Made by a program: the position numbers and the translations under genes. From the IMG/VR virus record IMGVR_UViG_3300030104_005504, positions 1 through 64,000 of that record: DNA of 64,000 nt. One strand, 5' to 3'. Under the pieces are notes generated by a model. The model was given only the letters and a program-made list of their open reading frames with translations. It ran no database searches and had not been told where the DNA came from. Positions 1 through 64,000 of this stretch are shown here, in pieces (position 1 is the first letter of the stretch; each line of letters begins with the position of its first letter). The DNA comes from a virus.

Positions 1-1
1 A

Positions 2-64
2 ATTCTGTATATACAGACTGCTCAGGAAGAACTTAAAGAATTTTTAGATGAGAAAGAGACGTAA
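2..64 (+). CDS. C-terminal end of an upstream gene (partial)
   Basis: An open frame enters from the left edge and stops at 62-64. It encodes about 20 residues of a Glu/Lys-rich tail ending in DEKET. It overlaps the start of the nuclease gene at 48, as expected for packed, coupled phage genes. Too little is present to assign a function. Confidence 0.45.
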   Translation: MLYIQTAQEELKEFLDEKET

Positions 65-488
65 AAAGAATGGACCTGTTAGGTCTAAGAAGGTTGTGTT
101 TGACGGCATAACCTTCGCCTCTGGTTTAGAGAGGTATATGTATCAAGCTCTTAAGAAAGCTAAAATAAAAGCTAAATACGAAGGTGAAACATTTACTTTG
201 ATAGATGGGTTTGAATTTGAAGTTGATAGTTACGAAAGACAATCTAATGGAAAAGGAGAATTTAAAGACAGAGGAAATAAAAAGATATTACCAATTAAGT
301 ATACACCAGATTTTGTGAATGAATGGTTTATAATAGAGTGTAAGGGTCGAGCGAACGAAAGTTTTCCAATGAGATGGAAACTGTTCAAGAGATTAATTAA
401 TAAACAACGACCGTATGTAACTTTATATAAGCCTCAAAACCAAAAGGAATGTGATCAGGTAATAGAATTAATAATTAAAAATAAATAA
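48..488 (+). CDS. PD-(D/E)XK endonuclease (T7 endonuclease I / DUF1064-like)
   Basis: A 146-aa protein with a Lys/Arg-rich N-terminus. The nuclease signature is visible in order: 'FDGITFASGLER' supplies the helix glutamate, 'YTPDF' the catalytic aspartate, and 'IIECKG' the E-x-K motif. This pattern matches small phage PD-(D/E)XK nucleases of the endonuclease I or DUF1064 type, which cut branched DNA or trim replication intermediates. It sits in the plus-strand nucleotide-metabolism block before the reductase. The fold class is well supported; the exact substrate (junction resolvase or general nuclease) is inferred. Confidence 0.75.
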   Translation: MRKRRKKNGPVRSKKVVFDGITFASGLERYMYQALKKAKIKAKYEGETFTLIDGFEFEVDSYERQSNGKGEFKDRGNKKILPIKYTPDFVNEWFIIECKGRANESFPMRWKLFKRLINKQRPYVTLYKPQNQKECDQVIELIIKNK

Positions 489-489
489 T

Positions 490-633
490 ATGAATTGGGA
501 ATTTAGTGTAGGATTTTATCCTGGTGTACTTTTAGGTTTTAGAAGCTATACCGAACGTAATAAAAATAACCATGTAATGTATCTACCATTTGTAGATTTT
601 TGTTTAACAATATTTAAAAGAAAGAGAAAATAA
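490..633 (+). CDS. 47-aa hypothetical protein
   Basis: A short ORF that fills the gap between the nuclease and the reductase. Its stop codon overlaps the reductase start (TAATG), so translation is probably coupled. The first half is aromatic and hydrophobic (NWEFSVGFYPGVLLGF) and the end is basic (FKRKRK). It could be a tiny membrane-associated protein. Function unknown. Confidence 0.55.
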   Translation: MNWEFSVGFYPGVLLGFRSYTERNKNNHVMYLPFVDFCLTIFKRKRK

Positions 634-2498
634 TGAAAGAGATTAATAGTAACATTTTATCTGATATTACTGTTCATATGAAATATGCTAAATACGTTCC
701 TGAGTTAAATCGTAGAGAGACTTGGAAAGAATTAGTGGATAGAAATATGGCAATGCATATCAAGAAATACCCAAAGTTGGAGGTTGAAATAAGACAAGCG
801 TATAGTTATGTATACACTAAAAAGATATTACCATCTATGAGAAGTTTACAGTTTGCTGGAAAGCCAATTGAAATCTCTCCTAATAGATTATATAATTGTT
901 CTTATTTACCTGTTGATAGCTTAGATGCGTTCAACGAGATAATGTTTCTATTGTTATCAGGATGTGGAGTCGGATATTCAGTCCAGCAGCACCATATAAA
1001 ACAATTACCAACAGTAATAAAACCGTTTTATAGAAGATCTAGGCGGTTCGTTATAGGTGATTCAATTGAAGGCTGGTCAGATGCCGTAAAAGTACTAATT
1101 AAGTCTTACCTTGGAGAGAAAAAATCTTCAAGAATAATATTTGACTATACAGATATTAGACCTAAAGGTGCGAGGTTGGTGACATCAGGTGGTAAAGCAC
1201 CTGGTCCACAACCGTTAAAAGAATGCTTAATTAAAATTGAAGGTATTCTTGAGGCGAACGAAGACGGTGACGCATTAACATCACTAGAAGTACATGATAT
1301 TATATGTCACATAGCTGATGCTGTGTTAGCTGGTGGTATTAGACGAGCTGCTTTAATCAGTTTGTTTACCGCTACTGATGACGACATGATATCCTGTAAG
1401 TCTGGTAATTGGTGGGAAACTAATCCACAAAGAGGTAGATCAAACAACTCAGCTGTTTTAATGAGACACAAAATAACTAAAGAGTTTTTTATGGACTTAT
1501 GGAAAAGAGTTGAATTATCTGGGGCTGGAGAGCCTGGCATATATCTTAACAATGACAAAGATTGGGGTACAAACCCTTGCTGTGAGATAGCGCTTAGGCC
1601 TTTTCAGTTCTGTAACCTTTGTGAAGTTAATGTATCTAATATTAAAGATCAAGATGATTTAAATAATAGAGTTAAAGCTGCAGCGTTTATTGGAACGTTA
1701 CAAGCTGGATATACTGACTTCCACTATCTTAGAGAAATATGGAAAGAAACAACAGAGAAAGACGCTCTTATAGGTGTGTCAATGACAGGAATAGGGAGTG
1801 CCGCTGTGCTCCAAATGGATATGAAGGCAGCTGCAAGTATCGTGAAAAAGGAAAACGCAAGAGTATCAAGCCTAATAGCGATTAATTCATCAGCTAGGTG
1901 TACAACTGTAAAACCTGCAGGGACGACATCTCTGGTCCTCGGAACATCTTCGGGTATTCATGCTTGGCATAATGATTATTATGTCCGTAGAATGCGCGTG
2001 GGGAAAAACGAGGCTATATATACATATCTTAATGCTGAGCATAATGATTTAATTGAAGACGAGTTCTTTAGACCTCATGATACAGCTGTTATTTCCATAC
2101 CACAAAAATCACCTGAAGGTTCAATACTAAGAACTGAATCACCGTTTGATACTCTTGAAAGGGTAAAACGTGTTGCACAAGAGTGGATACAACCTGGTCA
2201 TAGAAAAGGTAGTAATACTCACAACGTGTCAGCAACTATATCTTTAAAAGAGAACGAATGGAAAAAAGCAGGTGATTGGATGTGGGAGAATAGAGAATAT
2301 TACAATGGATTATCTGTATTGCCTTATGATGGTGGTACATATACACAAGCTCCGTTTGAGGACATTGACGAAGCTAAATATAATAAAATGTCTAAAGTAT
2401 TATCTAACGTTGATTTAACGAAAGTTATTGAAGCTGAGGATAACACAGATCTATCAGGTGAGCTTGCTTGCTCTGGTGGGTCATGTGAAGTAGTTTAA
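633..2498 (+). CDS. nrdJ: Adenosylcobalamin-dependent (class II) ribonucleotide reductase
   Basis: Reduces ribonucleotides to deoxyribonucleotides for phage DNA synthesis, using a B12-derived radical. The 621-aa chain shows 'NRLYNCSY' with the first redox cysteine, the glycine-rich 'LLSGCGVGYSV' typical of monomeric RTPR-type enzymes, a 'NPCCEI' active-site loop followed by 'FCNLCEVNVS', and a C-terminal Cys pair in 'CSGGSC' for re-reduction. It is somewhat shorter than typical RTPR (about 730 aa). No radical-generating small subunit (NrdB) is visible here, which fits class II. The start is fixed by the TAATG overlap with the preceding ORF. Confidence 0.9.
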   Translation: MKEINSNILSDITVHMKYAKYVPELNRRETWKELVDRNMAMHIKKYPKLEVEIRQAYSYVYTKKILPSMRSLQFAGKPIEISPNRLYNCSYLPVDSLDAFNEIMFLLLSGCGVGYSVQQHHIKQLPTVIKPFYRRSRRFVIGDSIEGWSDAVKVLIKSYLGEKKSSRIIFDYTDIRPKGARLVTSGGKAPGPQPLKECLIKIEGILEANEDGDALTSLEVHDIICHIADAVLAGGIRRAALISLFTATDDDMISCKSGNWWETNPQRGRSNNSAVLMRHKITKEFFMDLWKRVELSGAGEPGIYLNNDKDWGTNPCCEIALRPFQFCNLCEVNVSNIKDQDDLNNRVKAAAFIGTLQAGYTDFHYLREIWKETTEKDALIGVSMTGIGSAAVLQMDMKAAASIVKKENARVSSLIAINSSARCTTVKPAGTTSLVLGTSSGIHAWHNDYYVRRMRVGKNEAIYTYLNAEHNDLIEDEFFRPHDTAVISIPQKSPEGSILRTESPFDTLERVKRVAQEWIQPGHRKGSNTHNVSATISLKENEWKKAGDWMWENREYYNGLSVLPYDGGTYTQAPFEDIDEAKYNKMSKVLSNVDLTKVIEAEDNTDLSGELACSGGSCEVV

Positions 2499-2516
2499 TT
2501 TAATAAAATATAAAAT

Positions 2517-2696
2517 ATGAATTTAGAAGAATTATTTGGAACAATGAAAAATGAAATGGAAAGTGCTGAAATGGAAGTTATGAAATTTAGTACTGGAAAC
2601 AAGTCAGCGGGAACTAGAGTTAGAAAGCATATGCAGAATATAAAGACTGTAGCCCAAAACGTTAGAACTGAGGTTCAAACAATTAAAAATTCTTAA
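2517..2696 (+). CDS. Hc1-like histone H1 family protein
   Basis: A 59-aa protein. Its C-terminal half, 'GNKSAGTRVRKHMQNIKT' followed by 'VAQNVRTEVQTIKN', matches the conserved end of the Hc1-type histone-like proteins of Bacteroidota (typically GNxxAGTRVRKxxQxLKxxAQExRxEVQ). Such proteins bind and compact DNA. The phage copy could condense genome DNA or alter host nucleoid organisation. It is the last gene of the plus-strand block and sits just before a strong terminator. Confidence 0.75.
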   Translation: MNLEELFGTMKNEMESAEMEVMKFSTGNKSAGTRVRKHMQNIKTVAQNVRTEVQTIKNS

Positions 2697-2710
2697 GTAA
2701 AATACTTAAA

Positions 2711-2740
2711 ATAATAAAGGGGCTTTTAGCCCCTTTTTTT
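2711..2740. terminator. Rho-independent terminator at convergent junction
   Basis: A GGGGCT stem (2719-2724) pairs with AGCCCC (2728-2733) across a three-base loop. Seven T follow at 2734-2740, and the upstream side is A-rich, so it could work on both strands. It lies between the plus-strand histone gene and the end of the long minus-strand late operon. Confidence 0.9.
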
Positions 2741-2741
2741 A

Positions 2742-3032
2742 TCAACTTTTTTTATGTTTTCTACAAAAAGCTCTAGCAGCCTCCTTGCTTCCAAAACCCC
2801 ACTCACTTAACGCTCTAGCTAATTTACTAGGACTACCATCTTTATCTTTCATACCACCCTGCATGCCACCAAATCTACAAGCAAACGAAACTCTACGTGG
2901 ACTTGTTCCAGATTTTTTTCTATCACCAAGGGTTTTACCTGTTTCAGCCTTGTGTTTAGCTCTCATTTTAGTATTAGCTTTGTCATAAGACTTTTTTGAT
3001 ATCCTTAAAGGACTACTACTATGTAATGCCAT
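2742..3032 (-). CDS. Small basic phage protein (DUF6321-like)
   Basis: A 96-aa Lys/Arg/Ser-rich protein with 'SGTSPRRVSFACRFGGMQG' followed by 'WGFGSKEAARAFCRKHKK'. This resembles a small family common in marine phages (DUF6321-like, from memory). The conserved Cys and aromatic positions suggest a compact fold rather than disorder. It contains the 'SSPLR' motif near the N-terminus that recurs in neighbouring small virion-region proteins. It is the last gene of the late operon. Function unknown. Confidence 0.6.
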   Translation of the reverse strand: MALHSSSPLRISKKSYDKANTKMRAKHKAETGKTLGDRKKSGTSPRRVSFACRFGGMQGGMKDKDGSPSKLARALSEWGFGSKEAARAFCRKHKKS

Positions 3033-3033
3033 A

Positions 3034-3261
3034 TTATCTTCTTTTTATTTTTTTACAACTACCTTTTGCACACGGTTTTGTACCAGGTACTCTTTTGTGG
3101 CCCTTCCAACAATTACATTTCCTTTTATTAAGCGGAGATGTTCCATCGTATGGATTGTGGTCATAACCCTTTTCTTTTAAAGCTAAGTGCTCCTTGTAGG
3201 TTTCAGCTTTTTCCGTTTTATACATGTTGTGAGCTTTAAAGCCCTTCATCTTAAAAGCCAT
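3034..3261 (-). CDS. Small basic Cys-containing protein, MAFK[ML] family
   Basis: A 75-aa Lys-rich protein beginning MAFKMKGFK. It has an internal 'TSPLNKRKCNCWKGH' and later two more cysteines in 'KPCAKGSCKK', making a possible small metal-binding knuckle. It shares the MAFK[ML] start with at least four other small proteins of this genome (3424-3573, 52605-53351, 53355-53738, 54068-54340). Function unknown; probably virion-associated or late. Confidence 0.55.
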   Translation of the reverse strand: MAFKMKGFKAHNMYKTEKAETYKEHLALKEKGYDHNPYDGTSPLNKRKCNCWKGHKRVPGTKPCAKGSCKKIKRR

Positions 3262-3265
3262 TAGT

Positions 3266-3421
3266 TTATACGTTTAAAGTTTCAGGATAATCAGAATCAC
3301 CTTTTTTTGCTTTCGTCTCACCTGACCCAGCTTTAATTCTTTTATCTTTAGCGTGAATATTATCCCACAGGCCTCTTTTAAAAGGACTTTTACCACAAAA
3401 TCTTTTTGAAAAATTAGCCAT
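3266..3421 (-). CDS. 51-aa basic hypothetical protein
   Basis: A small ORF in the gap between its neighbours, read leftwards from an ATG at 3421. It starts MANFSKRFCGKSPFKRG and is rich in Lys and Gly. The 'KSPFK' motif resembles the SPLK/SPLN motif of neighbouring small proteins. Tight packing with the flanking genes supports it. Function unknown. Confidence 0.5.
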   Translation of the reverse strand: MANFSKRFCGKSPFKRGLWDNIHAKDKRIKAGSGETKAKKGDSDYPETLNV

Positions 3422-3423
3422 GT

Positions 3424-3573
3424 TTATTTCTTTTTCTTGTATTTTAGTACAGAGTTATCAACAGCTTCTTTAAACTCAGGATTATTATCTAATTTACCAG
3501 ATTTAGAAGCTTTTTTTAAGCCAGCGTTAAACTTTAATACTGAGCTATAATTTTTGTTCATTTTAAAAGCCAT
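3424..3573 (-). CDS. 49-aa basic hypothetical protein, MAFK[ML] family
   Basis: A short ORF beginning MAFKMNKNYSS and ending in a poly-lysine run. The middle part ('LKKASKSGKLDNNPEFKEAV') looks helical. It is packed between its neighbours with 2-3 nt gaps. The shared MAFK[ML] start is the main reason to believe it is translated. Function unknown. Confidence 0.5.
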   Translation of the reverse strand: MAFKMNKNYSSVLKFNAGLKKASKSGKLDNNPEFKEAVDNSVLKYKKKK

Positions 3574-3574
3574 A

Positions 3575-3982
3575 TTATTGAAATTTATTTAGTATTATTG
3601 TGTCAATAGAATTTTGTACAACCTTTTTATCAGCGTCTAATTGAAACATAATGTTTGGATTAAACCTACATTTTTCTACACCGTTATCAAATATAACAAC
3701 CGTAGGTATAGCTGTTATATTATATTCAGCTTGTAAACTAGTGCAATGCATTATATCAACTCTATATTTACCAGCTTCTTTTAATTTAGTTATTTCGTTA
3801 AATTGATTAGCAGAATTCCAATCAGCCCAAAACTCTACAACAGAAATATCTTTAGCGATTTTATCATCAAAGTTACTAGCAGTAATAACTTCTTGAGTTA
3901 AACCCATTGTTGTGCCTAAAAAATATATTATTACTATAGTGGCAACATAAGCCCAAGTTGTAACGTCTATTCTTTTTTTCAT
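3575..3982 (-). CDS. Membrane-anchored thioredoxin-fold protein lacking CxxC
   Basis: A 135-aa protein with an N-terminal signal anchor (residues about 10-27) and then a thioredoxin-like domain. Diagnostic parts are the 'VVEFWADW' strand and loop and 'AIPTVVIFDNG', which includes the cis-proline. In place of WCxxC it reads WNSAN, so classical disulfide redox activity is not expected. It overlaps the upstream gene by 4 nt. It may have a structural or partner-binding role at the cell envelope during lysis. The fold is confident; the role is unknown. Confidence 0.7.
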   Translation of the reverse strand: MKKRIDVTTWAYVATIVIIYFLGTTMGLTQEVITASNFDDKIAKDISVVEFWADWNSANQFNEITKLKEAGKYRVDIMHCTSLQAEYNITAIPTVVIFDNGVEKCRFNPNIMFQLDADKKVVQNSIDTIILNKFQ

Positions 3983-4323
3983 TTTCTTAATAATTTTATT
4001 TCCTCTTTTAACTCGTCCATTTCTTTTATTACTGCATCAATTTTGTTACGAGCCATTTGATCTTTCATATTAAATTCCATACGAGTTGGTGGCCACGTGT
4101 TGGTAGCTGCTGGATCACCCATGTCTATAGTGTATATACCAGTACCAGGTTTAGGTAGCTCTAAAGCTTTTTCAACCTTAGCTTCTAGTTCACCAAACTT
4201 AGAATTAATTGTTGCCATTAAACCAAAATAAGCTGATATAACTGTTGCAACAGCAACAACTATAGCCACTAAGGTTTTTATACTTATTTGAAACTTACTT
4301 TCTTCTGATAATTCTTTAGCCAT
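3979..4323 (-). CDS. Single-pass membrane protein with coiled coil (spanin/holin-like candidate)
   Basis: A 114-aa protein: a short cytoplasmic start, one strong transmembrane segment (about residues 16-41, 'TLVAIVVAVATVISAYFGL'), a short linker and a C-terminal charged coiled coil ('VIKEMDELKEEIKLLRK'). It lies in the presumed lysis/envelope cluster. The topology fits an inner-membrane spanin or a holin-associated protein, but no family signature is visible. Confidence 0.5.
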   Translation of the reverse strand: MAKELSEESKFQISIKTLVAIVVAVATVISAYFGLMATINSKFGELEAKVEKALELPKPGTGIYTIDMGDPAATNTWPPTRMEFNMKDQMARNKIDAVIKEMDELKEEIKLLRK

Positions 4324-4335
4324 TATTTATCAATT

Positions 4336-4740
4336 TTAATCTCCAAATGGAACATCTTCGTTTTGATCTTTTTTGTCAATTTTTTCTTTTTTCTTTTTTT
4401 TACCTCCCCAATATTCAACAGCGTAACCTTCTTTAACTAAGGCTTCATTAATATTTATAGACTCTTCAGCAATAGTATATATCGTACCAAGTACTCTTCC
4501 AAACTTACCAACTTCTCTACTTTCTAACACAAAATCACCTTCACCAAGTAATTCTATTAATCTAGCTTTAGAGGCTAGACCTCTAGCTTTCTCCTCTAAA
4601 TCTCTAGTTCTAGATTCAGGTGTATCAATACCAGTTAATCTAATTCTTTTGTGTATAGTGATATCAAACCCAAGATCTATATTTGCGTCAATAGTGTCGC
4701 CATCAATAACTCTATCTAGTTTAGCTTTATAAGTATACAT
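4336..4740 (-). CDS. Staphylococcal nuclease-like (TNase) endonuclease
   Basis: A 134-aa compact SNase domain. Calcium ligands are in 'VIDGDTID' (D13, D15) and 'GIDTPE' (D39). The catalytic set is R34 ('RIRLTG'), E42 and R82 ('GKFGR'), matching R35/E43/R87 of staphylococcal nuclease. There is no signal peptide, so it would act in the cytoplasm or in the virion, for example on host DNA or RNA. The C-terminal 'GGKKKKKEKIDKKDQ' tail is highly charged. Confidence 0.85.
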   Translation of the reverse strand: MYTYKAKLDRVIDGDTIDANIDLGFDITIHKRIRLTGIDTPESRTRDLEEKARGLASKARLIELLGEGDFVLESREVGKFGRVLGTIYTIAEESININEALVKEGYAVEYWGGKKKKKEKIDKKDQNEDVPFGD

Positions 4741-5528
4741 TATTTTGTTTTATAGTAAATTTTACCGTTTTCTATATACAAACCTTGTCTCACTTTAATT
4801 GCTTGCCCCTGTATATTATATATTACAGAGTTTTGAAGTGATTTATCTATTAACTCTTGTATTCCTGAATTACAGGGTAAACCAGAGTCACAATCAATAT
4901 ATTCAGTATTTATTATTTCTACAAATTCCACAACTGTATCAATTACAAATATTTCTATATATTCAGTTTGTGTTTCAACTATTGTATCGTAAATTACAAC
5001 ATCAACATATTCAATGACGTCAACAAACAATGTATCTAAAATACCCTCGTAAACAATAACTGTGTCGGTTATATAAATATATTCCGGAACAAAAGTTTCA
5101 ATCTCGAATGTGTCTATAACGATGTTTGTAATATATTCAGTTTCAATGATTGTATCAAATATAAATTCTGTTTCATATATAAAAAATGGAACTTCTAGCG
5201 TATCTATTTCTATAATAGGTATTTCAACAAATATGGTATCACAAGGTGAAGGGCCAATTGGTCCACAGTTTTCTACTGTTGTTGGTACAGCGTCTGCCTC
5301 ATCAGCTCCATCAGCACAATCTGCCCAGCCATCATTTAAATAAAACATATCATTTAAACCATTAGGCACACAGCCTTCAGGTGAATATTGCGTCCAGTTT
5401 GCTGGATCATCTCCACAGTAAAAACCATTTTGTTCTGCGCAGTCTAAACATAATTGTTGAAAGTCGTATCCTTGCGCATTAGCGAACGAGCCAATAAACG
5501 CAAATAGTATTAAAATATATTTCTTCAT
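4740..5528 (-). CDS. Secreted low-complexity protein with LDLa-like module and T9SS-like tail
   Basis: A 262-aa protein with a clear signal peptide ending near 'SFANAQG'. Residues about 25-85 carry six cysteines and a 'DCADGADEAD' segment like the calcium site of LDL-receptor class A modules. Residues about 90-220 form a repetitive Ile/Thr/Asp/Glu/Tyr stretch with many 'IDT', 'TEYI' and 'YDT' units. The last ~35 residues ('VIYNIQGQAIKV...GLYIENGKIYYK') resemble the end of a type IX secretion type-A sorting domain (pattern YNxxGQ...GxYI). It probably acts at the host surface or outside the cell. Function unknown. Confidence 0.65.
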   Translation of the reverse strand: MKKYILILFAFIGSFANAQGYDFQQLCLDCAEQNGFYCGDDPANWTQYSPEGCVPNGLNDMFYLNDGWADCADGADEADAVPTTVENCGPIGPSPCDTIFVEIPIIEIDTLEVPFFIYETEFIFDTIIETEYITNIVIDTFEIETFVPEYIYITDTVIVYEGILDTLFVDVIEYVDVVIYDTIVETQTEYIEIFVIDTVVEFVEIINTEYIDCDSGLPCNSGIQELIDKSLQNSVIYNIQGQAIKVRQGLYIENGKIYYKTK

Positions 5529-5530
5529 AA

Positions 5531-6583
5531 TTAAAATATTAAATAGTTAAAACCAAACTTCACTTCATACACTGGTTTTTCCCAGTATTTCATATGAGTT
5601 CCTTCAATAAACATCCCAAGTGATTTAGTGATCCTTGAGCCAAATACAATACCAGCGTCCCACTCAATATTGTCGTATTTTTCTTTTCCATATTCAAATG
5701 AATATTTATCTAATCCATAATGTAATGGTAAACAATTTGCCCAAACGTGTAGCCATAGTTTAGGTGTATACTTGTAATAAGCTAAACCCACAACAGCGCT
5801 TAACTCTCTTTGTGAACCCAACTTTTCTAACTCTTGCTCATTAAACCTAGCAACAGCGTCGCCAAAATAGTGGTGGAAAAACTCGTCGTTTGAGGTAGCG
5901 ATAAGTACGGAATCTCCACCACTAACATCGTACCAATTTTGGTCGATATAAAATCCTTGAATCCACATTTCTGGAGCGTAACCAAAGTCTTGAGCTAAAT
6001 CCTGAAAAGTTGATTCACCTGGTACCCAAAAATCCTCTATTGGGTTAATACCGTACACTGGGTGTATTCTACCAACAGCTCCTATTGTAAAATCCCAATT
6101 ACCCTTTGTTAGTCTAAATCTAGTATCAAACGATCCAAACTTTAAATCAACTCTTTGGTTATCTGTGTATTGTAATTTGGTAACACAACTGTTACCTAAA
6201 TACCTTAACCAAACATTTTGATTGTTAAACTTTTCTCCGCGTTCACGAATAAAAGAATAGTTAAGCAAATACTCCCAACCAATAGCGTTACCTATTGTTA
6301 CATTGTCACTTACACCGTCTTCAGTTCCATAATACCACGTCTTAACCTTGTACTCATAATCCATGCGAGCAATTTTTCTTAACCCAATTGTTAAGTTGTA
6401 GTCATACGGATTAATTTCTGTCACGTTTTCATAACCCTTGTTTATAGCGATGTAGTCCTCAGTTTCAGTAAAAGAAGTGCCCATTGTCATTGAGGTGTAA
6501 AATGTTGAGTACTTAAAAAAATCTTTTACTTGAGAAGCACAAATTGTGTTAATAAATAAAAATAGTATTAATAGTTTTTTCAT
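5531..6583 (-). CDS. Predicted outer-membrane beta-barrel protein
   Basis: A 350-aa protein with a signal peptide (MKKLLILFLFINTICASQ). The body is rich in alternating aromatic/polar strands typical of outer-membrane barrels ('YDYNLTIGLRKI', 'DFTIGAVGRI', 'DAGIVFGSRI') and ends in 'VKFGFNYLIF', with the terminal aromatic residue expected for barrel insertion. An outer-membrane protein made by a phage could alter receptors (superinfection exclusion) or aid envelope rupture. The fold is inferred from composition; the role is unknown. Confidence 0.6.
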   Translation of the reverse strand: MKKLLILFLFINTICASQVKDFFKYSTFYTSMTMGTSFTETEDYIAINKGYENVTEINPYDYNLTIGLRKIARMDYEYKVKTWYYGTEDGVSDNVTIGNAIGWEYLLNYSFIRERGEKFNNQNVWLRYLGNSCVTKLQYTDNQRVDLKFGSFDTRFRLTKGNWDFTIGAVGRIHPVYGINPIEDFWVPGESTFQDLAQDFGYAPEMWIQGFYIDQNWYDVSGGDSVLIATSNDEFFHHYFGDAVARFNEQELEKLGSQRELSAVVGLAYYKYTPKLWLHVWANCLPLHYGLDKYSFEYGKEKYDNIEWDAGIVFGSRITKSLGMFIEGTHMKYWEKPVYEVKFGFNYLIF

Positions 6584-7080
6584 TATATTGTTTTATATGT
6601 TATTGTTACTTTTTCTCCACAATCAATAGCTTCTGCTATTCGTGGATAAATTCTTTTATACGCTTGAGTCGATTTACCTATAAAACCGTCCTTCGTGATT
6701 TGGTTATTTTCTTGTGAGTCTCCGACGAGTAAGCAACCTGCAGTATGCTCATCGGTATTACCACAATGAATAAGAATATAATCAAAACCAGGTACATCAA
6801 GAACATGAAGCATACCAATGTGAATGTCAGAAAAGCGTTTAGAATACTTCGCGTGATATCCTCCTTCTTTTCTAAGACCCAATTTATATGTTCCATTAGG
6901 TATCCTTGTTTCTCCATATTTTTTTTCTTCTCTATATTCATCTTCTAGTGTGTACGCTAAAAATTTACGTTTACATCTAAAACCCTCCTCGTGAGGAGCT
7001 GGAGCGTGTTTATCTATTTCAAATAATACTCCGTTGGTACTATCAGTACCGCTACTTATTCTAATTACTTCTAATTCCAT
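6583..7080 (-). CDS. DUF5675 family protein, possible cell-wall enzyme
   Basis: A 165-aa protein with the landmarks of DUF5675: 'YTLEDEYR', 'GETRIPNGTYKLGLR', 'HVLDVPGFDYILIHCGNT' and 'HTAGCLLVG'. The ordered His105 and Cys116 in 'IHCGNTDEHTAGC' recall the H...GC active site of L,D-transpeptidase-like enzymes, so a role in peptidoglycan processing or lysis is plausible. It starts the envelope cluster and abuts the barrel gene. Confidence 0.7.
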   Translation of the reverse strand: MELEVIRISSGTDSTNGVLFEIDKHAPAPHEEGFRCKRKFLAYTLEDEYREEKKYGETRIPNGTYKLGLRKEGGYHAKYSKRFSDIHIGMLHVLDVPGFDYILIHCGNTDEHTAGCLLVGDSQENNQITKDGFIGKSTQAYKRIYPRIAEAIDCGEKVTITYKTI

Positions 7081-7084
7081 TTTA

Positions 7085-7402
7085 TTAACTAATTATTACG
7101 GTTAAATCCGCTGTTGTACTTGCATCTATTTTTAAACTATAAGCTCTACTATCAAACCGGATCATTCCTTTGTCGTCCAATAGTAGTGTCGCCAATGGAG
7201 GTATTGTTGTTTCAAGCAGAGTGTAAATAGTTGGACTACCAGCTCCATCATCTAGATATAGTGTTACTCTACAACTGTCGGTTAAGTCGTGATTTGTTAT
7301 TGTTATAGAATTTATACCACCACTTATACCACCAGATTTTGCTATCAGTGTTGTTGTTGTTGGTGGGCTTCCACCTGTTATATTTTTATATACTACCGCC
7401 AT
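7085..7402 (-). CDS. Small beta-rich tail/fibre protein
   Basis: A 105-aa Thr/Ser/Gly-rich protein with many short strand-like stretches ('SITITNHDLTDSCRVTLYLDD', 'SLKIDASTTADLTVII'). It is embedded in the tail-fibre operon with 2-5 nt spacing to its neighbours. Composition suggests a compact jelly-roll-like virion protein. No family recognised. Confidence 0.55.
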   Translation of the reverse strand: MAVVYKNITGGSPPTTTTLIAKSGGISGGINSITITNHDLTDSCRVTLYLDDGAGSPTIYTLLETTIPPLATLLLDDKGMIRFDSRAYSLKIDASTTADLTVIIS

Positions 7403-7404
7403 AA

Positions 7405-8145
7405 TTATACCCCTATTACTTTACTTATATTTGCTGTTGCTACTCCTTTAACTGTACCTATATTTGCTGTTGCCACCCCATTAACATTATTTCCATACCC
7501 CGAGGGTGCTAATGTGTAATCTAAATATGGATCCCTACTTGTACCAGTGTAGTTTTCATGATAATGAAAAAAACCATTTGTATCAGGAGACGTTCCAAGA
7601 GCTACATTTTTATAATCATGATCATACTCCATCATGCATATGTTAACATTATTATTTAGCTGCATATCAGATTTAAGATCACTTGTTCCCGTAAAAGCGT
7701 TATAACCTGATGTCGACGACCCAGCATCAAAAACATTTGAATAATCTGTAGCAGGTCCGTCAAAACTACTACCAGCAGACCAATTATATAAATTATCAAA
7801 ATCAGCGTTAGCTAGTGCTGTTCCCCCATCTCCTCCAAATATTGAATTATCTGCTTTTACGCAAATCATTCGCGTACCAGCCTGTGAAGCTGTATACCTA
7901 TAAAACTTAATATCAACATCAGCAACAGTGCCTGTTATACCCGACGTGTCAAAGTAAAAATAAGTTCTCAATACTCTCATCATCCCTGTTCCACCACCCC
8001 TTGCTGCAAACCTAATTGCATATGTGTAACCTTGAGGAAAAGATTCTATAGCAAAAGCTCCAGTGGTCGCATCTCTTACTGTTGCCCAGGTTGTACTAGC
8101 TGGACTTAATATGATTCCATCTCTTGAAGCATATAATACCGCCAT
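7405..8145 (-). CDS. Tail fibre-associated structural protein
   Basis: A 246-aa Thr/Gly/Asp-rich beta protein. The N-terminus 'MAVLYASRDGIILSPASTTW' resembles the start of its downstream neighbour (MAVVYKN). It resembles carbohydrate-binding or fibre-tip domains ('FDTSGITGTVADVDIKFYRY'). The C-terminus contains a short repeat ('GVATANIGTV', 'GVATANISKV'). Lying next to the large fibre gene, it may be a fibre tip or receptor-binding part. Confidence 0.55.
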   Translation of the reverse strand: MAVLYASRDGIILSPASTTWATVRDATTGAFAIESFPQGYTYAIRFAARGGGTGMMRVLRTYFYFDTSGITGTVADVDIKFYRYTASQAGTRMICVKADNSIFGGDGGTALANADFDNLYNWSAGSSFDGPATDYSNVFDAGSSTSGYNAFTGTSDLKSDMQLNNNVNICMMEYDHDYKNVALGTSPDTNGFFHYHENYTGTSRDPYLDYTLAPSGYGNNVNGVATANIGTVKGVATANISKVIGV

Positions 8146-8726
8146 TAGAATTCTTTTTTAGGTAAATAATAAGTATTAGAATTAAAATACATATTATCCA
8201 CTGGATTAACACTAATAGCCTCGTACGTTGTACCATCTACAAAAAATACGTCATCTATATTCGTAAAATTATTCCACCAAGTTGCTTTACCTCCTGACTT
8301 CATTAATGTTGGTAAGGTTGTTTTAAAATTATCAATATTCTCATCTCCAAAAGTATCATAAAATAAACCATCATAAGTAGACAATGAATCTTTAACATCA
8401 TTCCAATCACCTTCAATTATAATAACATTTGATTTACCTTGTGCCCACGTTTTTAACCTTTCAATTATTTGTGGGTGGTTTTCTACTATAGTATGTGAGT
8501 TTATATTATTAGCTTGAATATAATCAGCTGATATACCCATGCCAAATCCTATCTCTAATATATCACCTCCGTTTTCACAAATATAATCCGCAGAGGCTTT
8601 CATGATATTATCTTCCCATGACATCATAACCTGTAATTCTTGATCAGCATGTGTATAGTAGATTTTATCTTCTTCAAATATTAATGTTTCATCTATATAT
8701 CCCATAACTACGATTTTTCTACCCAA
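8145..8726 (-). CDS. SAM-dependent N-methyltransferase of the GAMT/RMT2-like type
   Basis: A 193-aa class I methyltransferase. The SAM-binding motif 'ILEIGFGMGISADYI' (about 56-70), the acidic strand 'HTIVENHPQIIERLKTW' (about 78-94), 'GDWNDV' and 'YDGLFYDTF' (about 118-126) match the order and wording seen in guanidinoacetate methyltransferase (GAMT) and the related arginine methyltransferase RMT2. The gene lies inside the tail-fibre operon and overlaps the 1365-aa fibre gene by 19 nt. The substrate is unknown: it could methylate a virion protein side chain, a host surface group or a small guanidino compound. Confidence 0.75.
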   Translation of the reverse strand: MGRKIVVMGYIDETLIFEEDKIYYTHADQELQVMMSWEDNIMKASADYICENGGDILEIGFGMGISADYIQANNINSHTIVENHPQIIERLKTWAQGKSNVIIIEGDWNDVKDSLSTYDGLFYDTFGDENIDNFKTTLPTLMKSGGKATWWNNFTNIDDVFFVDGTTYEAISVNPVDNMYFNSNTYYLPKKEF

Positions 8727-11700
8727 GTATTATCTGGATTAAAGTATATTTGACCATCTGTATCATCTAAGCAATACCCAATAACTCTAACAAAATCACC
8801 AGTACCACTTGGAGGTAATGGTGATATCCCGCCCGCTGTTGTGTGCACGTATAATGGATTACCAACATCACCCATATCAGAATCCATTGTTATTACACCT
8901 TTAATAAACATTCCATCAACATCAGGATCTGTTCCCAGTGCTATAGCTAGCATACCCATAGCGTCTCTGTCTGCATCGTCACCTGTTGCTGCACCATCTG
9001 CATCTGCTTGTCCCCATTCTCCGTTTTCTTTTAGGTAGCAAAGATCACCTTGAGTTGTACTACCTCCACCAAAATATAATACATCTCCTTGATGCTCAAA
9101 GTGAGTGGCACTTGTTGCGGTAAATTTACGATTAGCTTCTATACCGGAAGTTGTAAACTTAGCCATTGTCACGGCGTCATCATTTAGTGTTATAGTACCG
9201 TTATCCGCATTTAATTCTATATCACCACTACAGTCAACGTCAAGACTACCTGTAACCTCCATTGTTGGAGTTGAATCAAGATGGAACTGAAATCTTTCTG
9301 TGCCATTCTCTTTAAAGAATATATCTTCACCAGTGTGAGGGTCTAATATTATATCTCCATCAATATTAAATGTTAAATCTGCAGCTGACGCATTGTCGTC
9401 TACTGTTGACATAGTGGTGGCCCCATGAGTTGTTGTTGCTATATAAAAGTAATCTCCTGTGTCAGCATGACTTCTACATAAAATATCAGGTGCCCCATCT
9501 ATAACGGTAGTTCGTATACCATAAGTATCCTGGATATCACCCACACCATCTGTAAATACATTTAAATCAATACCTTTTCCAAATACATTACCAGCCGCGT
9601 TATCAGCATCGATATTTATATACATTCCCTTCATACTTACGTCGGCTGGAGCAACGTTTGTGGCGCTATCTTGGAGATCAATGGAGAGACCAGTCGTTAC
9701 ATTGTTGGCTCCACCGGTGGTTACCCCGCTTTTATCATAATCAATATCAAGAATGGTTTTTTCGCTATCTCCAGTATTAGCATCATCAACGTCAATACGA
9801 ACAATCTCACCATCGGTGTAAGAATTGCTATCAATATACAAAGCTCTTCCAGTAGTTAAAGGTCCAGCATCTATTTTTACAACGTCTGCTGTTGTATTTT
9901 CAGCATCAATACTTAATGCGATTTGATCAACATCATTATTATCTATCTCCAACGCGGGTTGACCAGCAGTAGAGCCGTTTTGAACTTCAAAACCCCTACC
10001 ATTAAAGGTAGTTTTCCCATCTACATTAAACGTTAAATGCGCGGCAGTTCCCGCGTTATCATGTGTTTCAAAAGTTGTCTCTGCATTTGACCCAACTGTT
10101 ATAGAAAAATGATCATCACTGGTAACACCGCCTTCCTCATTCATTACCAATCGACCATAATTACCATCTTCACCAATTACACTTAAAATAGGTTTTGCTA
10201 CACCATCAATTTGCACGTTAAACATAATATCTGGGTTAGCGTCCGCAATCCAAGAAATGAATTGTCCATCTGGCTTAAAATTCATATGAGCTGTAGAACC
10301 ACCACCAGCTTCAACTGTTGTAAATGTTGTTTCACCATCTTCTTTTGTATCTATAGTGAAATAATCCATGGCGTCAGCTGAGCTGCGAAGCTGTATGTCA
10401 GCACCTGCACCATCTTCACATTGTAGTTGTAGACCGTAGTTAACATCACTATCAGTTACAATCCCTCTAAATGCTACGTTTTGTGTTGTTCCACCAGTGC
10501 TAGAGGAGTCAACAGTAACGTTAACACCATACATATTCATGGTACCAACATTGGTAGCAGCATCATTCATGCGAATATCCAAGCCTTGAGCAGTAACAGT
10601 GTTTAAGTTTTGAACCGCTCCAGATTTGTCGTAGTCTAAATACAACATCGCGCTTTCACCTCCAATTCTATTTAAACTAGTTGTAGCGGTGTCGTTCCAG
10701 TCAATCTTTATACCTCCACCTGAGTCTGTTACAGATGCTAGGTTCATTACCATGCCATAGCCTGTCGTTAGGTCTTGACCATCTACATCTATTATATTGG
10801 CGGTAGTATTTTCAGCCTCTATGTCTAAGGCAATTTGATCAACATCATTATTATCTATTTTTAGCGCCGCAGCTCCAGCAGCTGTACCAGTTTCTATTTC
10901 AACCCCTCCACCATCATTATCGGGAGATCTAAATTTAGTAAAACCATCTACGTTGAATGTCAAGTCCGCAGCATGAGAGCTACCATTCACTGTAGCTATC
11001 TCGGTGGCACCATTTGTTGTTGTTGTCCAGGTAGAGTAGTCCGAGGAGTTAGCTGTACTATAATCTTGAAAAAATGCTCCACCATCTGTAATACTACTCT
11101 TAATTCCTAAGTTGGTTGTAGCGTCAGTTACCTGTAATGTCAATCCTGTATTTTTATTACCTCCATTAGTATTAACAGAGTCAAGAGCTAATAACATACC
11201 AGTAAAATCAACAGTACTATTAGCATGGTTACTGCTAGCAGAATCTGTAATATTTAAATTCAAACCTATTGTTCTATAGGTTTCACCATCTCCAGTGTTA
11301 CCCGTCTTGGTAAAATCCCAGTCTCCAAATATTCCATCCAAATTATTATAATTTGTTAATGAATTACTATTTGTAAGCTTGGTAAATGAAGCTGTTGTCA
11401 AGGCACCCCCATCAATACTAAGTATATCAGCTGTTGTGTTTGCCGCTGAAATATATAAAGCATTTTGATCTGTTTGCAACGCGTTTATATGTAAACCAGG
11501 TTGGCCGTGTCCAGATGCGCTGGTTATTTGCATTGGATGAGACGATAACCACCTATCAGTAGCGGCTACCCAAGTTAACGATGCGTCATTTGAAGCATCA
11601 ACAGCATCTTGAATTGTTATACCAGAACCATCTGCTGTTCCAGATGTATCACTTGATGCGTTATAATTTAGTGTTATATTTTTATCTTCAACATTTAGGT

Positions 11701-12805
11701 TGGTAGTATTAATTGTTGTTGTTGTTCCACTAACAGTTAAATCACTAGTTACTGTTAAATTACCACTTATCGTTGTTAATGATGCAGTACCGTTACCTAT
11801 TATTACGTCTAATTCGTCTTCAGCGTCACCATCGCCAATCACTATACCGGGTACCATTTCTCCATCGTGTGAAGCAACTTTAAATATCAATTTTCCACCT
11901 TCAGATCCATCGGTCGCTGTTTTTATTTGGCCTATTATTTCCGCAAAACTAGTTGCGTTATTACCATCATCATCAGCTTTAAAACGTATTAAACCTATTT
12001 CATCAGCATCCGCGCCGGTTGCAGTTTTTTGAAACATAAGTACAGGTGCCTCAGCATCAGTGTTATTGTTTACTAATGTAATGTCTGGTTTAGCCGAACC
12101 GCTTGCACCAACAGTAAATGACTCGCTAGAATAACTTAAAGCACCACCACCAGCGCTAAATCCACCAGCTATTGTTGTCATTGAATTTGTACCGTAACCA
12201 AGACCTATATCAACAGTGTTATTTGTTGCGTGTCCAGTCGCTGTGAAAGCTTGTTGTGTTTGACTTGTTGAACCATCACTTGTTCTATTTAAAATCCGGG
12301 TTATACCAAATTCATCAGTGTCAACAGGTGAGCCTATAGCAACTTCGTACGAACCGTATTGTGTAGTAGATGGTGTACCATCATCCATCCCGTTCCAAGT
12401 AATAGTACCCAAGCTATCACTAGCCTGTCCATCATTACCACCCCTATTGTTAATAAAAGTAATATGACCATCGTTTGCATCGTTTGTATTTGATGTTATA
12501 GATAGCTGTGGTGCAGCAGCTGTTAAGTCCAAGTTACATATACTTGGATAATACTGGAATGAACCAGTGTCGTCTAATAGATTGTTTGATCCATCATGGA
12601 ACACAACTGGATGATAACTACTATCATTATTGTCAGTTACAGTTACTTTTCCAGTAGTAAGACCACTTGCGGTTCTTTTACTAACCTTACCATCAGAATC
12701 GGCAACAAGTATATTAGTTTCCGTAGTGGTGCTTAAGTCTTCAAAATAAACATCATTACGAAATCTAGATATAAAATCCCATATGTGGTGAGCTATCCAT
12801 TTCAT
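8708..12805 (-). CDS. Large tail fibre protein
   Basis: A 1365-aa Thr/Asn/Asp/Gly-rich protein. The N-terminus (MKWIAHHIWDFISRFRNDVYF) is probably a particle-anchoring segment. The body is a long beta-structured shaft with imperfect internal repeats: the unit 'ALxIDNNDVDQIALxI' followed by 'AENTTA' occurs near residues 646 and 950, with a relative near 435. The C-terminal part ('GDDADRDAMGMLAIALGTDPDVDG') resembles the recurring ends of marine phage fibres. Its likely role is host binding. Confidence 0.75.
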   Translation of the reverse strand: MKWIAHHIWDFISRFRNDVYFEDLSTTTETNILVADSDGKVSKRTASGLTTGKVTVTDNNDSSYHPVVFHDGSNNLLDDTGSFQYYPSICNLDLTAAAPQLSITSNTNDANDGHITFINNRGGNDGQASDSLGTITWNGMDDGTPSTTQYGSYEVAIGSPVDTDEFGITRILNRTSDGSTSQTQQAFTATGHATNNTVDIGLGYGTNSMTTIAGGFSAGGGALSYSSESFTVGASGSAKPDITLVNNNTDAEAPVLMFQKTATGADADEIGLIRFKADDDGNNATSFAEIIGQIKTATDGSEGGKLIFKVASHDGEMVPGIVIGDGDAEDELDVIIGNGTASLTTISGNLTVTSDLTVSGTTTTINTTNLNVEDKNITLNYNASSDTSGTADGSGITIQDAVDASNDASLTWVAATDRWLSSHPMQITSASGHGQPGLHINALQTDQNALYISAANTTADILSIDGGALTTASFTKLTNSNSLTNYNNLDGIFGDWDFTKTGNTGDGETYRTIGLNLNITDSASSNHANSTVDFTGMLLALDSVNTNGGNKNTGLTLQVTDATTNLGIKSSITDGGAFFQDYSTANSSDYSTWTTTTNGATEIATVNGSSHAADLTFNVDGFTKFRSPDNDGGGVEIETGTAAGAAALKIDNNDVDQIALDIEAENTTANIIDVDGQDLTTGYGMVMNLASVTDSGGGIKIDWNDTATTSLNRIGGESAMLYLDYDKSGAVQNLNTVTAQGLDIRMNDAATNVGTMNMYGVNVTVDSSSTGGTTQNVAFRGIVTDSDVNYGLQLQCEDGAGADIQLRSSADAMDYFTIDTKEDGETTFTTVEAGGGSTAHMNFKPDGQFISWIADANPDIMFNVQIDGVAKPILSVIGEDGNYGRLVMNEEGGVTSDDHFSITVGSNAETTFETHDNAGTAAHLTFNVDGKTTFNGRGFEVQNGSTAGQPALEIDNNDVDQIALSIDAENTTADVVKIDAGPLTTGRALYIDSNSYTDGEIVRIDVDDANTGDSEKTILDIDYDKSGVTTGGANNVTTGLSIDLQDSATNVAPADVSMKGMYINIDADNAAGNVFGKGIDLNVFTDGVGDIQDTYGIRTTVIDGAPDILCRSHADTGDYFYIATTTHGATTMSTVDDNASAADLTFNIDGDIILDPHTGEDIFFKENGTERFQFHLDSTPTMEVTGSLDVDCSGDIELNADNGTITLNDDAVTMAKFTTSGIEANRKFTATSATHFEHQGDVLYFGGGSTTQGDLCYLKENGEWGQADADGAATGDDADRDAMGMLAIALGTDPDVDGMFIKGVITMDSDMGDVGNPLYVHTTAGGISPLPPSGTGDFVRVIGYCLDDTDGQIYFNPDNTWVEKS

Positions 12806-12806
12806 T

Positions 12807-13118
12807 TTAATCGTCTTTTCCTTTACTAAAATCTATGGGTTTTTGTCTACCCTTACTATCAGTGACAACACTCTTTGTTTTTAAAGCATCATAAGCTTGT
12901 TCTGATATATTTTTATTAATACCAGTATTCATAGTAAAAGTTACTTGGTAAACATCTATAGGATCACTCGCACGTAATGCTTGTATTTTGTCTAAGTAAA
13001 CTTTTACCTCAGCCATACTACTATGGTTCTCATAGTTATATCTTATATGATCTATTCTATGATAACCTTCTTTTGCTTCTACTCCAGCGGAGCTTATGTA
13101 TGGTAAAATTATCGCCAT
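12807..13118 (-). CDS. Small tail-fibre cluster protein
   Basis: A 103-aa protein lying directly before the long fibre gene, ending 2 nt from it. It has a mixed alpha/beta composition ('HRIDHIRYNYENHSSMAEVKVYLDKI', read in two parts around residue 35). Position suggests a fibre connector or assembly factor. No family recognised. Confidence 0.5.
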   Translation of the reverse strand: MAIILPYISSAGVEAKEGYHRIDHIRYNYENHSSMAEVKVYLDKIQALRASDPIDVYQVTFTMNTGINKNISEQAYDALKTKSVVTDSKGRQKPIDFSKGKDD

Positions 13119-13139
13119 TACTTTATTTTTAATTAATTT

Positions 13140-13265
13140 TTAATTTTCTTCAATAAACTTTTCTGCAACAGCTAATCTCTCATTATCATCATTGCAAGAT
13201 ATAAGATCTTTGTTGTAAATTGAAACAGCTATTTCATCTAACCTTTTTAATATATTTTTACTCAT
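13140..13265 (-). CDS. 41-aa helical hypothetical protein
   Basis: A short ORF read leftwards from an ATG at 13265. Its start overlaps the stop of the preceding 22-codon ORF (ATGA), suggesting coupling. It is acidic and helical ('SKNILKRLDEIAVSIYNKD'), with 'RLAVAEKFIEEN' at the end. Function unknown. Confidence 0.45.
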   Translation of the reverse strand: MSKNILKRLDEIAVSIYNKDLISCNDDNERLAVAEKFIEEN

Positions 13266-13330
13266 TTTAATAATTTATAACTACATGCCGCAAGAACTAT
13301 TGCCGCCACACATATAGGACATGGACACAT
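13262..13330 (-). CDS. 22-aa Cys-rich microprotein with lipobox-like end
   Basis: A tiny ORF squeezed between two others. Its ATG overlaps the upstream stop (TAATG) and its TGA overlaps the downstream start (ATGA). It begins MCPCPIC, continues with a hydrophobic VAAIVLAAC and ends SYKLLK. The 'LAAC' resembles a lipoprotein processing box, but the peptide is extremely short. The double overlap is the best evidence that it is translated. Confidence 0.35.
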   Translation of the reverse strand: MCPCPICVAAIVLAACSYKLLK

Positions 13331-13509
13331 TATATTTCAAATCCAAAGTTTAGCACCATCAATCTAAATCTAGGGCACGTTCCTTTGTTATTACAATTCC
13401 AACAAGGGCAAAACATTAATTCAAATACAGTTAACGTGCTTATTCTTATTGCTAATTCGTACTTATCTTTTTTATTACCTGATCTCCAGGAGTTTATCCA
13501 ATTTATCAT
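13330..13509 (-). CDS. 59-aa protein with Cys cluster
   Basis: A small ORF just downstream of the 2942-aa protein gene. The centre holds 'FCPCWNCNNKGTCPRF', four cysteines in a CxC-x2-C-x5-C arrangement that could bind zinc. The N-terminus is basic/aromatic (MINWINSWRSGNKKDKY). It is coupled to the next microprotein by a TAATG overlap. Function unknown. Confidence 0.5.
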   Translation of the reverse strand: MINWINSWRSGNKKDKYELAIRISTLTVFELMFCPCWNCNNKGTCPRFRLMVLNFGFEI

Positions 13510-13539
13510 ATTTAGTTCTTTATATTTATTATTACATGT

Positions 13540-16500
13540 TTATCGGTGAGCATAACATTTTTTACTCTTTCCATACTCACCCTTATTTCTACATCTAGTG
13601 CCAGAAGAAGTAGTACCAGTACATCTATATTCTTTTTTTCCGTCTCCATCTCTATCTTGACCTTCTTTAAATGAAGCATGATGAAAACACTTCCAACTCT
13701 TTTTATTAGTTTCAGTTGTCAAACCACATCTGCCACCACTTGAATTAGAACCAGAACATCTAACTGTTTTTATACCTTCTTTTTTCTTTCTTTCTTCTTC
13801 AGCTTTTTCTTCTCTTTTCTTTTTATCCTCTTTTATAACCTTTCTAATCTCCTTGTCAACCTCTCTTTTTATCTTTTTTGATTCCTCTTTTTTCTCTTTA
13901 ACTTTTGCTTTAGCTTTTTCTAGCTCTTCATCTTCAACACCTAAACTCCACTTACTCCATCCAGATAGTAGCGCTACTTTTTGCCAAAGTTCATGATTAC
14001 CTGTTAGTGCTTCTTCAACATTGTTAGCTTTATTTATTAACCTAGCAACTGGGGCATTTGTTAAAGCTTCAACCCAATTAGCCGCTATACTTAAGTTAGG
14101 GTTTTCAATTCTAAGACCTATCTCTTTGCTAACGCCCTTGTTCCATTCTTCAGTTCTAATGGCTTGCATTATTTTTCTCATCTTAGTTCCTAATGGTGGA
14201 GAAAGATTTACTGCCTCTTGAGCTATATTCATATTTTCTCTTTTCCAACCCGGCTTTTCACGTTCTTCTTTCCATTTTACTAACACGTTTTTAAGAGTAG
14301 AAACCGCAGCGCCATAAATACCTGTACCTCTAAGTAAAGAATCTAAAGCTCCATTAGCAACTCTCTGTTCTAACGTTTCTTTTCTTTCCTCATCTTCATC
14401 CCAGCCGAATAGCATAAACATTAATCCAGTTTGAAGAGCACCAAAATATATATTTTGTATCAAGCCATAATAAGCTATACCTGATATATTAGCCATATCG
14501 CTTTGAAACTGTGTATAACCCGGTATTCTTCTTCTATTAACAAGATCAGACATTTTCTTTTTCATCAATCTAGTCATCTGCATTGGTGTGTTTTGCCAAG
14601 CAAGTATTAATCTACCTAATGGACCAGCTTGTTGATTTGAGATTAAATCGGGTCTAGATGATTGTTGAGTTTCTTCAGCTACCTCTTGAAAATCCAACCA
14701 AGCTTGTTCTTTAGCTTTAGCTTCAGACATGCCTTGTTTTAAATATGTTTTTAGTCTATTTCTATAAAATGGAGCTCCACCTGCGGCTATAGCAAAACTA
14801 TCCGCAACTTGAGTTGGTGTAAAACCTTTCTCTAATAACCAAGCTATTATAGCTTGAGGTTTATTTCTTCCATCATTAAAAGCTTTAGTTAATTCAGATG
14901 CCGATACATCTATCTGTAATCCAGCTCTTCTCTGTTTTAGCATGTCTGAATTAAATATGTAAACAAAGTCTTTAATAAACTGTGGCGCGTTAGCAAGAGC
15001 CGCTGCGGCAGCTACAGGATTGTTATCTGACATGTTTATAAAATTAGCCATAGATATAGTCTGAAGTGTAGCTGATCTCATATTAAAGAACATTACAGCT
15101 CCAACTGAACCGTTAATCCAATCTAACAACCAGTTAACCTGAGAGTCTTTACCTGTTACCCTATTTTGACCAGTCTCCATTCTATATAACATCTTCTCAA
15201 GTTCATCTCTAAAACCTGTGCCATATATAGCTTCTATTTTATTTAAATTTTGTGGAGAAAATATTGTATTTTTATTATCTATCCATTTAGCAAAAAACTG
15301 TTTTCTACCTATTTCACGAACCGTGTTTGATAGATCACTAGCTATAGATTCAACTGCCCAATAATCACTTGGTTTTATGTAACCCTCTGGAACTCTTGAT
15401 ATAATACCAAGCGCATCAGCAAAAGCTTTTAACTCAGCGTTATTATTAATGTGATCTACTAATGTTTGTTTTTGACTATCAGATATTCCTGGTACTTCAA
15501 ATCCAGACTTATCCCACAAATAAACTCTTATAGCGTTATCATTTGTAAAAGGTGTTCCCTTTACTTTCTTGTTTAAAATCTTTTTGATATTCTTAAACTC
15601 CTTCTTTAGAGCTTTATAGTCGTTAGACATGTTTTGTTTATAAGTGTTCCACTCTCTACTAGCTTCAGCAAAAGGATCCAATAGATGCTCTTTGAAAAAT
15701 AAAGCATGGTTATTACCCTGCTCACCTCTACCTATAAAGGCATATAACAAACCTTTAAAGTCTTCAGCTGATGGTGGGACAAAAAAGTTTTTAAATATAT
15801 TTTTACCTTTACCAACACCTATCTTTCTAGCCTCTTGAGCTGAAAACATTTTACCAGCATTAATACCCTTTGTTTGTTCTAATATTTTATTAAAATCTAA
15901 AGCTCCCTTTTCACTAAACTTAATTCTAGCTTGAACAACCTTAGATTTAATATCTAGCTGTTCTAGTACATCCTTAACAGCTTTTACGTTTGGTAAGGCA
16001 TCATCTACGAAATACATATCATTATATCCCTCTGCAAACTTTTCTAACATCCAGTTGGCTTTAGATTCACCTCTACTATCTGCTAATCCTGTTATATTTT
16101 TAAATGGTATATTTACACCTTTAGATTTCAACCACTCGTGAATAGCAATATCAGCAGTTTGAGGTCTAGCTGTTAACACAAAAACATTATTAGGTCCATA
16201 CTTTTTAATTTGATTTTTCATTTTCTGAAGCAATGGTCCGTCAACTCCACCTCTTACATTTACAAAATCATCAAAGTTCATTTTGTAACCCTCAGCCATT
16301 AGCTCGGGACCTTTAATAGGCCAATCAGCTGAACTTATTTCTGTATCTTGTCCAGTTATTGGATTTGTTGCTATAACAAAATTTTCTCCATCTATAATTA
16401 ATGTCTCATCAAAATCAAACGTAGACATTCCTTTGCTTTTCTCAGATAATTTTGAATCAAACGTATAACCTCTTTTCTTTAGATCAGCCTCTATAGCATC

Positions 16501-19500
16501 GTTAATGTGCTTAACATCTAGTGGTGATTTTTTATGTTTAACTTTTGAGGCAGCTTTTATTTGCTCTGTAGCTTTTTGTTTTGTTATTTGTCCTGTTAGT
16601 ATTCTAGTTATTAGTTCGTTTTGAATTGGAACAATGTGCTCCATCTGAGCTTTTGTTAAACCCTTTACATTAACCCCAAAGTATTCTGTAACCGTCATGT
16701 TCTCACTGATTAAAAGATAATCATTAAGATTCACACCAGACTCTGTATACCTCACGATATTAGCTAAACCATCTGGCAGGTAATCTAATTTACCACTTAG
16801 TATTCTTGGGACAATTAATTCGTAAAATACATCTGGCATTTTAGAAGTGAAACCAGCATCAGCAACCATGTCATCATGAATAAGATCTAACGCCCATTGA
16901 GAATACGCCGCTCTAACAACCTTCATTGCATTCTTTATGTTGCCATTTGGTTTTATAGCTTCAGCTAAAAGAATAGTCATTACCTCATTTTGAGGAAAAC
17001 TATGTTCCTCTCTTACTTGTATGTAATTTATTTTATTATTCTTATAAGGTATAACACTTAGTGGTGAAGATATTTTAACAACATGGTTCTGAGTGTTAGC
17101 ACCCTCTTGAGCAAACAGTGCAAACACTGATGCAGAACCTTTATTATCTTGGATATAATTCCTAATGTCTGTAAACATATCTTCTAACAAGTCTAGTCTA
17201 CTTTTGTTATCATTTAAAAACTCCTTTTGACCAATCCACTTTCTTCCTTTTTTAAACTTAATTTTACCACCTTCAATTTTTATCTTATCTTTGTCTAGTT
17301 TTTCTCCTTTAGCGTAAGCATATCTTGTTAAAAGTTTTTTAATATTCTCATCTGTTAAACCAGTTATCTCATAAAAAACATCTTTAACGCCAAATAAACT
17401 ATTGCCATATCCACTTGCCATAGATGCTTGAAAGTACGGTATGTACTGAGGATGTTTCTTTAAGAAACCACCTAGATCTTTTCTTATTTGTTTAGCTAGT
17501 TTAGAACTCTTTATGAAATCAACCAACTTTCTTTTCTTTGTTATGTCCTTGTTTTTACCACCAAGATACTCTTCTACAATACGTATAACATCTAGAGATT
17601 TAACTCCAAGGTCTGACATTAATTTTCTAGTATTAAAATTAGCGTTCTTTTTAAACTCTAAAGATAAGTCTAAGTTAACCTTTTCGCTAAACATTACTTC
17701 TGATTTACCTTCACCAACCTTTTCAATAGTAGCCCTATCAATACCTTGTTCGATAGCGTTCTTTCTTATTTGTTGGTTAGCTTCTAGTTGAGCAACTTGA
17801 GTTATAAAAGCTCTTAATGCACCATCTAATGATGTGCCTTTTTTATTTGTTCCATCTGGATTAATACCAAATGCAGCTAAAAAATCTTTATTAGTTACAT
17901 TGGGTTTCTTAACTTGAATAGGTAATCCAGCAGCAGTAGCTCCTTCTTTTACTTTAGCTCTACTACCTTTAATATAAAACTTATTTAAAAGACTAGGTGC
18001 AACACCAGTTGCTTTGCCACTTCTGTCGGTTCCTTCGGGTAGCATGTCTATTAATTTACCTTTCTTAGATAGTTCAACTATTTTATTTCTAGCAGACTCT
18101 CTTTGTTTACCGTCTAGATCTTGGTTCTTTCTTATTCTATTAGCGTCAACACCAAAGTCCTTAGAAACAATATCTAATACTTTATTTAATGGACCGTTTG
18201 TAATTAATTTCTTAACACCCTTATATGTTAATTTAGATAAAGGTACATTAGCTTCTTTAACAGTGTTTTCTATTTCAGAAACTTTTTTACTATCTAAACC
18301 TAATTCTTTATTAACTATTTTACCTTCAGCTTGTTTAGCACTAACACCACCACCCGCTACTATATCTGTGTCTGCAATATCTATATCACCTTCTGGTGTA
18401 GATATAGAAACCGTTTCAGGGCCTTGACCCTTTGCTTCATCTAATATTTGATTATATCTTGTTGGTAGAATTTTATTAACATAAGCACCAAATGGAACAC
18501 CTTCTGCTGGATTCCAAGTTCTACCTAGATCAGCTAGTTCCATAAAGAAACCTGATTGAAATTCCTCAAGACTAACTCTTTTTGTGCCTGACATAACACC
18601 ACCTTCATAAGCTTTTTTAGCCAACTTATTAGCGATAGCCATATTGTTTTCAATTAGTTTATTTCTAAACCTATCTGACACAGCTTTATAAAACTTCTTG
18701 TCGTTTTCATAATACACTTCATCTAAACCTATTCCTTTGATCTTAGCGTTTTCTTTTATTTCATTATGAATCTTTTCGTTTATAGCAGCTATTTCTAAAT
18801 TACTTTTAGATATATTTTCAGAGAGTTTAGTTTTAAACTCACTTTCGTTTCCATTAAACATTTCATCTATGAACTGAGCGTATTGAGATAACGTACTCTT
18901 TTTCATAGACTTTATATCTTTTATTGTAACTGTACCCGCCTTAATCTTCTTAGCTAGGTTTGTTATAAAAGCCACGGCATCTGTTTCACCCTCAAAGTTG
19001 AAATCAAAATCTGAATTAGTTTCTTTAGCAACACCTTTGCTAAATAAATAACCCATTAAACCTCCTAGTCCACTATTCTTTTTAGCTTCAAAATCTATTT
19101 TACCTTCAACAACCATTTCCATATATACGTTTAAAACTTCTTCAGGACTCTTACCATCTGTTTCAGCTAGTAGTAGCGCATATAGATTAGGATTTTTAGA
19201 TTTAACATGTTGAAGTATTTGATTTGATATCTGAACAAAAGCCTCTGGATTTTTACCAAAAACCTCAGCAAATATAGTGTGACCAAGCTCATGTGTTCTT
19301 GTTTCAAGACGATCGTCTTTAGCCATGTTTTCCACAACCTGAAATGGTATTCTTTCTCCATCTCTAGTAGGAACATTAGCACCATGACTACCATTTTCTA
19401 TTTTACGTATAAGATTATCTTTTTCTTTTTGATCGATATTCATCTTATTTATTTCCTCAACAGCTTGTTCAACGGTTTGGTAGTTTCTTAATGACTTACC

Positions 19501-22368
19501 GAGTTTTGTTTTACCTCTTTTATTTTTGTAGTCGTTATTTATATATTGAGTGTTATATATTAATCTACCTTCCTCTTGCACTTGAGCATCACTAGGATTA
19601 CTATTACCACCCTCTACTAGGTTGTTGTATGCTTCTTGAATTATCTTTTCTCTTTTGTCAGTATCTTCTTTCGAATCACTAGCTAGAAAGCCATTGTATT
19701 TGTTACCAAATACCTTAGGATCTTTCATCATATCTATTTTAACTTGATTCTTATCAAATTTATTTTGAAGATTTTCTAATGCTTTCCTTTTTGTTTCAGC
19801 ATCTAAAGATGAATCGTTGGTTATTTTCTTAGCTTGATTTCTTATAACCTCTTGAGCTGAAACCGTCTTAAGAAATTCCTGAACAAATTTAGGAGACATG
19901 TTCTTCATTTGGTTTTCAACATTCTCCAGTATTTGATTGTTCTCTTTTTCTAATGCTTCAACTTGTTCATTTAAGATCTTAGCTGTCTCTGGTTTAATGT
20001 ACCGCTTTGTACCATCTAGTTGTGTTTTGAGATCTGTTATTTTATCTAGATTATCTCTATACTTTTGTTTGACTTCAGAGTTAGAAAATGTATTCATCAT
20101 AACACCTTTAACAAAAGGTGTACCGCCGAATATAGTACCAAACATACCACCGCTAAAAAGAGCATGATCTAGATTCTCTCCTATAGGTCTACCAGTTAAA
20201 ACGTTTTGAGAAACCGTTGTTAAACCCTCTGATGACATTTCTAATAGAGGATCTATTAATAATTGACGCTTACCATTTTGTATAAAATGCTGTTTAATAC
20301 CATCTAAACCAGCTTGCATATTTTTACTACTAGTTCCGTACATAGCTGCCCAAGATCTTTTCATTACTGGTAGAGTCAAATATGTATCAAATATAAACTC
20401 CGCTGTACCATATCCAGCGCTTGTTAATGTTTTCTTTAATAGTGATGATTCATTACCTGGATTTTCAGCATCTTTCCTTAACATTTCCGTCCAATTATCT
20501 CCAGCACTAGATAAACCTAAAGATGGTATACCAATACCTGGTATAGCTATAGTAGCAAATATAGGTATTTGATTACCTATTTCTTGAGCAAGAAATCTAC
20601 CGAAGTTACCCTTTTTAAAAGCGTTTTCAAACTTAACATCTGGTTGAAACTCGTTACGAGCAATTTGAGTTGCCCTGTCATAGCTAAGCATGGTTTTATC
20701 TAAGGTTTTATTATCAATACCCATTAAACCTCCAATAAGTTTATTACCACCATAACCACCTTTAACTACTATTCTAGAAAACCCAGAAGTTATATTAAAA
20801 GCGAACTTTTCTAAGTCATTATAGTTTTTTTGTATAAGATTATTTTTATAATCACTATCTTGTAGATTTTCTATTTTATAAGAATTATCCTTAATCCACT
20901 CATCAAAGTTTTCAATAGAAGCTTTTGTTACGATATTTGAAACCTCATACTGCTCCCATTTATTTTTAGGAACCTTTCTTCCATCGTCTAATGTAACGTA
21001 CTCTTCTCCCTCTCCTATAGCAAATCTAGCTGTTGGATCGTTAAAAAACTCAACCATGTCATTAACAACTTTTGTATGAGGATTTGTTTTTATAGCATCT
21101 ATTTTTGATTTAAAGTTTAACTCGTAAGCCGCTAGTTCTTTTATATCTTTTTCATTTTTTAATAAAGAACCTATTTTAACTCTATTAATAATCCCCTCTC
21201 CTCCAAAAGTAAAAGTTTGACCCCCTCTAGTTACAGTTCTTCTTCTCGTACCCTCCACTTCATCGGAGTTCATTATATCTATAATATTTTTTTCTTGAGC
21301 TTCTTGTGTGTCTTTGATTATTAAGTTTTCTCTAGTAACAGCCTCTATTTGTTCTCTAGTTGGTTCTTTATAACCCTCCCTAATTAATTGTTGTTTTGCT
21401 TCCTCTAACTCTTCTTTATAAGGTTCAATAATAGTCTCGTATGGCGTCACTGTAAATTTGCCGGTATGATATTTTGTTTCTGTTCTAGGTTTAAATAAAT
21501 CTTCGTTTATTTGAAAACCTTGCTCATCGATAGAAGCATATTTATTTTTTATATCTCGCTTTTGTTGTTTGGTTAAATCCATGTTTAACGCCTCAACTTC
21601 ACTAACAAGCTTACCCTGTTTTATTCTAGAGTTTAATTTATCTTCATCTGAAAGGGTGTTCTCTAGAAAGTTAATTAAATTATTACTAGAATTATTTCTT
21701 CTACGATCTACTTCTTCTTCTTTAAAAGCCAGCTTGTTTAATCCAAAATCTAAAATAGTATTTTCTCCAGATTCTTTATGTGTTATTTTTACTTGATTAG
21801 AGTTGTATCTATCCCCAGTTTCTTCATAAGAATAAATATCACCAAACATACTTTCTAATTGAACTATAGCTCCATCTTTGTCATTCTTAAAAAATTCATT
21901 AGTTCTACTGTTAGTTGTTTTTATATCTTCACCAATTATAAAACTATATAAACCTTTATTTTTTTCTGATAAATCATATTGAAATTCATTTTCTTTTTTT
22001 CTATTTTCAAGAGTTTGTTTTTCTTTTCTATCTTTCTCAATTTGATCGCTAGTTAAAACAGTGTAGTTACCAAAAATATCTTTTTGACTCTCAACGATAT
22101 TACCTTGGGTGTCTCGTCTTTGTTGGTTTACCTGCTTCATAACATCTTCGTTATACCATGATGGTAATTCCGAAGAAGTATTTCCCAAGTTGGATTCCGT
22201 ATTTTCTTGTTGATTGTTTTGGGGCTGACTCGCCCCTTGCGACTTTCCCAACTCATCAGATTCTAGAGTTGCTGTCAGACCTTGTTTTTCTAATTGTTTT
22301 AAGAATTCCTGTTCTTTCTCTGGTGGAACCGATATAGGTCTACCATCAGATAATATATAGTTTATCAT
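13540..22368 (-). CDS. Giant polyvalent internal virion protein
   Basis: A 2942-aa protein, a multidomain giant of the 'polyvalent protein' type injected with DNA by some phages. Visible parts in order: a long coiled N-terminal region; a hydrophobic stretch near 590-620; a zinc-metallopeptidase motif HELGH at ~1026; a sigma-region-2-like helix pair ('WNPAEGVPFGAYVNKIL') near ~1285; a HAD phosphatase-like domain with 'FDFDETL' near ~1983 and 'YFVDDALPN' near ~2118; hydrophobic segments near 2430 and 2640; a long Lys/Glu coiled coil; and two C-terminal Cys/His knuckles of the form RC(S/T)G...GRC...C..H. Short 'xFSEK' linkers separate modules. Its position next to two other internal proteins supports an ejection role. 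Confidence 0.75.
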   Translation of the reverse strand: MINYILSDGRPISVPPEKEQEFLKQLEKQGLTATLESDELGKSQGASQPQNNQQENTESNLGNTSSELPSWYNEDVMKQVNQQRRDTQGNIVESQKDIFGNYTVLTSDQIEKDRKEKQTLENRKKENEFQYDLSEKNKGLYSFIIGEDIKTTNSRTNEFFKNDKDGAIVQLESMFGDIYSYEETGDRYNSNQVKITHKESGENTILDFGLNKLAFKEEEVDRRRNNSSNNLINFLENTLSDEDKLNSRIKQGKLVSEVEALNMDLTKQQKRDIKNKYASIDEQGFQINEDLFKPRTETKYHTGKFTVTPYETIIEPYKEELEEAKQQLIREGYKEPTREQIEAVTRENLIIKDTQEAQEKNIIDIMNSDEVEGTRRRTVTRGGQTFTFGGEGIINRVKIGSLLKNEKDIKELAAYELNFKSKIDAIKTNPHTKVVNDMVEFFNDPTARFAIGEGEEYVTLDDGRKVPKNKWEQYEVSNIVTKASIENFDEWIKDNSYKIENLQDSDYKNNLIQKNYNDLEKFAFNITSGFSRIVVKGGYGGNKLIGGLMGIDNKTLDKTMLSYDRATQIARNEFQPDVKFENAFKKGNFGRFLAQEIGNQIPIFATIAIPGIGIPSLGLSSAGDNWTEMLRKDAENPGNESSLLKKTLTSAGYGTAEFIFDTYLTLPVMKRSWAAMYGTSSKNMQAGLDGIKQHFIQNGKRQLLIDPLLEMSSEGLTTVSQNVLTGRPIGENLDHALFSGGMFGTIFGGTPFVKGVMMNTFSNSEVKQKYRDNLDKITDLKTQLDGTKRYIKPETAKILNEQVEALEKENNQILENVENQMKNMSPKFVQEFLKTVSAQEVIRNQAKKITNDSSLDAETKRKALENLQNKFDKNQVKIDMMKDPKVFGNKYNGFLASDSKEDTDKREKIIQEAYNNLVEGGNSNPSDAQVQEEGRLIYNTQYINNDYKNKRGKTKLGKSLRNYQTVEQAVEEINKMNIDQKEKDNLIRKIENGSHGANVPTRDGERIPFQVVENMAKDDRLETRTHELGHTIFAEVFGKNPEAFVQISNQILQHVKSKNPNLYALLLAETDGKSPEEVLNVYMEMVVEGKIDFEAKKNSGLGGLMGYLFSKGVAKETNSDFDFNFEGETDAVAFITNLAKKIKAGTVTIKDIKSMKKSTLSQYAQFIDEMFNGNESEFKTKLSENISKSNLEIAAINEKIHNEIKENAKIKGIGLDEVYYENDKKFYKAVSDRFRNKLIENNMAIANKLAKKAYEGGVMSGTKRVSLEEFQSGFFMELADLGRTWNPAEGVPFGAYVNKILPTRYNQILDEAKGQGPETVSISTPEGDIDIADTDIVAGGGVSAKQAEGKIVNKELGLDSKKVSEIENTVKEANVPLSKLTYKGVKKLITNGPLNKVLDIVSKDFGVDANRIRKNQDLDGKQRESARNKIVELSKKGKLIDMLPEGTDRSGKATGVAPSLLNKFYIKGSRAKVKEGATAAGLPIQVKKPNVTNKDFLAAFGINPDGTNKKGTSLDGALRAFITQVAQLEANQQIRKNAIEQGIDRATIEKVGEGKSEVMFSEKVNLDLSLEFKKNANFNTRKLMSDLGVKSLDVIRIVEEYLGGKNKDITKKRKLVDFIKSSKLAKQIRKDLGGFLKKHPQYIPYFQASMASGYGNSLFGVKDVFYEITGLTDENIKKLLTRYAYAKGEKLDKDKIKIEGGKIKFKKGRKWIGQKEFLNDNKSRLDLLEDMFTDIRNYIQDNKGSASVFALFAQEGANTQNHVVKISSPLSVIPYKNNKINYIQVREEHSFPQNEVMTILLAEAIKPNGNIKNAMKVVRAAYSQWALDLIHDDMVADAGFTSKMPDVFYELIVPRILSGKLDYLPDGLANIVRYTESGVNLNDYLLISENMTVTEYFGVNVKGLTKAQMEHIVPIQNELITRILTGQITKQKATEQIKAASKVKHKKSPLDVKHINDAIEADLKKRGYTFDSKLSEKSKGMSTFDFDETLIIDGENFVIATNPITGQDTEISSADWPIKGPELMAEGYKMNFDDFVNVRGGVDGPLLQKMKNQIKKYGPNNVFVLTARPQTADIAIHEWLKSKGVNIPFKNITGLADSRGESKANWMLEKFAEGYNDMYFVDDALPNVKAVKDVLEQLDIKSKVVQARIKFSEKGALDFNKILEQTKGINAGKMFSAQEARKIGVGKGKNIFKNFFVPPSAEDFKGLLYAFIGRGEQGNNHALFFKEHLLDPFAEASREWNTYKQNMSNDYKALKKEFKNIKKILNKKVKGTPFTNDNAIRVYLWDKSGFEVPGISDSQKQTLVDHINNNAELKAFADALGIISRVPEGYIKPSDYWAVESIASDLSNTVREIGRKQFFAKWIDNKNTIFSPQNLNKIEAIYGTGFRDELEKMLYRMETGQNRVTGKDSQVNWLLDWINGSVGAVMFFNMRSATLQTISMANFINMSDNNPVAAAAALANAPQFIKDFVYIFNSDMLKQRRAGLQIDVSASELTKAFNDGRNKPQAIIAWLLEKGFTPTQVADSFAIAAGGAPFYRNRLKTYLKQGMSEAKAKEQAWLDFQEVAEETQQSSRPDLISNQQAGPLGRLILAWQNTPMQMTRLMKKKMSDLVNRRRIPGYTQFQSDMANISGIAYYGLIQNIYFGALQTGLMFMLFGWDEDEERKETLEQRVANGALDSLLRGTGIYGAAVSTLKNVLVKWKEEREKPGWKRENMNIAQEAVNLSPPLGTKMRKIMQAIRTEEWNKGVSKEIGLRIENPNLSIAANWVEALTNAPVARLINKANNVEEALTGNHELWQKVALLSGWSKWSLGVEDEELEKAKAKVKEKKEESKKIKREVDKEIRKVIKEDKKKREEKAEEERKKKEGIKTVRCSGSNSSGGRCGLTTETNKKSWKCFHHASFKEGQDRDGDGKKEYRCTGTTSSGTRCRNKGEYGKSKKCYAHR

Positions 22369-22402
22369 ACTGTTTCGTTAGTTACCCGTTATTATTATTT
22401 TG

Positions 22403-23554
22403 TTATATATCTCCTCCTTCCCAAACTCTCCATCTTGGACTTGCGCTTTGAACTTTTCCAGTCTCTAAATTTACTCTGCTTTTTAATAATTGCTCTTGCT
22501 CCTCCATTGATAAGTCTCCACTTCGTAATCTTTGTGTTACGTCAGTTGGTAATTCGGAGTATTTCATATTTTCATTATTGAAATTTTGTTCAATAAAATT
22601 AGTGTAGTATTTTGTTAAATAATGCTTAGTCATATCCTCATTTTTTAACAATTCATCAGTTATTATTTTAGCTTCTTCTCTTGATATTCCATCGCTAAGT
22701 TTAACATTATCCAAAGACTCATCTATATTATTAAGCATGTCTTCTGTCACTCCTAAGGCTTGATATTCTGTTCCCACTAAGCTTTCCTGTAAGTCGTTGT
22801 AAAAAGTTCTACCAGGTATCATTTCACGATTAACTAATGATTCTATTTTACCTGGATCTATCACGTTTCTTCTAACGTTCATTTCTGTTTCAGCATAATT
22901 AAACTTAGCTAAAGGATTTTTTGCATCTTCAAAAGCTTTATTTATTTGCTCCATTAAAACACTAGAAGATCCAGTGTCAAACTTATATTTATCTAATAGC
23001 TTTTCAATTTGAGGGGCCGTCATAAATGTTTCACCTTGATCAGGTAGCCAAACCATGTATCCTAAGTCTCCATTTTCATTAGCTGTTGGTGTTGCCTTCA
23101 TTGATTCAATTAAAGACATCCCAGTGTCACTTGATAAAAAATCTTTATCAATCTCCCCTTCGATATTCTTGTTATCGCCAAGTATGTTTTTTGATAAATT
23201 ATTTTTAGTGGTTTTTAGCGCATCTAATTGAGTCTTTTGTTGCTCCATTTCTCTACGTAACATAGCTTGATCTTTTTGTCCACTCCAAGCATATTGTTCT
23301 TTTTTTCTATTAAGTTCTTCTGTTAAAGCTTGAAACTCGTCATCATTTAAATCAGTAGCCCTCATTAACTCTTCATTAGCAAAGTCTTCAAAATAAGCTC
23401 TTCTTTCATTTAGTTTACTAGCTACTTGCTTACCTATTGTATCTGATATACTAGACAAACCTTTAGCTGCTGCTAAACCATAGTCTTCTATATTACCACC
23501 TGCTGCTGCAAATGCCCCTCTTACTAATGTTGTGTCTGCTGTACTTCTTGCCAT
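22403..23554 (-). CDS. Internal virion / ejection protein
   Basis: A 383-aa, mainly helical, Glu/Lys/Asn-rich protein with no signal peptide. It begins 'MARSTADTTLVRGAFAAAGG', then a predicted coiled coil near 75-125 ('KKEQYAWSGQKDQAMLRREM'). It lies between the giant protein gene and the Gln/Ala-rich gene, the order seen for podoviral ejection proteins. The role is inferred from context and composition. Confidence 0.55.
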   Translation of the reverse strand: MARSTADTTLVRGAFAAAGGNIEDYGLAAAKGLSSISDTIGKQVASKLNERRAYFEDFANEELMRATDLNDDEFQALTEELNRKKEQYAWSGQKDQAMLRREMEQQKTQLDALKTTKNNLSKNILGDNKNIEGEIDKDFLSSDTGMSLIESMKATPTANENGDLGYMVWLPDQGETFMTAPQIEKLLDKYKFDTGSSSVLMEQINKAFEDAKNPLAKFNYAETEMNVRRNVIDPGKIESLVNREMIPGRTFYNDLQESLVGTEYQALGVTEDMLNNIDESLDNVKLSDGISREEAKIITDELLKNEDMTKHYLTKYYTNFIEQNFNNENMKYSELPTDVTQRLRSGDLSMEEQEQLLKSRVNLETGKVQSASPRWRVWEGGDI

Positions 23555-23564
23555 GTTATATTAT

Positions 23565-24347
23565 TTATGTTATACCGAAATTTCCTTGAGGTCCAGCAAA
23601 CGAAGCTATGTTGCCCATTGTATTAGATATAGAATCCCACTTAGCTTGTTGAGCTTGCTGTGCTTGCTGCATGTATGCTGCTGTTTCTTGTTGAGACATA
23701 CCCAATAAGGTTGCTTGCTTACCCATTTCCATTTGTTGTGATTGTTGTTCTCCTTGAGCTATTAATTGATCTACATTAGCTTGACCTTGAGCACTTCTAA
23801 GTGCTAAGTTTTCAGCACCTCTTGCCTGCATCTCTTGTAATCTACCAGCCGTCGCTGCAGCAGCTCTTTGATTTTGAGCTTCTTGTTGACCTATACTAGC
23901 AGAAGATCTTTGTGCGGCTATTTGACCTGACTGAGCTAATTGTTGAGCTAAAGCAGCTATACCACTACCACCAGCTGACTCTCTTAAGTTACTCATTATA
24001 TTAGCCTGACTTTGTTGGAATTGATCTCTTTCAAATTCAGCTTGTTGTTGATTAACCGTTAAATCTTCCATCGTGTTTTCTAAACCAGCATATGGATTCT
24101 GTATGTTTGCAAATTGATTCTGCATACCAGCAAATGGATTACTAGTATCTAGATTTTCATAGACACCCCTAAGTCTATTCATTTCCTCTCTAGCAGCTTC
24201 TTCTCTAGCCTCTGCATCTCTTTGAGCACTTCTAGCGCTAAAAAACGAACCTATACCAGTTAGAGCTGATATACCGGCTCCAATAGCTAGTAATGGTACT
24301 GCTTTTAAAGGGCTTGAATTATTTGCGGATTCTATTTTTTTAGACAT
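23565..24347 (-). CDS. Ala/Gln-rich internal virion protein with hydrophobic N-terminal segment
   Basis: A 260-aa protein starting MSKKIESANNSSPLKAVP, which contains the SPLK motif shared with small proteins. A glycine-rich hydrophobic segment follows ('LLAIGAGISALTGIGSFF'), and the rest is a long Gln/Ala/Glu helix region. This layout (membrane-active segment plus Gln/Ala coiled coil) matches ejection proteins that help form a DNA channel across the envelope. The role is inferred. Confidence 0.6.
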   Translation of the reverse strand: MSKKIESANNSSPLKAVPLLAIGAGISALTGIGSFFSARSAQRDAEAREEAAREEMNRLRGVYENLDTSNPFAGMQNQFANIQNPYAGLENTMEDLTVNQQQAEFERDQFQQSQANIMSNLRESAGGSGIAALAQQLAQSGQIAAQRSSASIGQQEAQNQRAAAATAGRLQEMQARGAENLALRSAQGQANVDQLIAQGEQQSQQMEMGKQATLLGMSQQETAAYMQQAQQAQQAKWDSISNTMGNIASFAGPQGNFGIT

Positions 24348-24390
24348 AATTTATTATTATTTACTATTATATAGTTACATTTTTTACCAC

Positions 24391-24804
24391 TTATTTACTA
24401 GATTCTACAAAACCACATGACGTTGCAAAAAGTTCAGCTGGTTCAGTAGAGTTATTTTTAAAAGTAACCATATTGTAATAACCTTTTATAGAGGTCGTAT
24501 TACAACACGAATCTTTTAAGAAAAATATATAATCATTAGCCGAAGGGGGCGTTATCGCTATTAGTGATTCTACTGATATAGTGAATGTTGAAATTGTTGT
24601 TTCCGCTTGCGTCTGTATTTGAGGTGGATCATCATCTTTCACTATAGAAACTATTTGCCCTACCGGATTATAGGAGGAAACGCCAACGTTGTCAGCGGTC
24701 ACAAATCCACCTGTATTAGAGCTACCAGTAACATAATAAACAAAATCACCTATTGCAATAGACGGATTAACTGGCATGTTTTGAAAAGTAATTGTAGTTA
24801 TCAT
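24391..24804 (-). CDS. Small tail protein
   Basis: A 137-aa beta-rich protein. The end, 'IKGYYNMVTFKNNSTEP' followed by 'AELFATSCGFVESSK', resembles a motif recurring at the C-terminus of a small marine-phage structural protein family. It lies between the ejection genes and the tail proteins. Exact role unknown. Confidence 0.55.
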   Translation of the reverse strand: MITTITFQNMPVNPSIAIGDFVYYVTGSSNTGGFVTADNVGVSSYNPVGQIVSIVKDDDPPQIQTQAETTISTFTISVESLIAITPPSANDYIFFLKDSCCNTTSIKGYYNMVTFKNNSTEPAELFATSCGFVESSK

Positions 24805-24813
24805 ATTTATATT

Positions 24814-26445
24814 TTAAGATGAAAGGCTAATTAATCTATCTGTATCAAGCTCTATGGTTATATCTCTATTTCCAAATTGTTTTATATCAATATCATAGAA
24901 AAGTCTAGCTTGACTAGAACTTGCTCCAAGTGCTACAAAAATATTTTGTATTTCAACAATTGTGCCGCCATTACTTGTAGAGTTGCTATTAGACCAACTA
25001 GATTTTCCATATTTATTGAATATTGGTTTTTTAAAAGATGTAATAGTTTTACCTCCAGAAGATTCTTGTACTGTTAAAGCTACTTTAAAACTAGTTTTAA
25101 AACCCCTTTTTCCTTTATATAAACCATACGAACGCCCAGCGGGTCCTTCTAGCACTACATCATATTCCGCTCCAGCAGAAAGTCCAGTCGCTACATTATT
25201 TTGATGAGTAAAAGTCCACGCAACTCCAGCTGTAGAGTGTCTAAGTGTAACTCTTGTTGGTGCTAATTGAGAAAGTATATATGTTGGTGATTTGGTTGGT
25301 ACACCCGAAGAAAGCGTTGATGTAGTTTTAAGCGCCTCGCTTGTCAACCTAGAAGTCTCTGATCTTGATGTTATTCTCTTCAACTTTTCTGTCCATTCAG
25401 GTATAATATCTATTGAATAAAATCTACTTCTACTAAAAGATACTGGATCACCATTAGATATACTAGTCAAAGCAGAACTAACTGTTAGTTCGTTTTCATT
25501 ATCACCGTCTGGGTTAACGTGTGTAACCGTATATTTCGTTGGATTCTGTGCTATAGATTTATATGTTAATCTATCGTTAACCCTAATGTTATTAGTGTTT
25601 TTAAAAGCCTTCTTAGTGGTAGTAGCTCCTCCGTCAGCTGTTGCTATCATAGTGGTTTTCTGAACAAATATACTAGGGAATTTTTGTAAAAACCTAAATT
25701 TACCATTTTTCCCTATAATTCCATTAATTATATCAATCTCTTTACCGTAATCATAAGTAGCTTTGTCGTTTTTAGTTTTATAATCTAATATAGAGGTGTC
25801 GTTGATTTTATTAAAAAATGGAACATTAGCTTCATCGTACTCCACAAAACGCTCGTTAACAGCTAAACCAAATTCTGCACCAGGAGTTCCTGTAATAATT
25901 ATTTCTCTTGTCTCACCTTGTGGATTTATTGCTTCATTTCCAAAATAAATATTATCTATTTGTTTTGTTTTATAAACTATATCTTCAAGATTATATATTA
26001 AATCTACATTTATACTATTCGCCAAAGAGGACGTGCCATTATATATTAAATCAAAAATATAAGATTTAACTTTATACTCTTTAGAAACAAGTGATCTTTC
26101 TAAAGATATTAATTTTAGTTTTAAAAATTTAGATCTTGTTTGTATGTAAGGTTTATTTTTAAAATATTTTTCTAATTGATTATTTCCAGTATCTGCTTCC
26201 GGAGCTATAATTCTTATTCTAGCTATACTAGATGGAGTATTGCTTTTTACTTTACCAGATAGTTTTATTTTATTAGCACTACCGTTAACCCCTCTTGATG
26301 TATCACGATGTGTTAAATTTAGGTTTTGTAAAGTAATATTTGTTGGTGTAACAAACTCAGCTATACCATTGTTGTCTGTTATCACAATATTTATATCAAC
26401 TGATTGTTTCCCCCTTGGCGATAAGTGTCTTATTATTTTTGCCAT
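24814..26445 (-). CDS. Tail structural protein
   Basis: A 543-aa Thr/Ser/Lys-rich beta protein. The N-terminal 'RHLSPRGKQSVDINIVITDNNG' and repeated fibronectin-like strand patterns suggest Ig-like or tail-tip domains. It is packed in the tail block between two other tail proteins. No family recognised. Confidence 0.55.
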   Translation of the reverse strand: MAKIIRHLSPRGKQSVDINIVITDNNGIAEFVTPTNITLQNLNLTHRDTSRGVNGSANKIKLSGKVKSNTPSSIARIRIIAPEADTGNNQLEKYFKNKPYIQTRSKFLKLKLISLERSLVSKEYKVKSYIFDLIYNGTSSLANSINVDLIYNLEDIVYKTKQIDNIYFGNEAINPQGETREIIITGTPGAEFGLAVNERFVEYDEANVPFFNKINDTSILDYKTKNDKATYDYGKEIDIINGIIGKNGKFRFLQKFPSIFVQKTTMIATADGGATTTKKAFKNTNNIRVNDRLTYKSIAQNPTKYTVTHVNPDGDNENELTVSSALTSISNGDPVSFSRSRFYSIDIIPEWTEKLKRITSRSETSRLTSEALKTTSTLSSGVPTKSPTYILSQLAPTRVTLRHSTAGVAWTFTHQNNVATGLSAGAEYDVVLEGPAGRSYGLYKGKRGFKTSFKVALTVQESSGGKTITSFKKPIFNKYGKSSWSNSNSTSNGGTIVEIQNIFVALGASSSQARLFYDIDIKQFGNRDITIELDTDRLISLSS

Positions 26446-26460
26446 AACTATTTATTTATA

Positions 26461-27636
26461 TTAAAACCCACGTAAAACCGCGTTTCCATCTATATCTACA
26501 TTTATATCTGATAAATCATTTATTTGAGCCCAATTGCTTTGTGCAGCATAACCACCAGTACTCTTTTTAAGTATTACTATAACTGCCACATCGTTACTAG
26601 GATTAGCTATGGTTGGTGGTTGACCACCACCCCACCAATCACTTGTGCTAACAAAGCCTGGATTGTTCACTACAGCGGTTACAGATCTAGTATTAAACAT
26701 AACCACTTGATCAACCCTGTCATCCCATTTAGACGCGGCATCTTGTCCTGGTTCAACCCAAGAACCATGTACCCATCCAATGCCATCAACATAACCAGGT
26801 AAAGTAATCTGCTCACAAGCGTTTCCATCACTGTCAAGACCACTATATGAACCAATTAAATTACCCCAATCATCATACAAATCTCCATATGGTTTATCAC
26901 CATACTTCTTGACCATCCACTCTTTAAAAACTCTATATGGCGCAACAGCAGTAATTCCCTCTGTAGCAGGCAGGTAATTAGACGTGCTACCATTGAGGGT
27001 AGCGGTAAGTCTACTAAAAGCATTTTGTGCAATTGATGAGTTACCACCATTTTGAAACATTTGGCTATCAGTGCCTTGGTTTTCTAGTGATGCAGGAATG
27101 TTAGGCGCTAAAGCAACCATTCCCAAACCTTCATAAGTTCTACCATTGTAAGTATATGGCGCTGAACCATTTAATCCAGAAGCTTTATATCGGTGTGGAT
27201 CAAATCTAGTGTTTTTTAATGGGTTATCCTCATGACACTCACCAAAGCCAGTGTATAAAGCATTAACATAATTCCCGACGTATTGATTGTACATTGGCAT
27301 TCTCCAATCCTCCGAAGTGTAGCCATGATATCCACTTATAGTTAAATTGTCATGACATAACACGTAGTCACCCGTGGGATAACCAGCCCATCCAGTCATT
27401 CCTGGGTCATAGGGACTTACTGTTATTTTAAAAGCATCAGCTATAGTTTCACCATTGTTAGGAATGATTTCAGGATTTGATGAAGGTTCTACATACAAGA
27501 CTCCAACACCATCTAACGTGTTAGCAAAACCAGCATCTTGTTGAGATATATACGAGTCACTAATAGTTGCTACTATAGAACCAGCGGTATAAGGACCTAA
27601 TGTCTCTCTTGTTACTACACAATTTGTTAATGGCAT
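26461..27636 (-). CDS. Tail structural protein
   Basis: A 391-aa Gly/Asn/Tyr-rich beta protein, beginning 'MPLTNCVVTRETLGPYTAGS'. Aromatic-rich loops ('DPGMTGWAGYPTGDYVLCHD') suggest an exposed tail or adhesin part. It directly follows the 2708-aa gene in the transcript. No family recognised. Confidence 0.55.
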   Translation of the reverse strand: MPLTNCVVTRETLGPYTAGSIVATISDSYISQQDAGFANTLDGVGVLYVEPSSNPEIIPNNGETIADAFKITVSPYDPGMTGWAGYPTGDYVLCHDNLTISGYHGYTSEDWRMPMYNQYVGNYVNALYTGFGECHEDNPLKNTRFDPHRYKASGLNGSAPYTYNGRTYEGLGMVALAPNIPASLENQGTDSQMFQNGGNSSIAQNAFSRLTATLNGSTSNYLPATEGITAVAPYRVFKEWMVKKYGDKPYGDLYDDWGNLIGSYSGLDSDGNACEQITLPGYVDGIGWVHGSWVEPGQDAASKWDDRVDQVVMFNTRSVTAVVNNPGFVSTSDWWGGGQPPTIANPSNDVAVIVILKKSTGGYAAQSNWAQINDLSDINVDIDGNAVLRGF

Positions 27637-27651
27637 AATCTATATTTTTTA

Positions 27652-30600
27652 TTAATCATAATTTGTTGCTGCTTCTGAATCATCACCATCATTTTGAACC
27701 GTCAACTCAGATACTTCTGCTGGATACTCACAACCATACTGTATAGCCAAACCATCCACATCGTCCGATGAACCAGGTATAATACATCCATCACAAGGTG
27801 AATTAGCTAGTTCTACGTAGTTTGTTGCGGTCGGGTCCATACAACCATAGTTGAACGCAATACATGGACTATCTGGATTGTTAGCACTTGTTTCATTTGT
27901 ATTTGCTAAGGGATCATAATTGTAAGCTGTTTCATCTGTGCAACCATACACAATGCTTTCACACGAGCCATCATCCTCGTTGGCTAACGGATTAAAGTTA
28001 AAAGCAGTAATATCCATGCAACCAGGAACTACAGCGACACATGAACCATCATCATCCGTTGCATCTGGATTGTAGTTTAACGCTGTTGGATCTGTACAAC
28101 CAGGTACATATGTTACGCAGTTACATGAACCATCATCAACAGTGGCTAATGGATTATAATTACTACACAAATATTCACCCATAGAATTCATACTACTGTC
28201 GGTACAACCCTCTATTATACCATCACCACTACAATCTTCAATTGCAGGATCACAATCTACACCACCTTCACAACATACGCAGGCTGAGCAGTCTATACAC
28301 TCCACCGTAGCATTAGGATCATAGTTGACGTCGTTTTCATCCATGCAACCATATAGAAGTTCGTTTCCACTATCCCCATCGTATTCACATGGTGCGCAAA
28401 AGTTAGCTGGCGCACTAGAATAATCAGCTATAGCTTGAATTTGATCTTCAGTTAAACTACTACAGTCTAGTGTTGCATCACTATTATAGTTTAGAGCAGT
28501 TGGGTCCATACATCCCCAACAGTCATAATTGCAAACACCTTGTATTGTTGCTAAAGAATTATAATTACATGCTTGGGGTTCTACGCATCCAACCTCATTT
28601 TCCTGTATTACTACTAGTTCGCCACAGCAATCTGGCACTCCATCACCATCAGCGTCCGCACACGATGTTGTTGCTGCTGGATTATAGAATTCATAACTAT
28701 TATCCATACAACCAACTTGTTCTTCTCCTTCTTCGAAGCAATCCTCGCACTCAACTAATGGTCCACACTCTTCTTCACCATCATCATTAACTATAATATT
28801 TTGACAAAATAAACAACTCCAAGAATAAACCTCAGTCCATGTTACTACTCCACCAGACGTTAGTTCACCAAAGTCGGTTAAGTACCCATCTTGCGTTGCG
28901 TTTGCATTATAGTTTGTTGCGTTTTCATCTTGGCAACCAATAACATAACTATCACACGAACCGTCTTCAATACTAGCTATTGGATTATAGTTTGGAGCAG
29001 CTGGATCTGTACATCCTTGAACATTATATAAGCAGCTTCCATCATCAATATCTGCTGGTAGCATTTCATTAAAATTGTCCGCCATTGGATCAGTACATCC
29101 TACAATATATCCAGTTTCATCACATTCAGCACCAGTACAATCAGTAACTATAACTTGAGCAGCCATACCTATTCCTTGAACTAAAAATTGACTAGGATCT
29201 GTTACAATACCACTATTACTACCATTTATTTTATTAAACCATTTCCCTTCTTTTTTTATAAACTCATTAACTTTACCTGTCTCTAAGTCTGTTTTAGCTA
29301 AAGAAACCCACCATCCATCTTTTTGATTTAAATTATAGTATTCTTTATCATTTAAAGCTACTTCAGTAGTTTCGTAACCAACGGGTATAACTTCTTGAAC
29401 ATAATTCATTTTTCCAGTGGTAACATCTTGAACTGTGCCTTGAAACTCATTGATTCGAGCTTGAGAGCCTTCGTAATTTATTGTTTTAAAAGATTTAACA
29501 GTACTAGGTAGGTCATTAAATGAAACAGTTAACTCGGAATCGAAAACTTGCCCATAAAATAGGTTTCTAGATACATCTGAATTATCAGAGTATTTACTTC
29601 TATAGTGTTCGTATATACTATTTCTATATGTAGTATAATACTTTCCAGCAATAGATAAACCTTGAGATGGTACAAATGACTTAAAACTAACCCAACCCTT
29701 AGCTGCTTCGTTAAAAGAAACTGTTGTGTCTAAGTTTTGAAAAGCTTTTCTATGTTTTAATGACAAGTTGTATTCTCCAGAAACTTTATCAAAAGATCCC
29801 AGTAAACTTTCTGTTGCCCGCATATTATCTCTAAACCAAGTCTTCATGCCAACATCAGATATTGGTGTTAATCCATCTCTTGATAATCTTAATACAGCAC
29901 CTCTTTGTTTGTCTGTGAAATACATTCTATATTGATCTGCTGTTAGAGATTCTGGATTTTTAGATATTCCATAATCTCCAACAAAAGGAATAGCTGTACC
30001 CAACACCTTGTCTGTTGCTGTTAACTGTGGATTACCATCAGCATTAAACAAAGCATCTTTACTTGATAAAATCTTTAACACCTTGTCTTCAGTAAATACC
30101 ACAATATCTGTATCTCTAGTTTTCATAGCCTGAATAGAGCCATACGATGGATTTAATTCTTTAGTTATTTTCTCCGCCATGTTAAATTCATTCAGATTAT
30201 TAATCTGTGAAGTAGAATTATATAAGCCAGAATATATTAAACCACTACTAATATTCTCTTCTTTATAACCAGAAAATGTTGTTGACACTTTAACACCATT
30301 ATCTAATTGAGGGGCATTATAATCGTCTCTAATTCTGTCTGATTCAACTCCATTACCAAACGAATAACAGTTAAACCAGGGTAGTTTAACAGGTTTATTC
30401 CAAGTTTCTATTTCCACTCCATAATAACCTGTTATACGTTTAAAGTGAAAATTAAAACGAACTGACGTAGAGCTTCCAGGAGGAGTTAATTGTATACCAG
30501 AGTACTGGATAGCGGAAATACTACCTATAGGTGTTACACCAGGAGTTATTATAGAAACTGGATAAAATGAATCTGGTGAAGCTATCGGGTTTTCAGCATC

Positions 30601-33600
30601 CCACTCTATAAAACTAAAAACATAAGTTGGTGTTATATTAGTAAAATTATATTCACAAACTTCCCCATCCAACGCTGCAACTTCACAAGCGTTCTGGGTT
30701 GTGTATGAAATTCCACTTGTTGTATTGTAGTACTGTGATACACCCGTTATTATATCACCCCATTGAACAGCATTAGAATTATATTGCGCCAATAAATTTC
30801 CCGCGCTAGTTAATATAACTTCACATTCCCTATCTCCTTCTTTTATAAATGTTTTAGGAGTACTAGTTAAACCACCACTTTTGTCTTCGTCTGTTAATTC
30901 TGGAAATCCAGAAAGATTGTTACTTGCGGGATCATACGCCACGCCATCCACAGGTGAATATAAATCTTTAATAACTGTTTTGGTTTCAGTACCATCTCCA
31001 TGTTCAAAAACCAACTCATCACCAATTAGTATTTCGTGTCTATGTAATTCTGTCCTACCATCATAATTCCAATCAGAAACAATTGCAACAATCGCTCTAT
31101 TATCTTCTGACGTGAAATATAAATTTTTAACCCTATGATTATCATAATTCTCTCCAAGCTCAACTGGTGTCATCACGCCGTCTACCTCTCTATTAACTTT
31201 TACTTTAGAATTTATAGGCATGTAATCGTACATGTTTGTACTATTAATTCTCATTGGTATAGCTTTAGAAGCCTCATAATATAAATCTAAGCCCACATCT
31301 TCTTTGGGTTCAGTTTCAAAACAAGCACCTTTCTGCGCGTCGGGATTAATAGTCTCGTAACTAACAGTTTGGACTGTTAAAAATTTTATTTTAATACTTT
31401 CACTACCATCATGTTTCATCCGACCACGTGGATCATAGGTACTTGTATCTAAACCTAAGTTTGTTAAAGTGTTAGTATCTTGTTCTATTTTTCTAAAATG
31501 AATTCTATATGAACGTCTTTCACACACATAAGGGTTATCTGTTACAGGGCCACCAGGTTGACCGTCTGCCATAGTTAGTTCTTCAACCATATCACATGGT
31601 GCACAACCAGTATCTTCATTGGGTTGGTAAAACTCCATTGTATAACCAAACCACACTGGTTGTGTTATGTTTCTAGAGTAATTTTTTACCTCAGTGGCTT
31701 CATTAACTCGTATAACTTTATAAATATCAGAGTCTCCTTCAAACTGAAACAACTGATCAATAGTGGTTATTTTTCCAATAAATTCATTAGTTTGAGCACC
31801 ATACTGAGTAGATTTCACTGCTGATATTGTTATTTCACCCTTAGTACCGTTAGAAGCTCCACCATCACTTAAAGATTCTGGTTCGTAAAAGTTTCCACCT
31901 GCGGGCGAAAATCCAGTTTCATTTGGAAATATCATTCTTCTAGCTTTAGCACCATCTATAAAAGCATGGCTTGTTGGCACCGTGGTACCAGAAGCGTTAG
32001 TTGTTTGTTTAGACACACTGTACGATCGCCAAAATGCCCTAGTCATTTCATTATGCTGCCATGTACAAGAACCCATTACAGGGCCACCATTAGCACCTAT
32101 AAGGCTTGTGTTATAAGAACCCGAGTTGATTTGACTCATAGATGGAATTAAAGTCACGGCATCTGATCCTAATATAGTGTCATAAATTTGTATAGTACCC
32201 TGTTGATACCACTCTGCCCCAAGTAATGTTGATGTAATATCATCTGGATCCCATATGTAAAAAGCTCCTTCATCAACAAAATCAAAGGTACTTTCACTAG
32301 TAAAACTCAATACAGCATTATCGAAAAAGTCAGGGTCTTCGTCTTCAGTAAAAGTATATTCTCCAGGAGAATCATCAACACTTGACCATATGTCAGTTAT
32401 ACCATCAAACGCTCCAAAAAACCAATTTGCACCATTATCAACTGGATTTGTAGCGGCTGGATCAAGTGAGAATGTAGCCTCGTCATTAGCGTGATCACCA
32501 ACGGTAGCTTCGTTTTGAGACGAACTAGATATATAAGATAAATCATATTCGCCATCAGATTGATATTCTATTGATTGACCCAACACCATAACACCTTGTG
32601 CTAATGCTTGGTCTTTTTCTATTTTAACAAAAAACTTACCATCATACTCTGGCTTGTGTTGTACTACGGCTTCTCTAAACTCTATTGTATAAACTAAATA
32701 AGATTTTAGCCAACTAGCATCAGGAAAATCCGCAGCCCAAGCACCACTTGTTATATATGGGTCGCTACAATTACTATCATCAGCAACCGAGTCTCCGTCG
32801 TCATCACAAGTAGCATCACATTCACAAAAGAATTGATAATGGTTAATATCATTTTCAGCAAAAGGATCGGTCCATGCTACTTCAACGTTAGCATTAGAGT
32901 CGGTTAATCTCCAATTAGATAGTGTTCTCCAAGCACTTTTTCTAGTGTACCGTATGGGGCACGTAGCAGCTGAACCATTAGCCTCACCAGCGTGATAACC
33001 TATTATTCTAAACTCTACTAATCCCTCAATTTTTCTACCAAAAATACCCTCATCAGATTCAGTGTTAAAATAGTTGTTCCATGTGTTGGCTTGGATTTTA
33101 AACCTAGTACCTCCTTGAACAAGTCCAGCCGGAGGATTACTATTAGCATCACCGGTTAACCATATGCCCGTTGTATTAGTTGCGTCAAGACCACCAACAC
33201 CAATACCAGTTGTTTCATCGTTAGGGTGGCCAATAAAACCTAATCTAAGATATTTTGTTTTAACAAAATCTGGAGCTTCATTTTCAATAGCTATAATTTT
33301 ATATCTAGCCTTTTCTAAAACCGGCTCCTCTTCTCCATGTCTATTTTTTAATATTAAATAGGTTTCTTCATCAACCTTATTTCTATCAGATGAGTTAAAA
33401 GATATCCATATATTTTCATCTCCAGCGTCATACCATCTATCCATTATAAGATTGTAGTATTCATTGGATGTTTCCTTAACATAATACTTAACGTAATCAA
33501 TCCAGTCAGCTGGTGGTTCATCATCACTCCAATTTTGAGAAACAACGAAATTGTTTTGTAAGGCGCAAAGTGTTTTTTCTACAGAAATATCACCTGTTAG

Positions 33601-35778
33601 TGAATCGTAAATTTCTCCCTCTGCGTCGATTGTACTACTATAGCCAGGTGTTATAACTGGTGTTTCTCTACCATACTTATCACCAAATACAACTCCAATT
33701 TTATAATCTCTTAATGATTTTATAGATTTTTTAGGATTATTTATATTAGCAGAATCATTACTTTCTATAGTTTGAGTTAAATTAATAGGTCCATTTAAAT
33801 TATAACCTTGTAAATAATTACCATACACCACTCTATTTCCAACAATCTCTTGGCTCAATGCTTTTCTTGGAACATTATCCCACGCTCTAAGTATTTGGTT
33901 GGAATCTAAAACTCTATGTATCATTTCTGAGGTTATAGATAAATAACCAGTTTTTATGTCTGAAGAATCTTTATTTGGTGTAAAGTAATCCCATTCGTTA
34001 TCTTTTCCTCTGTCAATACTACTTACAACATAAACATTAGATGAGTCTGTAGACTTGTAAAGTACATCAACACTTTTAACGTCTTCTGGGATATTTACAG
34101 GTATAAAATCTTTTATGGCTAAATGTCTAATTGTATTTACCATTCCAAGATTATAGGCTTTACTAATTTTATAATCAAATCTATCTGGTAAGAAAGCTAA
34201 TTCAGACCATGGAGAAAACGCAGAATATTCACCATCTTCATATTTATATCTATATCCAAATCTAACTAACTTCAATTCAAATAGTGGTTTGCTTAATTCT
34301 AATGAAACATCCCAAGTACTCATATTAACTGTGATACCTGCGTTACCAGAAATTATAATAACTCTAATATTTTTTTGATTACTTAATGTTTCATTTCCTT
34401 CATCGTCTTCATAACAAACAAAATTACAAGTAAATGTTATGTCAGGATTTAAACTACTTGTAAAAACTAGGATATCATTTTTTCTAAATTGAGTATTTTT
34501 AAAACCATCTCCAGCTGGAGTTAGAACCTTTATATCGCCTATAACTAAAAGACTATTTTCATCAATTCCACCCTGTTGAGTTATTGTGGATTCATTTAAA
34601 ATAACACCTGTTACTTGAATATTGGTTTCGCCAAAAGGTCTATCAGATGAACGCATTTCTAGTGTTGGTGGTGTTTTAGGAGCTTGTCGCAATACTGCTA
34701 CGTGTTTTTCAAGTAAATCCGTTTTGATTGGATTGCTACCTATTCCATCACTTAAATCACTAACATTAACTAAAACCTCTGTTGAAGGGTCTTCTACATA
34801 TAATTTTGTGTGAACAAAACCATTGTTGCTATAACCATCAATATTTGTACCAGCTTTACATCTTTCTATATTTATTTTTTTAGGTTCAGAATAACCATCT
34901 GTCCAAAGTAATAAATCATCAATAATGTTTATTCCGTTTATAGTATTTAGATGAGAACTATTACCAGTGAATAAAGTACCTGGATTAAAGTTTAAAACTC
35001 TTTCAGCTTCAAATAAATAATAATGCATACCAACCACACTAAAAGTAGATCCTTCATAACCACTTATAGATACCACTCTATCAAGTAGTATTCTCAAGGT
35101 TCCATCATCATCCGTTGTTACACCTATCACGCCTGCGGGGTCAGTTAATAAATCATCACCACTTTCGCTAAGAATCCGCATTGTCATACCTGGTCTAAGT
35201 GTGTTTTTATATGATCTACCCTGAGGACTGGTTATATAAGCACTAAGTTCATTAAATCCGTTTATATCACCACCAGTACCTAAACTATCTGGCGTAAGAA
35301 AATCTGCGCTTTTTGCTAATACTCCAAAAATATCAACAACCACTAAACTTGAATCATTAAATTCATCAACCTCAACTATGTAATCAGCGTATACTCTTTG
35401 CCCTAACGCATCGCTATCTGCAGTACCGTTATCAACGTAAAAGTTTTTAGGTGCTATAAGTTTTGACGCCATAAAGTAATACGCTTTATTGGTTTTTTCG
35501 TCAGCAACACTACCAACGCAATTGGGAAAAGCATCTGGAATTGAAGCTGAGACAGGACCACTTACATCTGAAAACCAAGTTTGTGTAGGAGAAAAAGCTT
35601 CCGCTACATTACCTTTTATGTTCTGAACAGCGCCAGCTGCACCACCTTCTTGACCAGCAGAATCCGTTGTTCTAACTTGGATATTCATAGCGTGTCTATA
35701 TTCTCCGTTCTTAACGAGTCTTTCGTCAAGATCTTTGTTCATCTTTCCACCCGTAAAAGTATGTTTAATTTCTGGCAT
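27652..35778 (-). CDS. Muzzle/stabilisation-like tail protein with C-terminal Cys-repeat array
   Basis: A 2708-aa protein whose N-terminus ('KHTFTGGKMNKDLDERLVKNG' in two halves around residue 15, then 'EYRHAMNIQV') is the hallmark start of the large short-tail stabilisation or muzzle proteins next to ring proteins in crAss-like and related phages. The middle is beta-rich ('KTRDTDIVVFTEDKVLKI'). The last ~480 residues hold about twelve Cys-containing 'GCTDPxAxNYNPxAxxDDGSC' units. It probably forms the tail nozzle, with the array displayed outward. The N-terminal family call is from memory; the repeats are seen directly. Confidence 0.75.
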   Translation of the reverse strand: MPEIKHTFTGGKMNKDLDERLVKNGEYRHAMNIQVRTTDSAGQEGGAAGAVQNIKGNVAEAFSPTQTWFSDVSGPVSASIPDAFPNCVGSVADEKTNKAYYFMASKLIAPKNFYVDNGTADSDALGQRVYADYIVEVDEFNDSSLVVVDIFGVLAKSADFLTPDSLGTGGDINGFNELSAYITSPQGRSYKNTLRPGMTMRILSESGDDLLTDPAGVIGVTTDDDGTLRILLDRVVSISGYEGSTFSVVGMHYYLFEAERVLNFNPGTLFTGNSSHLNTINGINIIDDLLLWTDGYSEPKKINIERCKAGTNIDGYSNNGFVHTKLYVEDPSTEVLVNVSDLSDGIGSNPIKTDLLEKHVAVLRQAPKTPPTLEMRSSDRPFGETNIQVTGVILNESTITQQGGIDENSLLVIGDIKVLTPAGDGFKNTQFRKNDILVFTSSLNPDITFTCNFVCYEDDEGNETLSNQKNIRVIIISGNAGITVNMSTWDVSLELSKPLFELKLVRFGYRYKYEDGEYSAFSPWSELAFLPDRFDYKISKAYNLGMVNTIRHLAIKDFIPVNIPEDVKSVDVLYKSTDSSNVYVVSSIDRGKDNEWDYFTPNKDSSDIKTGYLSITSEMIHRVLDSNQILRAWDNVPRKALSQEIVGNRVVYGNYLQGYNLNGPINLTQTIESNDSANINNPKKSIKSLRDYKIGVVFGDKYGRETPVITPGYSSTIDAEGEIYDSLTGDISVEKTLCALQNNFVVSQNWSDDEPPADWIDYVKYYVKETSNEYYNLIMDRWYDAGDENIWISFNSSDRNKVDEETYLILKNRHGEEEPVLEKARYKIIAIENEAPDFVKTKYLRLGFIGHPNDETTGIGVGGLDATNTTGIWLTGDANSNPPAGLVQGGTRFKIQANTWNNYFNTESDEGIFGRKIEGLVEFRIIGYHAGEANGSAATCPIRYTRKSAWRTLSNWRLTDSNANVEVAWTDPFAENDINHYQFFCECDATCDDDGDSVADDSNCSDPYITSGAWAADFPDASWLKSYLVYTIEFREAVVQHKPEYDGKFFVKIEKDQALAQGVMVLGQSIEYQSDGEYDLSYISSSSQNEATVGDHANDEATFSLDPAATNPVDNGANWFFGAFDGITDIWSSVDDSPGEYTFTEDEDPDFFDNAVLSFTSESTFDFVDEGAFYIWDPDDITSTLLGAEWYQQGTIQIYDTILGSDAVTLIPSMSQINSGSYNTSLIGANGGPVMGSCTWQHNEMTRAFWRSYSVSKQTTNASGTTVPTSHAFIDGAKARRMIFPNETGFSPAGGNFYEPESLSDGGASNGTKGEITISAVKSTQYGAQTNEFIGKITTIDQLFQFEGDSDIYKVIRVNEATEVKNYSRNITQPVWFGYTMEFYQPNEDTGCAPCDMVEELTMADGQPGGPVTDNPYVCERRSYRIHFRKIEQDTNTLTNLGLDTSTYDPRGRMKHDGSESIKIKFLTVQTVSYETINPDAQKGACFETEPKEDVGLDLYYEASKAIPMRINSTNMYDYMPINSKVKVNREVDGVMTPVELGENYDNHRVKNLYFTSEDNRAIVAIVSDWNYDGRTELHRHEILIGDELVFEHGDGTETKTVIKDLYSPVDGVAYDPASNNLSGFPELTDEDKSGGLTSTPKTFIKEGDRECEVILTSAGNLLAQYNSNAVQWGDIITGVSQYYNTTSGISYTTQNACEVAALDGEVCEYNFTNITPTYVFSFIEWDAENPIASPDSFYPVSIITPGVTPIGSISAIQYSGIQLTPPGSSTSVRFNFHFKRITGYYGVEIETWNKPVKLPWFNCYSFGNGVESDRIRDDYNAPQLDNGVKVSTTFSGYKEENISSGLIYSGLYNSTSQINNLNEFNMAEKITKELNPSYGSIQAMKTRDTDIVVFTEDKVLKILSSKDALFNADGNPQLTATDKVLGTAIPFVGDYGISKNPESLTADQYRMYFTDKQRGAVLRLSRDGLTPISDVGMKTWFRDNMRATESLLGSFDKVSGEYNLSLKHRKAFQNLDTTVSFNEAAKGWVSFKSFVPSQGLSIAGKYYTTYRNSIYEHYRSKYSDNSDVSRNLFYGQVFDSELTVSFNDLPSTVKSFKTINYEGSQARINEFQGTVQDVTTGKMNYVQEVIPVGYETTEVALNDKEYYNLNQKDGWWVSLAKTDLETGKVNEFIKKEGKWFNKINGSNSGIVTDPSQFLVQGIGMAAQVIVTDCTGAECDETGYIVGCTDPMADNFNEMLPADIDDGSCLYNVQGCTDPAAPNYNPIASIEDGSCDSYVIGCQDENATNYNANATQDGYLTDFGELTSGGVVTWTEVYSWSCLFCQNIIVNDDGEEECGPLVECEDCFEEGEEQVGCMDNSYEFYNPAATTSCADADGDGVPDCCGELVVIQENEVGCVEPQACNYNSLATIQGVCNYDCWGCMDPTALNYNSDATLDCSSLTEDQIQAIADYSSAPANFCAPCEYDGDSGNELLYGCMDENDVNYDPNATVECIDCSACVCCEGGVDCDPAIEDCSGDGIIEGCTDSSMNSMGEYLCSNYNPLATVDDGSCNCVTYVPGCTDPTALNYNPDATDDDGSCVAVVPGCMDITAFNFNPLANEDDGSCESIVYGCTDETAYNYDPLANTNETSANNPDSPCIAFNYGCMDPTATNYVELANSPCDGCIIPGSSDDVDGLAIQYGCEYPAEVSELTVQNDGDDSEAATNYD
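27695..29110 (-). repeat. Array of ~12 GCTD...NYNP...DGSC protein repeats
   Basis: Coding repeats in the C-terminal part of the muzzle-like protein. The unit is about 22-40 residues with two cysteines flanking an Asn/Asp/Pro-rich loop (pattern GCxDxxAxNYNPxAxxDDGSC). Units vary (GCMD, GCVE, GCQD) and some are spaced by extra Cys-rich inserts. The Asp/Asn-rich loops may bind calcium. The same unit is typical of secreted flavobacterial proteins, which suggests acquisition from hosts. Confidence 0.8.
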
Positions 35779-35782
35779 AATA

Positions 35783-36652
35783 TTATTTTATAGGTTTACT
35801 CAACCCTTTTAAAACTTGAGTAAATTCTTCCATTTTAATATTAGATAATCTTATTTTTGCTTTTCTAGTTTCAGCAAATTTTTCTTTCTTATATCTAAGT
35901 ATAATAAACTCTGGTATATTAGATCTTGTAGATAATATACCGTAAGCTATCCACTTGTAGCAAGCCTCTTCACAAAACTTATGCACAACCATTTCATTAT
36001 CAGTTCCAAGTCCATCACTTATATATTTTAATATAATAGTTTCACCAGCTAAACTAGATCCAAAATGTATCATGCCTCTAGCATAGTCAATATAAAATGT
36101 TCCGTTAGACTGTGCATGTTGTGGATCTAGTCCATACCTTCTACCCTTATTATCTATTTCTATATCGGTAGAATCATTAGAGTATACATCAGTTTCTTTT
36201 TTATCTTGGTATTTAGATAATGTGTTACTAGGTACTTGTTCTGTTAAATTTAAGTCACCTATAAATTGATAAACACCATCTGCATCTTGGGTGATAGCAA
36301 ATGGATTAGATGTTTTATTGGTTGGATACAAAACTCTTTCAATACCATTACTATCTGATCGAGTCACTTTAACATAGTTAACATAATCTTGTGGTAATAC
36401 CATTTTTAAAGTATTTGGGACTTCTATCTCTTGAGATTTAACAGAACGAAAAACATCGTATGATAGTTCTTGAATAGCACGCATAGCATGAAATTGAACT
36501 TCAGTTCTTTCTACCCTAGGTATTATCTTACCCTCTCCCACGTGCGATATCATAAATGCGCTAATAATGTTATCTAGCGATGTAAATTGATAAGTACCAA
36601 AATCACTTCCAGTGTAATATGCTTTTTGCGTCTGATTGTCTAATAATCCCAT
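35783..36652 (-). CDS. Portal-proximal ring/adaptor protein (crAss-like ring protein)
   Basis: A 289-aa protein. The N-terminal region ('YYTGSDFGTYQFTSLDNII'), 'VERTEVQFHAMRAIQELSYD', 'EIEVPNTLKMVLPQDYVNYVKV' and 'CEEACYKWIAYGIL' are conserved wording of the ring/adaptor protein found downstream of the capsid gene in crAss-like phages and Cellulophaga relatives. It forms part of the neck between portal and muzzle. Confidence 0.75.
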   Translation of the reverse strand: MGLLDNQTQKAYYTGSDFGTYQFTSLDNIISAFMISHVGEGKIIPRVERTEVQFHAMRAIQELSYDVFRSVKSQEIEVPNTLKMVLPQDYVNYVKVTRSDSNGIERVLYPTNKTSNPFAITQDADGVYQFIGDLNLTEQVPSNTLSKYQDKKETDVYSNDSTDIEIDNKGRRYGLDPQHAQSNGTFYIDYARGMIHFGSSLAGETIILKYISDGLGTDNEMVVHKFCEEACYKWIAYGILSTRSNIPEFIILRYKKEKFAETRKAKIRLSNIKMEEFTQVLKGLSKPIK

Positions 36653-36654
36653 AA

Positions 36655-37407
36655 TTAACTATTTTGTTCTTGTCTTGTTTGTTGTTTATCAACCGCTATG
36701 GCTTGTTGAAGTTCAGGACTTTCTATTGCCACACCTGCTAATTGTAGTATTCTGGTAACTAAAGCCTCTTCATCTGATGGCGATAATATAAAGTGTGTAG
36801 AATTGTTATAATTGTACAGGGGTTTTTCACTAACAACAACATAGCTCCAATTAGGTGAAACAGGTCTTACGAAGTATTCTAATCTAATTGAGCTTGATCC
36901 AGTATCAATTGGATCTGGGTGAATCTCCATAATCATAGCTTGTTGACTTGTGTTTGTTGCAGATGGATTAAGGTTTGTTCTTCTTACAAAAACAGGTCTA
37001 GAACTTACAGGTGCGGTTAAAGGGTTTCTTTTTATATCTAGCAATCTATTCATATCAACTTCAGTTATTTCAACTAAACCATTATCTCCTCCTGTATTTA
37101 AATAAGCAGTTGCTATCATGTAGCAAGATTTAGGTATGCTCACAAGTCCTCCAGAACTTATTGTAATACTATTATTTCTTGTCTTTATATAACTCAACTT
37201 TTCTCTCAACATTTCCCCCTCATCAAAAGCTTCTGTTTGATTCTTTGGTTTTAGTTGAGCCATTTTAAAAGCATGAAAATGATTATTAATAATATCTAAT
37301 TGTGCTTTATCTGCTAATAAATTAAACTCTTGAGGAGTTATATATCCTCTTTGTTCTTTATTAGATATTGTTAATACTTTTTTATATACTACATTTACAT
37401 CTACCAT
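36655..37407 (-). CDS. Ring/neck protein
   Basis: A 250-aa protein. 'GYITPQEFNLLADKAQLDII', then 'RNPLTAPVSSRPVFVRR' and 'IRLEYFVRPVSPNW' match a neck-ring protein family seen in crAss-like and related short-tailed phages. It is adjacent to the other ring protein and downstream of capsid, as in that group. The C-terminal tail is Gln-rich. Confidence 0.7.
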   Translation of the reverse strand: MVDVNVVYKKVLTISNKEQRGYITPQEFNLLADKAQLDIINNHFHAFKMAQLKPKNQTEAFDEGEMLREKLSYIKTRNNSITISSGGLVSIPKSCYMIATAYLNTGGDNGLVEITEVDMNRLLDIKRNPLTAPVSSRPVFVRRTNLNPSATNTSQQAMIMEIHPDPIDTGSSSIRLEYFVRPVSPNWSYVVVSEKPLYNYNNSTHFILSPSDEEALVTRILQLAGVAIESPELQQAIAVDKQQTRQEQNS

Positions 37408-37412
37408 TATTA

Positions 37413-37571
37413 TTATTTTTTATAAGGAAATTGTTTGTTAAGCCAATTTTTCCTTTTATTACATCCACAATCTTTAGCACCAACAGCTCTTGCTGCTATT
37501 TGAGCTAATGATTTAATTCCAGTAGCTGTTGTGAATTTATGTATTGTATCTCCTAATCCTTTTGATTTCAT
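37413..37571 (-). CDS. Small conserved phage protein (CGCNKRK motif)
   Basis: A 52-aa ORF ending 6 nt before the ring protein gene. It begins 'MKSKGLGDTIHKFTTATGIK' and carries 'KDCGCNKRKNWLNKQFPY'. Small proteins with a KATGIK...DCGCxKRKxxLNxxFP pattern recur in phage head modules. The Cys pair may bind metal. Function unknown. Confidence 0.6.
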   Translation of the reverse strand: MKSKGLGDTIHKFTTATGIKSLAQIAARAVGAKDCGCNKRKNWLNKQFPYKK

Positions 37572-37633
37572 ATTAATATATATTTTACTATAATATAGTT
37601 ACATAATAAAGTGAAAGGTTAGCCCTTAAATAA

Positions 37634-37662
37634 AAATAGCCACTCCTTTCGGGTGGCTATTT
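37634..37662 (-). terminator. Rho-independent terminator downstream of head gene
   Basis: On the minus strand, AAATAGCCAC (37662-37653 read leftwards) pairs with GTGGCTATTT (37643-37634), followed by T-rich sequence (TTATTTA). It lies between the 280-aa gene (ending 37681) and the CGCNKRK gene, so it could separate head and tail transcription. Confidence 0.75.
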
Positions 37663-37680
37663 CTATCAGTTAAAAGATTA

Positions 37681-38523
37681 TTAATTTAATCTCTTTTCTA
37701 TATTTGAATATATTTCCATACCTTCGTCAGTTTTAAACCATTGTGCTAACGCAGAATACGGATGCTCATCAAATGGGACAGTCATTAACTTTTTGTCGTT
37801 TGAAGCCCACATAAAATGTCTTTGATCACTTGATAATTTTAATATTCTAGCTTCAGTAGCTTTAATACCAAAATTTCTAAGTTGGATATTTTCATCATTA
37901 GCTAGTTCTATGAATAACTTAGGATTTTTCTTAGCAAATAGTAATAAATCTCTTTTTAATTCTTTAGAACTCATACTAGATACCTTAGATCCGCTTTCTA
38001 CTCTCATTATAGATTCAGCCATATTAATATCCATATTCATAGCCGCATTTAAAGCTTTTAATTCTTGTTCTATAATATCAACTTGATTTGCAGCTTGAAC
38101 TTTTGGTTTTAATTCAACCCAAGTTTTACCAGCTTGTGGATGGTATTTAGACATAAGTTTTTGAAGATTAACCTTATTCTTCTTAACATGTAATATTCCT
38201 GATCTAAATATAATGTGAGATAATCTTTGATCACCTTTCATTTCATCTACAAAAACTGTTCTTTGATTTTCACAGTATTTCAATTCTCTTTCGTAACCCT
38301 TTTCTTCATCAAACCAATATATATTTGTAGCTTTAATAGATTTGCTTAGTGGTTTTGTACCATTTCTTAACACGTAAGTTCTATCTTTTATTTCCCATTC
38401 ATCTCTCTTTGGTTTGGGTTTAACTTCTTTTACTTTAGGAGTTTCAACCACCGGTTCTTCCATAACAACCGTTTCTTCAACTACAGGTTCTTCAACTATA
38501 GTTTCTTTCTTTTTCTTTGCCAT
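37681..38523 (-). CDS. Head-region protein with acidic N-terminal tail
   Basis: A 280-aa protein. The first ~40 residues are Val/Glu/Lys low complexity ('ETIVEEPVVEETVVMEEPVV'). The rest is a helical domain ('LKRDLLLFAKKNPKLFIELA', 'DEHPYSALAQWFKTDEG'). It sits between the capsid and the ring genes, and its own terminators bracket it. It may be a head completion or packaged protein. No family recognised. Confidence 0.55.
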   Translation of the reverse strand: MAKKKKETIVEEPVVEETVVMEEPVVETPKVKEVKPKPKRDEWEIKDRTYVLRNGTKPLSKSIKATNIYWFDEEKGYERELKYCENQRTVFVDEMKGDQRLSHIIFRSGILHVKKNKVNLQKLMSKYHPQAGKTWVELKPKVQAANQVDIIEQELKALNAAMNMDINMAESIMRVESGSKVSSMSSKELKRDLLLFAKKNPKLFIELANDENIQLRNFGIKATEARILKLSSDQRHFMWASNDKKLMTVPFDEHPYSALAQWFKTDEGMEIYSNIEKRLN

Positions 38524-38552
38524 AATATAATATAATAAAAATTAATAAAAAA

Positions 38553-38579
38553 ATAGAGGCAGCATTTAGCTGCCCCTAT
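38553..38579 (-). terminator. Terminator downstream of major capsid gene
   Basis: GGCAGC (38558-38563) and GCTGCC (38569-38574) form a stem with a short loop. On the minus strand it is followed by CTATTTTTTTATT. It lies between the capsid stop (38593) and the next gene. A terminator after the capsid gene is a common way to boost capsid over downstream products. Confidence 0.75.
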
Positions 38580-38592
38580 CTTCAACTAAGTA

Positions 38593-40053
38593 CTAGTTCA
38601 ATAACATAAAGTTATTAGCACCTTGTACAACCATGCATCTTTCTGATAAGAAGTTAACTTGCATTGCATCTAATTTAGATGTAACTGCACCAACAGATCC
38701 AGTGATCCAAGTCTTCATTCTTCTACTCTCCATTTGAGAAGCTCTATAACGAACGTGTAGGAAAGGTCTTTTCATATTCTTTCCTAAACTTTCATCATAA
38801 ACCGAAGAAACACCAGCAGGTACCATTATACCTCTAATGTCTTCACCAGCAGTAGCAGCAGCATTAATACCACCTCTAGTAGCCAAGTCATTTAGATATT
38901 TCCAATCGGATTTGTAGAAGTCATAAGAACCTCTTCTAAATCCTGAGAAACCTAAGTTTAATGCCATATCTTCGTCGTTGTCAAATACTCCATAAGAAGT
39001 ACCACCAGCTCCGTAAGAATTCATTGAAGCAAGCATATCGTCTATTGCAAGAGCAGTTGCTCTGTTTACAAACATCATGTTTTCTTCGATAGCACCATTC
39101 TTATCAAACTCAGCTAAGATAGCATCAAATTCAGCTAAATCAGTAGCAGCGTTAACACCTGTTACACCAGATGACTGATGTCCTCTAGTTTTAACAGCTG
39201 AGAATAAACCTTCTGTACCAACCAAACCGTTAGCACCACCTAAAATAGTAGAATCATCATGAGCTTTTTCAGACTCAATACATACCATTTCTAAGTAATC
39301 AGAGAAACGAGCTCTTGTATCACCCTCTGCTTTTAGATACCAGTAGTAACCATTTTGTCCGTCTTCACCGCTTACTTCAACCCAACCGATTTGTGCAGCA
39401 TCAGATCCCGATACTTCGTATAAATCTTTTAATATAATTGGCTTGTTAGTAAAAGTTGTGAACGAAGGTTCGTTAGCAGCGCTTCTACCATCTGTTCCTT
39501 TGCTAAATTCAGATCCAAATACTAATATAGTACAAGTGTCATCACCATCAACAAAATTCATATTAGTTAAGTGAGCTGCGCCATAAGGTAGAACTGTTAT
39601 ATAGTTATTTGACGATGTTGCGCCACTACCTGATGAATCTAAATCAACAGCCGTTACACGACCAGTTACTGTTTGACCACCACCAGCTAATAGTACCATA
39701 TCACCAACTCTTATTCCATGACTTGTTCCTAACGTAAACGCCGATCCACTTTCATCGATATCGTTGGTAATTTTTACTAAACTTGTTGCAGCAGTTTGAA
39801 TTTCACATTTATAAGATAGATGTAATCTACCTTGTTCTGACCAAATAACTTGATCAGCTGACATAGCTTCTTCTGCACCTACTTGAGCAAGAAAACCTGA
39901 GATAGTTCTTTTACCGAACACCTCAGCTTCTTTCTCCATTAAGTCTGGAAGATACTGTGCCGCCCATCCAGAGTTCTGGATGTCTAAGTAATTATCAGAT
40001 AAAGTTGCTTGTACTGAAGCAGCTCTAGTCTGAGATCCTGGAGTAATTGCCAT
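38593..40053 (-). CDS. Major capsid protein
   Basis: A 486-aa protein right after the scaffold-like gene and before the ring genes. The N-terminus ('ATLSDNYLDIQNSGWAAQYL', 'LMEKEAEVFGKRTISGFLAQ') and the balanced alpha/beta composition without low complexity fit an HK97-fold capsid of the crAss/Cellulophaga podovirus type. 'MRRPFLHVRYRASQMESRRM'-like Arg-rich C-terminal text is typical of the group (actual string KRPFLHVRYRASQMESRRM). Position and length are the main support; cleavage is not visible. Confidence 0.8.
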   Translation of the reverse strand: MAITPGSQTRAASVQATLSDNYLDIQNSGWAAQYLPDLMEKEAEVFGKRTISGFLAQVGAEEAMSADQVIWSEQGRLHLSYKCEIQTAATSLVKITNDIDESGSAFTLGTSHGIRVGDMVLLAGGGQTVTGRVTAVDLDSSGSGATSSNNYITVLPYGAAHLTNMNFVDGDDTCTILVFGSEFSKGTDGRSAANEPSFTTFTNKPIILKDLYEVSGSDAAQIGWVEVSGEDGQNGYYWYLKAEGDTRARFSDYLEMVCIESEKAHDDSTILGGANGLVGTEGLFSAVKTRGHQSSGVTGVNAATDLAEFDAILAEFDKNGAIEENMMFVNRATALAIDDMLASMNSYGAGGTSYGVFDNDEDMALNLGFSGFRRGSYDFYKSDWKYLNDLATRGGINAAATAGEDIRGIMVPAGVSSVYDESLGKNMKRPFLHVRYRASQMESRRMKTWITGSVGAVTSKLDAMQVNFLSERCMVVQGANNFMLLN

Positions 40054-40075
40054 AATTAATTTGTTTTAAATATTT

Positions 40076-41311
40076 TTAATTCTTTTTTCTAATTTTAAAG
40101 GATCTATTTTTTATATCAGAAGAAGTATTACCCAGCACTCTATACTTAACACCCCCAACATTTGTTTCGCCGTGAGTTTGTCTAGGTTCAAGATTAATAT
40201 TTTTATCTTTAGCAACTCTTGTTTTAATCGCGTCAGCTTTACCTTGTTCATAAAAATGACTAGCAATAGCATCAGCATTCATAGCGGTAAATAAAGATTT
40301 GTGATAACCTTTAGCGTCTTCAATAGTTGAATTATCTTCACTAACAAATTTGTTAACGAAATTATTAATATCACTTTGATTAGCTTTTACTTTATCAACA
40401 TCTTTAACATTAAACCGATATTTCTTATCTCCAACATTGTATTCAAAACCTTTGAATTCTTTATTAAAAACATTATCAGTTTTTTGCTTGAACTTTAATT
40501 TACTTGCTTCAGATAATTTCTTCTGTTCTTCAGATTCCTTATTGTATCTATTAAAAAAATCAATAGCCTTTTGTTGATCTTGGGTCAACTTTGACCCAGC
40601 TTTGATATCTTCATAGTATTTAGACTTTTGCCCGTCTAGATAGGCTTTAGCCTCGGCAACTTGCTCTTTTAAGGCTATTTTCTTTTTACGTATTGCTCTT
40701 TCGTCGTCTACATCTTCATCCACACCAAATGTGTCTTCTAATAAGAAGCCTCTTTCTTCAGCTGTTAAATGAGATTTAGTAGCTCTATAGTATTCATCTA
40801 ATACTTCAGAGTCGTCCATTTTAGTTACGTCTCTATTTAGTTTCACGTAGTCTTGTATGTCACCACCTGTTTCATCCATAAAGTCTATTAACTTTTGTAT
40901 ATTTTCTGGAAGTGGTTTTCCAGTTGTCTCTGATTCTGCTATAGCTTCTTCTATTTTTTCTTCAACAACTTCAGGTTCTTTAAGATCCTCCATCGTGATT
41001 TCTTCTATAACAGGTTGTTCTTCTTCTTTAGTTTCCTCTACTATTTCTTCCTTAACTTCTTCAACAACTTCACTTTCTTTTTCTTCAACTACGTCATTAT
41101 TTTCTTCTACGGATTGCTCCTCAACTTCTTCACTTTGATCTGGTAGTGGTTTACTTAAATCTACTTTAACAACACTATCGTCGCCAGCACTTGCAAACTT
41201 AGATTTAAATTGTCCCTTTTCGTCTCGTGGTTGCTCCGCTTTATTTTCTACAACCTCTTCAGTGGGTTGCTCAGTGACTTCTTCAATCACATCTTTATTT
41301 TCTTCTGCCAT
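40076..41311 (-). CDS. Scaffold-like head assembly protein
   Basis: A 411-aa, very acidic Glu/Val-rich N-terminal half ('EEVTEQPTEEVVENKAEQPR', 'KEEIVEETKEEEQPV'), then helical coiled coil ('KEQVAEAKAYLDGQKSKYYE'). This is typical of scaffolding proteins between portal and capsid. It includes 'RDEKGQFKSKFA', a segment often found in phage scaffold-like proteins. Confidence 0.75.
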   Translation of the reverse strand: MAEENKDVIEEVTEQPTEEVVENKAEQPRDEKGQFKSKFASAGDDSVVKVDLSKPLPDQSEEVEEQSVEENNDVVEEKESEVVEEVKEEIVEETKEEEQPVIEEITMEDLKEPEVVEEKIEEAIAESETTGKPLPENIQKLIDFMDETGGDIQDYVKLNRDVTKMDDSEVLDEYYRATKSHLTAEERGFLLEDTFGVDEDVDDERAIRKKKIALKEQVAEAKAYLDGQKSKYYEDIKAGSKLTQDQQKAIDFFNRYNKESEEQKKLSEASKLKFKQKTDNVFNKEFKGFEYNVGDKKYRFNVKDVDKVKANQSDINNFVNKFVSEDNSTIEDAKGYHKSLFTAMNADAIASHFYEQGKADAIKTRVAKDKNINLEPRQTHGETNVGGVKYRVLGNTSSDIKNRSFKIRKKN

Positions 41312-41345
41312 AATAAAATTTTATAAAATATTAAAAATTAGGTGA

Positions 41346-43739
41346 TTACAAGTTTAAACCAGCATCTCCCGTTAGTATATCATTACCTGATGATTCAAAT
41401 TTATTAAGAGAATTACCCTTATTTCTTTGATCTATCATATCTTTTTGATGAGCAGCCTGTCTGTCTACTCTATCATCTTTTCTATCTTCTCTTTTAGATT
41501 CGTTACGTTCTGTAATCTCTCTTTCCATTCCTTTTAATTGAGAGTTTAACTCAAACTCTAATTGCATTAATTCTTTCTTAGATTGAACTTCTTCTTGTAG
41601 ATATTTTATTTTTAACTCATTTTTTGTTTGCTCTAATTGAGCATCGGTTTGAGCTTTAGCTTGATTCTTTTGAACCTCCATTTGAGCAGCTGCCTGTTGT
41701 TGTTGAGCATTTGCTTGAGCTTGAGCTTGAATATTTTGTTGCTGTATCTGCTGATCTCTTTGCAGTTTATTTTTTCTTTTTATTTTTAATAACTGATTAG
41801 CTAGTTTTATATTTCTAACATCTCTAAGATCAATAGCATCATCTAAGTCAATAGATTTTTGAGCCAACGCTTGTTGTATATTATTTTCTAATATAGCTTT
41901 TTCTTCTTCATCTGGTAGCATTTCTATGAATATACCAAAATCATGAAGATGTAAATTTTTCATTTCTTCTAATGTAGCCACATTATGAGCGCCCACAGCT
42001 TGAATAAAAGCTTCTTTTGTTGGTGAATATTCTACTATATCAGCTATTCTTAGAGATAAGCATTCTGCTGTTTCAGCTGTTAAGTATAACATTGATTGCA
42101 ATATATGTCTAGTAGCTGTATTAGAATTTGCAGCAGCTAGTTTTTGAACACCAACTAAAGCATTAGCGTCAGGCATACTACCATCTCTAGCTTCATTTAA
42201 TCCAGTCACATCCCTTATCATCTGCATGTAATAATTATAAGTTGTAATTAAACTTTGTATCTTATTACCTCCAGCCCCATTTTGTATTTGCTGAATTGGT
42301 ACTTTACCTGGATTTTGATCTCCTTCAGATGTAAAACTTCTACCAATAACACTACCAGTTTGGAAGAACATGTTTAAGGCTTCTTGCGGATTGTAGTTTG
42401 TTCCATTACCAAGATCAACCTCAGCTAAACCATCAGCATCTAAAAATACTCCATCAGGAACCATTCGAGCCATTACTTGTTGCAACTTTAAGTGTGTTAG
42501 TTGAATCATGTCAGCAAAACCAGTTATTCTACCAACAAGAGATTCTATTCTACCCTCATACATTCTAGGTGCTACTATCTGGTAATTCATCTTAACTGAT
42601 TTAAAGTCTGAATCAGATCTCATCATGTTGTCACACATTTTCCATCTTAATAATTTATCACAACCAGGTAAGTAAACTCCTTCATATAAAGTTTCAACAA
42701 CTCTTTCTAATTTACTAAATTCCCCATCCATACTTTCTATAGGTGGATTAAACGTGTCATCTTTTTGTATTACTCTTTCTGCTCCAGTAGATAATTTTTT
42801 TAATTTATAAACATCATTCATGTGAGTCTTGTAATTAAAATATAAAACTTCTATTTTATTTTTATCAGTATCACTTCTATATTTAGCTCTACTTGAAGCT
42901 GTTTGTCCAGAGTTATCTGTTATTTCTTTTATCTCCTCTTCAGTTAAATGTTCAAACTCTTTAACTAATTCATTTATTGGAATCTCTTTTACTTCACCAA
43001 TATAATATATATCATCAAAATACGGTGAATCAGTATGTGACCACACTAAATTAACTGGATCAACGTATTTGCTTTTTGCACCATCAGCCCAATCAAATGT
43101 TGTCTTTGTTGCTGCTATACCTATAGTAGTTAAATCATATAAGCATCTTCTTCTAACAAGATCATAATCACTATTTTCTAATAATACATTTATAGCTTGT
43201 TCTTCAGCTACTTCTACAGCTTGTTTGTATGTAAGTTGCATATGCAATGCTAGTTCCTCTTCTGTATCAGGTAATATGTCTGGATCATTTTCATACAAAT
43301 CTATATCAAAGTTAGCTTTTGCTGCATCAATGAAATCTTTAGCCCTCATATCTCTAAGCATAGATTCCATATACTCTGTTCTTTTGCTTACCCCATAAGA
43401 ATCCTGAGAGAAAGCGTTTATTTCATAGGATCTTTGTGCCATACCATTAACAACAATATCCACGAACTTGGGAATAATAGGAACGGGTTTCCAGTCTAAA
43501 TTTAAATAAGATAAATCACCATTAATAGATAATTCATTTTTATATTTTTGTATTGATTGTTCACCTCTGGCGTACAATCTCAATTGATGAAACTTAGTTA
43601 ATTGATCATCAAATTTAGACGTTGTTCCAGTGAACCATTCTTGTTTTATAGCTTTAGCTACTTTTAAACCATAATCATCACTTAGTTTTTCTAAATCACT
43701 AACTGCTTGTGATGGAAAGTTTATAACAGACTCTGTCAT
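41346..43739 (-). CDS. Portal protein
   Basis: A 797-aa protein between terminase and scaffold. The centre has the portal-type pattern ('LNLDWKPVPIIPKFVDIVVN', 'DAANSNTATRHILQSMLYLT'-like helices). The C-terminus is a long Gln/Ala/Lys coiled coil ('QQQNIQAQAQANAQQQQAAA'), forming the barrel or DNA-contact tail. Length and position match large podoviral portals of the crAss-like and Cellulophaga groups. Its start overlaps the terminase stop by 4 nt. Confidence 0.85.
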   Translation of the reverse strand: MTESVINFPSQAVSDLEKLSDDYGLKVAKAIKQEWFTGTTSKFDDQLTKFHQLRLYARGEQSIQKYKNELSINGDLSYLNLDWKPVPIIPKFVDIVVNGMAQRSYEINAFSQDSYGVSKRTEYMESMLRDMRAKDFIDAAKANFDIDLYENDPDILPDTEEELALHMQLTYKQAVEVAEEQAINVLLENSDYDLVRRRCLYDLTTIGIAATKTTFDWADGAKSKYVDPVNLVWSHTDSPYFDDIYYIGEVKEIPINELVKEFEHLTEEEIKEITDNSGQTASSRAKYRSDTDKNKIEVLYFNYKTHMNDVYKLKKLSTGAERVIQKDDTFNPPIESMDGEFSKLERVVETLYEGVYLPGCDKLLRWKMCDNMMRSDSDFKSVKMNYQIVAPRMYEGRIESLVGRITGFADMIQLTHLKLQQVMARMVPDGVFLDADGLAEVDLGNGTNYNPQEALNMFFQTGSVIGRSFTSEGDQNPGKVPIQQIQNGAGGNKIQSLITTYNYYMQMIRDVTGLNEARDGSMPDANALVGVQKLAAANSNTATRHILQSMLYLTAETAECLSLRIADIVEYSPTKEAFIQAVGAHNVATLEEMKNLHLHDFGIFIEMLPDEEEKAILENNIQQALAQKSIDLDDAIDLRDVRNIKLANQLLKIKRKNKLQRDQQIQQQNIQAQAQANAQQQQAAAQMEVQKNQAKAQTDAQLEQTKNELKIKYLQEEVQSKKELMQLEFELNSQLKGMEREITERNESKREDRKDDRVDRQAAHQKDMIDQRNKGNSLNKFESSGNDILTGDAGLNL

Positions 43740-45970
43740 ACTTTATTCTTTATTATTGTTGATTGAAATCCTTTGTTATTATATTTGGATATATTGAGGT
43801 TTAATTGTGTTGGTTTTTTATCTTGATTTGGTTTATATAAATGTCTATTACAAGCCATTATTGCTAATCCCGAACTTATTGAAGCATCATGTTTAGTTCT
43901 TTTGTTTATATCAAATCTAGACCAATCATTTAGTGTATCATTAAAATACATGTCACCATAACTTCCATCCTCACCTAAACCAACATGGTCGTTAATATAC
44001 ATTTCAATAGCAGCAGCATGAGCCTGTTTTATATCTTCACTTGAGTTTGGTATTCCACCAACTTCTTTTTCTGCAACTGATAGTTTATTCCAAATTTTAT
44101 CTGGTCTATTCATGCTAAATTTTCTATAACCTCTTCTTCTTAGGTAATATAGTAATCTTGGTTTATTGTTCTCCGCTAGTAACGGCATACCATAAAATAC
44201 CAATGCCATTAAAACGTCTTCAAAAAATATCTCAGCTGTTTGAGGTCTAGCTATATATTCTAAAAAGAACGTGTTGGCTGGAGCATCTTCCATTGAAAAT
44301 TTAGTTAAACCGTGTAAAGCTCCTTTCGATCCAGTACCATCAACTGTCCCAGATATATCATATGAGTCACATCCGAAAGCACCCATATGTTCATTGCCTG
44401 GATATTTTACGCCATTTTTTAAAATGACGTTGTTTTGCAATCTTTGACTTGGAACCCAACTTATTTTAAACCTACCGTTTGGATCTGGATTAAAAGTAAC
44501 TTGTGTGTCTTTAACTCCATTAAACCATTGAAAGTTTCCAGTAGTTAATACAGACGAGTTTCTATTTCCTTCGTTATAGTCTATTTGCTCGTATATTTTT
44601 ATAAGATTAAATAAACTATTTTTAGTCTCATCTCTAAAGGCGTGTTCTTCAGTTCTTGGAAACTGACGATAAAATTCATTTAAAGCATCTTGATCATCTT
44701 TCAAACCCTCAGCTTCATTTTCCCAGTGATCTATTACACCATAATCTATATCTACTCCATGGGGATCTTGCTTGTGTCTTTTAGGAGTATCAAACACGGG
44801 TTGTCCATATTCATCAATAAATCCCTCGTAGTTCCATTCCATAGGGATAAACAAAGAATATAATCCTGACTTAGTCTGTCCATTGCGATTTCGTTTTGTG
44901 ACATCTGAATTATAGTATAAATTTTTAAAGTTATCACCTCCTTTATCTAACGCGTTACTTGTACTACCCATCATACATTTGCCTATAATCCTACTACCTA
45001 ATCGTAAACAAGTTTTTGTAACTCTCCAGTTATTTTTTATATTATCAGGTCTCTCCCACTTACCACTTTCATCATGTACTAATAGAGAAAGTTTTTCACC
45101 GTCATAACTATTATCACCTGTATTTTTCCAATCAATAGTAGTATCAAGACCTTCCATATCATCTTGTTCCTCTCTTTCCCTCATTTTTTTACGAGTAAAT
45201 TTTTTAGCAGGAACTCTATACGCTAGTTCAGACTTTGGTCGGTCCATACCATCTTGTATTGGTTTAAAGAAGAATGGATAATTAATACTAATCGGCACCA
45301 CCTTGTCTGTAAACATCTTTTTAGCGTCAGCACCCGTTTTAGATAATATACCAAATCTACTATCACTTGCTAGTGTTGCTTGATGTACTGTTTCAGCTGA
45401 ACTCATAAAAGAAAAACCAGAACGTCTATTTTTTAAATAACACATTCCATAACTTCTATTATCAGCTTTGCAACCTTCCCAAAATATAAAGAATAATCTA
45501 TTCGCCTCTCTAAAGTCAGGAGCACCAACATCAATTTTACTCCACTGTAAATACATGTAGTGAGTTCCCGTTATGTATGTTGGTTTACCATTGTTCATAA
45601 ACCAAAAACCCTCCTCTCTTCTTCTAAACTCTTCATCTATATATCCATAGTGTTTCTCTTTAAAATCATCAGGATACTCTTGCCAATCAAATACAGTTTT
45701 AATTCTTTTAAACTCAGGATTAGTTGGAAACTGTCTCCATTTCTGTTCCGATTTATTTTTACTACAAGAGTATACTTCTTTTGGTTGTTTTGGTAGTGCT
45801 ATTCTAAAACCTTGTATTTCAAGTATTTCACCTATCATACCCGTTTTAGATATCACCACAATATCATTTTCCTTGTTATAACCGTATTTCCATTTTTTAG
45901 ATTTGTTAAGTCTTTTAATGGTATTTAATTTTATAGGCTCTACAACCTTATATAATGTTTGTTTATACAT
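43736..45970 (-). CDS. terL: Terminase large subunit
   Basis: A 744-aa packaging ATPase/nuclease. The ATPase part has 'MYLQWSKIDVGAPDFREANR', a Walker-A-like 'KNRRSGFSFMS' and a Walker B in 'KLSLLVHDESG'. The nuclease part has acidic metal sites in 'GCDSYDISGTVDGTGSKG' and in the C-terminal 'RTKHDASISSGLAIMAC'. It packages DNA through the portal encoded next door. Confidence 0.9.
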   Translation of the reverse strand: MYKQTLYKVVEPIKLNTIKRLNKSKKWKYGYNKENDIVVISKTGMIGEILEIQGFRIALPKQPKEVYSCSKNKSEQKWRQFPTNPEFKRIKTVFDWQEYPDDFKEKHYGYIDEEFRRREEGFWFMNNGKPTYITGTHYMYLQWSKIDVGAPDFREANRLFFIFWEGCKADNRSYGMCYLKNRRSGFSFMSSAETVHQATLASDSRFGILSKTGADAKKMFTDKVVPISINYPFFFKPIQDGMDRPKSELAYRVPAKKFTRKKMREREEQDDMEGLDTTIDWKNTGDNSYDGEKLSLLVHDESGKWERPDNIKNNWRVTKTCLRLGSRIIGKCMMGSTSNALDKGGDNFKNLYYNSDVTKRNRNGQTKSGLYSLFIPMEWNYEGFIDEYGQPVFDTPKRHKQDPHGVDIDYGVIDHWENEAEGLKDDQDALNEFYRQFPRTEEHAFRDETKNSLFNLIKIYEQIDYNEGNRNSSVLTTGNFQWFNGVKDTQVTFNPDPNGRFKISWVPSQRLQNNVILKNGVKYPGNEHMGAFGCDSYDISGTVDGTGSKGALHGLTKFSMEDAPANTFFLEYIARPQTAEIFFEDVLMALVFYGMPLLAENNKPRLLYYLRRRGYRKFSMNRPDKIWNKLSVAEKEVGGIPNSSEDIKQAHAAAIEMYINDHVGLGEDGSYGDMYFNDTLNDWSRFDINKRTKHDASISSGLAIMACNRHLYKPNQDKKPTQLNLNISKYNNKGFQSTIIKNKV

Positions 45971-46245
45971 TATTTAGATCTCCCTTCTGCGAATCCTTTA
46001 AAAGCAGTTTTCTTTTCTTCTTCTATCGGTCTTCCCTCAAGCATTGCTTCTTCCTCGTGAATCCTATTTAATATTTCAAAAGCATCGAATATAGCTAACT
46101 TCTTTGTAGCTGCTGCATTCTTTAATCTATCAGCTGATATATCTTCGTCTGAATCAACTATTTCTTCTCTAGCAACTTTAATTAGTTCTTCAACCGCCTT
46201 GTGCCCAGCTTGGATTATATTCTTCTTCGTTTCCTTGATATTCAT
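45970..46245 (-). CDS. terS: Terminase small subunit-like protein
   Basis: A 91-aa helical protein immediately upstream of terL. 'AGHKAVEELIKVAREEI' and 'DISADRLKNAAATKKLAIFD' followed by 'AFEILNRIHEEE' match the small-subunit-like proteins seen before terL in related phages. Its start lies 56 nt inside the preceding gene; no better internal ATG exists before residue ~65. Confidence 0.65.
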   Translation of the reverse strand: MNIKETKKNIIQAGHKAVEELIKVAREEIVDSDEDISADRLKNAAATKKLAIFDAFEILNRIHEEEAMLEGRPIEEEKKTAFKGFAEGRSK

Positions 46246-46768
46246 ATTTAATTGTAATAAATTTATTCATAACCCTATACAATCTCTCTCCGTTGATAAC
46301 AAACTCATATTCACTACCTGGACGAAATCCAATAAGTTCTCTTTTGTTAAATGTTCCATCAGAATACTTAATAATACCTACTAATGGTCTTTCTTCTTCA
46401 ATATTAAAATTATCATTACTTTCTAAAGGTTTAACGAAACTATAACCAGGCATAGCTTTTCTGTTATATAAAAATATTTGATCTTCAGTAACTAGATACT
46501 GATCTTCTTTCCAATAAGATCTACTATTTTTCTCTCTACCTTTAACATCATGCCATCTTCTAAAAATATTATGATGCACTATTACTTCATCACCCACATT
46601 AATAGGTGATTGAAATAATAGTGGAGTAGCGATTACTTTTGCTAATCTATTTACATACTGATGATTGAATACTTCAGTATTAAGTATAAGTTCTTTTTCA
46701 CCAACTTTTGTAGAGTTATTATATCTTTGGCCTATTGGTGATACTATAAAATCTTTATAAGCTTTCAT
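46190..46768 (-). CDS. Protein with possible GroES-like fold
   Basis: A 192-aa protein. The middle ('VNRLAKVIATPLLFQSPINV', 'GDEVIVHHNIFR', then 'QYLVTEDQIFLYNR') follows the beta-barrel pattern of 10-kDa co-chaperonins: a 'VGDxV' turn and a final 'ED' strand. It carries a C-terminal extension ('RLYRVMNKFITIKYEYQG'). It overlaps the terS start. Whether it works with the phage GroEL at 50983-52551 or is just a barrel is unknown. Confidence 0.5.
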   Translation of the reverse strand: MKAYKDFIVSPIGQRYNNSTKVGEKELILNTEVFNHQYVNRLAKVIATPLLFQSPINVGDEVIVHHNIFRRWHDVKGREKNSRSYWKEDQYLVTEDQIFLYNRKAMPGYSFVKPLESNDNFNIEEERPLVGIIKYSDGTFNKRELIGFRPGSEYEFVINGERLYRVMNKFITIKYEYQGNEEEYNPSWAQGG

Positions 46769-46992
46769 TAGTACTCTAAGTTATACTCAATTGATATAGC
46801 CATGTTTTTATTAAAATCTTTCCAAGGTATAACTACTTCTCCTTTTCTAATATAAATACAGTATTTATCTTCTTCTTCTATTATATCACAGATTTGATGC
46901 CCGCCGTAAACCTCTTGATCTACAGCGTAGTGCATCGAATCGTTTTTGTAGTCTTTACCTATAGTTATCTTTCTAATGATATTACTTTTCAT
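46768..46992 (-). CDS. 74-aa hypothetical protein
   Basis: A small beta-rich protein ('SNIIRKITIGKDYKNDSMHY', 'KYCIYIRKGEVVIPWKDFNK'). It is packed between the coiled-coil gene and the GroES-like gene with small overlaps. No family recognised. Confidence 0.55.
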   Translation of the reverse strand: MKSNIIRKITIGKDYKNDSMHYAVDQEVYGGHQICDIIEEEDKYCIYIRKGEVVIPWKDFNKNMAISIEYNLEY

Positions 46993-47272
46993 CTTTATTG
47001 TCCTCTTCTTCTTTAGGCCAATTTATTGTTCCATCTTGTAAGTTAACATCAAAAGTTCCATACTCTTTTTTTAATGTATCCTGAAAAACACTTATTCTAT
47101 CTTGAGTCATTGTGAACCTATGTAGTAATTCGTGTTTTTGTGTTGATATTTTACCTATGTTAAATTGAATAGTATTTATAGCATTTACTAAATTTTGCAT
47201 ATGCTGTAAATGTTCATCTGAAATTTTTTCTGCTTTTACTTTTAATTCAACTTCTTTTTCTTTATTTGCCAT
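46982..47272 (-). CDS. 96-aa coiled-coil protein
   Basis: A Lys/Glu-rich helical protein ('LQHMQNLVNAINTIQFNIGK', 'ISVFQDTLKKEYGT') ending in a short acidic tail. Similar short coiled-coil proteins are found near terminase genes in marine phages. Its role is unknown; it could be an assembly factor. Confidence 0.55.
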   Translation of the reverse strand: MANKEKEVELKVKAEKISDEHLQHMQNLVNAINTIQFNIGKISTQKHELLHRFTMTQDRISVFQDTLKKEYGTFDVNLQDGTINWPKEEEDNKDEK

Positions 47273-47309
47273 TTTATTTAATTTTATTTAGTTATTGTTT
47301 AGTTATTGT

Positions 47310-48458
47310 TTATGCTAGTCCATATTTTTCATATAGACTAAGTAATACTGTTGTTATTTCATCGTTTGCTAAAGCACCTTTATATGCTATTATTTCATAA
47401 AATTCACCTCCAAAACCACTTCCAGGTTGAGAAGCGTCTGGTCCATTCCATTCTCTACCTATTTCAAAACTACCTGTTTTAAACTCAACACTTGTTGCGG
47501 TTGGGGATGTCATATTTGGCTGTTGGCCATCTGAGCTAGAGAACAAATGTGATGTATTAGTACCAGCTTCAAATTTGCCCATTAAAACTGTGATACCAGT
47601 AGTAACTGTCGCCGCATCACCAACAGTTGTGGTTCCATTACTGTTTGATCCTGATAATTTAAAATATGCTGTACCACCACCCAATCCACTTCCAGCTGTA
47701 TAAGCTTCGAAGTTTGCTGAACTACCAACAGCGTTGTTTAATTTCCAATGATGCATCTTAGCACTACCACTAGGATTTGCTGTGTCTGGTTTTATAACCC
47801 AAAAAAAGGTTATATCACTAGTGTTTATAGTTGATAAAGAAAAGGTATTAGCATAATCACCACTTTGTCCATTAGTTAAAAATGGAGTATATTGACTACC
47901 ATCAACAGCATCATCATCAAGAAGTCCACTATGTGGAGCATATAAATTCACACCAAGTAAACCCACGCCTCCACCATGACCTCTGCTATCCCAATCATAA
48001 TAAGAATTAGACATTAGACCTTCACCAAAACCACCCATTCCAGTTCTATCAAACTCTGCATAACTATGACCATTAACTCCATTCAATTTAAATGTAGGAG
48101 CGCTAATTCCCCCATCTCCATTTGGTCCTATTATTGATAAACCTGAACCACCTGGAGAAGGATCTACTGTAGCACCTCTCCATGCTCTTAAGAAATAACC
48201 TAATCCATGTGCGCGATTAGGTCCGTTTTCGTAACCAAGAAGATGAAACATCTTGTTATCTATTCTACCAATTCTCTCGTCTTTAGCTATAGTTTTAGTA
48301 CCAGAGTTATTTTTGTAAACTGTTGATTGATCAGTAAAATCATACCAAGCAACAAGAGGGTGATTAGTAGAGTCATGCAAAGAAATCACGGTGTTATAGT
48401 GATTAGACTTTAATGCTCTATTAGAAGCCTGTGGTAATCCTGTTGGTAAAGATAACAT
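47310..48458 (-). CDS. Head fibre/decoration protein with LamG/concanavalin-like domain
   Basis: A 382-aa protein. After an N-terminal segment with 'HPLVAWYDFTDQSTVYKNNS', it shows the lectin-like beta-sandwich pattern of laminin-G/ConA domains ('SDITFFWVIKPDTANPSG', 'FEIGREWNGPDAS', and the closing 'GGEFYEIIAYKGALANDEI'). Such proteins often sit on capsids and bind glycans. It ends the decoration block. Confidence 0.65.
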   Translation of the reverse strand: MLSLPTGLPQASNRALKSNHYNTVISLHDSTNHPLVAWYDFTDQSTVYKNNSGTKTIAKDERIGRIDNKMFHLLGYENGPNRAHGLGYFLRAWRGATVDPSPGGSGLSIIGPNGDGGISAPTFKLNGVNGHSYAEFDRTGMGGFGEGLMSNSYYDWDSRGHGGGVGLLGVNLYAPHSGLLDDDAVDGSQYTPFLTNGQSGDYANTFSLSTINTSDITFFWVIKPDTANPSGSAKMHHWKLNNAVGSSANFEAYTAGSGLGGGTAYFKLSGSNSNGTTTVGDAATVTTGITVLMGKFEAGTNTSHLFSSSDGQQPNMTSPTATSVEFKTGSFEIGREWNGPDASQPGSGFGGEFYEIIAYKGALANDEITTVLLSLYEKYGLA

Positions 48459-48787
48459 TAGTCTCCATAATAAAGTATAGCAGCACCTTGACTTAATTCT
48501 ATTTTAGTCCATCTACCATATATTGTTATACCAGCTGGAAATGTCTCATCAGTAGGTACAACTTGACTACCAGCTCCATTTGCATCAACATCTGCATCAC
48601 CAAAATAAGCTACACCTCCATCAAGATTACTTCTATCAGCCGATAACTCTTCAAACTTACAATCTACAACAACCGTTATGGCTACTATCACTTTTCCAGT
48701 AGGTGGAGTTACCTCGTCACCATTAGTAGTATAACCACTACCTAGTTGTCCAAATCCATATTGTGTTGCGTTGTCTTTATAACCCAT
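48458..48787 (-). CDS. Decoration protein, paralogue of 48801-49391
   Basis: A 109-aa beta protein. 'PTGKVIVAITVVVDCKFEEL' and 'AGITIYGRWTKIELSQGAAI' with a final YYGD parallel the neighbour (PHGKVIIAIDAV... GHTLFGRWHTV... IIAYFGE). The pair probably arose by tandem duplication and trimming. Likely a capsid surface or fibre protein. Confidence 0.6.
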   Translation of the reverse strand: MGYKDNATQYGFGQLGSGYTTNGDEVTPPTGKVIVAITVVVDCKFEELSADRSNLDGGVAYFGDADVDANGAGSQVVPTDETFPAGITIYGRWTKIELSQGAAILYYGD

Positions 48788-48800
48788 AATTTAAGTTTTA

Positions 48801-49391
48801 CTATTCTCCGAAATAAGCGATAATACCGTGACCATCTGATGTTGCTGGTCTAACAGTATGCCATCTACCAAATAAAGTATGCCCCTCAGCAACTACTCCC
48901 ATGTTAGTGCCAGTAGTTATATTTCTACCACCTGTACCATGTACTTTATCATTAGGATTAGTGAAATATATTGTTTGTCCATCTACTAAATCAACATTTG
49001 TATCTAAAGTTATTTCTTTAACAGCATCACCAACATTTACAGCTGCTACTTTTGTTCCATAAGGAATACCCACACCATCAACATACCAACCAACAGCATA
49101 ACCTTTAGTTACATAACTAGTATCCATAGTAAACGTAGCTGCTCCAGATACATCACCACTTTCGTCTACTGTGTCAGATGTTGTTCCAACGTGTGCTGCT
49201 GCAACTGAGTTAACAAACAATGAAGAATCTTCTGCTACTAACTCTACAAGAATATTACCCTGCGCGGTTGTGCCTACAGCGTCTATGGCTATAATAACTT
49301 TACCGTGCGGTGCTGTTATTTTATTATCGGTATGATCTGAGTAAGCTGAACCAGTTATTTTTGCTGTCCAATCATATGTAATTTTTCCCAT
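48801..49391 (-). CDS. Decoration protein, paralogue of 48458-48787
   Basis: A 196-aa beta protein sharing the 'GKVI(I/V)AI' and 'GRW' landmarks and the C-terminal '(A)YFGE/YYGD' ending with its smaller neighbour, but with an inserted Ig-like middle ('GDVSGAATFTMDTSYVTKGY'). It lies between the holin and the smaller copy. Probably exposed on the head. Confidence 0.6.
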   Translation of the reverse strand: MGKITYDWTAKITGSAYSDHTDNKITAPHGKVIIAIDAVGTTAQGNILVELVAEDSSLFVNSVAAAHVGTTSDTVDESGDVSGAATFTMDTSYVTKGYAVGWYVDGVGIPYGTKVAAVNVGDAVKEITLDTNVDLVDGQTIYFTNPNDKVHGTGGRNITTGTNMGVVAEGHTLFGRWHTVRPATSDGHGIIAYFGE

Positions 49392-49399
49392 TTTATTTA

Positions 49400-49819
49400 T
49401 TATTTATTTTGTTGTTCATTTTTCTTTGACGATCCTCCAAAGAAGAAATCGACTACCGTGTTTACTTTAGCACTCATAGCGCCAAATATTGTAGAGATAA
49501 AACTTATCTCAAATTCTCCCATGTCTAGATCTCCTGTTACGAAGTATCTAAACATCATAAAGCTTAATCCGAAGTATGCAATTGTAAATAACGTCGCAAG
49601 TATCTTTTGAATAATTGCGTCGTCTTTGTACATATCTCTAGCGCTCTTTCTGTCCTCGACCTCTTGCTTAAAGGCTTCTTGCTCCGCTTCAAGTAGTAGC
49701 CGCTTGAGTGCAAGCTTTGCTTCATCTCTCTCTTTGTCTGTTGTAATAACTTTGTCAAGTATTCCTTCTGCATTTTCTACTACTGTGCTGAATAAGCCAC
49801 CTACTAAATTCTTTATCAT
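49400..49819 (-). CDS. Holin (GTA_holin_3TM-like)
   Basis: A 139-aa protein. A charged amphipathic N-terminal half ('DKERDEAKLALKRLLLEAEQ', 'EDRKSARDMYKDD') leads into two C-terminal hydrophobic segments (about 69-93 'IIQKILATLFTIAYFGLSFM' and about 100-125). This layout matches the holins with charged N-terminal helices (PF11351-type). It would form pores for lysis. Confidence 0.75.
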   Translation of the reverse strand: MIKNLVGGLFSTVVENAEGILDKVITTDKERDEAKLALKRLLLEAEQEAFKQEVEDRKSARDMYKDDAIIQKILATLFTIAYFGLSFMMFRYFVTGDLDMGEFEISFISTIFGAMSAKVNTVVDFFFGGSSKKNEQQNK

Positions 49820-50256
49820 CGTTCATTATCTTTTATCATATCATCGATAGACTTATTCATTACCTTATCGGTGTATGATTTGTTATTAAAAAAAATACTA
49901 TTCTCAGAGGTTGGTATATCCTCTTCACCAAGTAGTATTCTATAAATTCTACTTATTAAGTGTGAACACTTAAAGGAGGTTTTGAATACAGAGTATTTGA
50001 TGGTTGTTCTATTTCTATGTCTCCAAGCTTCTATCCAACCATTCCTCCTTAATTTCTCCCAACGATTCTTATTCCAACTCATTGTGTAAGTACCGTCGAT
50101 AAATTCTTGACGCGTGAATCTCCCTTTACAATCTAAATAAATAAGAAGTTCTAATTCAGCATCAGTCAACCCGTAAGTTTTACAGGCCCATTTTCTAACG
50201 AGCCTGTAATACTTAAGGATTTGTAAATCACGTAAATCGTGACTAGTTAATCGCAT
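49816..50256 (-). CDS. Winged-helix (MarR-like) regulatory protein
   Basis: A 146-aa protein. 'AELELLIYLDCKGRFTRQEF' then 'MSWNKNRWEKLRRNGWIEAW' form a helix-turn-helix/wing of the MarR-like kind, with Arg/Trp-rich DNA contact text. Placed between groES-region genes and the holin, it may regulate late genes. Its stop overlaps the holin start by 4 nt. Confidence 0.65.
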   Translation of the reverse strand: MRLTSHDLRDLQILKYYRLVRKWACKTYGLTDAELELLIYLDCKGRFTRQEFIDGTYTMSWNKNRWEKLRRNGWIEAWRHRNRTTIKYSVFKTSFKCSHLISRIYRILLGEEDIPTSENSIFFNNKSYTDKVMNKSIDDMIKDNER

Positions 50257-50259
50257 TTA

Positions 50260-50619
50260 TTATGATGCGTCAACAACTGCTACTGAAGCACAAGCTGTAA
50301 TATCTGCATGTAAAAACTTAGAGTTTTCACTATCAGCTACTACAATGAATGGAGAGTTGATAGCATTAGCACTAGCAATAGCTCCAGTTATAGCTTCCAT
50401 AACTTCTTTGTGTTTACCAGAAGTAACAGTAAGCTGAACAACAGGTGCATCTATACCTGCATCATTATCTAATTCTTGGTTAGAAGTAAAATAACATCTA
50501 AGCGCAGTTGATGTGTGCATTTCAAGATGAGATAGTTTATCAGCAGGAAAGCATACTACTTCTTCATCAGCTGTATTGTCATTAGCAGCAGCTGATGCAA
50601 AATATAAAAATTTCTTCAT
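50260..50619 (-). CDS. 119-aa hypothetical structural protein
   Basis: An Ala/Ser/Thr-rich alpha/beta protein ('MKKFLYFASAAANDNTADEE', 'VMEAITGAIASANAINSPFI'). Related-looking small proteins recur in marine Bacteroidota phages. The 120-bp gap upstream (50620-50738) is AT-rich and may hold its promoter. Function unknown. Confidence 0.55.
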   Translation of the reverse strand: MKKFLYFASAAANDNTADEEVVCFPADKLSHLEMHTSTALRCYFTSNQELDNDAGIDAPVVQLTVTSGKHKEVMEAITGAIASANAINSPFIVVADSENSKFLHADITACASVAVVDAS

Positions 50620-50738
50620 TGTTTAAATTTTTTTATGATTATTAATTAATTGATTTTGATTTTATGTTTGTTGTTTATGGTTTATAGTTTGCGTATAATC
50701 TACTTTAATAGATATTACATGCTTTTTAAGAATAGTAA

Positions 50739-50996
50739 CTATTCTACTAGTACTATGTCTCTCATACGTATAACTCTATATAATTCGTCGTTATATCCAA
50801 TATCATGCCCAGCGTGTTTATCATAGTATATAGTATCACCTTTTGTTACTATCTCTACCATATTACCAACTGAAACTATATTAGCTTTTTTATAACGATT
50901 TGATTCATCAGTTTCATCTGTTAAGATTAAACCACTAACTTTCTTTGGTTCTTCTTTTATTATATCAACTATAACGTAATCATTAACTGCTTGCAT
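50739..50996 (-). CDS. groES: Co-chaperonin GroES
   Basis: An 85-aa 10-kDa co-chaperonin. The conserved GroES ladder is present: 'VNDYVIVDIIKEEPK', the mobile loop with hydrophobic tip 'KKVSGLILTDETD', 'IVSVG', 'VTKGDTIYYDKHAG' and the final 'RVIRMRDIVLVE'. It caps GroEL during folding. It overlaps the end of groEL by 14 nt. Unlike bacterial operons, groES here follows groEL in transcription. Confidence 0.9.
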   Translation of the reverse strand: MQAVNDYVIVDIIKEEPKKVSGLILTDETDESNRYKKANIVSVGNMVEIVTKGDTIYYDKHAGHDIGYNDELYRVIRMRDIVLVE

Positions 50997-52551
50997 TTTC
51001 TACTCTTATATTTGAAATTACACAATCTGCTGACATAACAGTTAAAGCTACACTCACAGCATTTTTAAGCGCAGATTTAGTTACTAATACTGGATCGATA
51101 ATACCCTCGCGAACCATGTTAGGAAATGTTCCGTTTATAACATTACAACCATAACCTTCTTTTAGATTACTAGGTTTCATCATTAAACCAGCATTGTCCA
51201 TTATTGTTTCATATGGTGAAGATAGAGCATCTAACAATACCTTACCAGCATCGCTGGTCGAAATTTTTTGAGATGCATTTAATAGTGCTATACCACCTCC
51301 TGGTACAATACCTTCTTGTAGTGCAGCTTTAGTTGCATATATAGCATCTTCTATTCTATCTTTCTTTTCTTTCAGCTCAACCTTAGAATTAGCACCAACC
51401 TTAATTATACCTACACTACCTGATAACGTAGCTAATCTTTGCTCTAGTTTCTTTTTAATAAAACCATTCTTTTCTTCAGCTAACTTTTTATTTAATTCAT
51501 CTATTCTATCTTCAATACTATCCGTCATACCTTCTAGTGTTAGCACTGTGCTTTTATCATTTGTTACAGCAAACTCAGCTTCTCCTAAGTGCTCTGGTTT
51601 CATAAGATCTAAATCATCACCTAACTCTTCATTAAGTACTGTTGCTCCAGTTAGTATAGCTAAATCCTCGGTGGCATCCTTTTTAGTAGGACCAAATCCT
51701 GGAAGATCTACTATATTGACCTTTATATTACCTTTAACCTTATTCATCATGAGTGCCGACTTTACTTGCTGTGCTACTGGTGCTACTATAAGTAAAGATC
51801 GGTTACTTTTAATAACGTGTTCTAGTATAGATTGTATTTTTCTAACATTTGGTATCTCAGATGAACATATAAGTATTAGCGGATTATCCAATTCACATGT
51901 ATGTTTTTCTGTATTAGTTGTAAAGTGTGGTGAAGTTAATCCACAATCAACTTGAACTCCATCTACTATATCAACATATGTGTCTTCAGTTGGTGATTCT
52001 TCCATAAGAACAACACCATTCTTACCTACTTTTTCGTAGGCTTCAGATATTATAGCACCTAACTCCTTATCATTATTACATGATATAGAGCTAACAGACT
52101 TTAACATATCGCCTTCTACGTCAATAGCTATAGTGTTTAAGTAGCTAATGACACTATCTAGTGTTTCATTTACTCCGTCTTTAATTTCTCTGATTGTAAG
52201 ACCATCTGCGACCGCAGTGTCTATTTGTTTGATTAACGCCTCTGCTAATACTGTAGCGGTTGTAGTACCATCTCCAGCTTCTTTAACTGTATTTCTAGCA
52301 GCTTCTTTGATTAGTGTTGCTCCCATGTTCTCAACCGGATCATATAAGACTACGCTCTCTGCAACGGTTACACCGTCTTTTGTTATGACCGGTTTGCCTC
52401 TCCCGTCTTCATAGATGACACATTTTCCTGACGCACCTAATGTAGACTTAACGGCTTGGGCTAATTTATTTATTCCTGATATTACTTTATCTTTGGCTTC
52501 ACCTCCAAAGGCGAGGTCCTTCACCAATTCACTTGGTAAGTTGTATTCCAT
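50983..52551 (-). CDS. groEL: Chaperonin GroEL
   Basis: A 522-aa chaperonin subunit. ATP-site motifs 'ITKDGVTVAESV' and 'AGDGTTTATVLAEAL' (DGTTT ~94-98), the apical/intermediate text 'VDLPGFGPTKKDATEDLAIL', and 'DRIEDAIYATKAALQEGIVP' with the catalytic Asp and 'GGGIALL' are all intact. The usual C-terminal GGM tail is missing; it ends 'VISNIRVENASS'. It probably folds capsid or other large late proteins. Confidence 0.93.
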   Translation of the reverse strand: MEYNLPSELVKDLAFGGEAKDKVISGINKLAQAVKSTLGASGKCVIYEDGRGKPVITKDGVTVAESVVLYDPVENMGATLIKEAARNTVKEAGDGTTTATVLAEALIKQIDTAVADGLTIREIKDGVNETLDSVISYLNTIAIDVEGDMLKSVSSISCNNDKELGAIISEAYEKVGKNGVVLMEESPTEDTYVDIVDGVQVDCGLTSPHFTTNTEKHTCELDNPLILICSSEIPNVRKIQSILEHVIKSNRSLLIVAPVAQQVKSALMMNKVKGNIKVNIVDLPGFGPTKKDATEDLAILTGATVLNEELGDDLDLMKPEHLGEAEFAVTNDKSTVLTLEGMTDSIEDRIDELNKKLAEEKNGFIKKKLEQRLATLSGSVGIIKVGANSKVELKEKKDRIEDAIYATKAALQEGIVPGGGIALLNASQKISTSDAGKVLLDALSSPYETIMDNAGLMMKPSNLKEGYGCNVINGTFPNMVREGIIDPVLVTKSALKNAVSVALTVMSADCVISNIRVENASS

Positions 52552-52604
52552 AATGTATTATATTTTATTAAATTAAATTTGGTTTTATATGGTATTATAA
52601 AATA

Positions 52605-53351
52605 TTATTTTTTATAATATCCTTTCTTGTAGTTTTTTAAAGGGGAATTCATTTTGTATCCTCTTTTCTTTTTCATTGGTGGATCCATTTTTCCACTTTG
52701 AGTATCTCTTCTAAGCTCTGATGTTCCTTTAGTTTTTTTCTCTTCTATATTAGCCATATCAGACCAATATTTCTTAGAAGCTTTTTCAAAGTCCTCATAT
52801 CCAGTTGCATCATCAAATACATTTTCTGGAGCATGCTTAGCTCTTCTCTTTTTTACACCATCTTCCTCAAAAGTTTCCCATCTACTCGCGTCATCCCAAG
52901 CTTCTTTATAAGATGCTAATGATTTCTTTTTAGTTTTAGGATCTGTTTTAACAAACTCCTTAAGCTCTGGTTTAGAATCTGAAAATTCAACTCTTCCTGG
53001 TTTTTTAGTTTTCGCCTCACTATCTGTAGATGGTGAATCAAAGTAACCTTTTTTCTGTCTAAACTTACCAACCATACCTCCAGAAGCAGAAAGACCTGGG
53101 TTAACTGTTTTTATTTTAGCATCCTGATACATTTTATCTCCGAATAAACCTCCACCATACATTTTTTTAGTATCATCTGCTTTAGTTACTTGAACCTTTT
53201 TACCAAGATACTGATTTGTTTCAGGATCGTAATACTTAGTAACATCTCTTTTTCTACCAAATATATTTAATGTAGGTTTCTTTTCTTCTCTATATTTAGG
53301 TTCATCTCTAAGAGCTCCTTTTTTATGGTGCTTACCCATTTTAAATGCCAT
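52605..53351 (-). CDS. Basic low-complexity virion-region protein, MAFK[ML] family
   Basis: A 248-aa Lys/Asp/Glu-rich protein. It begins MAFKMGKHHKKGALRD and ends with 'KMNSPLKNYKKGYYKK', so it carries both the MAFK[ML] start and the SPLK motif. The centre contains 'KDVTKYYDPETNQYLGKKV'-like text typical of structural proteins (actual RDVTKYYDPETNQYLGKKV). Role unknown; probably a virion or head-interior protein. Confidence 0.5.
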   Translation of the reverse strand: MAFKMGKHHKKGALRDEPKYREEKKPTLNIFGRKRDVTKYYDPETNQYLGKKVQVTKADDTKKMYGGGLFGDKMYQDAKIKTVNPGLSASGGMVGKFRQKKGYFDSPSTDSEAKTKKPGRVEFSDSKPELKEFVKTDPKTKKKSLASYKEAWDDASRWETFEEDGVKKRRAKHAPENVFDDATGYEDFEKASKKYWSDMANIEEKKTKGTSELRRDTQSGKMDPPMKKKRGYKMNSPLKNYKKGYYKK

Positions 53352-53354
53352 AGT

Positions 53355-53738
53355 TTATTCTTTATTGTTGTTAATTTTTTCAGCAGCTATTGCTTCCGCC
53401 TCCCATGGATGGTTAGGGTGACCTTCCGGCCACCTACCATTTGGTCCATCTATAACGGCAATGCCGTCCTCTTCTTTTCTAAAGTATATATCTCCTTCCC
53501 ACATCACCCAATTATCTCCATAAGCAGCTCTTCCTTCTTCAATTTGTCTGATATGTGCTTCTTCGTGCCTAATAATTCTTTGAGCTTCTTTACTATTCAT
53601 ATCAACACTAACGTCAATATCAATAGATCCATCCATGTTAGCTTGGGCTAAAGAACCATCACCTAAATTCTTTTTAAATAGGTTGGTATTACTCGGGGTC
53701 TTAAACCCTCTACTTTCTTTCCCTAGCTTAAATGCCAT
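53355..53738 (-). CDS. HExxH metalloprotease-like protein, MAFK[ML] family
   Basis: A 127-aa protein beginning MAFKLGKESRGFKTP. 'RIIRHEEAHIRQIEEG' has the zinc-peptidase HExxH core (58-62), and 'HPWEAEAIAAEK' near the C-terminus could supply a third ligand. It may be a maturation or peptidoglycan protease. The shared MAFK[ML] start suggests the same sorting or processing as other small virion proteins. Confidence 0.6.
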   Translation of the reverse strand: MAFKLGKESRGFKTPSNTNLFKKNLGDGSLAQANMDGSIDIDVSVDMNSKEAQRIIRHEEAHIRQIEEGRAAYGDNWVMWEGDIYFRKEEDGIAVIDGPNGRWPEGHPNHPWEAEAIAAEKINNNKE

Positions 53739-53739
53739 A

Positions 53740-54033
53740 TTACTTGAATGTTTTAACTACTTTAGGTCCTTTTATATACTCTATTTTTTTAGCAAAATGA
53801 TCAACACTACTTTCTATAGCTTGCTCAGCTCCTTCTAGTGTTTCTCTTCTGGTAATATCAACCCATTGATCTTCATCTTCAGGTTTATTAACCTCTGTTT
53901 GATAATATCCGTTTGCTAATTGTGTAATTCTCCAATTCTTTTTTTCGGCTAGATGTTGCCATTCGTCGAATTGTTTTTGTGAAATTTTTGGTTCAGAAGT
54001 ACGCGTAGTACCTCTATAATAAAAATAAGTCAT
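53740..54033 (-). CDS. 97-aa hypothetical protein
   Basis: A mixed protein with 'KQFDEWQHLAEKKNWRITQL' and 'ETLEGAEQAIESSVDHFAKK', mostly helical. It is packed 2 nt from the HExxH protein gene. No family recognised. Confidence 0.5.
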   Translation of the reverse strand: MTYFYYRGTTRTSEPKISQKQFDEWQHLAEKKNWRITQLANGYYQTEVNKPEDEDQWVDITRRETLEGAEQAIESSVDHFAKKIEYIKGPKVVKTFK

Positions 54034-54067
54034 ATTGGTTTTTGTTTTATTGGTTATTAATTTTGTT

Positions 54068-54340
54068 TTATTGTATTCGGTTATCTATCCTTCCCCTTCG
54101 ATAACTACCAGCGGCAGATGTAACATGACCTATTGTTAGGTCTCTTAAATTACTATCTCCGTTGTAAATAGCTACAGCAACTTCATTTTGCTTGTTATTA
54201 TTTAGTTTTTTGGTCTTTACTTTGTTTTTAGACTTCTTTTCCATCTTTCTTTTCGCAAGAGCTAACTTCTTTATAAGTAGTTCTTTCTTAGAAAGCTTTT
54301 TCTTTTTCTTTTTTCTATGTCTTTTTAACTTGAATGCCAT
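54068..54340 (-). CDS. Lysine-rich small protein, MAFK[ML] family
   Basis: A 90-aa protein starting MAFKLKRHRKKKKKKLSKK. The first 55 residues are almost all Lys/Leu/Arg, so it should bind nucleic acid or an acidic partner. The C-terminal part ('VAVAIYNGDSNLRDLTIGHV') is a small beta segment. Likely packaged or head-internal; function unknown. Confidence 0.55.
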   Translation of the reverse strand: MAFKLKRHRKKKKKKLSKKELLIKKLALAKRKMEKKSKNKVKTKKLNNNKQNEVAVAIYNGDSNLRDLTIGHVTSAAGSYRRGRIDNRIQ

Positions 54341-54342
54341 AA

Positions 54343-54897
54343 TTATCCTCTATCAAATCTCCAGTATTCTAGTTCAGGTGTTCCAGTAGCGGCTTGCCAA
54401 TGTAAATCGCCGACATAATCCCATGGAAACCATGCAAATTCACCTGGTTTTAACGTCATTGTTCTTAAAGTGTCGTGAGTATCATTATCTAGACATGTTG
54501 TTGTTCCACCAGAACCACCCGCTGCTGGAGCAGTAGGTGCTTGAAAATCTCCACTATTAACACTTGAACTAACAATACCAATAAATATATTCTCACCTGT
54601 TGTTGTAGAATTGTTCTTTAAATAAACAAACCCTCCAACTGTACCAGCTGTTACATTATCATTACCATCTGAATCAGCACCACTTAATGTAGCTAGAGCA
54701 CTACCATCTATCGGTCCATTTGTACCATTAGCATTAGCATTTAAGGTTGTCGATGTTTCAATTAGTTGTTGATCTAGTAAATCTACAGTTAAAATATCGT
54801 CTATTGATAGAGCTAAAGACCAACTAGACGGCCCAGGATTTGTTGTAGCTGTATCAGCATTTGATGTTAAATTCAATTGCGGTTTTATTACTCCCAT
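54343..54897 (-). CDS. Decoration protein, paralogue of 54916-55410
   Basis: A 184-aa protein. It shares with its neighbour 'TTNPGP', '(L)LSxDDILTVD', 'GGFxYxKN' and the end 'LKPGEFAWFPWDYVGDLHW' ... 'LEYWRFDRG'. The pair looks like a tandem duplication. The Ser/Thr-rich beta composition and position before the head genes suggest a capsid surface protein. Confidence 0.65.
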   Translation of the reverse strand: MGVIKPQLNLTSNADTATTNPGPSSWSLALSIDDILTVDLLDQQLIETSTTLNANANGTNGPIDGSALATLSGADSDGNDNVTAGTVGGFVYLKNNSTTTGENIFIGIVSSSVNSGDFQAPTAPAAGGSGGTTTCLDNDTHDTLRTMTLKPGEFAWFPWDYVGDLHWQAATGTPELEYWRFDRG

Positions 54898-54915
54898 AAT
54901 TTATGATTTTATTTA

Positions 54916-55410
54916 TTAAGCTCCTCTATCGAATAACCAGTACTCTAACTTTTGACCTGAGGTACTAGCACCAACGTAAATATCTTGCATGTAATCCCAA
55001 GGCATCCATGCGAACTCACCAACTTTCAATGTCATTAGTCTAGTTGTTGCATCATCAGCATGATCAAGGGCTGTTCCGTTTGCACCGAAATCATCTGGAT
55101 CAGCTGCTCCTTGAAACACAGTACCAACATATATTAGATTTGTTGTACTAGCTGCTGATATGTTCTTCATATATAAGAAACCACCGTGTGTACCTGGTGT
55201 ATCTGCTGAGTCACCAGCGAAACTATCTCCTGCGAGCATTAATGTTGGTGCACCTGAATGAGCTGGTGTTATAATCTCTGATCTAACTATGTCTACACTT
55301 AGCAAATCTGTTGTACTTAAACTTAAAGCAACGCTAAGAGGACCAGGGTTGGTCGTAACACTTGATTTGTTTGCCGTTACCGTTATTGTAGGTTTTATAT
55401 AATTTGGCAT
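54916..55410 (-). CDS. Decoration protein, paralogue of 54343-54897
   Basis: A 164-aa protein, the first gene of the minus-strand late block. Landmarks 'VTTNPGPLSVALSLSTTDLL' and 'LKVGEFAWMPWDYMQDIYVG' ... 'LEYWLFDRGA' match the next gene. Its upstream region (55411-55500) probably holds the leftward late promoter. Confidence 0.65.
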   Translation of the reverse strand: MPNYIKPTITVTANKSSVTTNPGPLSVALSLSTTDLLSVDIVRSEIITPAHSGAPTLMLAGDSFAGDSADTPGTHGGFLYMKNISAASTTNLIYVGTVFQGAADPDDFGANGTALDHADDATTRLMTLKVGEFAWMPWDYMQDIYVGASTSGQKLEYWLFDRGA

Positions 55411-55535
55411 TTGTTAATATTTTTAATTTTAATAATTGTACGATTCTTTATCGCTTTTCTACAATGAAGATAATTACACAGAAGAATTGATATTTACTAT
55501 TTATCCCGTATTATAAATATAGGAATAAAGTGCAG

Positions 55536-55617
55536 CCCCCCTTCCCCCCAGGCCCCCACCCCCCTATGAAAGTCAAATCATTTCACCCAGCCCCCCAATA
55601 TACCCCCATTTTCCCCC
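55536..55617 (+). repeat. C-rich tract (potential i-motif/G-quadruplex)
   Basis: Seven runs of 5-6 C within 82 bp (55536-55541, 55544-55549, 55553-55557, 55559-55564, 55591-55596, 55603-55607, 55613-55617), in an otherwise AT-rich genome. The minus strand is correspondingly G-rich and fits a G-quadruplex pattern of at least four G-runs with short loops. Lying at the early/late divide, it could mark an origin, a pausing site or a protein-binding site. Confidence 0.75.
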
Positions 55618-55661
55618 ATATATTCTGACTTTTTTTCTCAAATACATATTCACTCACTAAC

Positions 55662-55688
55662 TAACTACGAATCCACTAAGATAATATA
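55662..55688 (+). promoter_or_regulatory. Early element copy 1 (TAACTACGA variant)
   Basis: TAACTACGA, nine spacer bases, GATAATATA. One mismatch to the consensus first box. It sits upstream of the first early genes in the divergent region, far (about 155 nt) from the first ATG. Confidence 0.55.
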
Positions 55689-55782
55689 TATGTAACAAAT
55701 AAATAATATACTTATGATAATAACATTTATAATAATAAAGACAATTGATTTAATAATTAAAAATAAAATCGAAAGTACAAAG

Positions 55783-55809
55783 TAAATACGAAGTATAATA
55801 GATAATAAT
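55783..55809 (+). promoter_or_regulatory. Early element copy 2
   Basis: TAAATACGA, nine spacer bases, GATAATAAT (last bases vary). ACAAA precedes it. It lies 33 nt upstream of the first early gene ATG at 55843. Confidence 0.6.
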
Positions 55810-55842
55810 AATATAAATAATAACTTACTAAAATATAATAAT

Positions 55843-56061
55843 ATGACTTTAAAAAGATTTGTAATAAGAAAGTCCTTAATAGGCAAGAACGAAGTAATAA
55901 CGTTTACTAACAAGAAAGGTGAAGTAGTAAAGTATAATCATGACGATGTGTATAACGCTCACAAAGATAGATTTGAAGCAATGAACTGTTTCGCTAAGTA
56001 TAAAAGTTATACTAATACTAATGCTATGCCAGCATTCTGCCGAGATATGAAGATTCAGTAG
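55843..56061 (+). CDS. Small early protein, paralogue of 56546-56776
   Basis: A 72-aa protein. 'KRFVIRKSLIGKNEVITF', 'YNHDDVYNAHKDRFEAMNCF' and 'AKYKSYTNTN' line up with the second early protein (KRFVVRQSLVGKNATINV..., YNHDKVFAIMKDKLEAMACW, AKYKSYTSSG). First gene of the early block, after element copy 2. Small early phage proteins are often host-takeover factors; the target here is unknown. Confidence 0.6.
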   Translation: MTLKRFVIRKSLIGKNEVITFTNKKGEVVKYNHDDVYNAHKDRFEAMNCFAKYKSYTNTNAMPAFCRDMKIQ

Positions 56062-56223
56062 TATCTCGCACACTAAAAACAGTGACAATTGCCTATTACT
56101 CTTATAAGTATAATTAGCTAATGTCACACTTTTAAAAATAATAAGTAATTGTGGAGTGAGAGAAGTGGCGGAGTAACTGTAACTAATTTTAATAATGTAA
56201 ACAAAACTACTACTTTTACAAAC

Positions 56224-56250
56224 TAAATACGAATAAGAAAAGATAATATA
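56224..56250 (+). promoter_or_regulatory. Early element copy 3
   Basis: TAAATACGA, nine spacer bases, GATAATATA, preceded by ACAAAC. It lies about 21 nt before a short ORF start at 56272. Confidence 0.6.
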
Positions 56251-56271
56251 AACGTAACTAAAATATAACAA

Positions 56272-56346
56272 ATGGAATTTATAATACTAGTAACAATAGC
56301 AATAATAGTAAAAACCGCTGAGAAATTAGCTAAAATTGAAGAATGA
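56272..56346 (+). CDS. 24-aa membrane microprotein
   Basis: A tiny ORF downstream of element copy 3. It starts MEFIILVTIAIIVKTAEK, a single hydrophobic helix with a charged tail. Its TGA overlaps the next ATG by one base. It could be a membrane peptide, but its size makes this uncertain. Confidence 0.4.
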   Translation: MEFIILVTIAIIVKTAEKLAKIEE

Positions 56347-56474
56347 TGATAGATTTGAAAACATTAAGTAAAGAACAATTAGAATTAGTACTTCATAATA
56401 TGAGAATATATGGAGTAAGCAACGAGAAGCGTCAAAATGTTATTGACGAGTTAAACTCTCGAAATGAAGAATAA
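56346..56474 (+). CDS. 42-aa hypothetical protein
   Basis: A short helical protein ('LKTLSKEQLELVLHNMRIYG', 'SNEKRQNVIDELNSRNEE'), coupled to the previous microprotein. The pattern (helix-turn-helix-like, then acidic end) could mark a small DNA- or protein-binding early protein. Function unknown. Confidence 0.5.
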   Translation: MIDLKTLSKEQLELVLHNMRIYGVSNEKRQNVIDELNSRNEE

Positions 56475-56492
56475 TTGTGAGTCGTCACAATA

Positions 56493-56519
56493 TAAATACG
56501 AACAAGTGTAGATAATATA
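56493..56519 (+). promoter_or_regulatory. Early element copy 4
   Basis: TAAATACGA, nine spacer bases, GATAATATA, preceded by ACAATA. It lies 26 nt before the ATG at 56546. Confidence 0.6.
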
Positions 56520-56545
56520 AATATAACTAAATAAAATATATAATT

Positions 56546-56776
56546 ATGACTAATGTAATAGAATCAAAGAGATTTGTAGTAAGACAATCTCTAGTCGGAA
56601 AAAATGCGACTATAAATGTAACTTTTAAAAATGGTAAAACTGCGACTTATAATCACGATAAAGTGTTCGCAATAATGAAAGATAAGCTAGAAGCAATGGC
56701 TTGTTGGGCGAAGTACAAGTCGTACACATCAAGTGGTAATTTACCAATGTCGGTAAGAAATGAAGACATTGCCTAA
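56546..56776 (+). CDS. Small early protein, paralogue of 55843-56061
   Basis: A 76-aa protein aligning with the first early protein along most of its length ('RFVVRQSLVGKNATINVTF', 'YNHDKVF', 'KLEAMACWAKYKSYTSSGN'). Two diverged copies in the early block suggest an ongoing arms race with a host target. Function unknown. Confidence 0.6.
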   Translation: MTNVIESKRFVVRQSLVGKNATINVTFKNGKTATYNHDKVFAIMKDKLEAMACWAKYKSYTSSGNLPMSVRNEDIA

Positions 56777-56798
56777 TGCGAAAGTTTAATCATGAAGT

Positions 56799-56953
56799 GG
56801 TGTTTAAGAGTTTATTAAACACCATTTATATCGCCAGCGGAATTGTGCTATTGATATTAATGATTAGTAATATGTAAATCATACAAAACCACTAATGAAG
56901 TGCTGATTAGTTAGTGGTGATTTAAAGTCGTAGTTGACTACGTTTAGCGACTT
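56799..56953 (+). other. Cluster of strong hairpins in a gene-free stretch
   Basis: Between 56777 and 57140 there is no convincing gene. Three stems are visible: GGTGTTTAA/TTAAACACC (56799-56807 and 56815-56823), ACCACTAA/TTAGTGGT (56888-56895 and 56911-56918) and CGTAG/CTACG nested in AAGTCG/CGACTT (56925-56953). The first could be a terminator for the early protein gene but lacks a T-run. The rest may belong to a processed RNA that also includes the tRNA-like elements. Confidence 0.5.
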
Positions 56954-56972
56954 ATAAAAAATGCGAACGAGT

Positions 56973-57058
56973 AAGTAGTGAAGGCGGCTGTAGTCCTCTG
57001 TGAAAAACCAGTTAACTCCGAGTGATGACAATCAAGTGGTTCGAGTCCACAACTACTA
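56973..57058 (+). ncRNA. tRNA-like RNA 1 (acceptor and T arm, no clear anticodon arm)
   Basis: The 3' part is tRNA-like: T loop TTCGAGT in a GTGG/CCAC stem, and an acceptor helix AGTAGT/ACTACT. The interior is about 55 nt and does not form a convincing D plus anticodon cloverleaf. A weak CTG/CAG hairpin around TGAAAAAC and a GTTA/TGAC stem are the best alternatives. I cannot assign an anticodon. It may be a degenerate tRNA or a tRNA mimic like the T4 stable RNAs. Confidence 0.4.
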
Positions 57059-57061
57059 CAA

Positions 57062-57138
57062 GGTAATTATGGTAAAGCGATACTGATAGCGACCGAATGC
57101 GCAGAAAAGCTTAGTGAGTTCGATTCTCACTATTACCA
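57062..57138 (+). ncRNA. tRNA-like RNA 2 (acceptor and T arm, no clear anticodon arm)
   Basis: A 77-nt element with acceptor GGTAAT/ATTACC and a perfect T arm (GTGAG-TTCGATT-CTCAC). A D-like stem GGTA/TACT is possible, but no 5-bp anticodon stem with a U33 loop is found. The interior may fold as AAGC/GCTT around a GCG/CGC hairpin. It follows tRNA-like RNA 1 by 3 nt. Confidence 0.4.
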
Positions 57139-57140
57139 CT

Positions 57141-57410
57141 ATGAATATAGAGATAATAATGAGTAATACTTACGGAGTATTAACAAACAAGTGTTCCGTA
57201 GAAGATATTCTTAACCAATATGAAGGTGAAGATGCAATGTTTTATGGTAATCCATACGATATGGAATGTACTGATATTGATGAAGTAATAAACTTCTACG
57301 AGAATACTGAAGAATATGAAAAGTGTAGCGAATTGTTAAGTGTTAAAAATGACATTATAGCAGAAAAATTAACTAAAAAATTGATAAGAAAATGCCTTAT
57401 AGAGAATTAA
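57141..57410 (+). CDS. Small early acidic protein
   Basis: An 89-aa protein, rich in Glu, Asn and Cys ('NKCSVEDILNQYEGEDAMFY', 'IDEVINFYENTEEYEKCSEL'). I place the start at 57141, after the tRNA-like element, rather than at an upstream in-frame ATG (57114) that lies inside its T arm. A start at 57159 (MSNTYG) is also possible. Function unknown. Confidence 0.55.
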   Translation: MNIEIIMSNTYGVLTNKCSVEDILNQYEGEDAMFYGNPYDMECTDIDEVINFYENTEEYEKCSELLSVKNDIIAEKLTKKLIRKCLIEN

Positions 57411-57493
57411 CAAACGAAGAGTACAATCAAGAACAGCATGATTATTATGCTAGTTACTTGGAAGATCAAGTGGAATTCCACATAAATGGTTGA
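57392..57493 (+). CDS. 33-aa hypothetical protein
   Basis: A short ORF ('MPYRELTNEEYNQEQHDYYA') that overlaps the previous gene by 19 nt and ends just inside the tRNA-Arg 5' end. It is acidic and aromatic. Weak support. Confidence 0.35.
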   Translation: MPYRELTNEEYNQEQHDYYASYLEDQVEFHING

Positions 57494-57561
57494 GTAGCTT
57501 AACTGGATAAAGCAACAGCCTTCTAAGCTGTAGAGTGTAGGTTCGAATCCTACCTCAATCA
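57488..57561 (+). tRNA. tRNA-Arg (anticodon UCU)
   Basis: A full cloverleaf: acceptor GGTTGAG/CTCAATC (one G-U pair), D arm GCTT...AGCA, anticodon stem ACAGC/GCTGT with loop CTTCTAA (anticodon TCT), and T arm GTAGG-TTCGAAT-CCTAC. CCA is not encoded. It would read AGA codons, which are frequent in this AT-rich phage. Confidence 0.92.
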
Positions 57562-57566
57562 CAATG

Positions 57567-57593
57567 TAAATACGATTAGTGTAAGATAATATA
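57567..57593 (+). promoter_or_regulatory. Early element copy 5
   Basis: TAAATACGA, nine spacer bases, GATAATATA, 5 nt after the tRNA and only 3 nt before the ATG at 57597. Confidence 0.65.
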
Positions 57594-57596
57594 ATT

Positions 57597-57719
57597 ATGA
57601 AAATACGACGAAAAGACATAAAAACTAGAGACCCTTATTGGAAATTAGCGTCCTTCAAACGTGTTCATAAGAGTAAAAAGACTTATACTAGAAAGAAAAA
57701 ACATAAGAATAATGAGTAA
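57597..57719 (+). CDS. 40-aa very basic protein
   Basis: A short Lys/Arg-rich ORF starting MKIRRKDIKTRDPYWKLASF and ending with a Lys/His-rich tail. It directly follows element copy 5. Its end overlaps the next gene start by 8 nt. Probably a nucleic-acid-binding early protein. Confidence 0.5.
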   Translation: MKIRRKDIKTRDPYWKLASFKRVHKSKKTYTRKKKHKNNE

Positions 57720-57891
57720 ATTAACAACAGTAACAGTGTTAGACTTCATAAAAGGTGAAGTTCACCAATATGATATTGACAAATGGAACATAGATAAGTA
57801 TTCTATAGAAGATTTTCTATACAATAACGACCATAATGTGAGTAATTGTCAGTGGATGGTACACGAAGATGCTACAATATATGTAAAATAA
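57712..57891 (+). CDS. 59-aa early protein
   Basis: An acidic small protein ('MSKLTTVTVLDFIKGEVHQY', 'NIDKYSIEDFLYNNDHNVSN'). The ATG at 57712 is preferred over the longer frame opening at 57661, because the basic ORF overlaps that part and the protein text begins cleanly here. Function unknown. Confidence 0.5.
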   Translation: MSKLTTVTVLDFIKGEVHQYDIDKWNIDKYSIEDFLYNNDHNVSNCQWMVHEDATIYVK

Positions 57892-57892
57892 T

Positions 57893-58483
57893 ATGAAAAA
57901 AGTAAGAACAATGCAAGAAGCATACCGAGTATTTGAATTACTTGGTATCAAAGAAGTCACTAAACCGTGGCAAAAACGTAAAGGTACTGAAGTATGGGAG
58001 TTACCATTTAAAACTATGTACTATAATGGTAGTACAGAAATCAATAGATTTACTATTTATAAGAACGGTTATGTTCGTAAAATGATAGTTTATGGTGAAA
58101 ATAACGCTAGTAAAAGCTGTTATCAACTAAATAGAGTGCGTAAAGTAGCTAGTTTTATTAAAGATTACAAGTGGTGTGATGAGAGAAATGACTCATTTTG
58201 GACTGGTAAATACCGTAAAGTATACAACAACGAGCGAATTATGATAGATACTCATAGAGATCGAGTAGTATATTTATGTAATTACATACTAAAAAACTAC
58301 TATAGGAACAGTAAGTGTGGTTTAGTTGGCGAATATACTATGAAAAGAGTATCAGAAGTACATGGTGAATGGTGGAGAAACGAAAGAAAACATGACCAAT
58401 TACCATTTAAATGTGAATCAGAGACTTTCACTAAAGATGAAGTCAAAGTAATAATCAACGGACACCGTTATAATTTAAGTTAA
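57893..58483 (+). CDS. 196-aa early protein
   Basis: An aromatic and basic alpha/beta protein ('MQEAYRVFELLGIKEVTKPW', 'TSEINRFTIYKNGYVRKMIV'-like strands, 'GEYTMKRVSEVHGEWWRN'). It begins one base after the previous stop. It contains single cysteines but no recognisable motif. Function unknown. Confidence 0.55.
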   Translation: MKKVRTMQEAYRVFELLGIKEVTKPWQKRKGTEVWELPFKTMYYNGSTEINRFTIYKNGYVRKMIVYGENNASKSCYQLNRVRKVASFIKDYKWCDERNDSFWTGKYRKVYNNERIMIDTHRDRVVYLCNYILKNYYRNSKCGLVGEYTMKRVSEVHGEWWRNERKHDQLPFKCESETFTKDEVKVIINGHRYNLS

Positions 58484-58486
58484 AAT

Positions 58487-58624
58487 ATGTATAAAGTAAT
58501 AGGAATTTATAAAGGTAATGAAGAAGTATTGGAAAAACAAGTAGAAACCAAACAAGAAGCTAATCGATTAACACAAGAATATCAAATGTCGTTTGGTAGA
58601 GAATGGATAATTTATAATAAATAA
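58487..58624 (+). CDS. 45-aa hypothetical protein
   Basis: A short ORF between two genes ('MYKVIGIYKGNEEVLEKQVE', 'RLTQEYQMSFGREWIIYNK'). It has a beta-alpha-beta layout and tight packing. Function unknown. Confidence 0.45.
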   Translation: MYKVIGIYKGNEEVLEKQVETKQEANRLTQEYQMSFGREWIIYNK

Positions 58625-58630
58625 TAAGAT

Positions 58631-58882
58631 ATGATAGAGAAATTAAAAGACTTAGAACAAGAAGCAATGGACGAGTTAACGCCTGAAGATTACATGGCGA
58701 TAACCTCTAATGTAATGGACGACTATGAGCGACCAATATACCAAAGTGGATATATAGATGGCTTACAAACCGCTATAAGATTACTTAGTGAAAATGACTC
58801 AAACATGAGCTACAATATAGAGATTGATGAGATGTTTGGTGAAGATTATGCTACGATTGATGAAGATGAAAACACAAAATAA
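58631..58882 (+). CDS. Acidic early protein
   Basis: An 83-aa, mostly helical, strongly acidic protein ('LKDLEQEAMDELTPEDYMAI', 'LQTAIRLLSENDSNMSYNIE'). Its acidic nature could mimic DNA or bind a basic host factor, but that is speculative. Confidence 0.5.
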   Translation: MIEKLKDLEQEAMDELTPEDYMAITSNVMDDYERPIYQSGYIDGLQTAIRLLSENDSNMSYNIEIDEMFGEDYATIDEDENTK

Positions 58883-58906
58883 ATACGATAACTCGTAGAT
58901 AATATA
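58880..58906 (+). promoter_or_regulatory. Early element copy 6
   Basis: TAAATACGA, nine spacer bases, GATAATATA, overlapping the previous stop and 3 nt before the ATG at 58910. Confidence 0.65.
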
Positions 58907-58909
58907 TAT

Positions 58910-59119
58910 ATGAAATGTAAATGTAATAAAATAATACCAGAAGGCCGCCTGCGATTAGGCTTTAAAGTTTGTGTAGATTGCTCGACTGTTTCAAGATACG
59001 GTTGTGCTCCAGTCATAAACCACAAAACGGGTAATACTATCCAGATAATGTCTAGTGAAGATGCTGCGAAAGTCGCTAAGCTATTCCGCAGGAGAGGCTA
59101 CGGTACAATGCTAAGATAA
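58910..59119 (+). CDS. Zinc-ribbon-like early protein
   Basis: A 69-aa protein. It opens 'MKCKCNKIIPEGRLRLGFKV' and continues with CVDCS, giving two CxC/CxxC pairs spaced like a small zinc ribbon of the DksA/TraR kind. The rest is basic ('KVAKLFRRRGYGTMLR'). It may bind RNA polymerase or DNA. It follows element copy 6. Confidence 0.6.
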   Translation: MKCKCNKIIPEGRLRLGFKVCVDCSTVSRYGCAPVINHKTGNTIQIMSSEDAAKVAKLFRRRGYGTMLR

Positions 59120-59120
59120 T

Positions 59121-59531
59121 ATGAATAAAGAAGAATTAAATAAAGAAATAGAGAAACTAAAGGTTTCACTTGAAGCCCATGAGGAACAAGTAAAAGATTT
59201 AAATCACGATTTAAGAACTGCTACGCAGAGATTAGAAGATATTGATAAGCCAAAGTTAACTCCAAAACAATTTGATGAGTTGCATAAAGTTATAGAAACT
59301 AGCGTGGAAAACTTCGATTTTAACCAAGCTGATAACTATAATGTAGAAATGGCAATGGAATATGATAATAAAGTGGTATTAGAGCACATAGAATTTGAAT
59401 GCCATGCTGATTTATACGAGCAAATCATAAGAGATGTTGAAAGTTTATTTGGCGTAGCTGATGAAAGTGACGACGACAAAAATACACGCTATTGGGATAG
59501 CGATGGAAATGTTGCCTCGCCAAGCGAATAA
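59121..59531 (+). CDS. Coiled-coil early protein with acidic tail
   Basis: A 136-aa protein. The first half is a coiled coil ('NKEIEKLKVSLEAHEEQVKD'), the second half is acidic ('EHIEFECHADLYEQIIRDVE', 'ADESDDDKNTRYWDSDGN'). Starts 1 nt after the zinc-ribbon gene stop. Function unknown. Confidence 0.5.
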   Translation: MNKEELNKEIEKLKVSLEAHEEQVKDLNHDLRTATQRLEDIDKPKLTPKQFDELHKVIETSVENFDFNQADNYNVEMAMEYDNKVVLEHIEFECHADLYEQIIRDVESLFGVADESDDDKNTRYWDSDGNVASPSE

Positions 59532-59543
59532 TCAGTTATAAAC

Positions 59544-60009
59544 GAGCGTGGGTTGTAATCACCTGAACAAAATAATGCGCTCAAACGCGAGGGAATAAAG
59601 TCGAAAATGTGACTTGTCCTAGGAAAAAAAGACTTCCCTCGCACGTCTCCAGAGATAATAACCTTTACGTGGTTGGAGATATAAGTAGGAAGTGTTTAGA
59701 TACAACTGAAACTAATAATTATCAAGTGATCTGACTATATCTATGTATAAAGATGAGGTTGGTCACCGTGAACTAGGTGGTTCAATGTAGGATAAAGCGA
59801 TTAAAACAAACTCTAAGGTTCGCGATGGAATAGTAGGCGAAGTCATGCTATAGAAGTCGAAGGGATAAGGTTTTATAGAACCACTCCTACGGTTCACAAC
59901 AGCTTGAACTGGGCGATGTCCGCAAAGAGGGGATGACGTGAGCAATCACAAGTATTACCCGCTGGGTCGTTACCTGACGAGGTGGGAGGTTCGATCCCTC
60001 CCCAAGCTG
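59544..60009 (+). ncRNA. Large structured RNA region ending in a tRNA-like 3' end
   Basis: About 470 nt with no convincing gene but many strong stems: GAGCG/CGCTC (59544-59548 and 59578-59582); a perfect 9-bp stem GCGAGGGAA/TTCCCTCGC (59587-59595 and 59634-59642) with an inner AAGTC/GACTT hairpin; TCTCCA/TGGAGA (59646-59651 and 59674-59679); a GTGA-GCAA-TCAC tetraloop hairpin near 59938; and a 3' end with a T-arm-like GGAGG-TTCGATC-CCTCC (59985-60001) plus an acceptor-like AGCTTG/CAAGCT helix (59901-59906 and 60003-60008). It could be a group I intron remnant, a tmRNA-like RNA or a novel phage RNA. Confidence 0.5.
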
Positions 60010-60020
60010 CTAACACAAAT

Positions 60021-60047
60021 TAAATACGAATAAAGTAAGATAATATA
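60021..60047 (+). promoter_or_regulatory. Early element copy 7
   Basis: TAAATACGA, nine spacer bases, GATAATATA, right after the structured RNA and 3 nt before the ATG at 60051; preceded by ACAAAT. Confidence 0.65.
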
Positions 60048-60050
60048 TTT

Positions 60051-60281
60051 ATGAAGAATTTATACAACAGACTCAAACCAGATATTCTGGCGAGTATAAA
60101 CGAAGATAAACAAAAGTATCCTTTTACAACTAGAGCATTAAAGCTTAAACTTAAATCTACTTATGATTGGTCAGAGTTGTCAATAGGTAATGTTCATTCA
60201 ATAATTAACCATTCTCATATAAATTTAGTTGATATTTGTCAAACAGATTTATTATTCGGAGTCAGTTTTTTGAAAAAATAA
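60051..60281 (+). CDS. 76-aa early protein
   Basis: A basic protein with 'LYNRLKPDILASINEDKQKY' and 'TTRALKLKLKSTYDWSELSI'. The layout could fit a small winged-helix or DNA-binding protein, but no motif is certain. It follows element copy 7. Confidence 0.5.
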   Translation: MKNLYNRLKPDILASINEDKQKYPFTTRALKLKLKSTYDWSELSIGNVHSIINHSHINLVDICQTDLLFGVSFLKK

Positions 60282-60285
60282 CAAT

Positions 60286-60390
60286 ATGGAGTGGGAAATA
60301 ATAAATAATGGAAATATGTTAAGTATAACAGGAGTAATATTAGCTTATTTGATATTTTTTATAATATCTATAATAGGTGTAAAACAATAA
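60286..60390 (+). CDS. 34-aa transmembrane microprotein
   Basis: A tiny ORF with a 20-residue hydrophobic helix ('LSITGVILAYLIFFIISIIG'). It is packed between its neighbours. A small early membrane peptide is plausible. Confidence 0.45.
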   Translation: MEWEIINNGNMLSITGVILAYLIFFIISIIGVKQ

Positions 60391-60393
60391 AAT

Positions 60394-60813
60394 ATGGCAA
60401 CAAGAGCAACAATAAGTATTGCTAGACGTGAAGAAGGAGTATCGTTTAGCGAAAAACCAAACAAGACAATTGTGGACATCTATCATCACTATGATGGATA
60501 TCCTGAAGGATTAGGTGTGACATTAGCATCTTATCTTGATGATAAAGCAATTACAAATGGATTAGGTAATAGAGATGATTATGATTATTTCAATGGATTG
60601 GGTTGTTTAGCTGCATCACTTATAGCTGAACTAAAAGATGGTCCAGGAAACGTGTATATAGAAGACAAAGATCGACCACATGGTTGGTTAGATTATAAGT
60701 ATTATGTGTGGGGAGATGATAATAAAGGTATATGGATTAGTATATTTGATGGTGACGAATGTATATTTGTAGGAAAACCTAGACATTTATTAAAAAAATA
60801 CTATCAAGGATAA
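60394..60813 (+). CDS. Conserved phage protein (MATRATIS...YHHYDGYPEG family)
   Basis: A 139-aa protein. The start 'MATRATISIARREEGVSF', the central 'VDIYHHYDGYPEGLGVTLAS' and the end 'GDECIFVGKPRHLLKKYY' match a small family often seen in phages and some bacteria ('xTRAxIxx...HxDGYPEG'). Function unknown; the His/Tyr/Asp-rich motif could bind a ligand. Confidence 0.65.
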   Translation: MATRATISIARREEGVSFSEKPNKTIVDIYHHYDGYPEGLGVTLASYLDDKAITNGLGNRDDYDYFNGLGCLAASLIAELKDGPGNVYIEDKDRPHGWLDYKYYVWGDDNKGIWISIFDGDECIFVGKPRHLLKKYYQG

Positions 60814-60820
60814 CACGAAC

Positions 60821-60847
60821 TAAATACGATAACCTATGGATAATATA
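60821..60847 (+). promoter_or_regulatory. Early element copy 8, overlapping a start codon
   Basis: TAAATACGA, nine spacer bases, GATAATATA, preceded by ACGAAC. Here the ATG of the next gene (60836) lies inside the spacer, so the second box is coding. Confidence 0.6.
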
Positions 60848-61123
60848 AAAGATGAAAATTTAAAACGACTAGGTAAATTTATAGCTGAAGAGCTAATTGA
60901 CCTAGCAAGAGAAACTAACAGTGAAGATTGGGTGGAAGAGAATATGCGAGACCACATGATTGGCGAGTTAGCACGTTGTGTCACCCTTCAAAATCTATAC
61001 TTAGATCGCGAAGAGTTCGAAAAATGTGCTATCATGAAAATAAGAATTATGGAATTAAGTGATAGGCTTGACCTACCAATCGACACTGATTTAACAAACT
61101 TAGAAGATGAAGATGAAATATAA
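60836..61123 (+). CDS. 95-aa protein with UVR-like motif
   Basis: A 95-aa acidic helical protein. 'LYLDREEFEKCAIMKIRIME' resembles the UVR helix pair of UvrB/UvrC (pattern xxxxEDYExAaxLRDxIxxL). The gene overlaps the ligase start by 17 nt. The preferred ATG is inside element copy 8. A repair-linked role is a weak inference. Confidence 0.5.
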   Translation: MDNIKDENLKRLGKFIAEELIDLARETNSEDWVEENMRDHMIGELARCVTLQNLYLDREEFEKCAIMKIRIMELSDRLDLPIDTDLTNLEDEDEI

Positions 61124-61955
61124 ACCAATGTTAGCTTACCCAGTAAGCGCAAAACCAATAGACTATAGTAAACCAGTGTTTATGCAACCAAAACTAGATG
61201 GCGTTAGATGCTTAATACAGTATGACAATGGCGTAGTAACTGCGTACTCACGTACAGGTAAAGTGTGGAAAAATATCGACCATATAACCTGGAACTTATA
61301 CAAGTTCTTTGACAAACACCCAAATGTTGTACTTGACGGTGAGTTGTATAATCATGATTTTAGAGATGATTTCGAACAAATCATATCTATGGTCAGAAAA
61401 ACAAAACCAACTGCCGAGGCACGTATTAAATCACGCGAAAACGTACAGTTTCATTGTTACGATATTGTAAATAAAAAGATGAAGTTTAGTACACGTGACA
61501 AATGGTTGTTAGACAACTTAGTAGAAAGCTACTGTGTAAAACATGTAGACACCATATCTATAAACTCTGATAATCAAGCCTCGAGAGAGCATTTGATAAA
61601 TCTTAATGGAGGTTACGAAGGTTCTATTGTAAGATTAGATACACCCTACCAATGTAGGAGGTCTCATAGTCTTAGAAAGTTCAAAGATTTCAGCGATGCT
61701 GAAGCTAATATTGTTGGTTATGAAGAGGGTAAAGGCAAAAGAACCGGCACGCTAGGTAAGTTTATAATGCAAGATGATGATGGAAATCAATTCGGTTGTC
61801 CACCAGGTAAAGGTCATAATTATAAAGATCTTGCACTGATGCTTGCTAATATCCATGAATACATGGGTCAGCGTGCTACCTTTACATATTTTGAGAGAAC
61901 TAAGGCGGGATCGTACCGCCATCCACTATATAAATGTATAAGAAATTATGAATAA
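61107..61955 (+). CDS. ATP-dependent DNA ligase
   Basis: A 282-aa ligase. Catalytic 'QPKLDGVRC' (adenylated Lys29), 'SRTGKVW', 'VVLDGELYNH' (motif III), 'GYEGSIVRL' (motif IV), and 'RKFKDFSDAEANIVGYEEG' (motif V plus OB-fold start) are intact. The small size fits phage ligases. It seals nicks in phage DNA. Next to the repair genes downstream it may serve repair and replication. Confidence 0.92.
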   Translation: MKMKYKPMLAYPVSAKPIDYSKPVFMQPKLDGVRCLIQYDNGVVTAYSRTGKVWKNIDHITWNLYKFFDKHPNVVLDGELYNHDFRDDFEQIISMVRKTKPTAEARIKSRENVQFHCYDIVNKKMKFSTRDKWLLDNLVESYCVKHVDTISINSDNQASREHLINLNGGYEGSIVRLDTPYQCRRSHSLRKFKDFSDAEANIVGYEEGKGKRTGTLGKFIMQDDDGNQFGCPPGKGHNYKDLALMLANIHEYMGQRATFTYFERTKAGSYRHPLYKCIRNYE

Positions 61956-62199
61956 AGAAATATTAAAGTATGTAGATGATAATGATTGGGAACTTAAACA
62001 TAGTGTCGATGCGTTATCTTATGCTGCTATAAAAACAGCTAATTTATTCTCAGATGTAGAACCTATGGAGGTTATAAAATTTATGCTAGGTGATATACCA
62101 ATAAAAGCACGTTTCACGCATAGCTATGGATTTCATACTAGAGAAGGCAGAGGAATAAGAGAGTTTTTTGGCACTAAATACCACGAATATGCAGAATAA
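61948..62199 (+). CDS. 83-aa hypothetical protein
   Basis: An alpha/beta protein ('MNKEILKYVDDNDWELKHSV', 'TREGRGIREFFGTKYHEYAE'). Its start overlaps the ligase end by 8 nt. Function unknown. Confidence 0.5.
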   Translation: MNKEILKYVDDNDWELKHSVDALSYAAIKTANLFSDVEPMEVIKFMLGDIPIKARFTHSYGFHTREGRGIREFFGTKYHEYAE

Positions 62200-62311
62200 A
62201 AGATTAAAAATAGCAATAGAAAAATTTAATAAGATTAAATATAAAAAAGATAATTCTAAAAGAATTATTATAGGAACGTTAAAACCAAACTGTGACAAAA
62301 GCCTTAAATAA
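62189..62311 (+). CDS. 40-aa basic protein
   Basis: A short Lys/Ile-rich ORF ('MQNKRLKIAIEKFNKIKYKK'), overlapping the previous stop. It may be a small nucleic-acid-binding protein. Weak support. Confidence 0.4.
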   Translation: MQNKRLKIAIEKFNKIKYKKDNSKRIIIGTLKPNCDKSLK

Positions 62312-62320
62312 CTATATAGT

Positions 62321-62347
62321 AGGAGGCTAATGTCACAAATTAAATAA
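62321..62347 (+). promoter_or_regulatory. Strong Shine-Dalgarno and 5-codon leader ORF
   Basis: AGGAGG (62321-62326) is one of the few clear ribosome-binding sites here. It precedes a mini-ORF (ATG at 62330, MSQIK, stop at 62345-62347) that ends 1 nt before the ATG of the 206-aa gene. It could be a translational leader. Confidence 0.45.
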
Positions 62348-62348
62348 C

Positions 62349-62969
62349 ATGGATAGAAGATTTAAATACTTATGGGACAAGCAGGTTGTCTATAGGAGAG
62401 ATCCAATAACCGATATACCAGATGAAGAAACGGATACATACATGTTTTATAAAGATGGTACACACCAGTGTTATGATTTATTTAGAAGTAAAGCGAAAAT
62501 TACAACATGGAGATCGTTTTACTGGCACATGCTAGTATTATGGCATTTAAATCCTGAGTGGGAAGATTCTGATGCTATGGAAGTGGCAACTTACTTAGCA
62601 TATAAACCAAATGGCTTTACTACATTCAACATGAACAAGTGGAATATAGCTAGATTGGTATACGAGGTGTCTGTGTTGGATTTAGAAACACCTCCACAAA
62701 ATAAGCTTAGAAAAATTATATTTAAACCTAATTGTGGTTTAGATAAAACAGAAAAGTTAAAGATAGTGGGTAAACTAATAGGTAGATTAAGAGGTATTCA
62801 AAAAGAAGACATATATGAAACCATGTTATTAATGAACGAGGAAGATCAAAAGGTAACTATAGCTAAATTAGCTGATAGTTTAAGAGTAACACCTAGAACT
62901 ATACATCGACATATGTGTAAAGAGTTGAAACAAATAAAAGAAGAATTAAATGAAGAGATTAATATATGA
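62349..62969 (+). CDS. Putative DNA-binding protein with C-terminal HTH
   Basis: A 206-aa protein. The N-terminal part is aromatic ('KYLWDKQVVYRRDPITDIPD', 'WHMLVLWHLNPEWEDSDAME'). The C-terminus has a helix-turn-helix ('TIAKLADSLRVTPRTIHRHM') followed by a coiled tail. It may be a phage regulator or replication factor. Just upstream of the DenV and sigma genes. Confidence 0.6.
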   Translation: MDRRFKYLWDKQVVYRRDPITDIPDEETDTYMFYKDGTHQCYDLFRSKAKITTWRSFYWHMLVLWHLNPEWEDSDAMEVATYLAYKPNGFTTFNMNKWNIARLVYEVSVLDLETPPQNKLRKIIFKPNCGLDKTEKLKIVGKLIGRLRGIQKEDIYETMLLMNEEDQKVTIAKLADSLRVTPRTIHRHMCKELKQIKEELNEEINI

Positions 62970-63057
62970 CCTGTATTATGCAGATAAAATAACTAAAGAA
63001 GTAGCTATACAGTTATTAGATAAATGGAGTTACGGATATAATAAAAGAAAATACTAA
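62950..63057 (+). CDS. 35-aa hypothetical protein
   Basis: A small ORF overlapping the end of the HTH gene by 20 nt and ending 1 nt before the DenV-like gene ('MKRLIYDLYYADKITKEVAI'). Weakly supported; could be a coupled small protein. Confidence 0.4.
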   Translation: MKRLIYDLYYADKITKEVAIQLLDKWSYGYNKRKY

Positions 63058-63058
63058 T

Positions 63059-63418
63059 ATGACTAGAATAAACGTGGGAATACACCCAGCTGAGTTAACA
63101 GATAAACATCTGTTAGCTGAACACAGAGAAATAAAACGTATACCAAACTGTGTAGCTAAAGGTAAATACAATATGGATGGTGTACCAAATAGATTTAAAT
63201 TAGGTAAGGGACATGTTAAGTTCTTTTATAATAAGTTATTATATTTAAGTAAAAGATACCTACAGTTATACAAAGAATGTATAGCAAGAGGTTTTAATGT
63301 ACAAAACTATATAGAGGCATGGACAGATATACCAATAGAACTAATGAATGATTACTATCCAACAAAAGAAGATAGGTTGATAGTACAACAAAGAATTAAC
63401 GAAAAATTAAATAAATGA
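63059..63418 (+). CDS. denV: Pyrimidine-dimer DNA glycosylase / endonuclease V (T4 DenV-like)
   Basis: A 119-aa protein closely resembling T4 DenV. 'MTRINVGIHPAELTDKHLLA' then 'EHREIKRI' keeps the N-terminal Thr nucleophile (Thr2 in the ORF) and the catalytic Glu (E24, equivalent to T4 E23), with R23 and H17. 'GKGHVKFFYNKLLYLSKRYL' and 'ECIARGFNVQNY' match the DNA-clamp helices. The last ~19 residues of T4 DenV are missing. It cuts UV photoproducts, useful for a sunlit marine phage. Confidence 0.9.
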   Translation: MTRINVGIHPAELTDKHLLAEHREIKRIPNCVAKGKYNMDGVPNRFKLGKGHVKFFYNKLLYLSKRYLQLYKECIARGFNVQNYIEAWTDIPIELMNDYYPTKEDRLIVQQRINEKLNK

Positions 63419-64000
63419 AGAAATATCACGTACAAAACTATGTAAGATGGAAAAAAGATATGGAACAGTCTTTAAAAAGATTACCTAGCACATCTTATGA
63501 TAAACTTAATAGAAGTCAATTGATAACTAAATTTTTACCATTAGTAGAGAATTTAGCTAGGAGGTTTTCAACATCCCAACAAGCTAGTGGAGTTATGAGT
63601 ATAATGGATATTATACAAGAAGGTAATTACGGTCTATGCGCTGGTGTAGATCGAATAGAGTGGGATACTGTATTAGCAGCTGAAGATCAAGAAAAAAGAT
63701 TAAAGTCATTTTTATCTAAAAGAATTAAAGGTGCTATACGTAGAGGTATTGATACAAACAGGGGTAGCATGCGTATACCAGAGCACAAACTAAATGAAAT
63801 ACGTAAAGACTTTGGAGAAGACAAGCGTATGGTATCTATGTTTTTTAATTCTGTGTTTACCAGTCTAGATGCTGGCACACCAGAGCAGCAGAATGCAGCT
63901 TATAATATACCCGAGGTTAAAGAGTATAACAAAGAACTCTTATCGGCTTATGTAAAAAGCTTAATGCTACAACACTTAAATCCTAAAGAATATCAAGTGC
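63415..64000 (+). CDS. Sigma-70-like RNA polymerase sigma factor (partial, cut by window)
   Basis: The ATG overlaps the DenV stop (ATGA). The frame is open to the window end. Region 2-like text is clear: 'KFLPLVENLARRFS', 'IMDIIQEGNYGLCAGVDRIE' and 'RLKSFLSKRIKGAIRRG', followed by 'RGSMRIPEHKLNEI'. It would redirect RNA polymerase to phage promoters, perhaps the 9-9-9 element. The promoter-binding region 4 lies outside the window. Confidence 0.85.
   Translation, partial: MKKYHVQNYVRWKKDMEQSLKRLPSTSYDKLNRSQLITKFLPLVENLARRFSTSQQASGVMSIMDIIQEGNYGLCAGVDRIEWDTVLAAEDQEKRLKSFLSKRIKGAIRRGIDTNRGSMRIPEHKLNEIRKDFGEDKRMVSMFFNSVFTSLDAGTPEQQNAAYNIPEVKEYNKELLSAYVKSLMLQHLNPKEYQV

Follow-up and report, generated by a model that had tools for sequence, protein, structure and literature searches.

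Structured RNA cassettes with a tRNA-like 3′ end between early genes of a virus related to Cellulophaga and Flavobacterium phages

Structured RNA occupies the gene-free gap at positions 59,532-60,050 of the viral DNA analysed here and ends, at 59,901-60,009, in a genuine tRNA-like structure (TLS). The region almost certainly represents a conserved family of structured RNAs with a tRNA-like end. The window is a stretch of 64,000 nucleotides, part of a 71,144-base viral record, in which the gap is flanked by the open reading frames (ORFs) 59,121-59,531 and 60,051-60,281 and holds no convincing gene. Its G+C content is 0.38-0.48, against about 0.30 across most neighbouring sequence. An original prediction, made from the letters alone, had described a gene-free structured RNA of about 470 nt at 59,544-60,009. 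The gap proved real and the borders almost exact, with covariation in 17 phages and model matches in five of five further relatives. The region is nevertheless a string of self-closed, separately folding cassettes rather than the single RNA envisaged, and the number and order of these independent units vary among close relatives. The folding energy of the whole region is moderately unusual (z = -2.1; 3 of 100 shuffles equally good), with z = -1.45 for the TLS alone and z = -4.4 for the hairpin at 59,587-59,642. As folding energy by itself is moderate, the case for a structured RNA rests on comparison with relatives.

Relatives were gathered via a nearby DNA ligase gene, which yielded 27 related loci, most contigs being taken in full; the RNA region occurs in many of these contigs, split into conserved blocks. 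The terminase of the phage is about 44% identical to those of Flavobacterium phages, about 39% to those of Cellulophaga phages and 63% to that of MW202828, a Manatee Spring genome. A DNA search of the region against known phages gave no match, and an exact TLS 23-mer was not found in IMG/VR; a looser TLS pattern returned 16 stretches, nearly all in contigs of the ligase-related set. In model searches, Elemovirus (NC_055853) and Cellulophaga phage phi18:3 remained without a match, and matches in phi38:1, Calle_1 and Gundel_1 were mostly confined to the T arm, the best one in Gundel_1 lying within a tRNA cluster. A model match in MW202828 at 11,685 lies within a coding region and was discarded. 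Elsewhere in MW202828 (L116 523-697), two tandem degenerate tRNA-like elements, read by eye, stand 5′ of a terminator-like hairpin: one has a tRNA-Leu-like D arm, the other a D arm and no anticodon arm, and the pair is neither annotated nor called by ARAGORN. Literature searches covering open-licence papers turned up no account of comparable elements in these phages.

The tRNA-like structure

From 5′ to 3′, the TLS comprises a 7-position acceptor, a few nucleotides in which GG is invariant, an insert that varies, a hairpin of 4 bp that is placed like a variable arm and whose loop is always GACG, and a T arm whose loop has TTCGA. It is the upper half of a tRNA, consisting of acceptor, T arm, D-loop GG and variable-arm-like hairpin. 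The acceptor and the T arm with its TTCRANN loop are those of a canonical tRNA; a D stem and an anticodon arm with a 7-nt loop were not found. The copy in the gap, TLS-C (59,901-60,008, + strand), is defined by covariation and matches covariance model R1 with 45.7 bits. Its acceptor AGCTTGA/CCAAGCT (59,901-59,907/60,002-60,008) has strands about 100 nt apart and is extended by an additional pair, C59,900-G60,009, G60,009 being the discriminator position. Between the strands lie a D-loop-like GG, a variable insert bearing the GNRA hairpin GTGA-GCAA-TCAC (59,938-59,949), the variable-arm-like hairpin ACCT-GACG-AGGT (59,972-59,983) and the T arm GGAGG-TTCGATC-CCTCC (59,985-60,001). The GNRA-like tetraloop, the T arm and the acceptor-like helix AGCTTG/CAAGCT had all been anticipated and are all present.

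Comparative folding, which had been suggested as a check, bears out this anatomy. The TLS was found in 17 phages, and 13 of the 17 counted pairs change on both sides yet still pair; a first alignment of 11 sequences had given 12 of 16. About 97% of alignment cells are paired, against at most 51% in slid controls, a percentage biased towards structure since the rows were hand-cut around the T arm and the variable insert was replaced by N. Model R1, built from 11 TLS, recognises the five further relatives, left out of its building, with 46-69 bits. It is because of this comparison, combining the covariation of 17 relatives with the R1 matches, that the TLS stands far above chance. Pair -1:73 also covaries (10 C-G, 6 U-A and one unpaired among 17 sequences), and pair 7-66 is unpaired in 8 of the 17. 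The insert ranges from 2 to 83 nt, with 2 counted nt in L121. The minimal copies (L121, L122 4547 and G007) have one short hairpin only and show that the TLS can do without the anticodon half. When the window is compared with L122, a close relative, pairing within the insert is kept through changes, the GNRA loop passing from GCAA to GTAA; judging from this one sequence pair, the insert is therefore probably under selection too.

The absence of a recognisable D stem and anticodon loop means that the TLS is not a decoding tRNA, an intron-split tRNA or a tmRNA. ARAGORN called no tRNA or tmRNA in the gap. The Rfam search, on which the claim of novelty could have foundered, matched no family in the region, neither at the gathering threshold nor at E <= 10; together with the covariation across relatives, this supports the proposal of a new phage RNA family. 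The two other candidates put forward at the outset do not survive. For a tRNA interrupted by an intron, no anticodon arm is recognisable, the insert is down to a few nt in L121, no group I or II intron is matched at E <= 10 and there are no two halves that could be joined to give a complete tRNA; a stretch resembling GACTATATC was weighed as a possible group I core, but Rfam gave no intron match on either strand. For a divergent tmRNA, tmRNA models give no match, the inserts of 2-83 nt have no shared tag reading frame and the alanine determinant G3:U70 is lacking in the window copy, which has C3-G70. In many copies the acceptor/T stack is close in length to the 13 positions of tRNA-Sec; the match to tRNA-Sec is at chance level (E = 6.9), and both the D stem and the UCA anticodon are absent. 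One TLS, L022 4879, barely exceeds the Rfam tRNA threshold with 30.3 bits.

In tRNA-Ala and tmRNA, G3:U70 is the identity element for alanine. It is present in the TLS of six relatives (G008, G009, G010, G012, G013 and G014; L015-L017 and L020-L022), five of which also have A73 and GGG-type acceptors. Such TLS might be charged with alanine.

The upstream cassettes

Five cassettes precede the TLS on the + strand. M1 (59,544-59,582) is an element closed by GAGCG...CGCTC around a GGTTGNAATCACC core; the same core and closing stem, with differing inner stems, are found in G019, G020, G023 and L125. M3 (59,587-59,642), detected by repeat search and folding, was found in this genome only and consists of a second hairpin enclosed by the perfect 9-bp stem that had been predicted (59,587-59,595/59,634-59,642). 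M5 (59,645-59,724) is a GTCTCCA...TGGAGA element with a variable stem followed by GAAACTAATAATTATCA, conserved in G001, G002, G004, G005, G006 and G015; GATAAT (59,654-59,659) and ATTATC (59,718-59,723) may form a putative pseudoknot, the pairing being invariant among relatives. M6 (59,726-59,766) is a GTGATC...GGTCAC hairpin (folding z = -2.0) that recurs in G001, G021 and G022.

The last of the five, M8 (59,768-59,897), is a nested double pseudoknot with helix order A B C B′ C′ A′, first spotted by eye in the array and supported by covariation. Helix A pairs 59,768-59,773 with 59,892-59,897, helix B 59,777-59,781 with 59,880-59,884, and helix C 59,787-59,791 with 59,886-59,890; the conserved loop ATAAAGC occupies 59,792-59,798. 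Changes on both sides are seen in 14 of 15 pairs, in 13 distinct versions. Most rows of the alignment were found with the help of helices B and C; helix A, which played no part in finding them, covaries fully. A loose pattern for the 5′ half hits 49 viral stretches, a number attainable by chance, and the pseudoknot was counted only in the 18 in which a matching 3′ half follows. It is also present in other viral contigs, and at five of the nine loci that lie outside the ligase set its start is at most 10 nt from a stop codon. Exact matches to its loop pattern are absent from 84,980 species genomes.

Elsewhere in the family, the stem of cassette M2 covaries, in five distinct versions only. Cassette patterns match almost only within this array, the short M2 pattern being also scattered elsewhere. 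Among relatives the cassettes are shuffled, differing in number and order, and the array nearly always includes a TLS at or near its 3′ end; the TLS is the one member shared by all the arrays that were read. Small hairpins move between modules as well: CCGAAACTCGG is found in the pseudoknot loops of G015 and L140 and in M2 of G005, G020 and G023, and GCCGACTATCGACGG in the TLS insert of G012 and the pseudoknot insert of L176. Hairpins with a GACG loop show no genome-wide enrichment; only their position next to the T arm is conserved. A rather doubtful proposal sees in the cassette array a new kind of element, whose modules are gained, lost, reordered and nested around a constant TLS, each acting on a host factor; with each module so acting, the array would evolve like a hypervariable anti-defence gene cluster, in RNA.

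Placement between early genes and proposed role

When 25 phage sequences (20 phage contigs plus pieces from further relatives) were scanned on both strands with a descriptor, 36 elements emerged, including a genuine tRNA-Asp (L123 3804), a doubtful case (G011 13176) and one in G002 whose 5′ strand was mis-picked and whose 3′ end is right. ORFs of at least 60 aa contain none of the 36; 29 end at most 60 nt from the next ORF, and seven stand exactly 12 nt 5′ of a promoter-like motif. The TLS also occurs directly 5′ of gene starts that lack this motif. The gap that precedes the homologues of ORF 60,051 holds a TLS in ten genomes, the pseudoknot in two, a tRNA-Asp in one, other cassettes in four and an ordinary gene in five; TLS, true tRNA, pseudoknot and other cassettes exchange within one slot.

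The promoter-like motif, TAAATACGA-N5-GTAAGATAATA, is located at 60,021-60,045 (+ strand), 12 nt 3′ of TLS-C. The record has eight good copies, every one on the + (early) strand within 55.6-60.8 kb (window 55,662-60,845), and the motif is possibly a phage-specific early promoter. Between 55.4 and 63.0 kb, terminator-like sites are absent from the early strand and present on the opposite strand only. An RNA-based early system with two tRNA-like elements had also been suggested, and in substance this is upheld. TLS-A (56,974-57,058, + strand), read from sequence, has an AGTAGT/ACTACT acceptor and a TGAT-GACA-ATCA hairpin just 5′ of its T arm; its R1 match (57,010-57,057, E = 0.006) is weak alone, and its folding z is +0.7. 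TLS-B (57,062-57,138, + strand), found by descriptor and R1, has a GGTAAT/ATTACC acceptor and a T arm, is followed by an ATG three nt past 57,138 and has an identical copy in G001. A genuine tRNA-Arg (TCT) at 57,488-57,562 on the + strand (ARAGORN; Rfam tRNA, 73.5 bits) sits just 5′ of another copy of the motif.

The region most likely forms the 3′ untranslated part of an early transcript: transcription would begin at the 58,880 motif, and the array would make up the end of the message that covers 58,910-59,531. The function tentatively favoured is that of punctuation: host RNase P and RNase Z would divide early transcripts at the TLS, which retains the parts read by tRNA-maturation enzymes (acceptor stacked on T arm, T loop and D-loop GG). 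Host RNase P would cut on the 5′ side of the TLS and RNase Z just past its 3′ side. Together with the true tRNAs, the TLS would thus serve as punctuation marks at which early phage RNA is severed between genes, the cut giving the upstream message a defined structured 3′ end and the downstream message a new 5′ end. For the upstream cassettes, 3′-end protection or protein binding would be the likeliest roles. In the 36 elements, the successive bases 3′ of the acceptor stem are R in 35, C in 35, A/T (W) in 35 and A in 32; R-C is kept in this flank and a full CCA is rare. CCA tends to inhibit RNase Z, and any bearing of the flank on that enzyme is a guess.

The covarying upper half of a tRNA, the placement at gene borders, the exchange with a true tRNA and other cassettes in one slot, the lack of terminator-like sites on the early strand between 55.4 and 63.0 kb and the MW202828 elements before a terminator-like hairpin all fit punctuation, and RNase P is known to process plant-virus TLS, phage M3 and C4 RNA, pre-tmRNA and polycistronic mRNAs (PMC11143913). 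Other features sit less well with it. The covarying -1:73 pair could shift or hinder cleavage, an ordinary gene fills the slot in five genomes, and punctuation alone requires neither the conserved GACG hairpin nor a structured insert nor elaborate cassettes. Its leading rival, itself unlikely, holds that TLS and cassettes are freed as stable RNAs that act as decoys, occupying host defence proteins or tRNA-targeting nucleases, the array being reshuffled as defences change. Decoys would account for the rapid shuffling of cassettes among relatives whose flanking proteins are 50-85% identical. Evasion of tRNA-targeting defences by phage tRNAs is known (PMC10264068, PMC11555353), and Cas12a3 holds tRNAs by their acceptor, tail and T arm (PMC12851939), the half kept in the TLS. 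A decoy, however, needs neither an exact position at gene borders nor a place 12 nt before a promoter-like motif.

It is likewise improbable that TLS, tRNA and pseudoknots are 3′-end stabilisers that block 3′ exonucleases without being cut, as do the structured 3′ ends of plant RNA viruses. The substitution of dissimilar elements for one another in one slot, the proximity of the pseudoknot to stop codons outside the ligase set and the extension of the helix by the -1:73 pair would all suit such a role; where the TLS directly precedes a gene start lacking the motif, however, a 3′-end role would need a cut after the TLS. Very little weight is given to the view that the TLS are phage tRNA genes in decay, now drifting and functionless after loss of the anticodon half. 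The MW202828 elements, with their tRNA-Leu-like and D-arm features, look by eye like intermediates of such decay, but the paired changes in 17 genomes and the conserved 3′ flanks show that the TLS is under continued selection.

Known systems and neighbouring genes

The tRNA-like domain of tmRNA resembles the TLS in having an acceptor, a T arm and a D-loop GG without a D stem, and it is cut by RNase P, as would be the TLS; unlike tmRNA, the TLS has no tag frame or Rfam match, and its acceptor strands are only 77-141 nt apart. In plant RNA viruses such as TYMV, whose tRNA-like end is an RNase P substrate (PMC11143913), a chain of elements, pseudoknots among them, likewise has a tRNA mimic at its 3′ end or close to it. 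The phage acceptor, in contrast, lacks the pseudoknot of plant viruses, being an ordinary two-strand helix with covariation, and the TLS belongs to a DNA phage, in several copies per genome and between genes. In mitochondrial tRNA punctuation, tRNAs between genes are cut on both sides and the messages freed, which is the mechanism proposed for the phage, whose elements are, by contrast, mostly anticodon-less mimics that would be cut in the same way. The stable RNAs of T4 are small phage RNAs tied to RNase P. So are the phage C4 and M3 RNAs (PMC11143913). None of them matches the TLS or the array in sequence, and their architecture differs. GOLLD and ROOL are large, ornate non-coding phage RNAs, often near tRNAs. 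Their structures have been described (PMC12286853); neither is matched here by Rfam at E <= 10, and a reshuffled chain of cassettes differs from one conserved fold.

A group of uncultured phages with cultured relatives among Cellulophaga and Flavobacterium phages carries strongly covarying RNA families that Rfam lacks. Mimics without an anticodon, placed between early genes, would be the phage counterpart of mitochondrial punctuation and of the tRNA-like ends of plant viruses; if the cassettes bind defence proteins, they would amount to variable anti-defence clusters made of RNA instead of genes. Under either reading, the shaping of phage messages by host RNase P becomes directly testable.

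The ORF at 59,121-59,531 (+ strand) encodes an early coiled-coil protein of no known family, without a Pfam or PHROG match, for which AlphaFold predicts a coiled coil and a small alpha/beta part (pTM 0.37). Its homologues in other contigs (L140, L142, L160, L162, L171 and L176) adjoin the pseudoknot or array on either side, and this repeated bordering makes the protein a possible RNA partner. A very C-rich tract (runs such as CCCCCCTTCCCCCC) marks the border between leftward and rightward gene blocks at 55,530-55,620. A phage-encoded GroEL-like chaperonin, recognised from its translation, lies at 50,983-52,551, and a pyrimidine dimer DNA glycosylase (Pfam PF03013, E = 9e-16) at 63,059-63,418.
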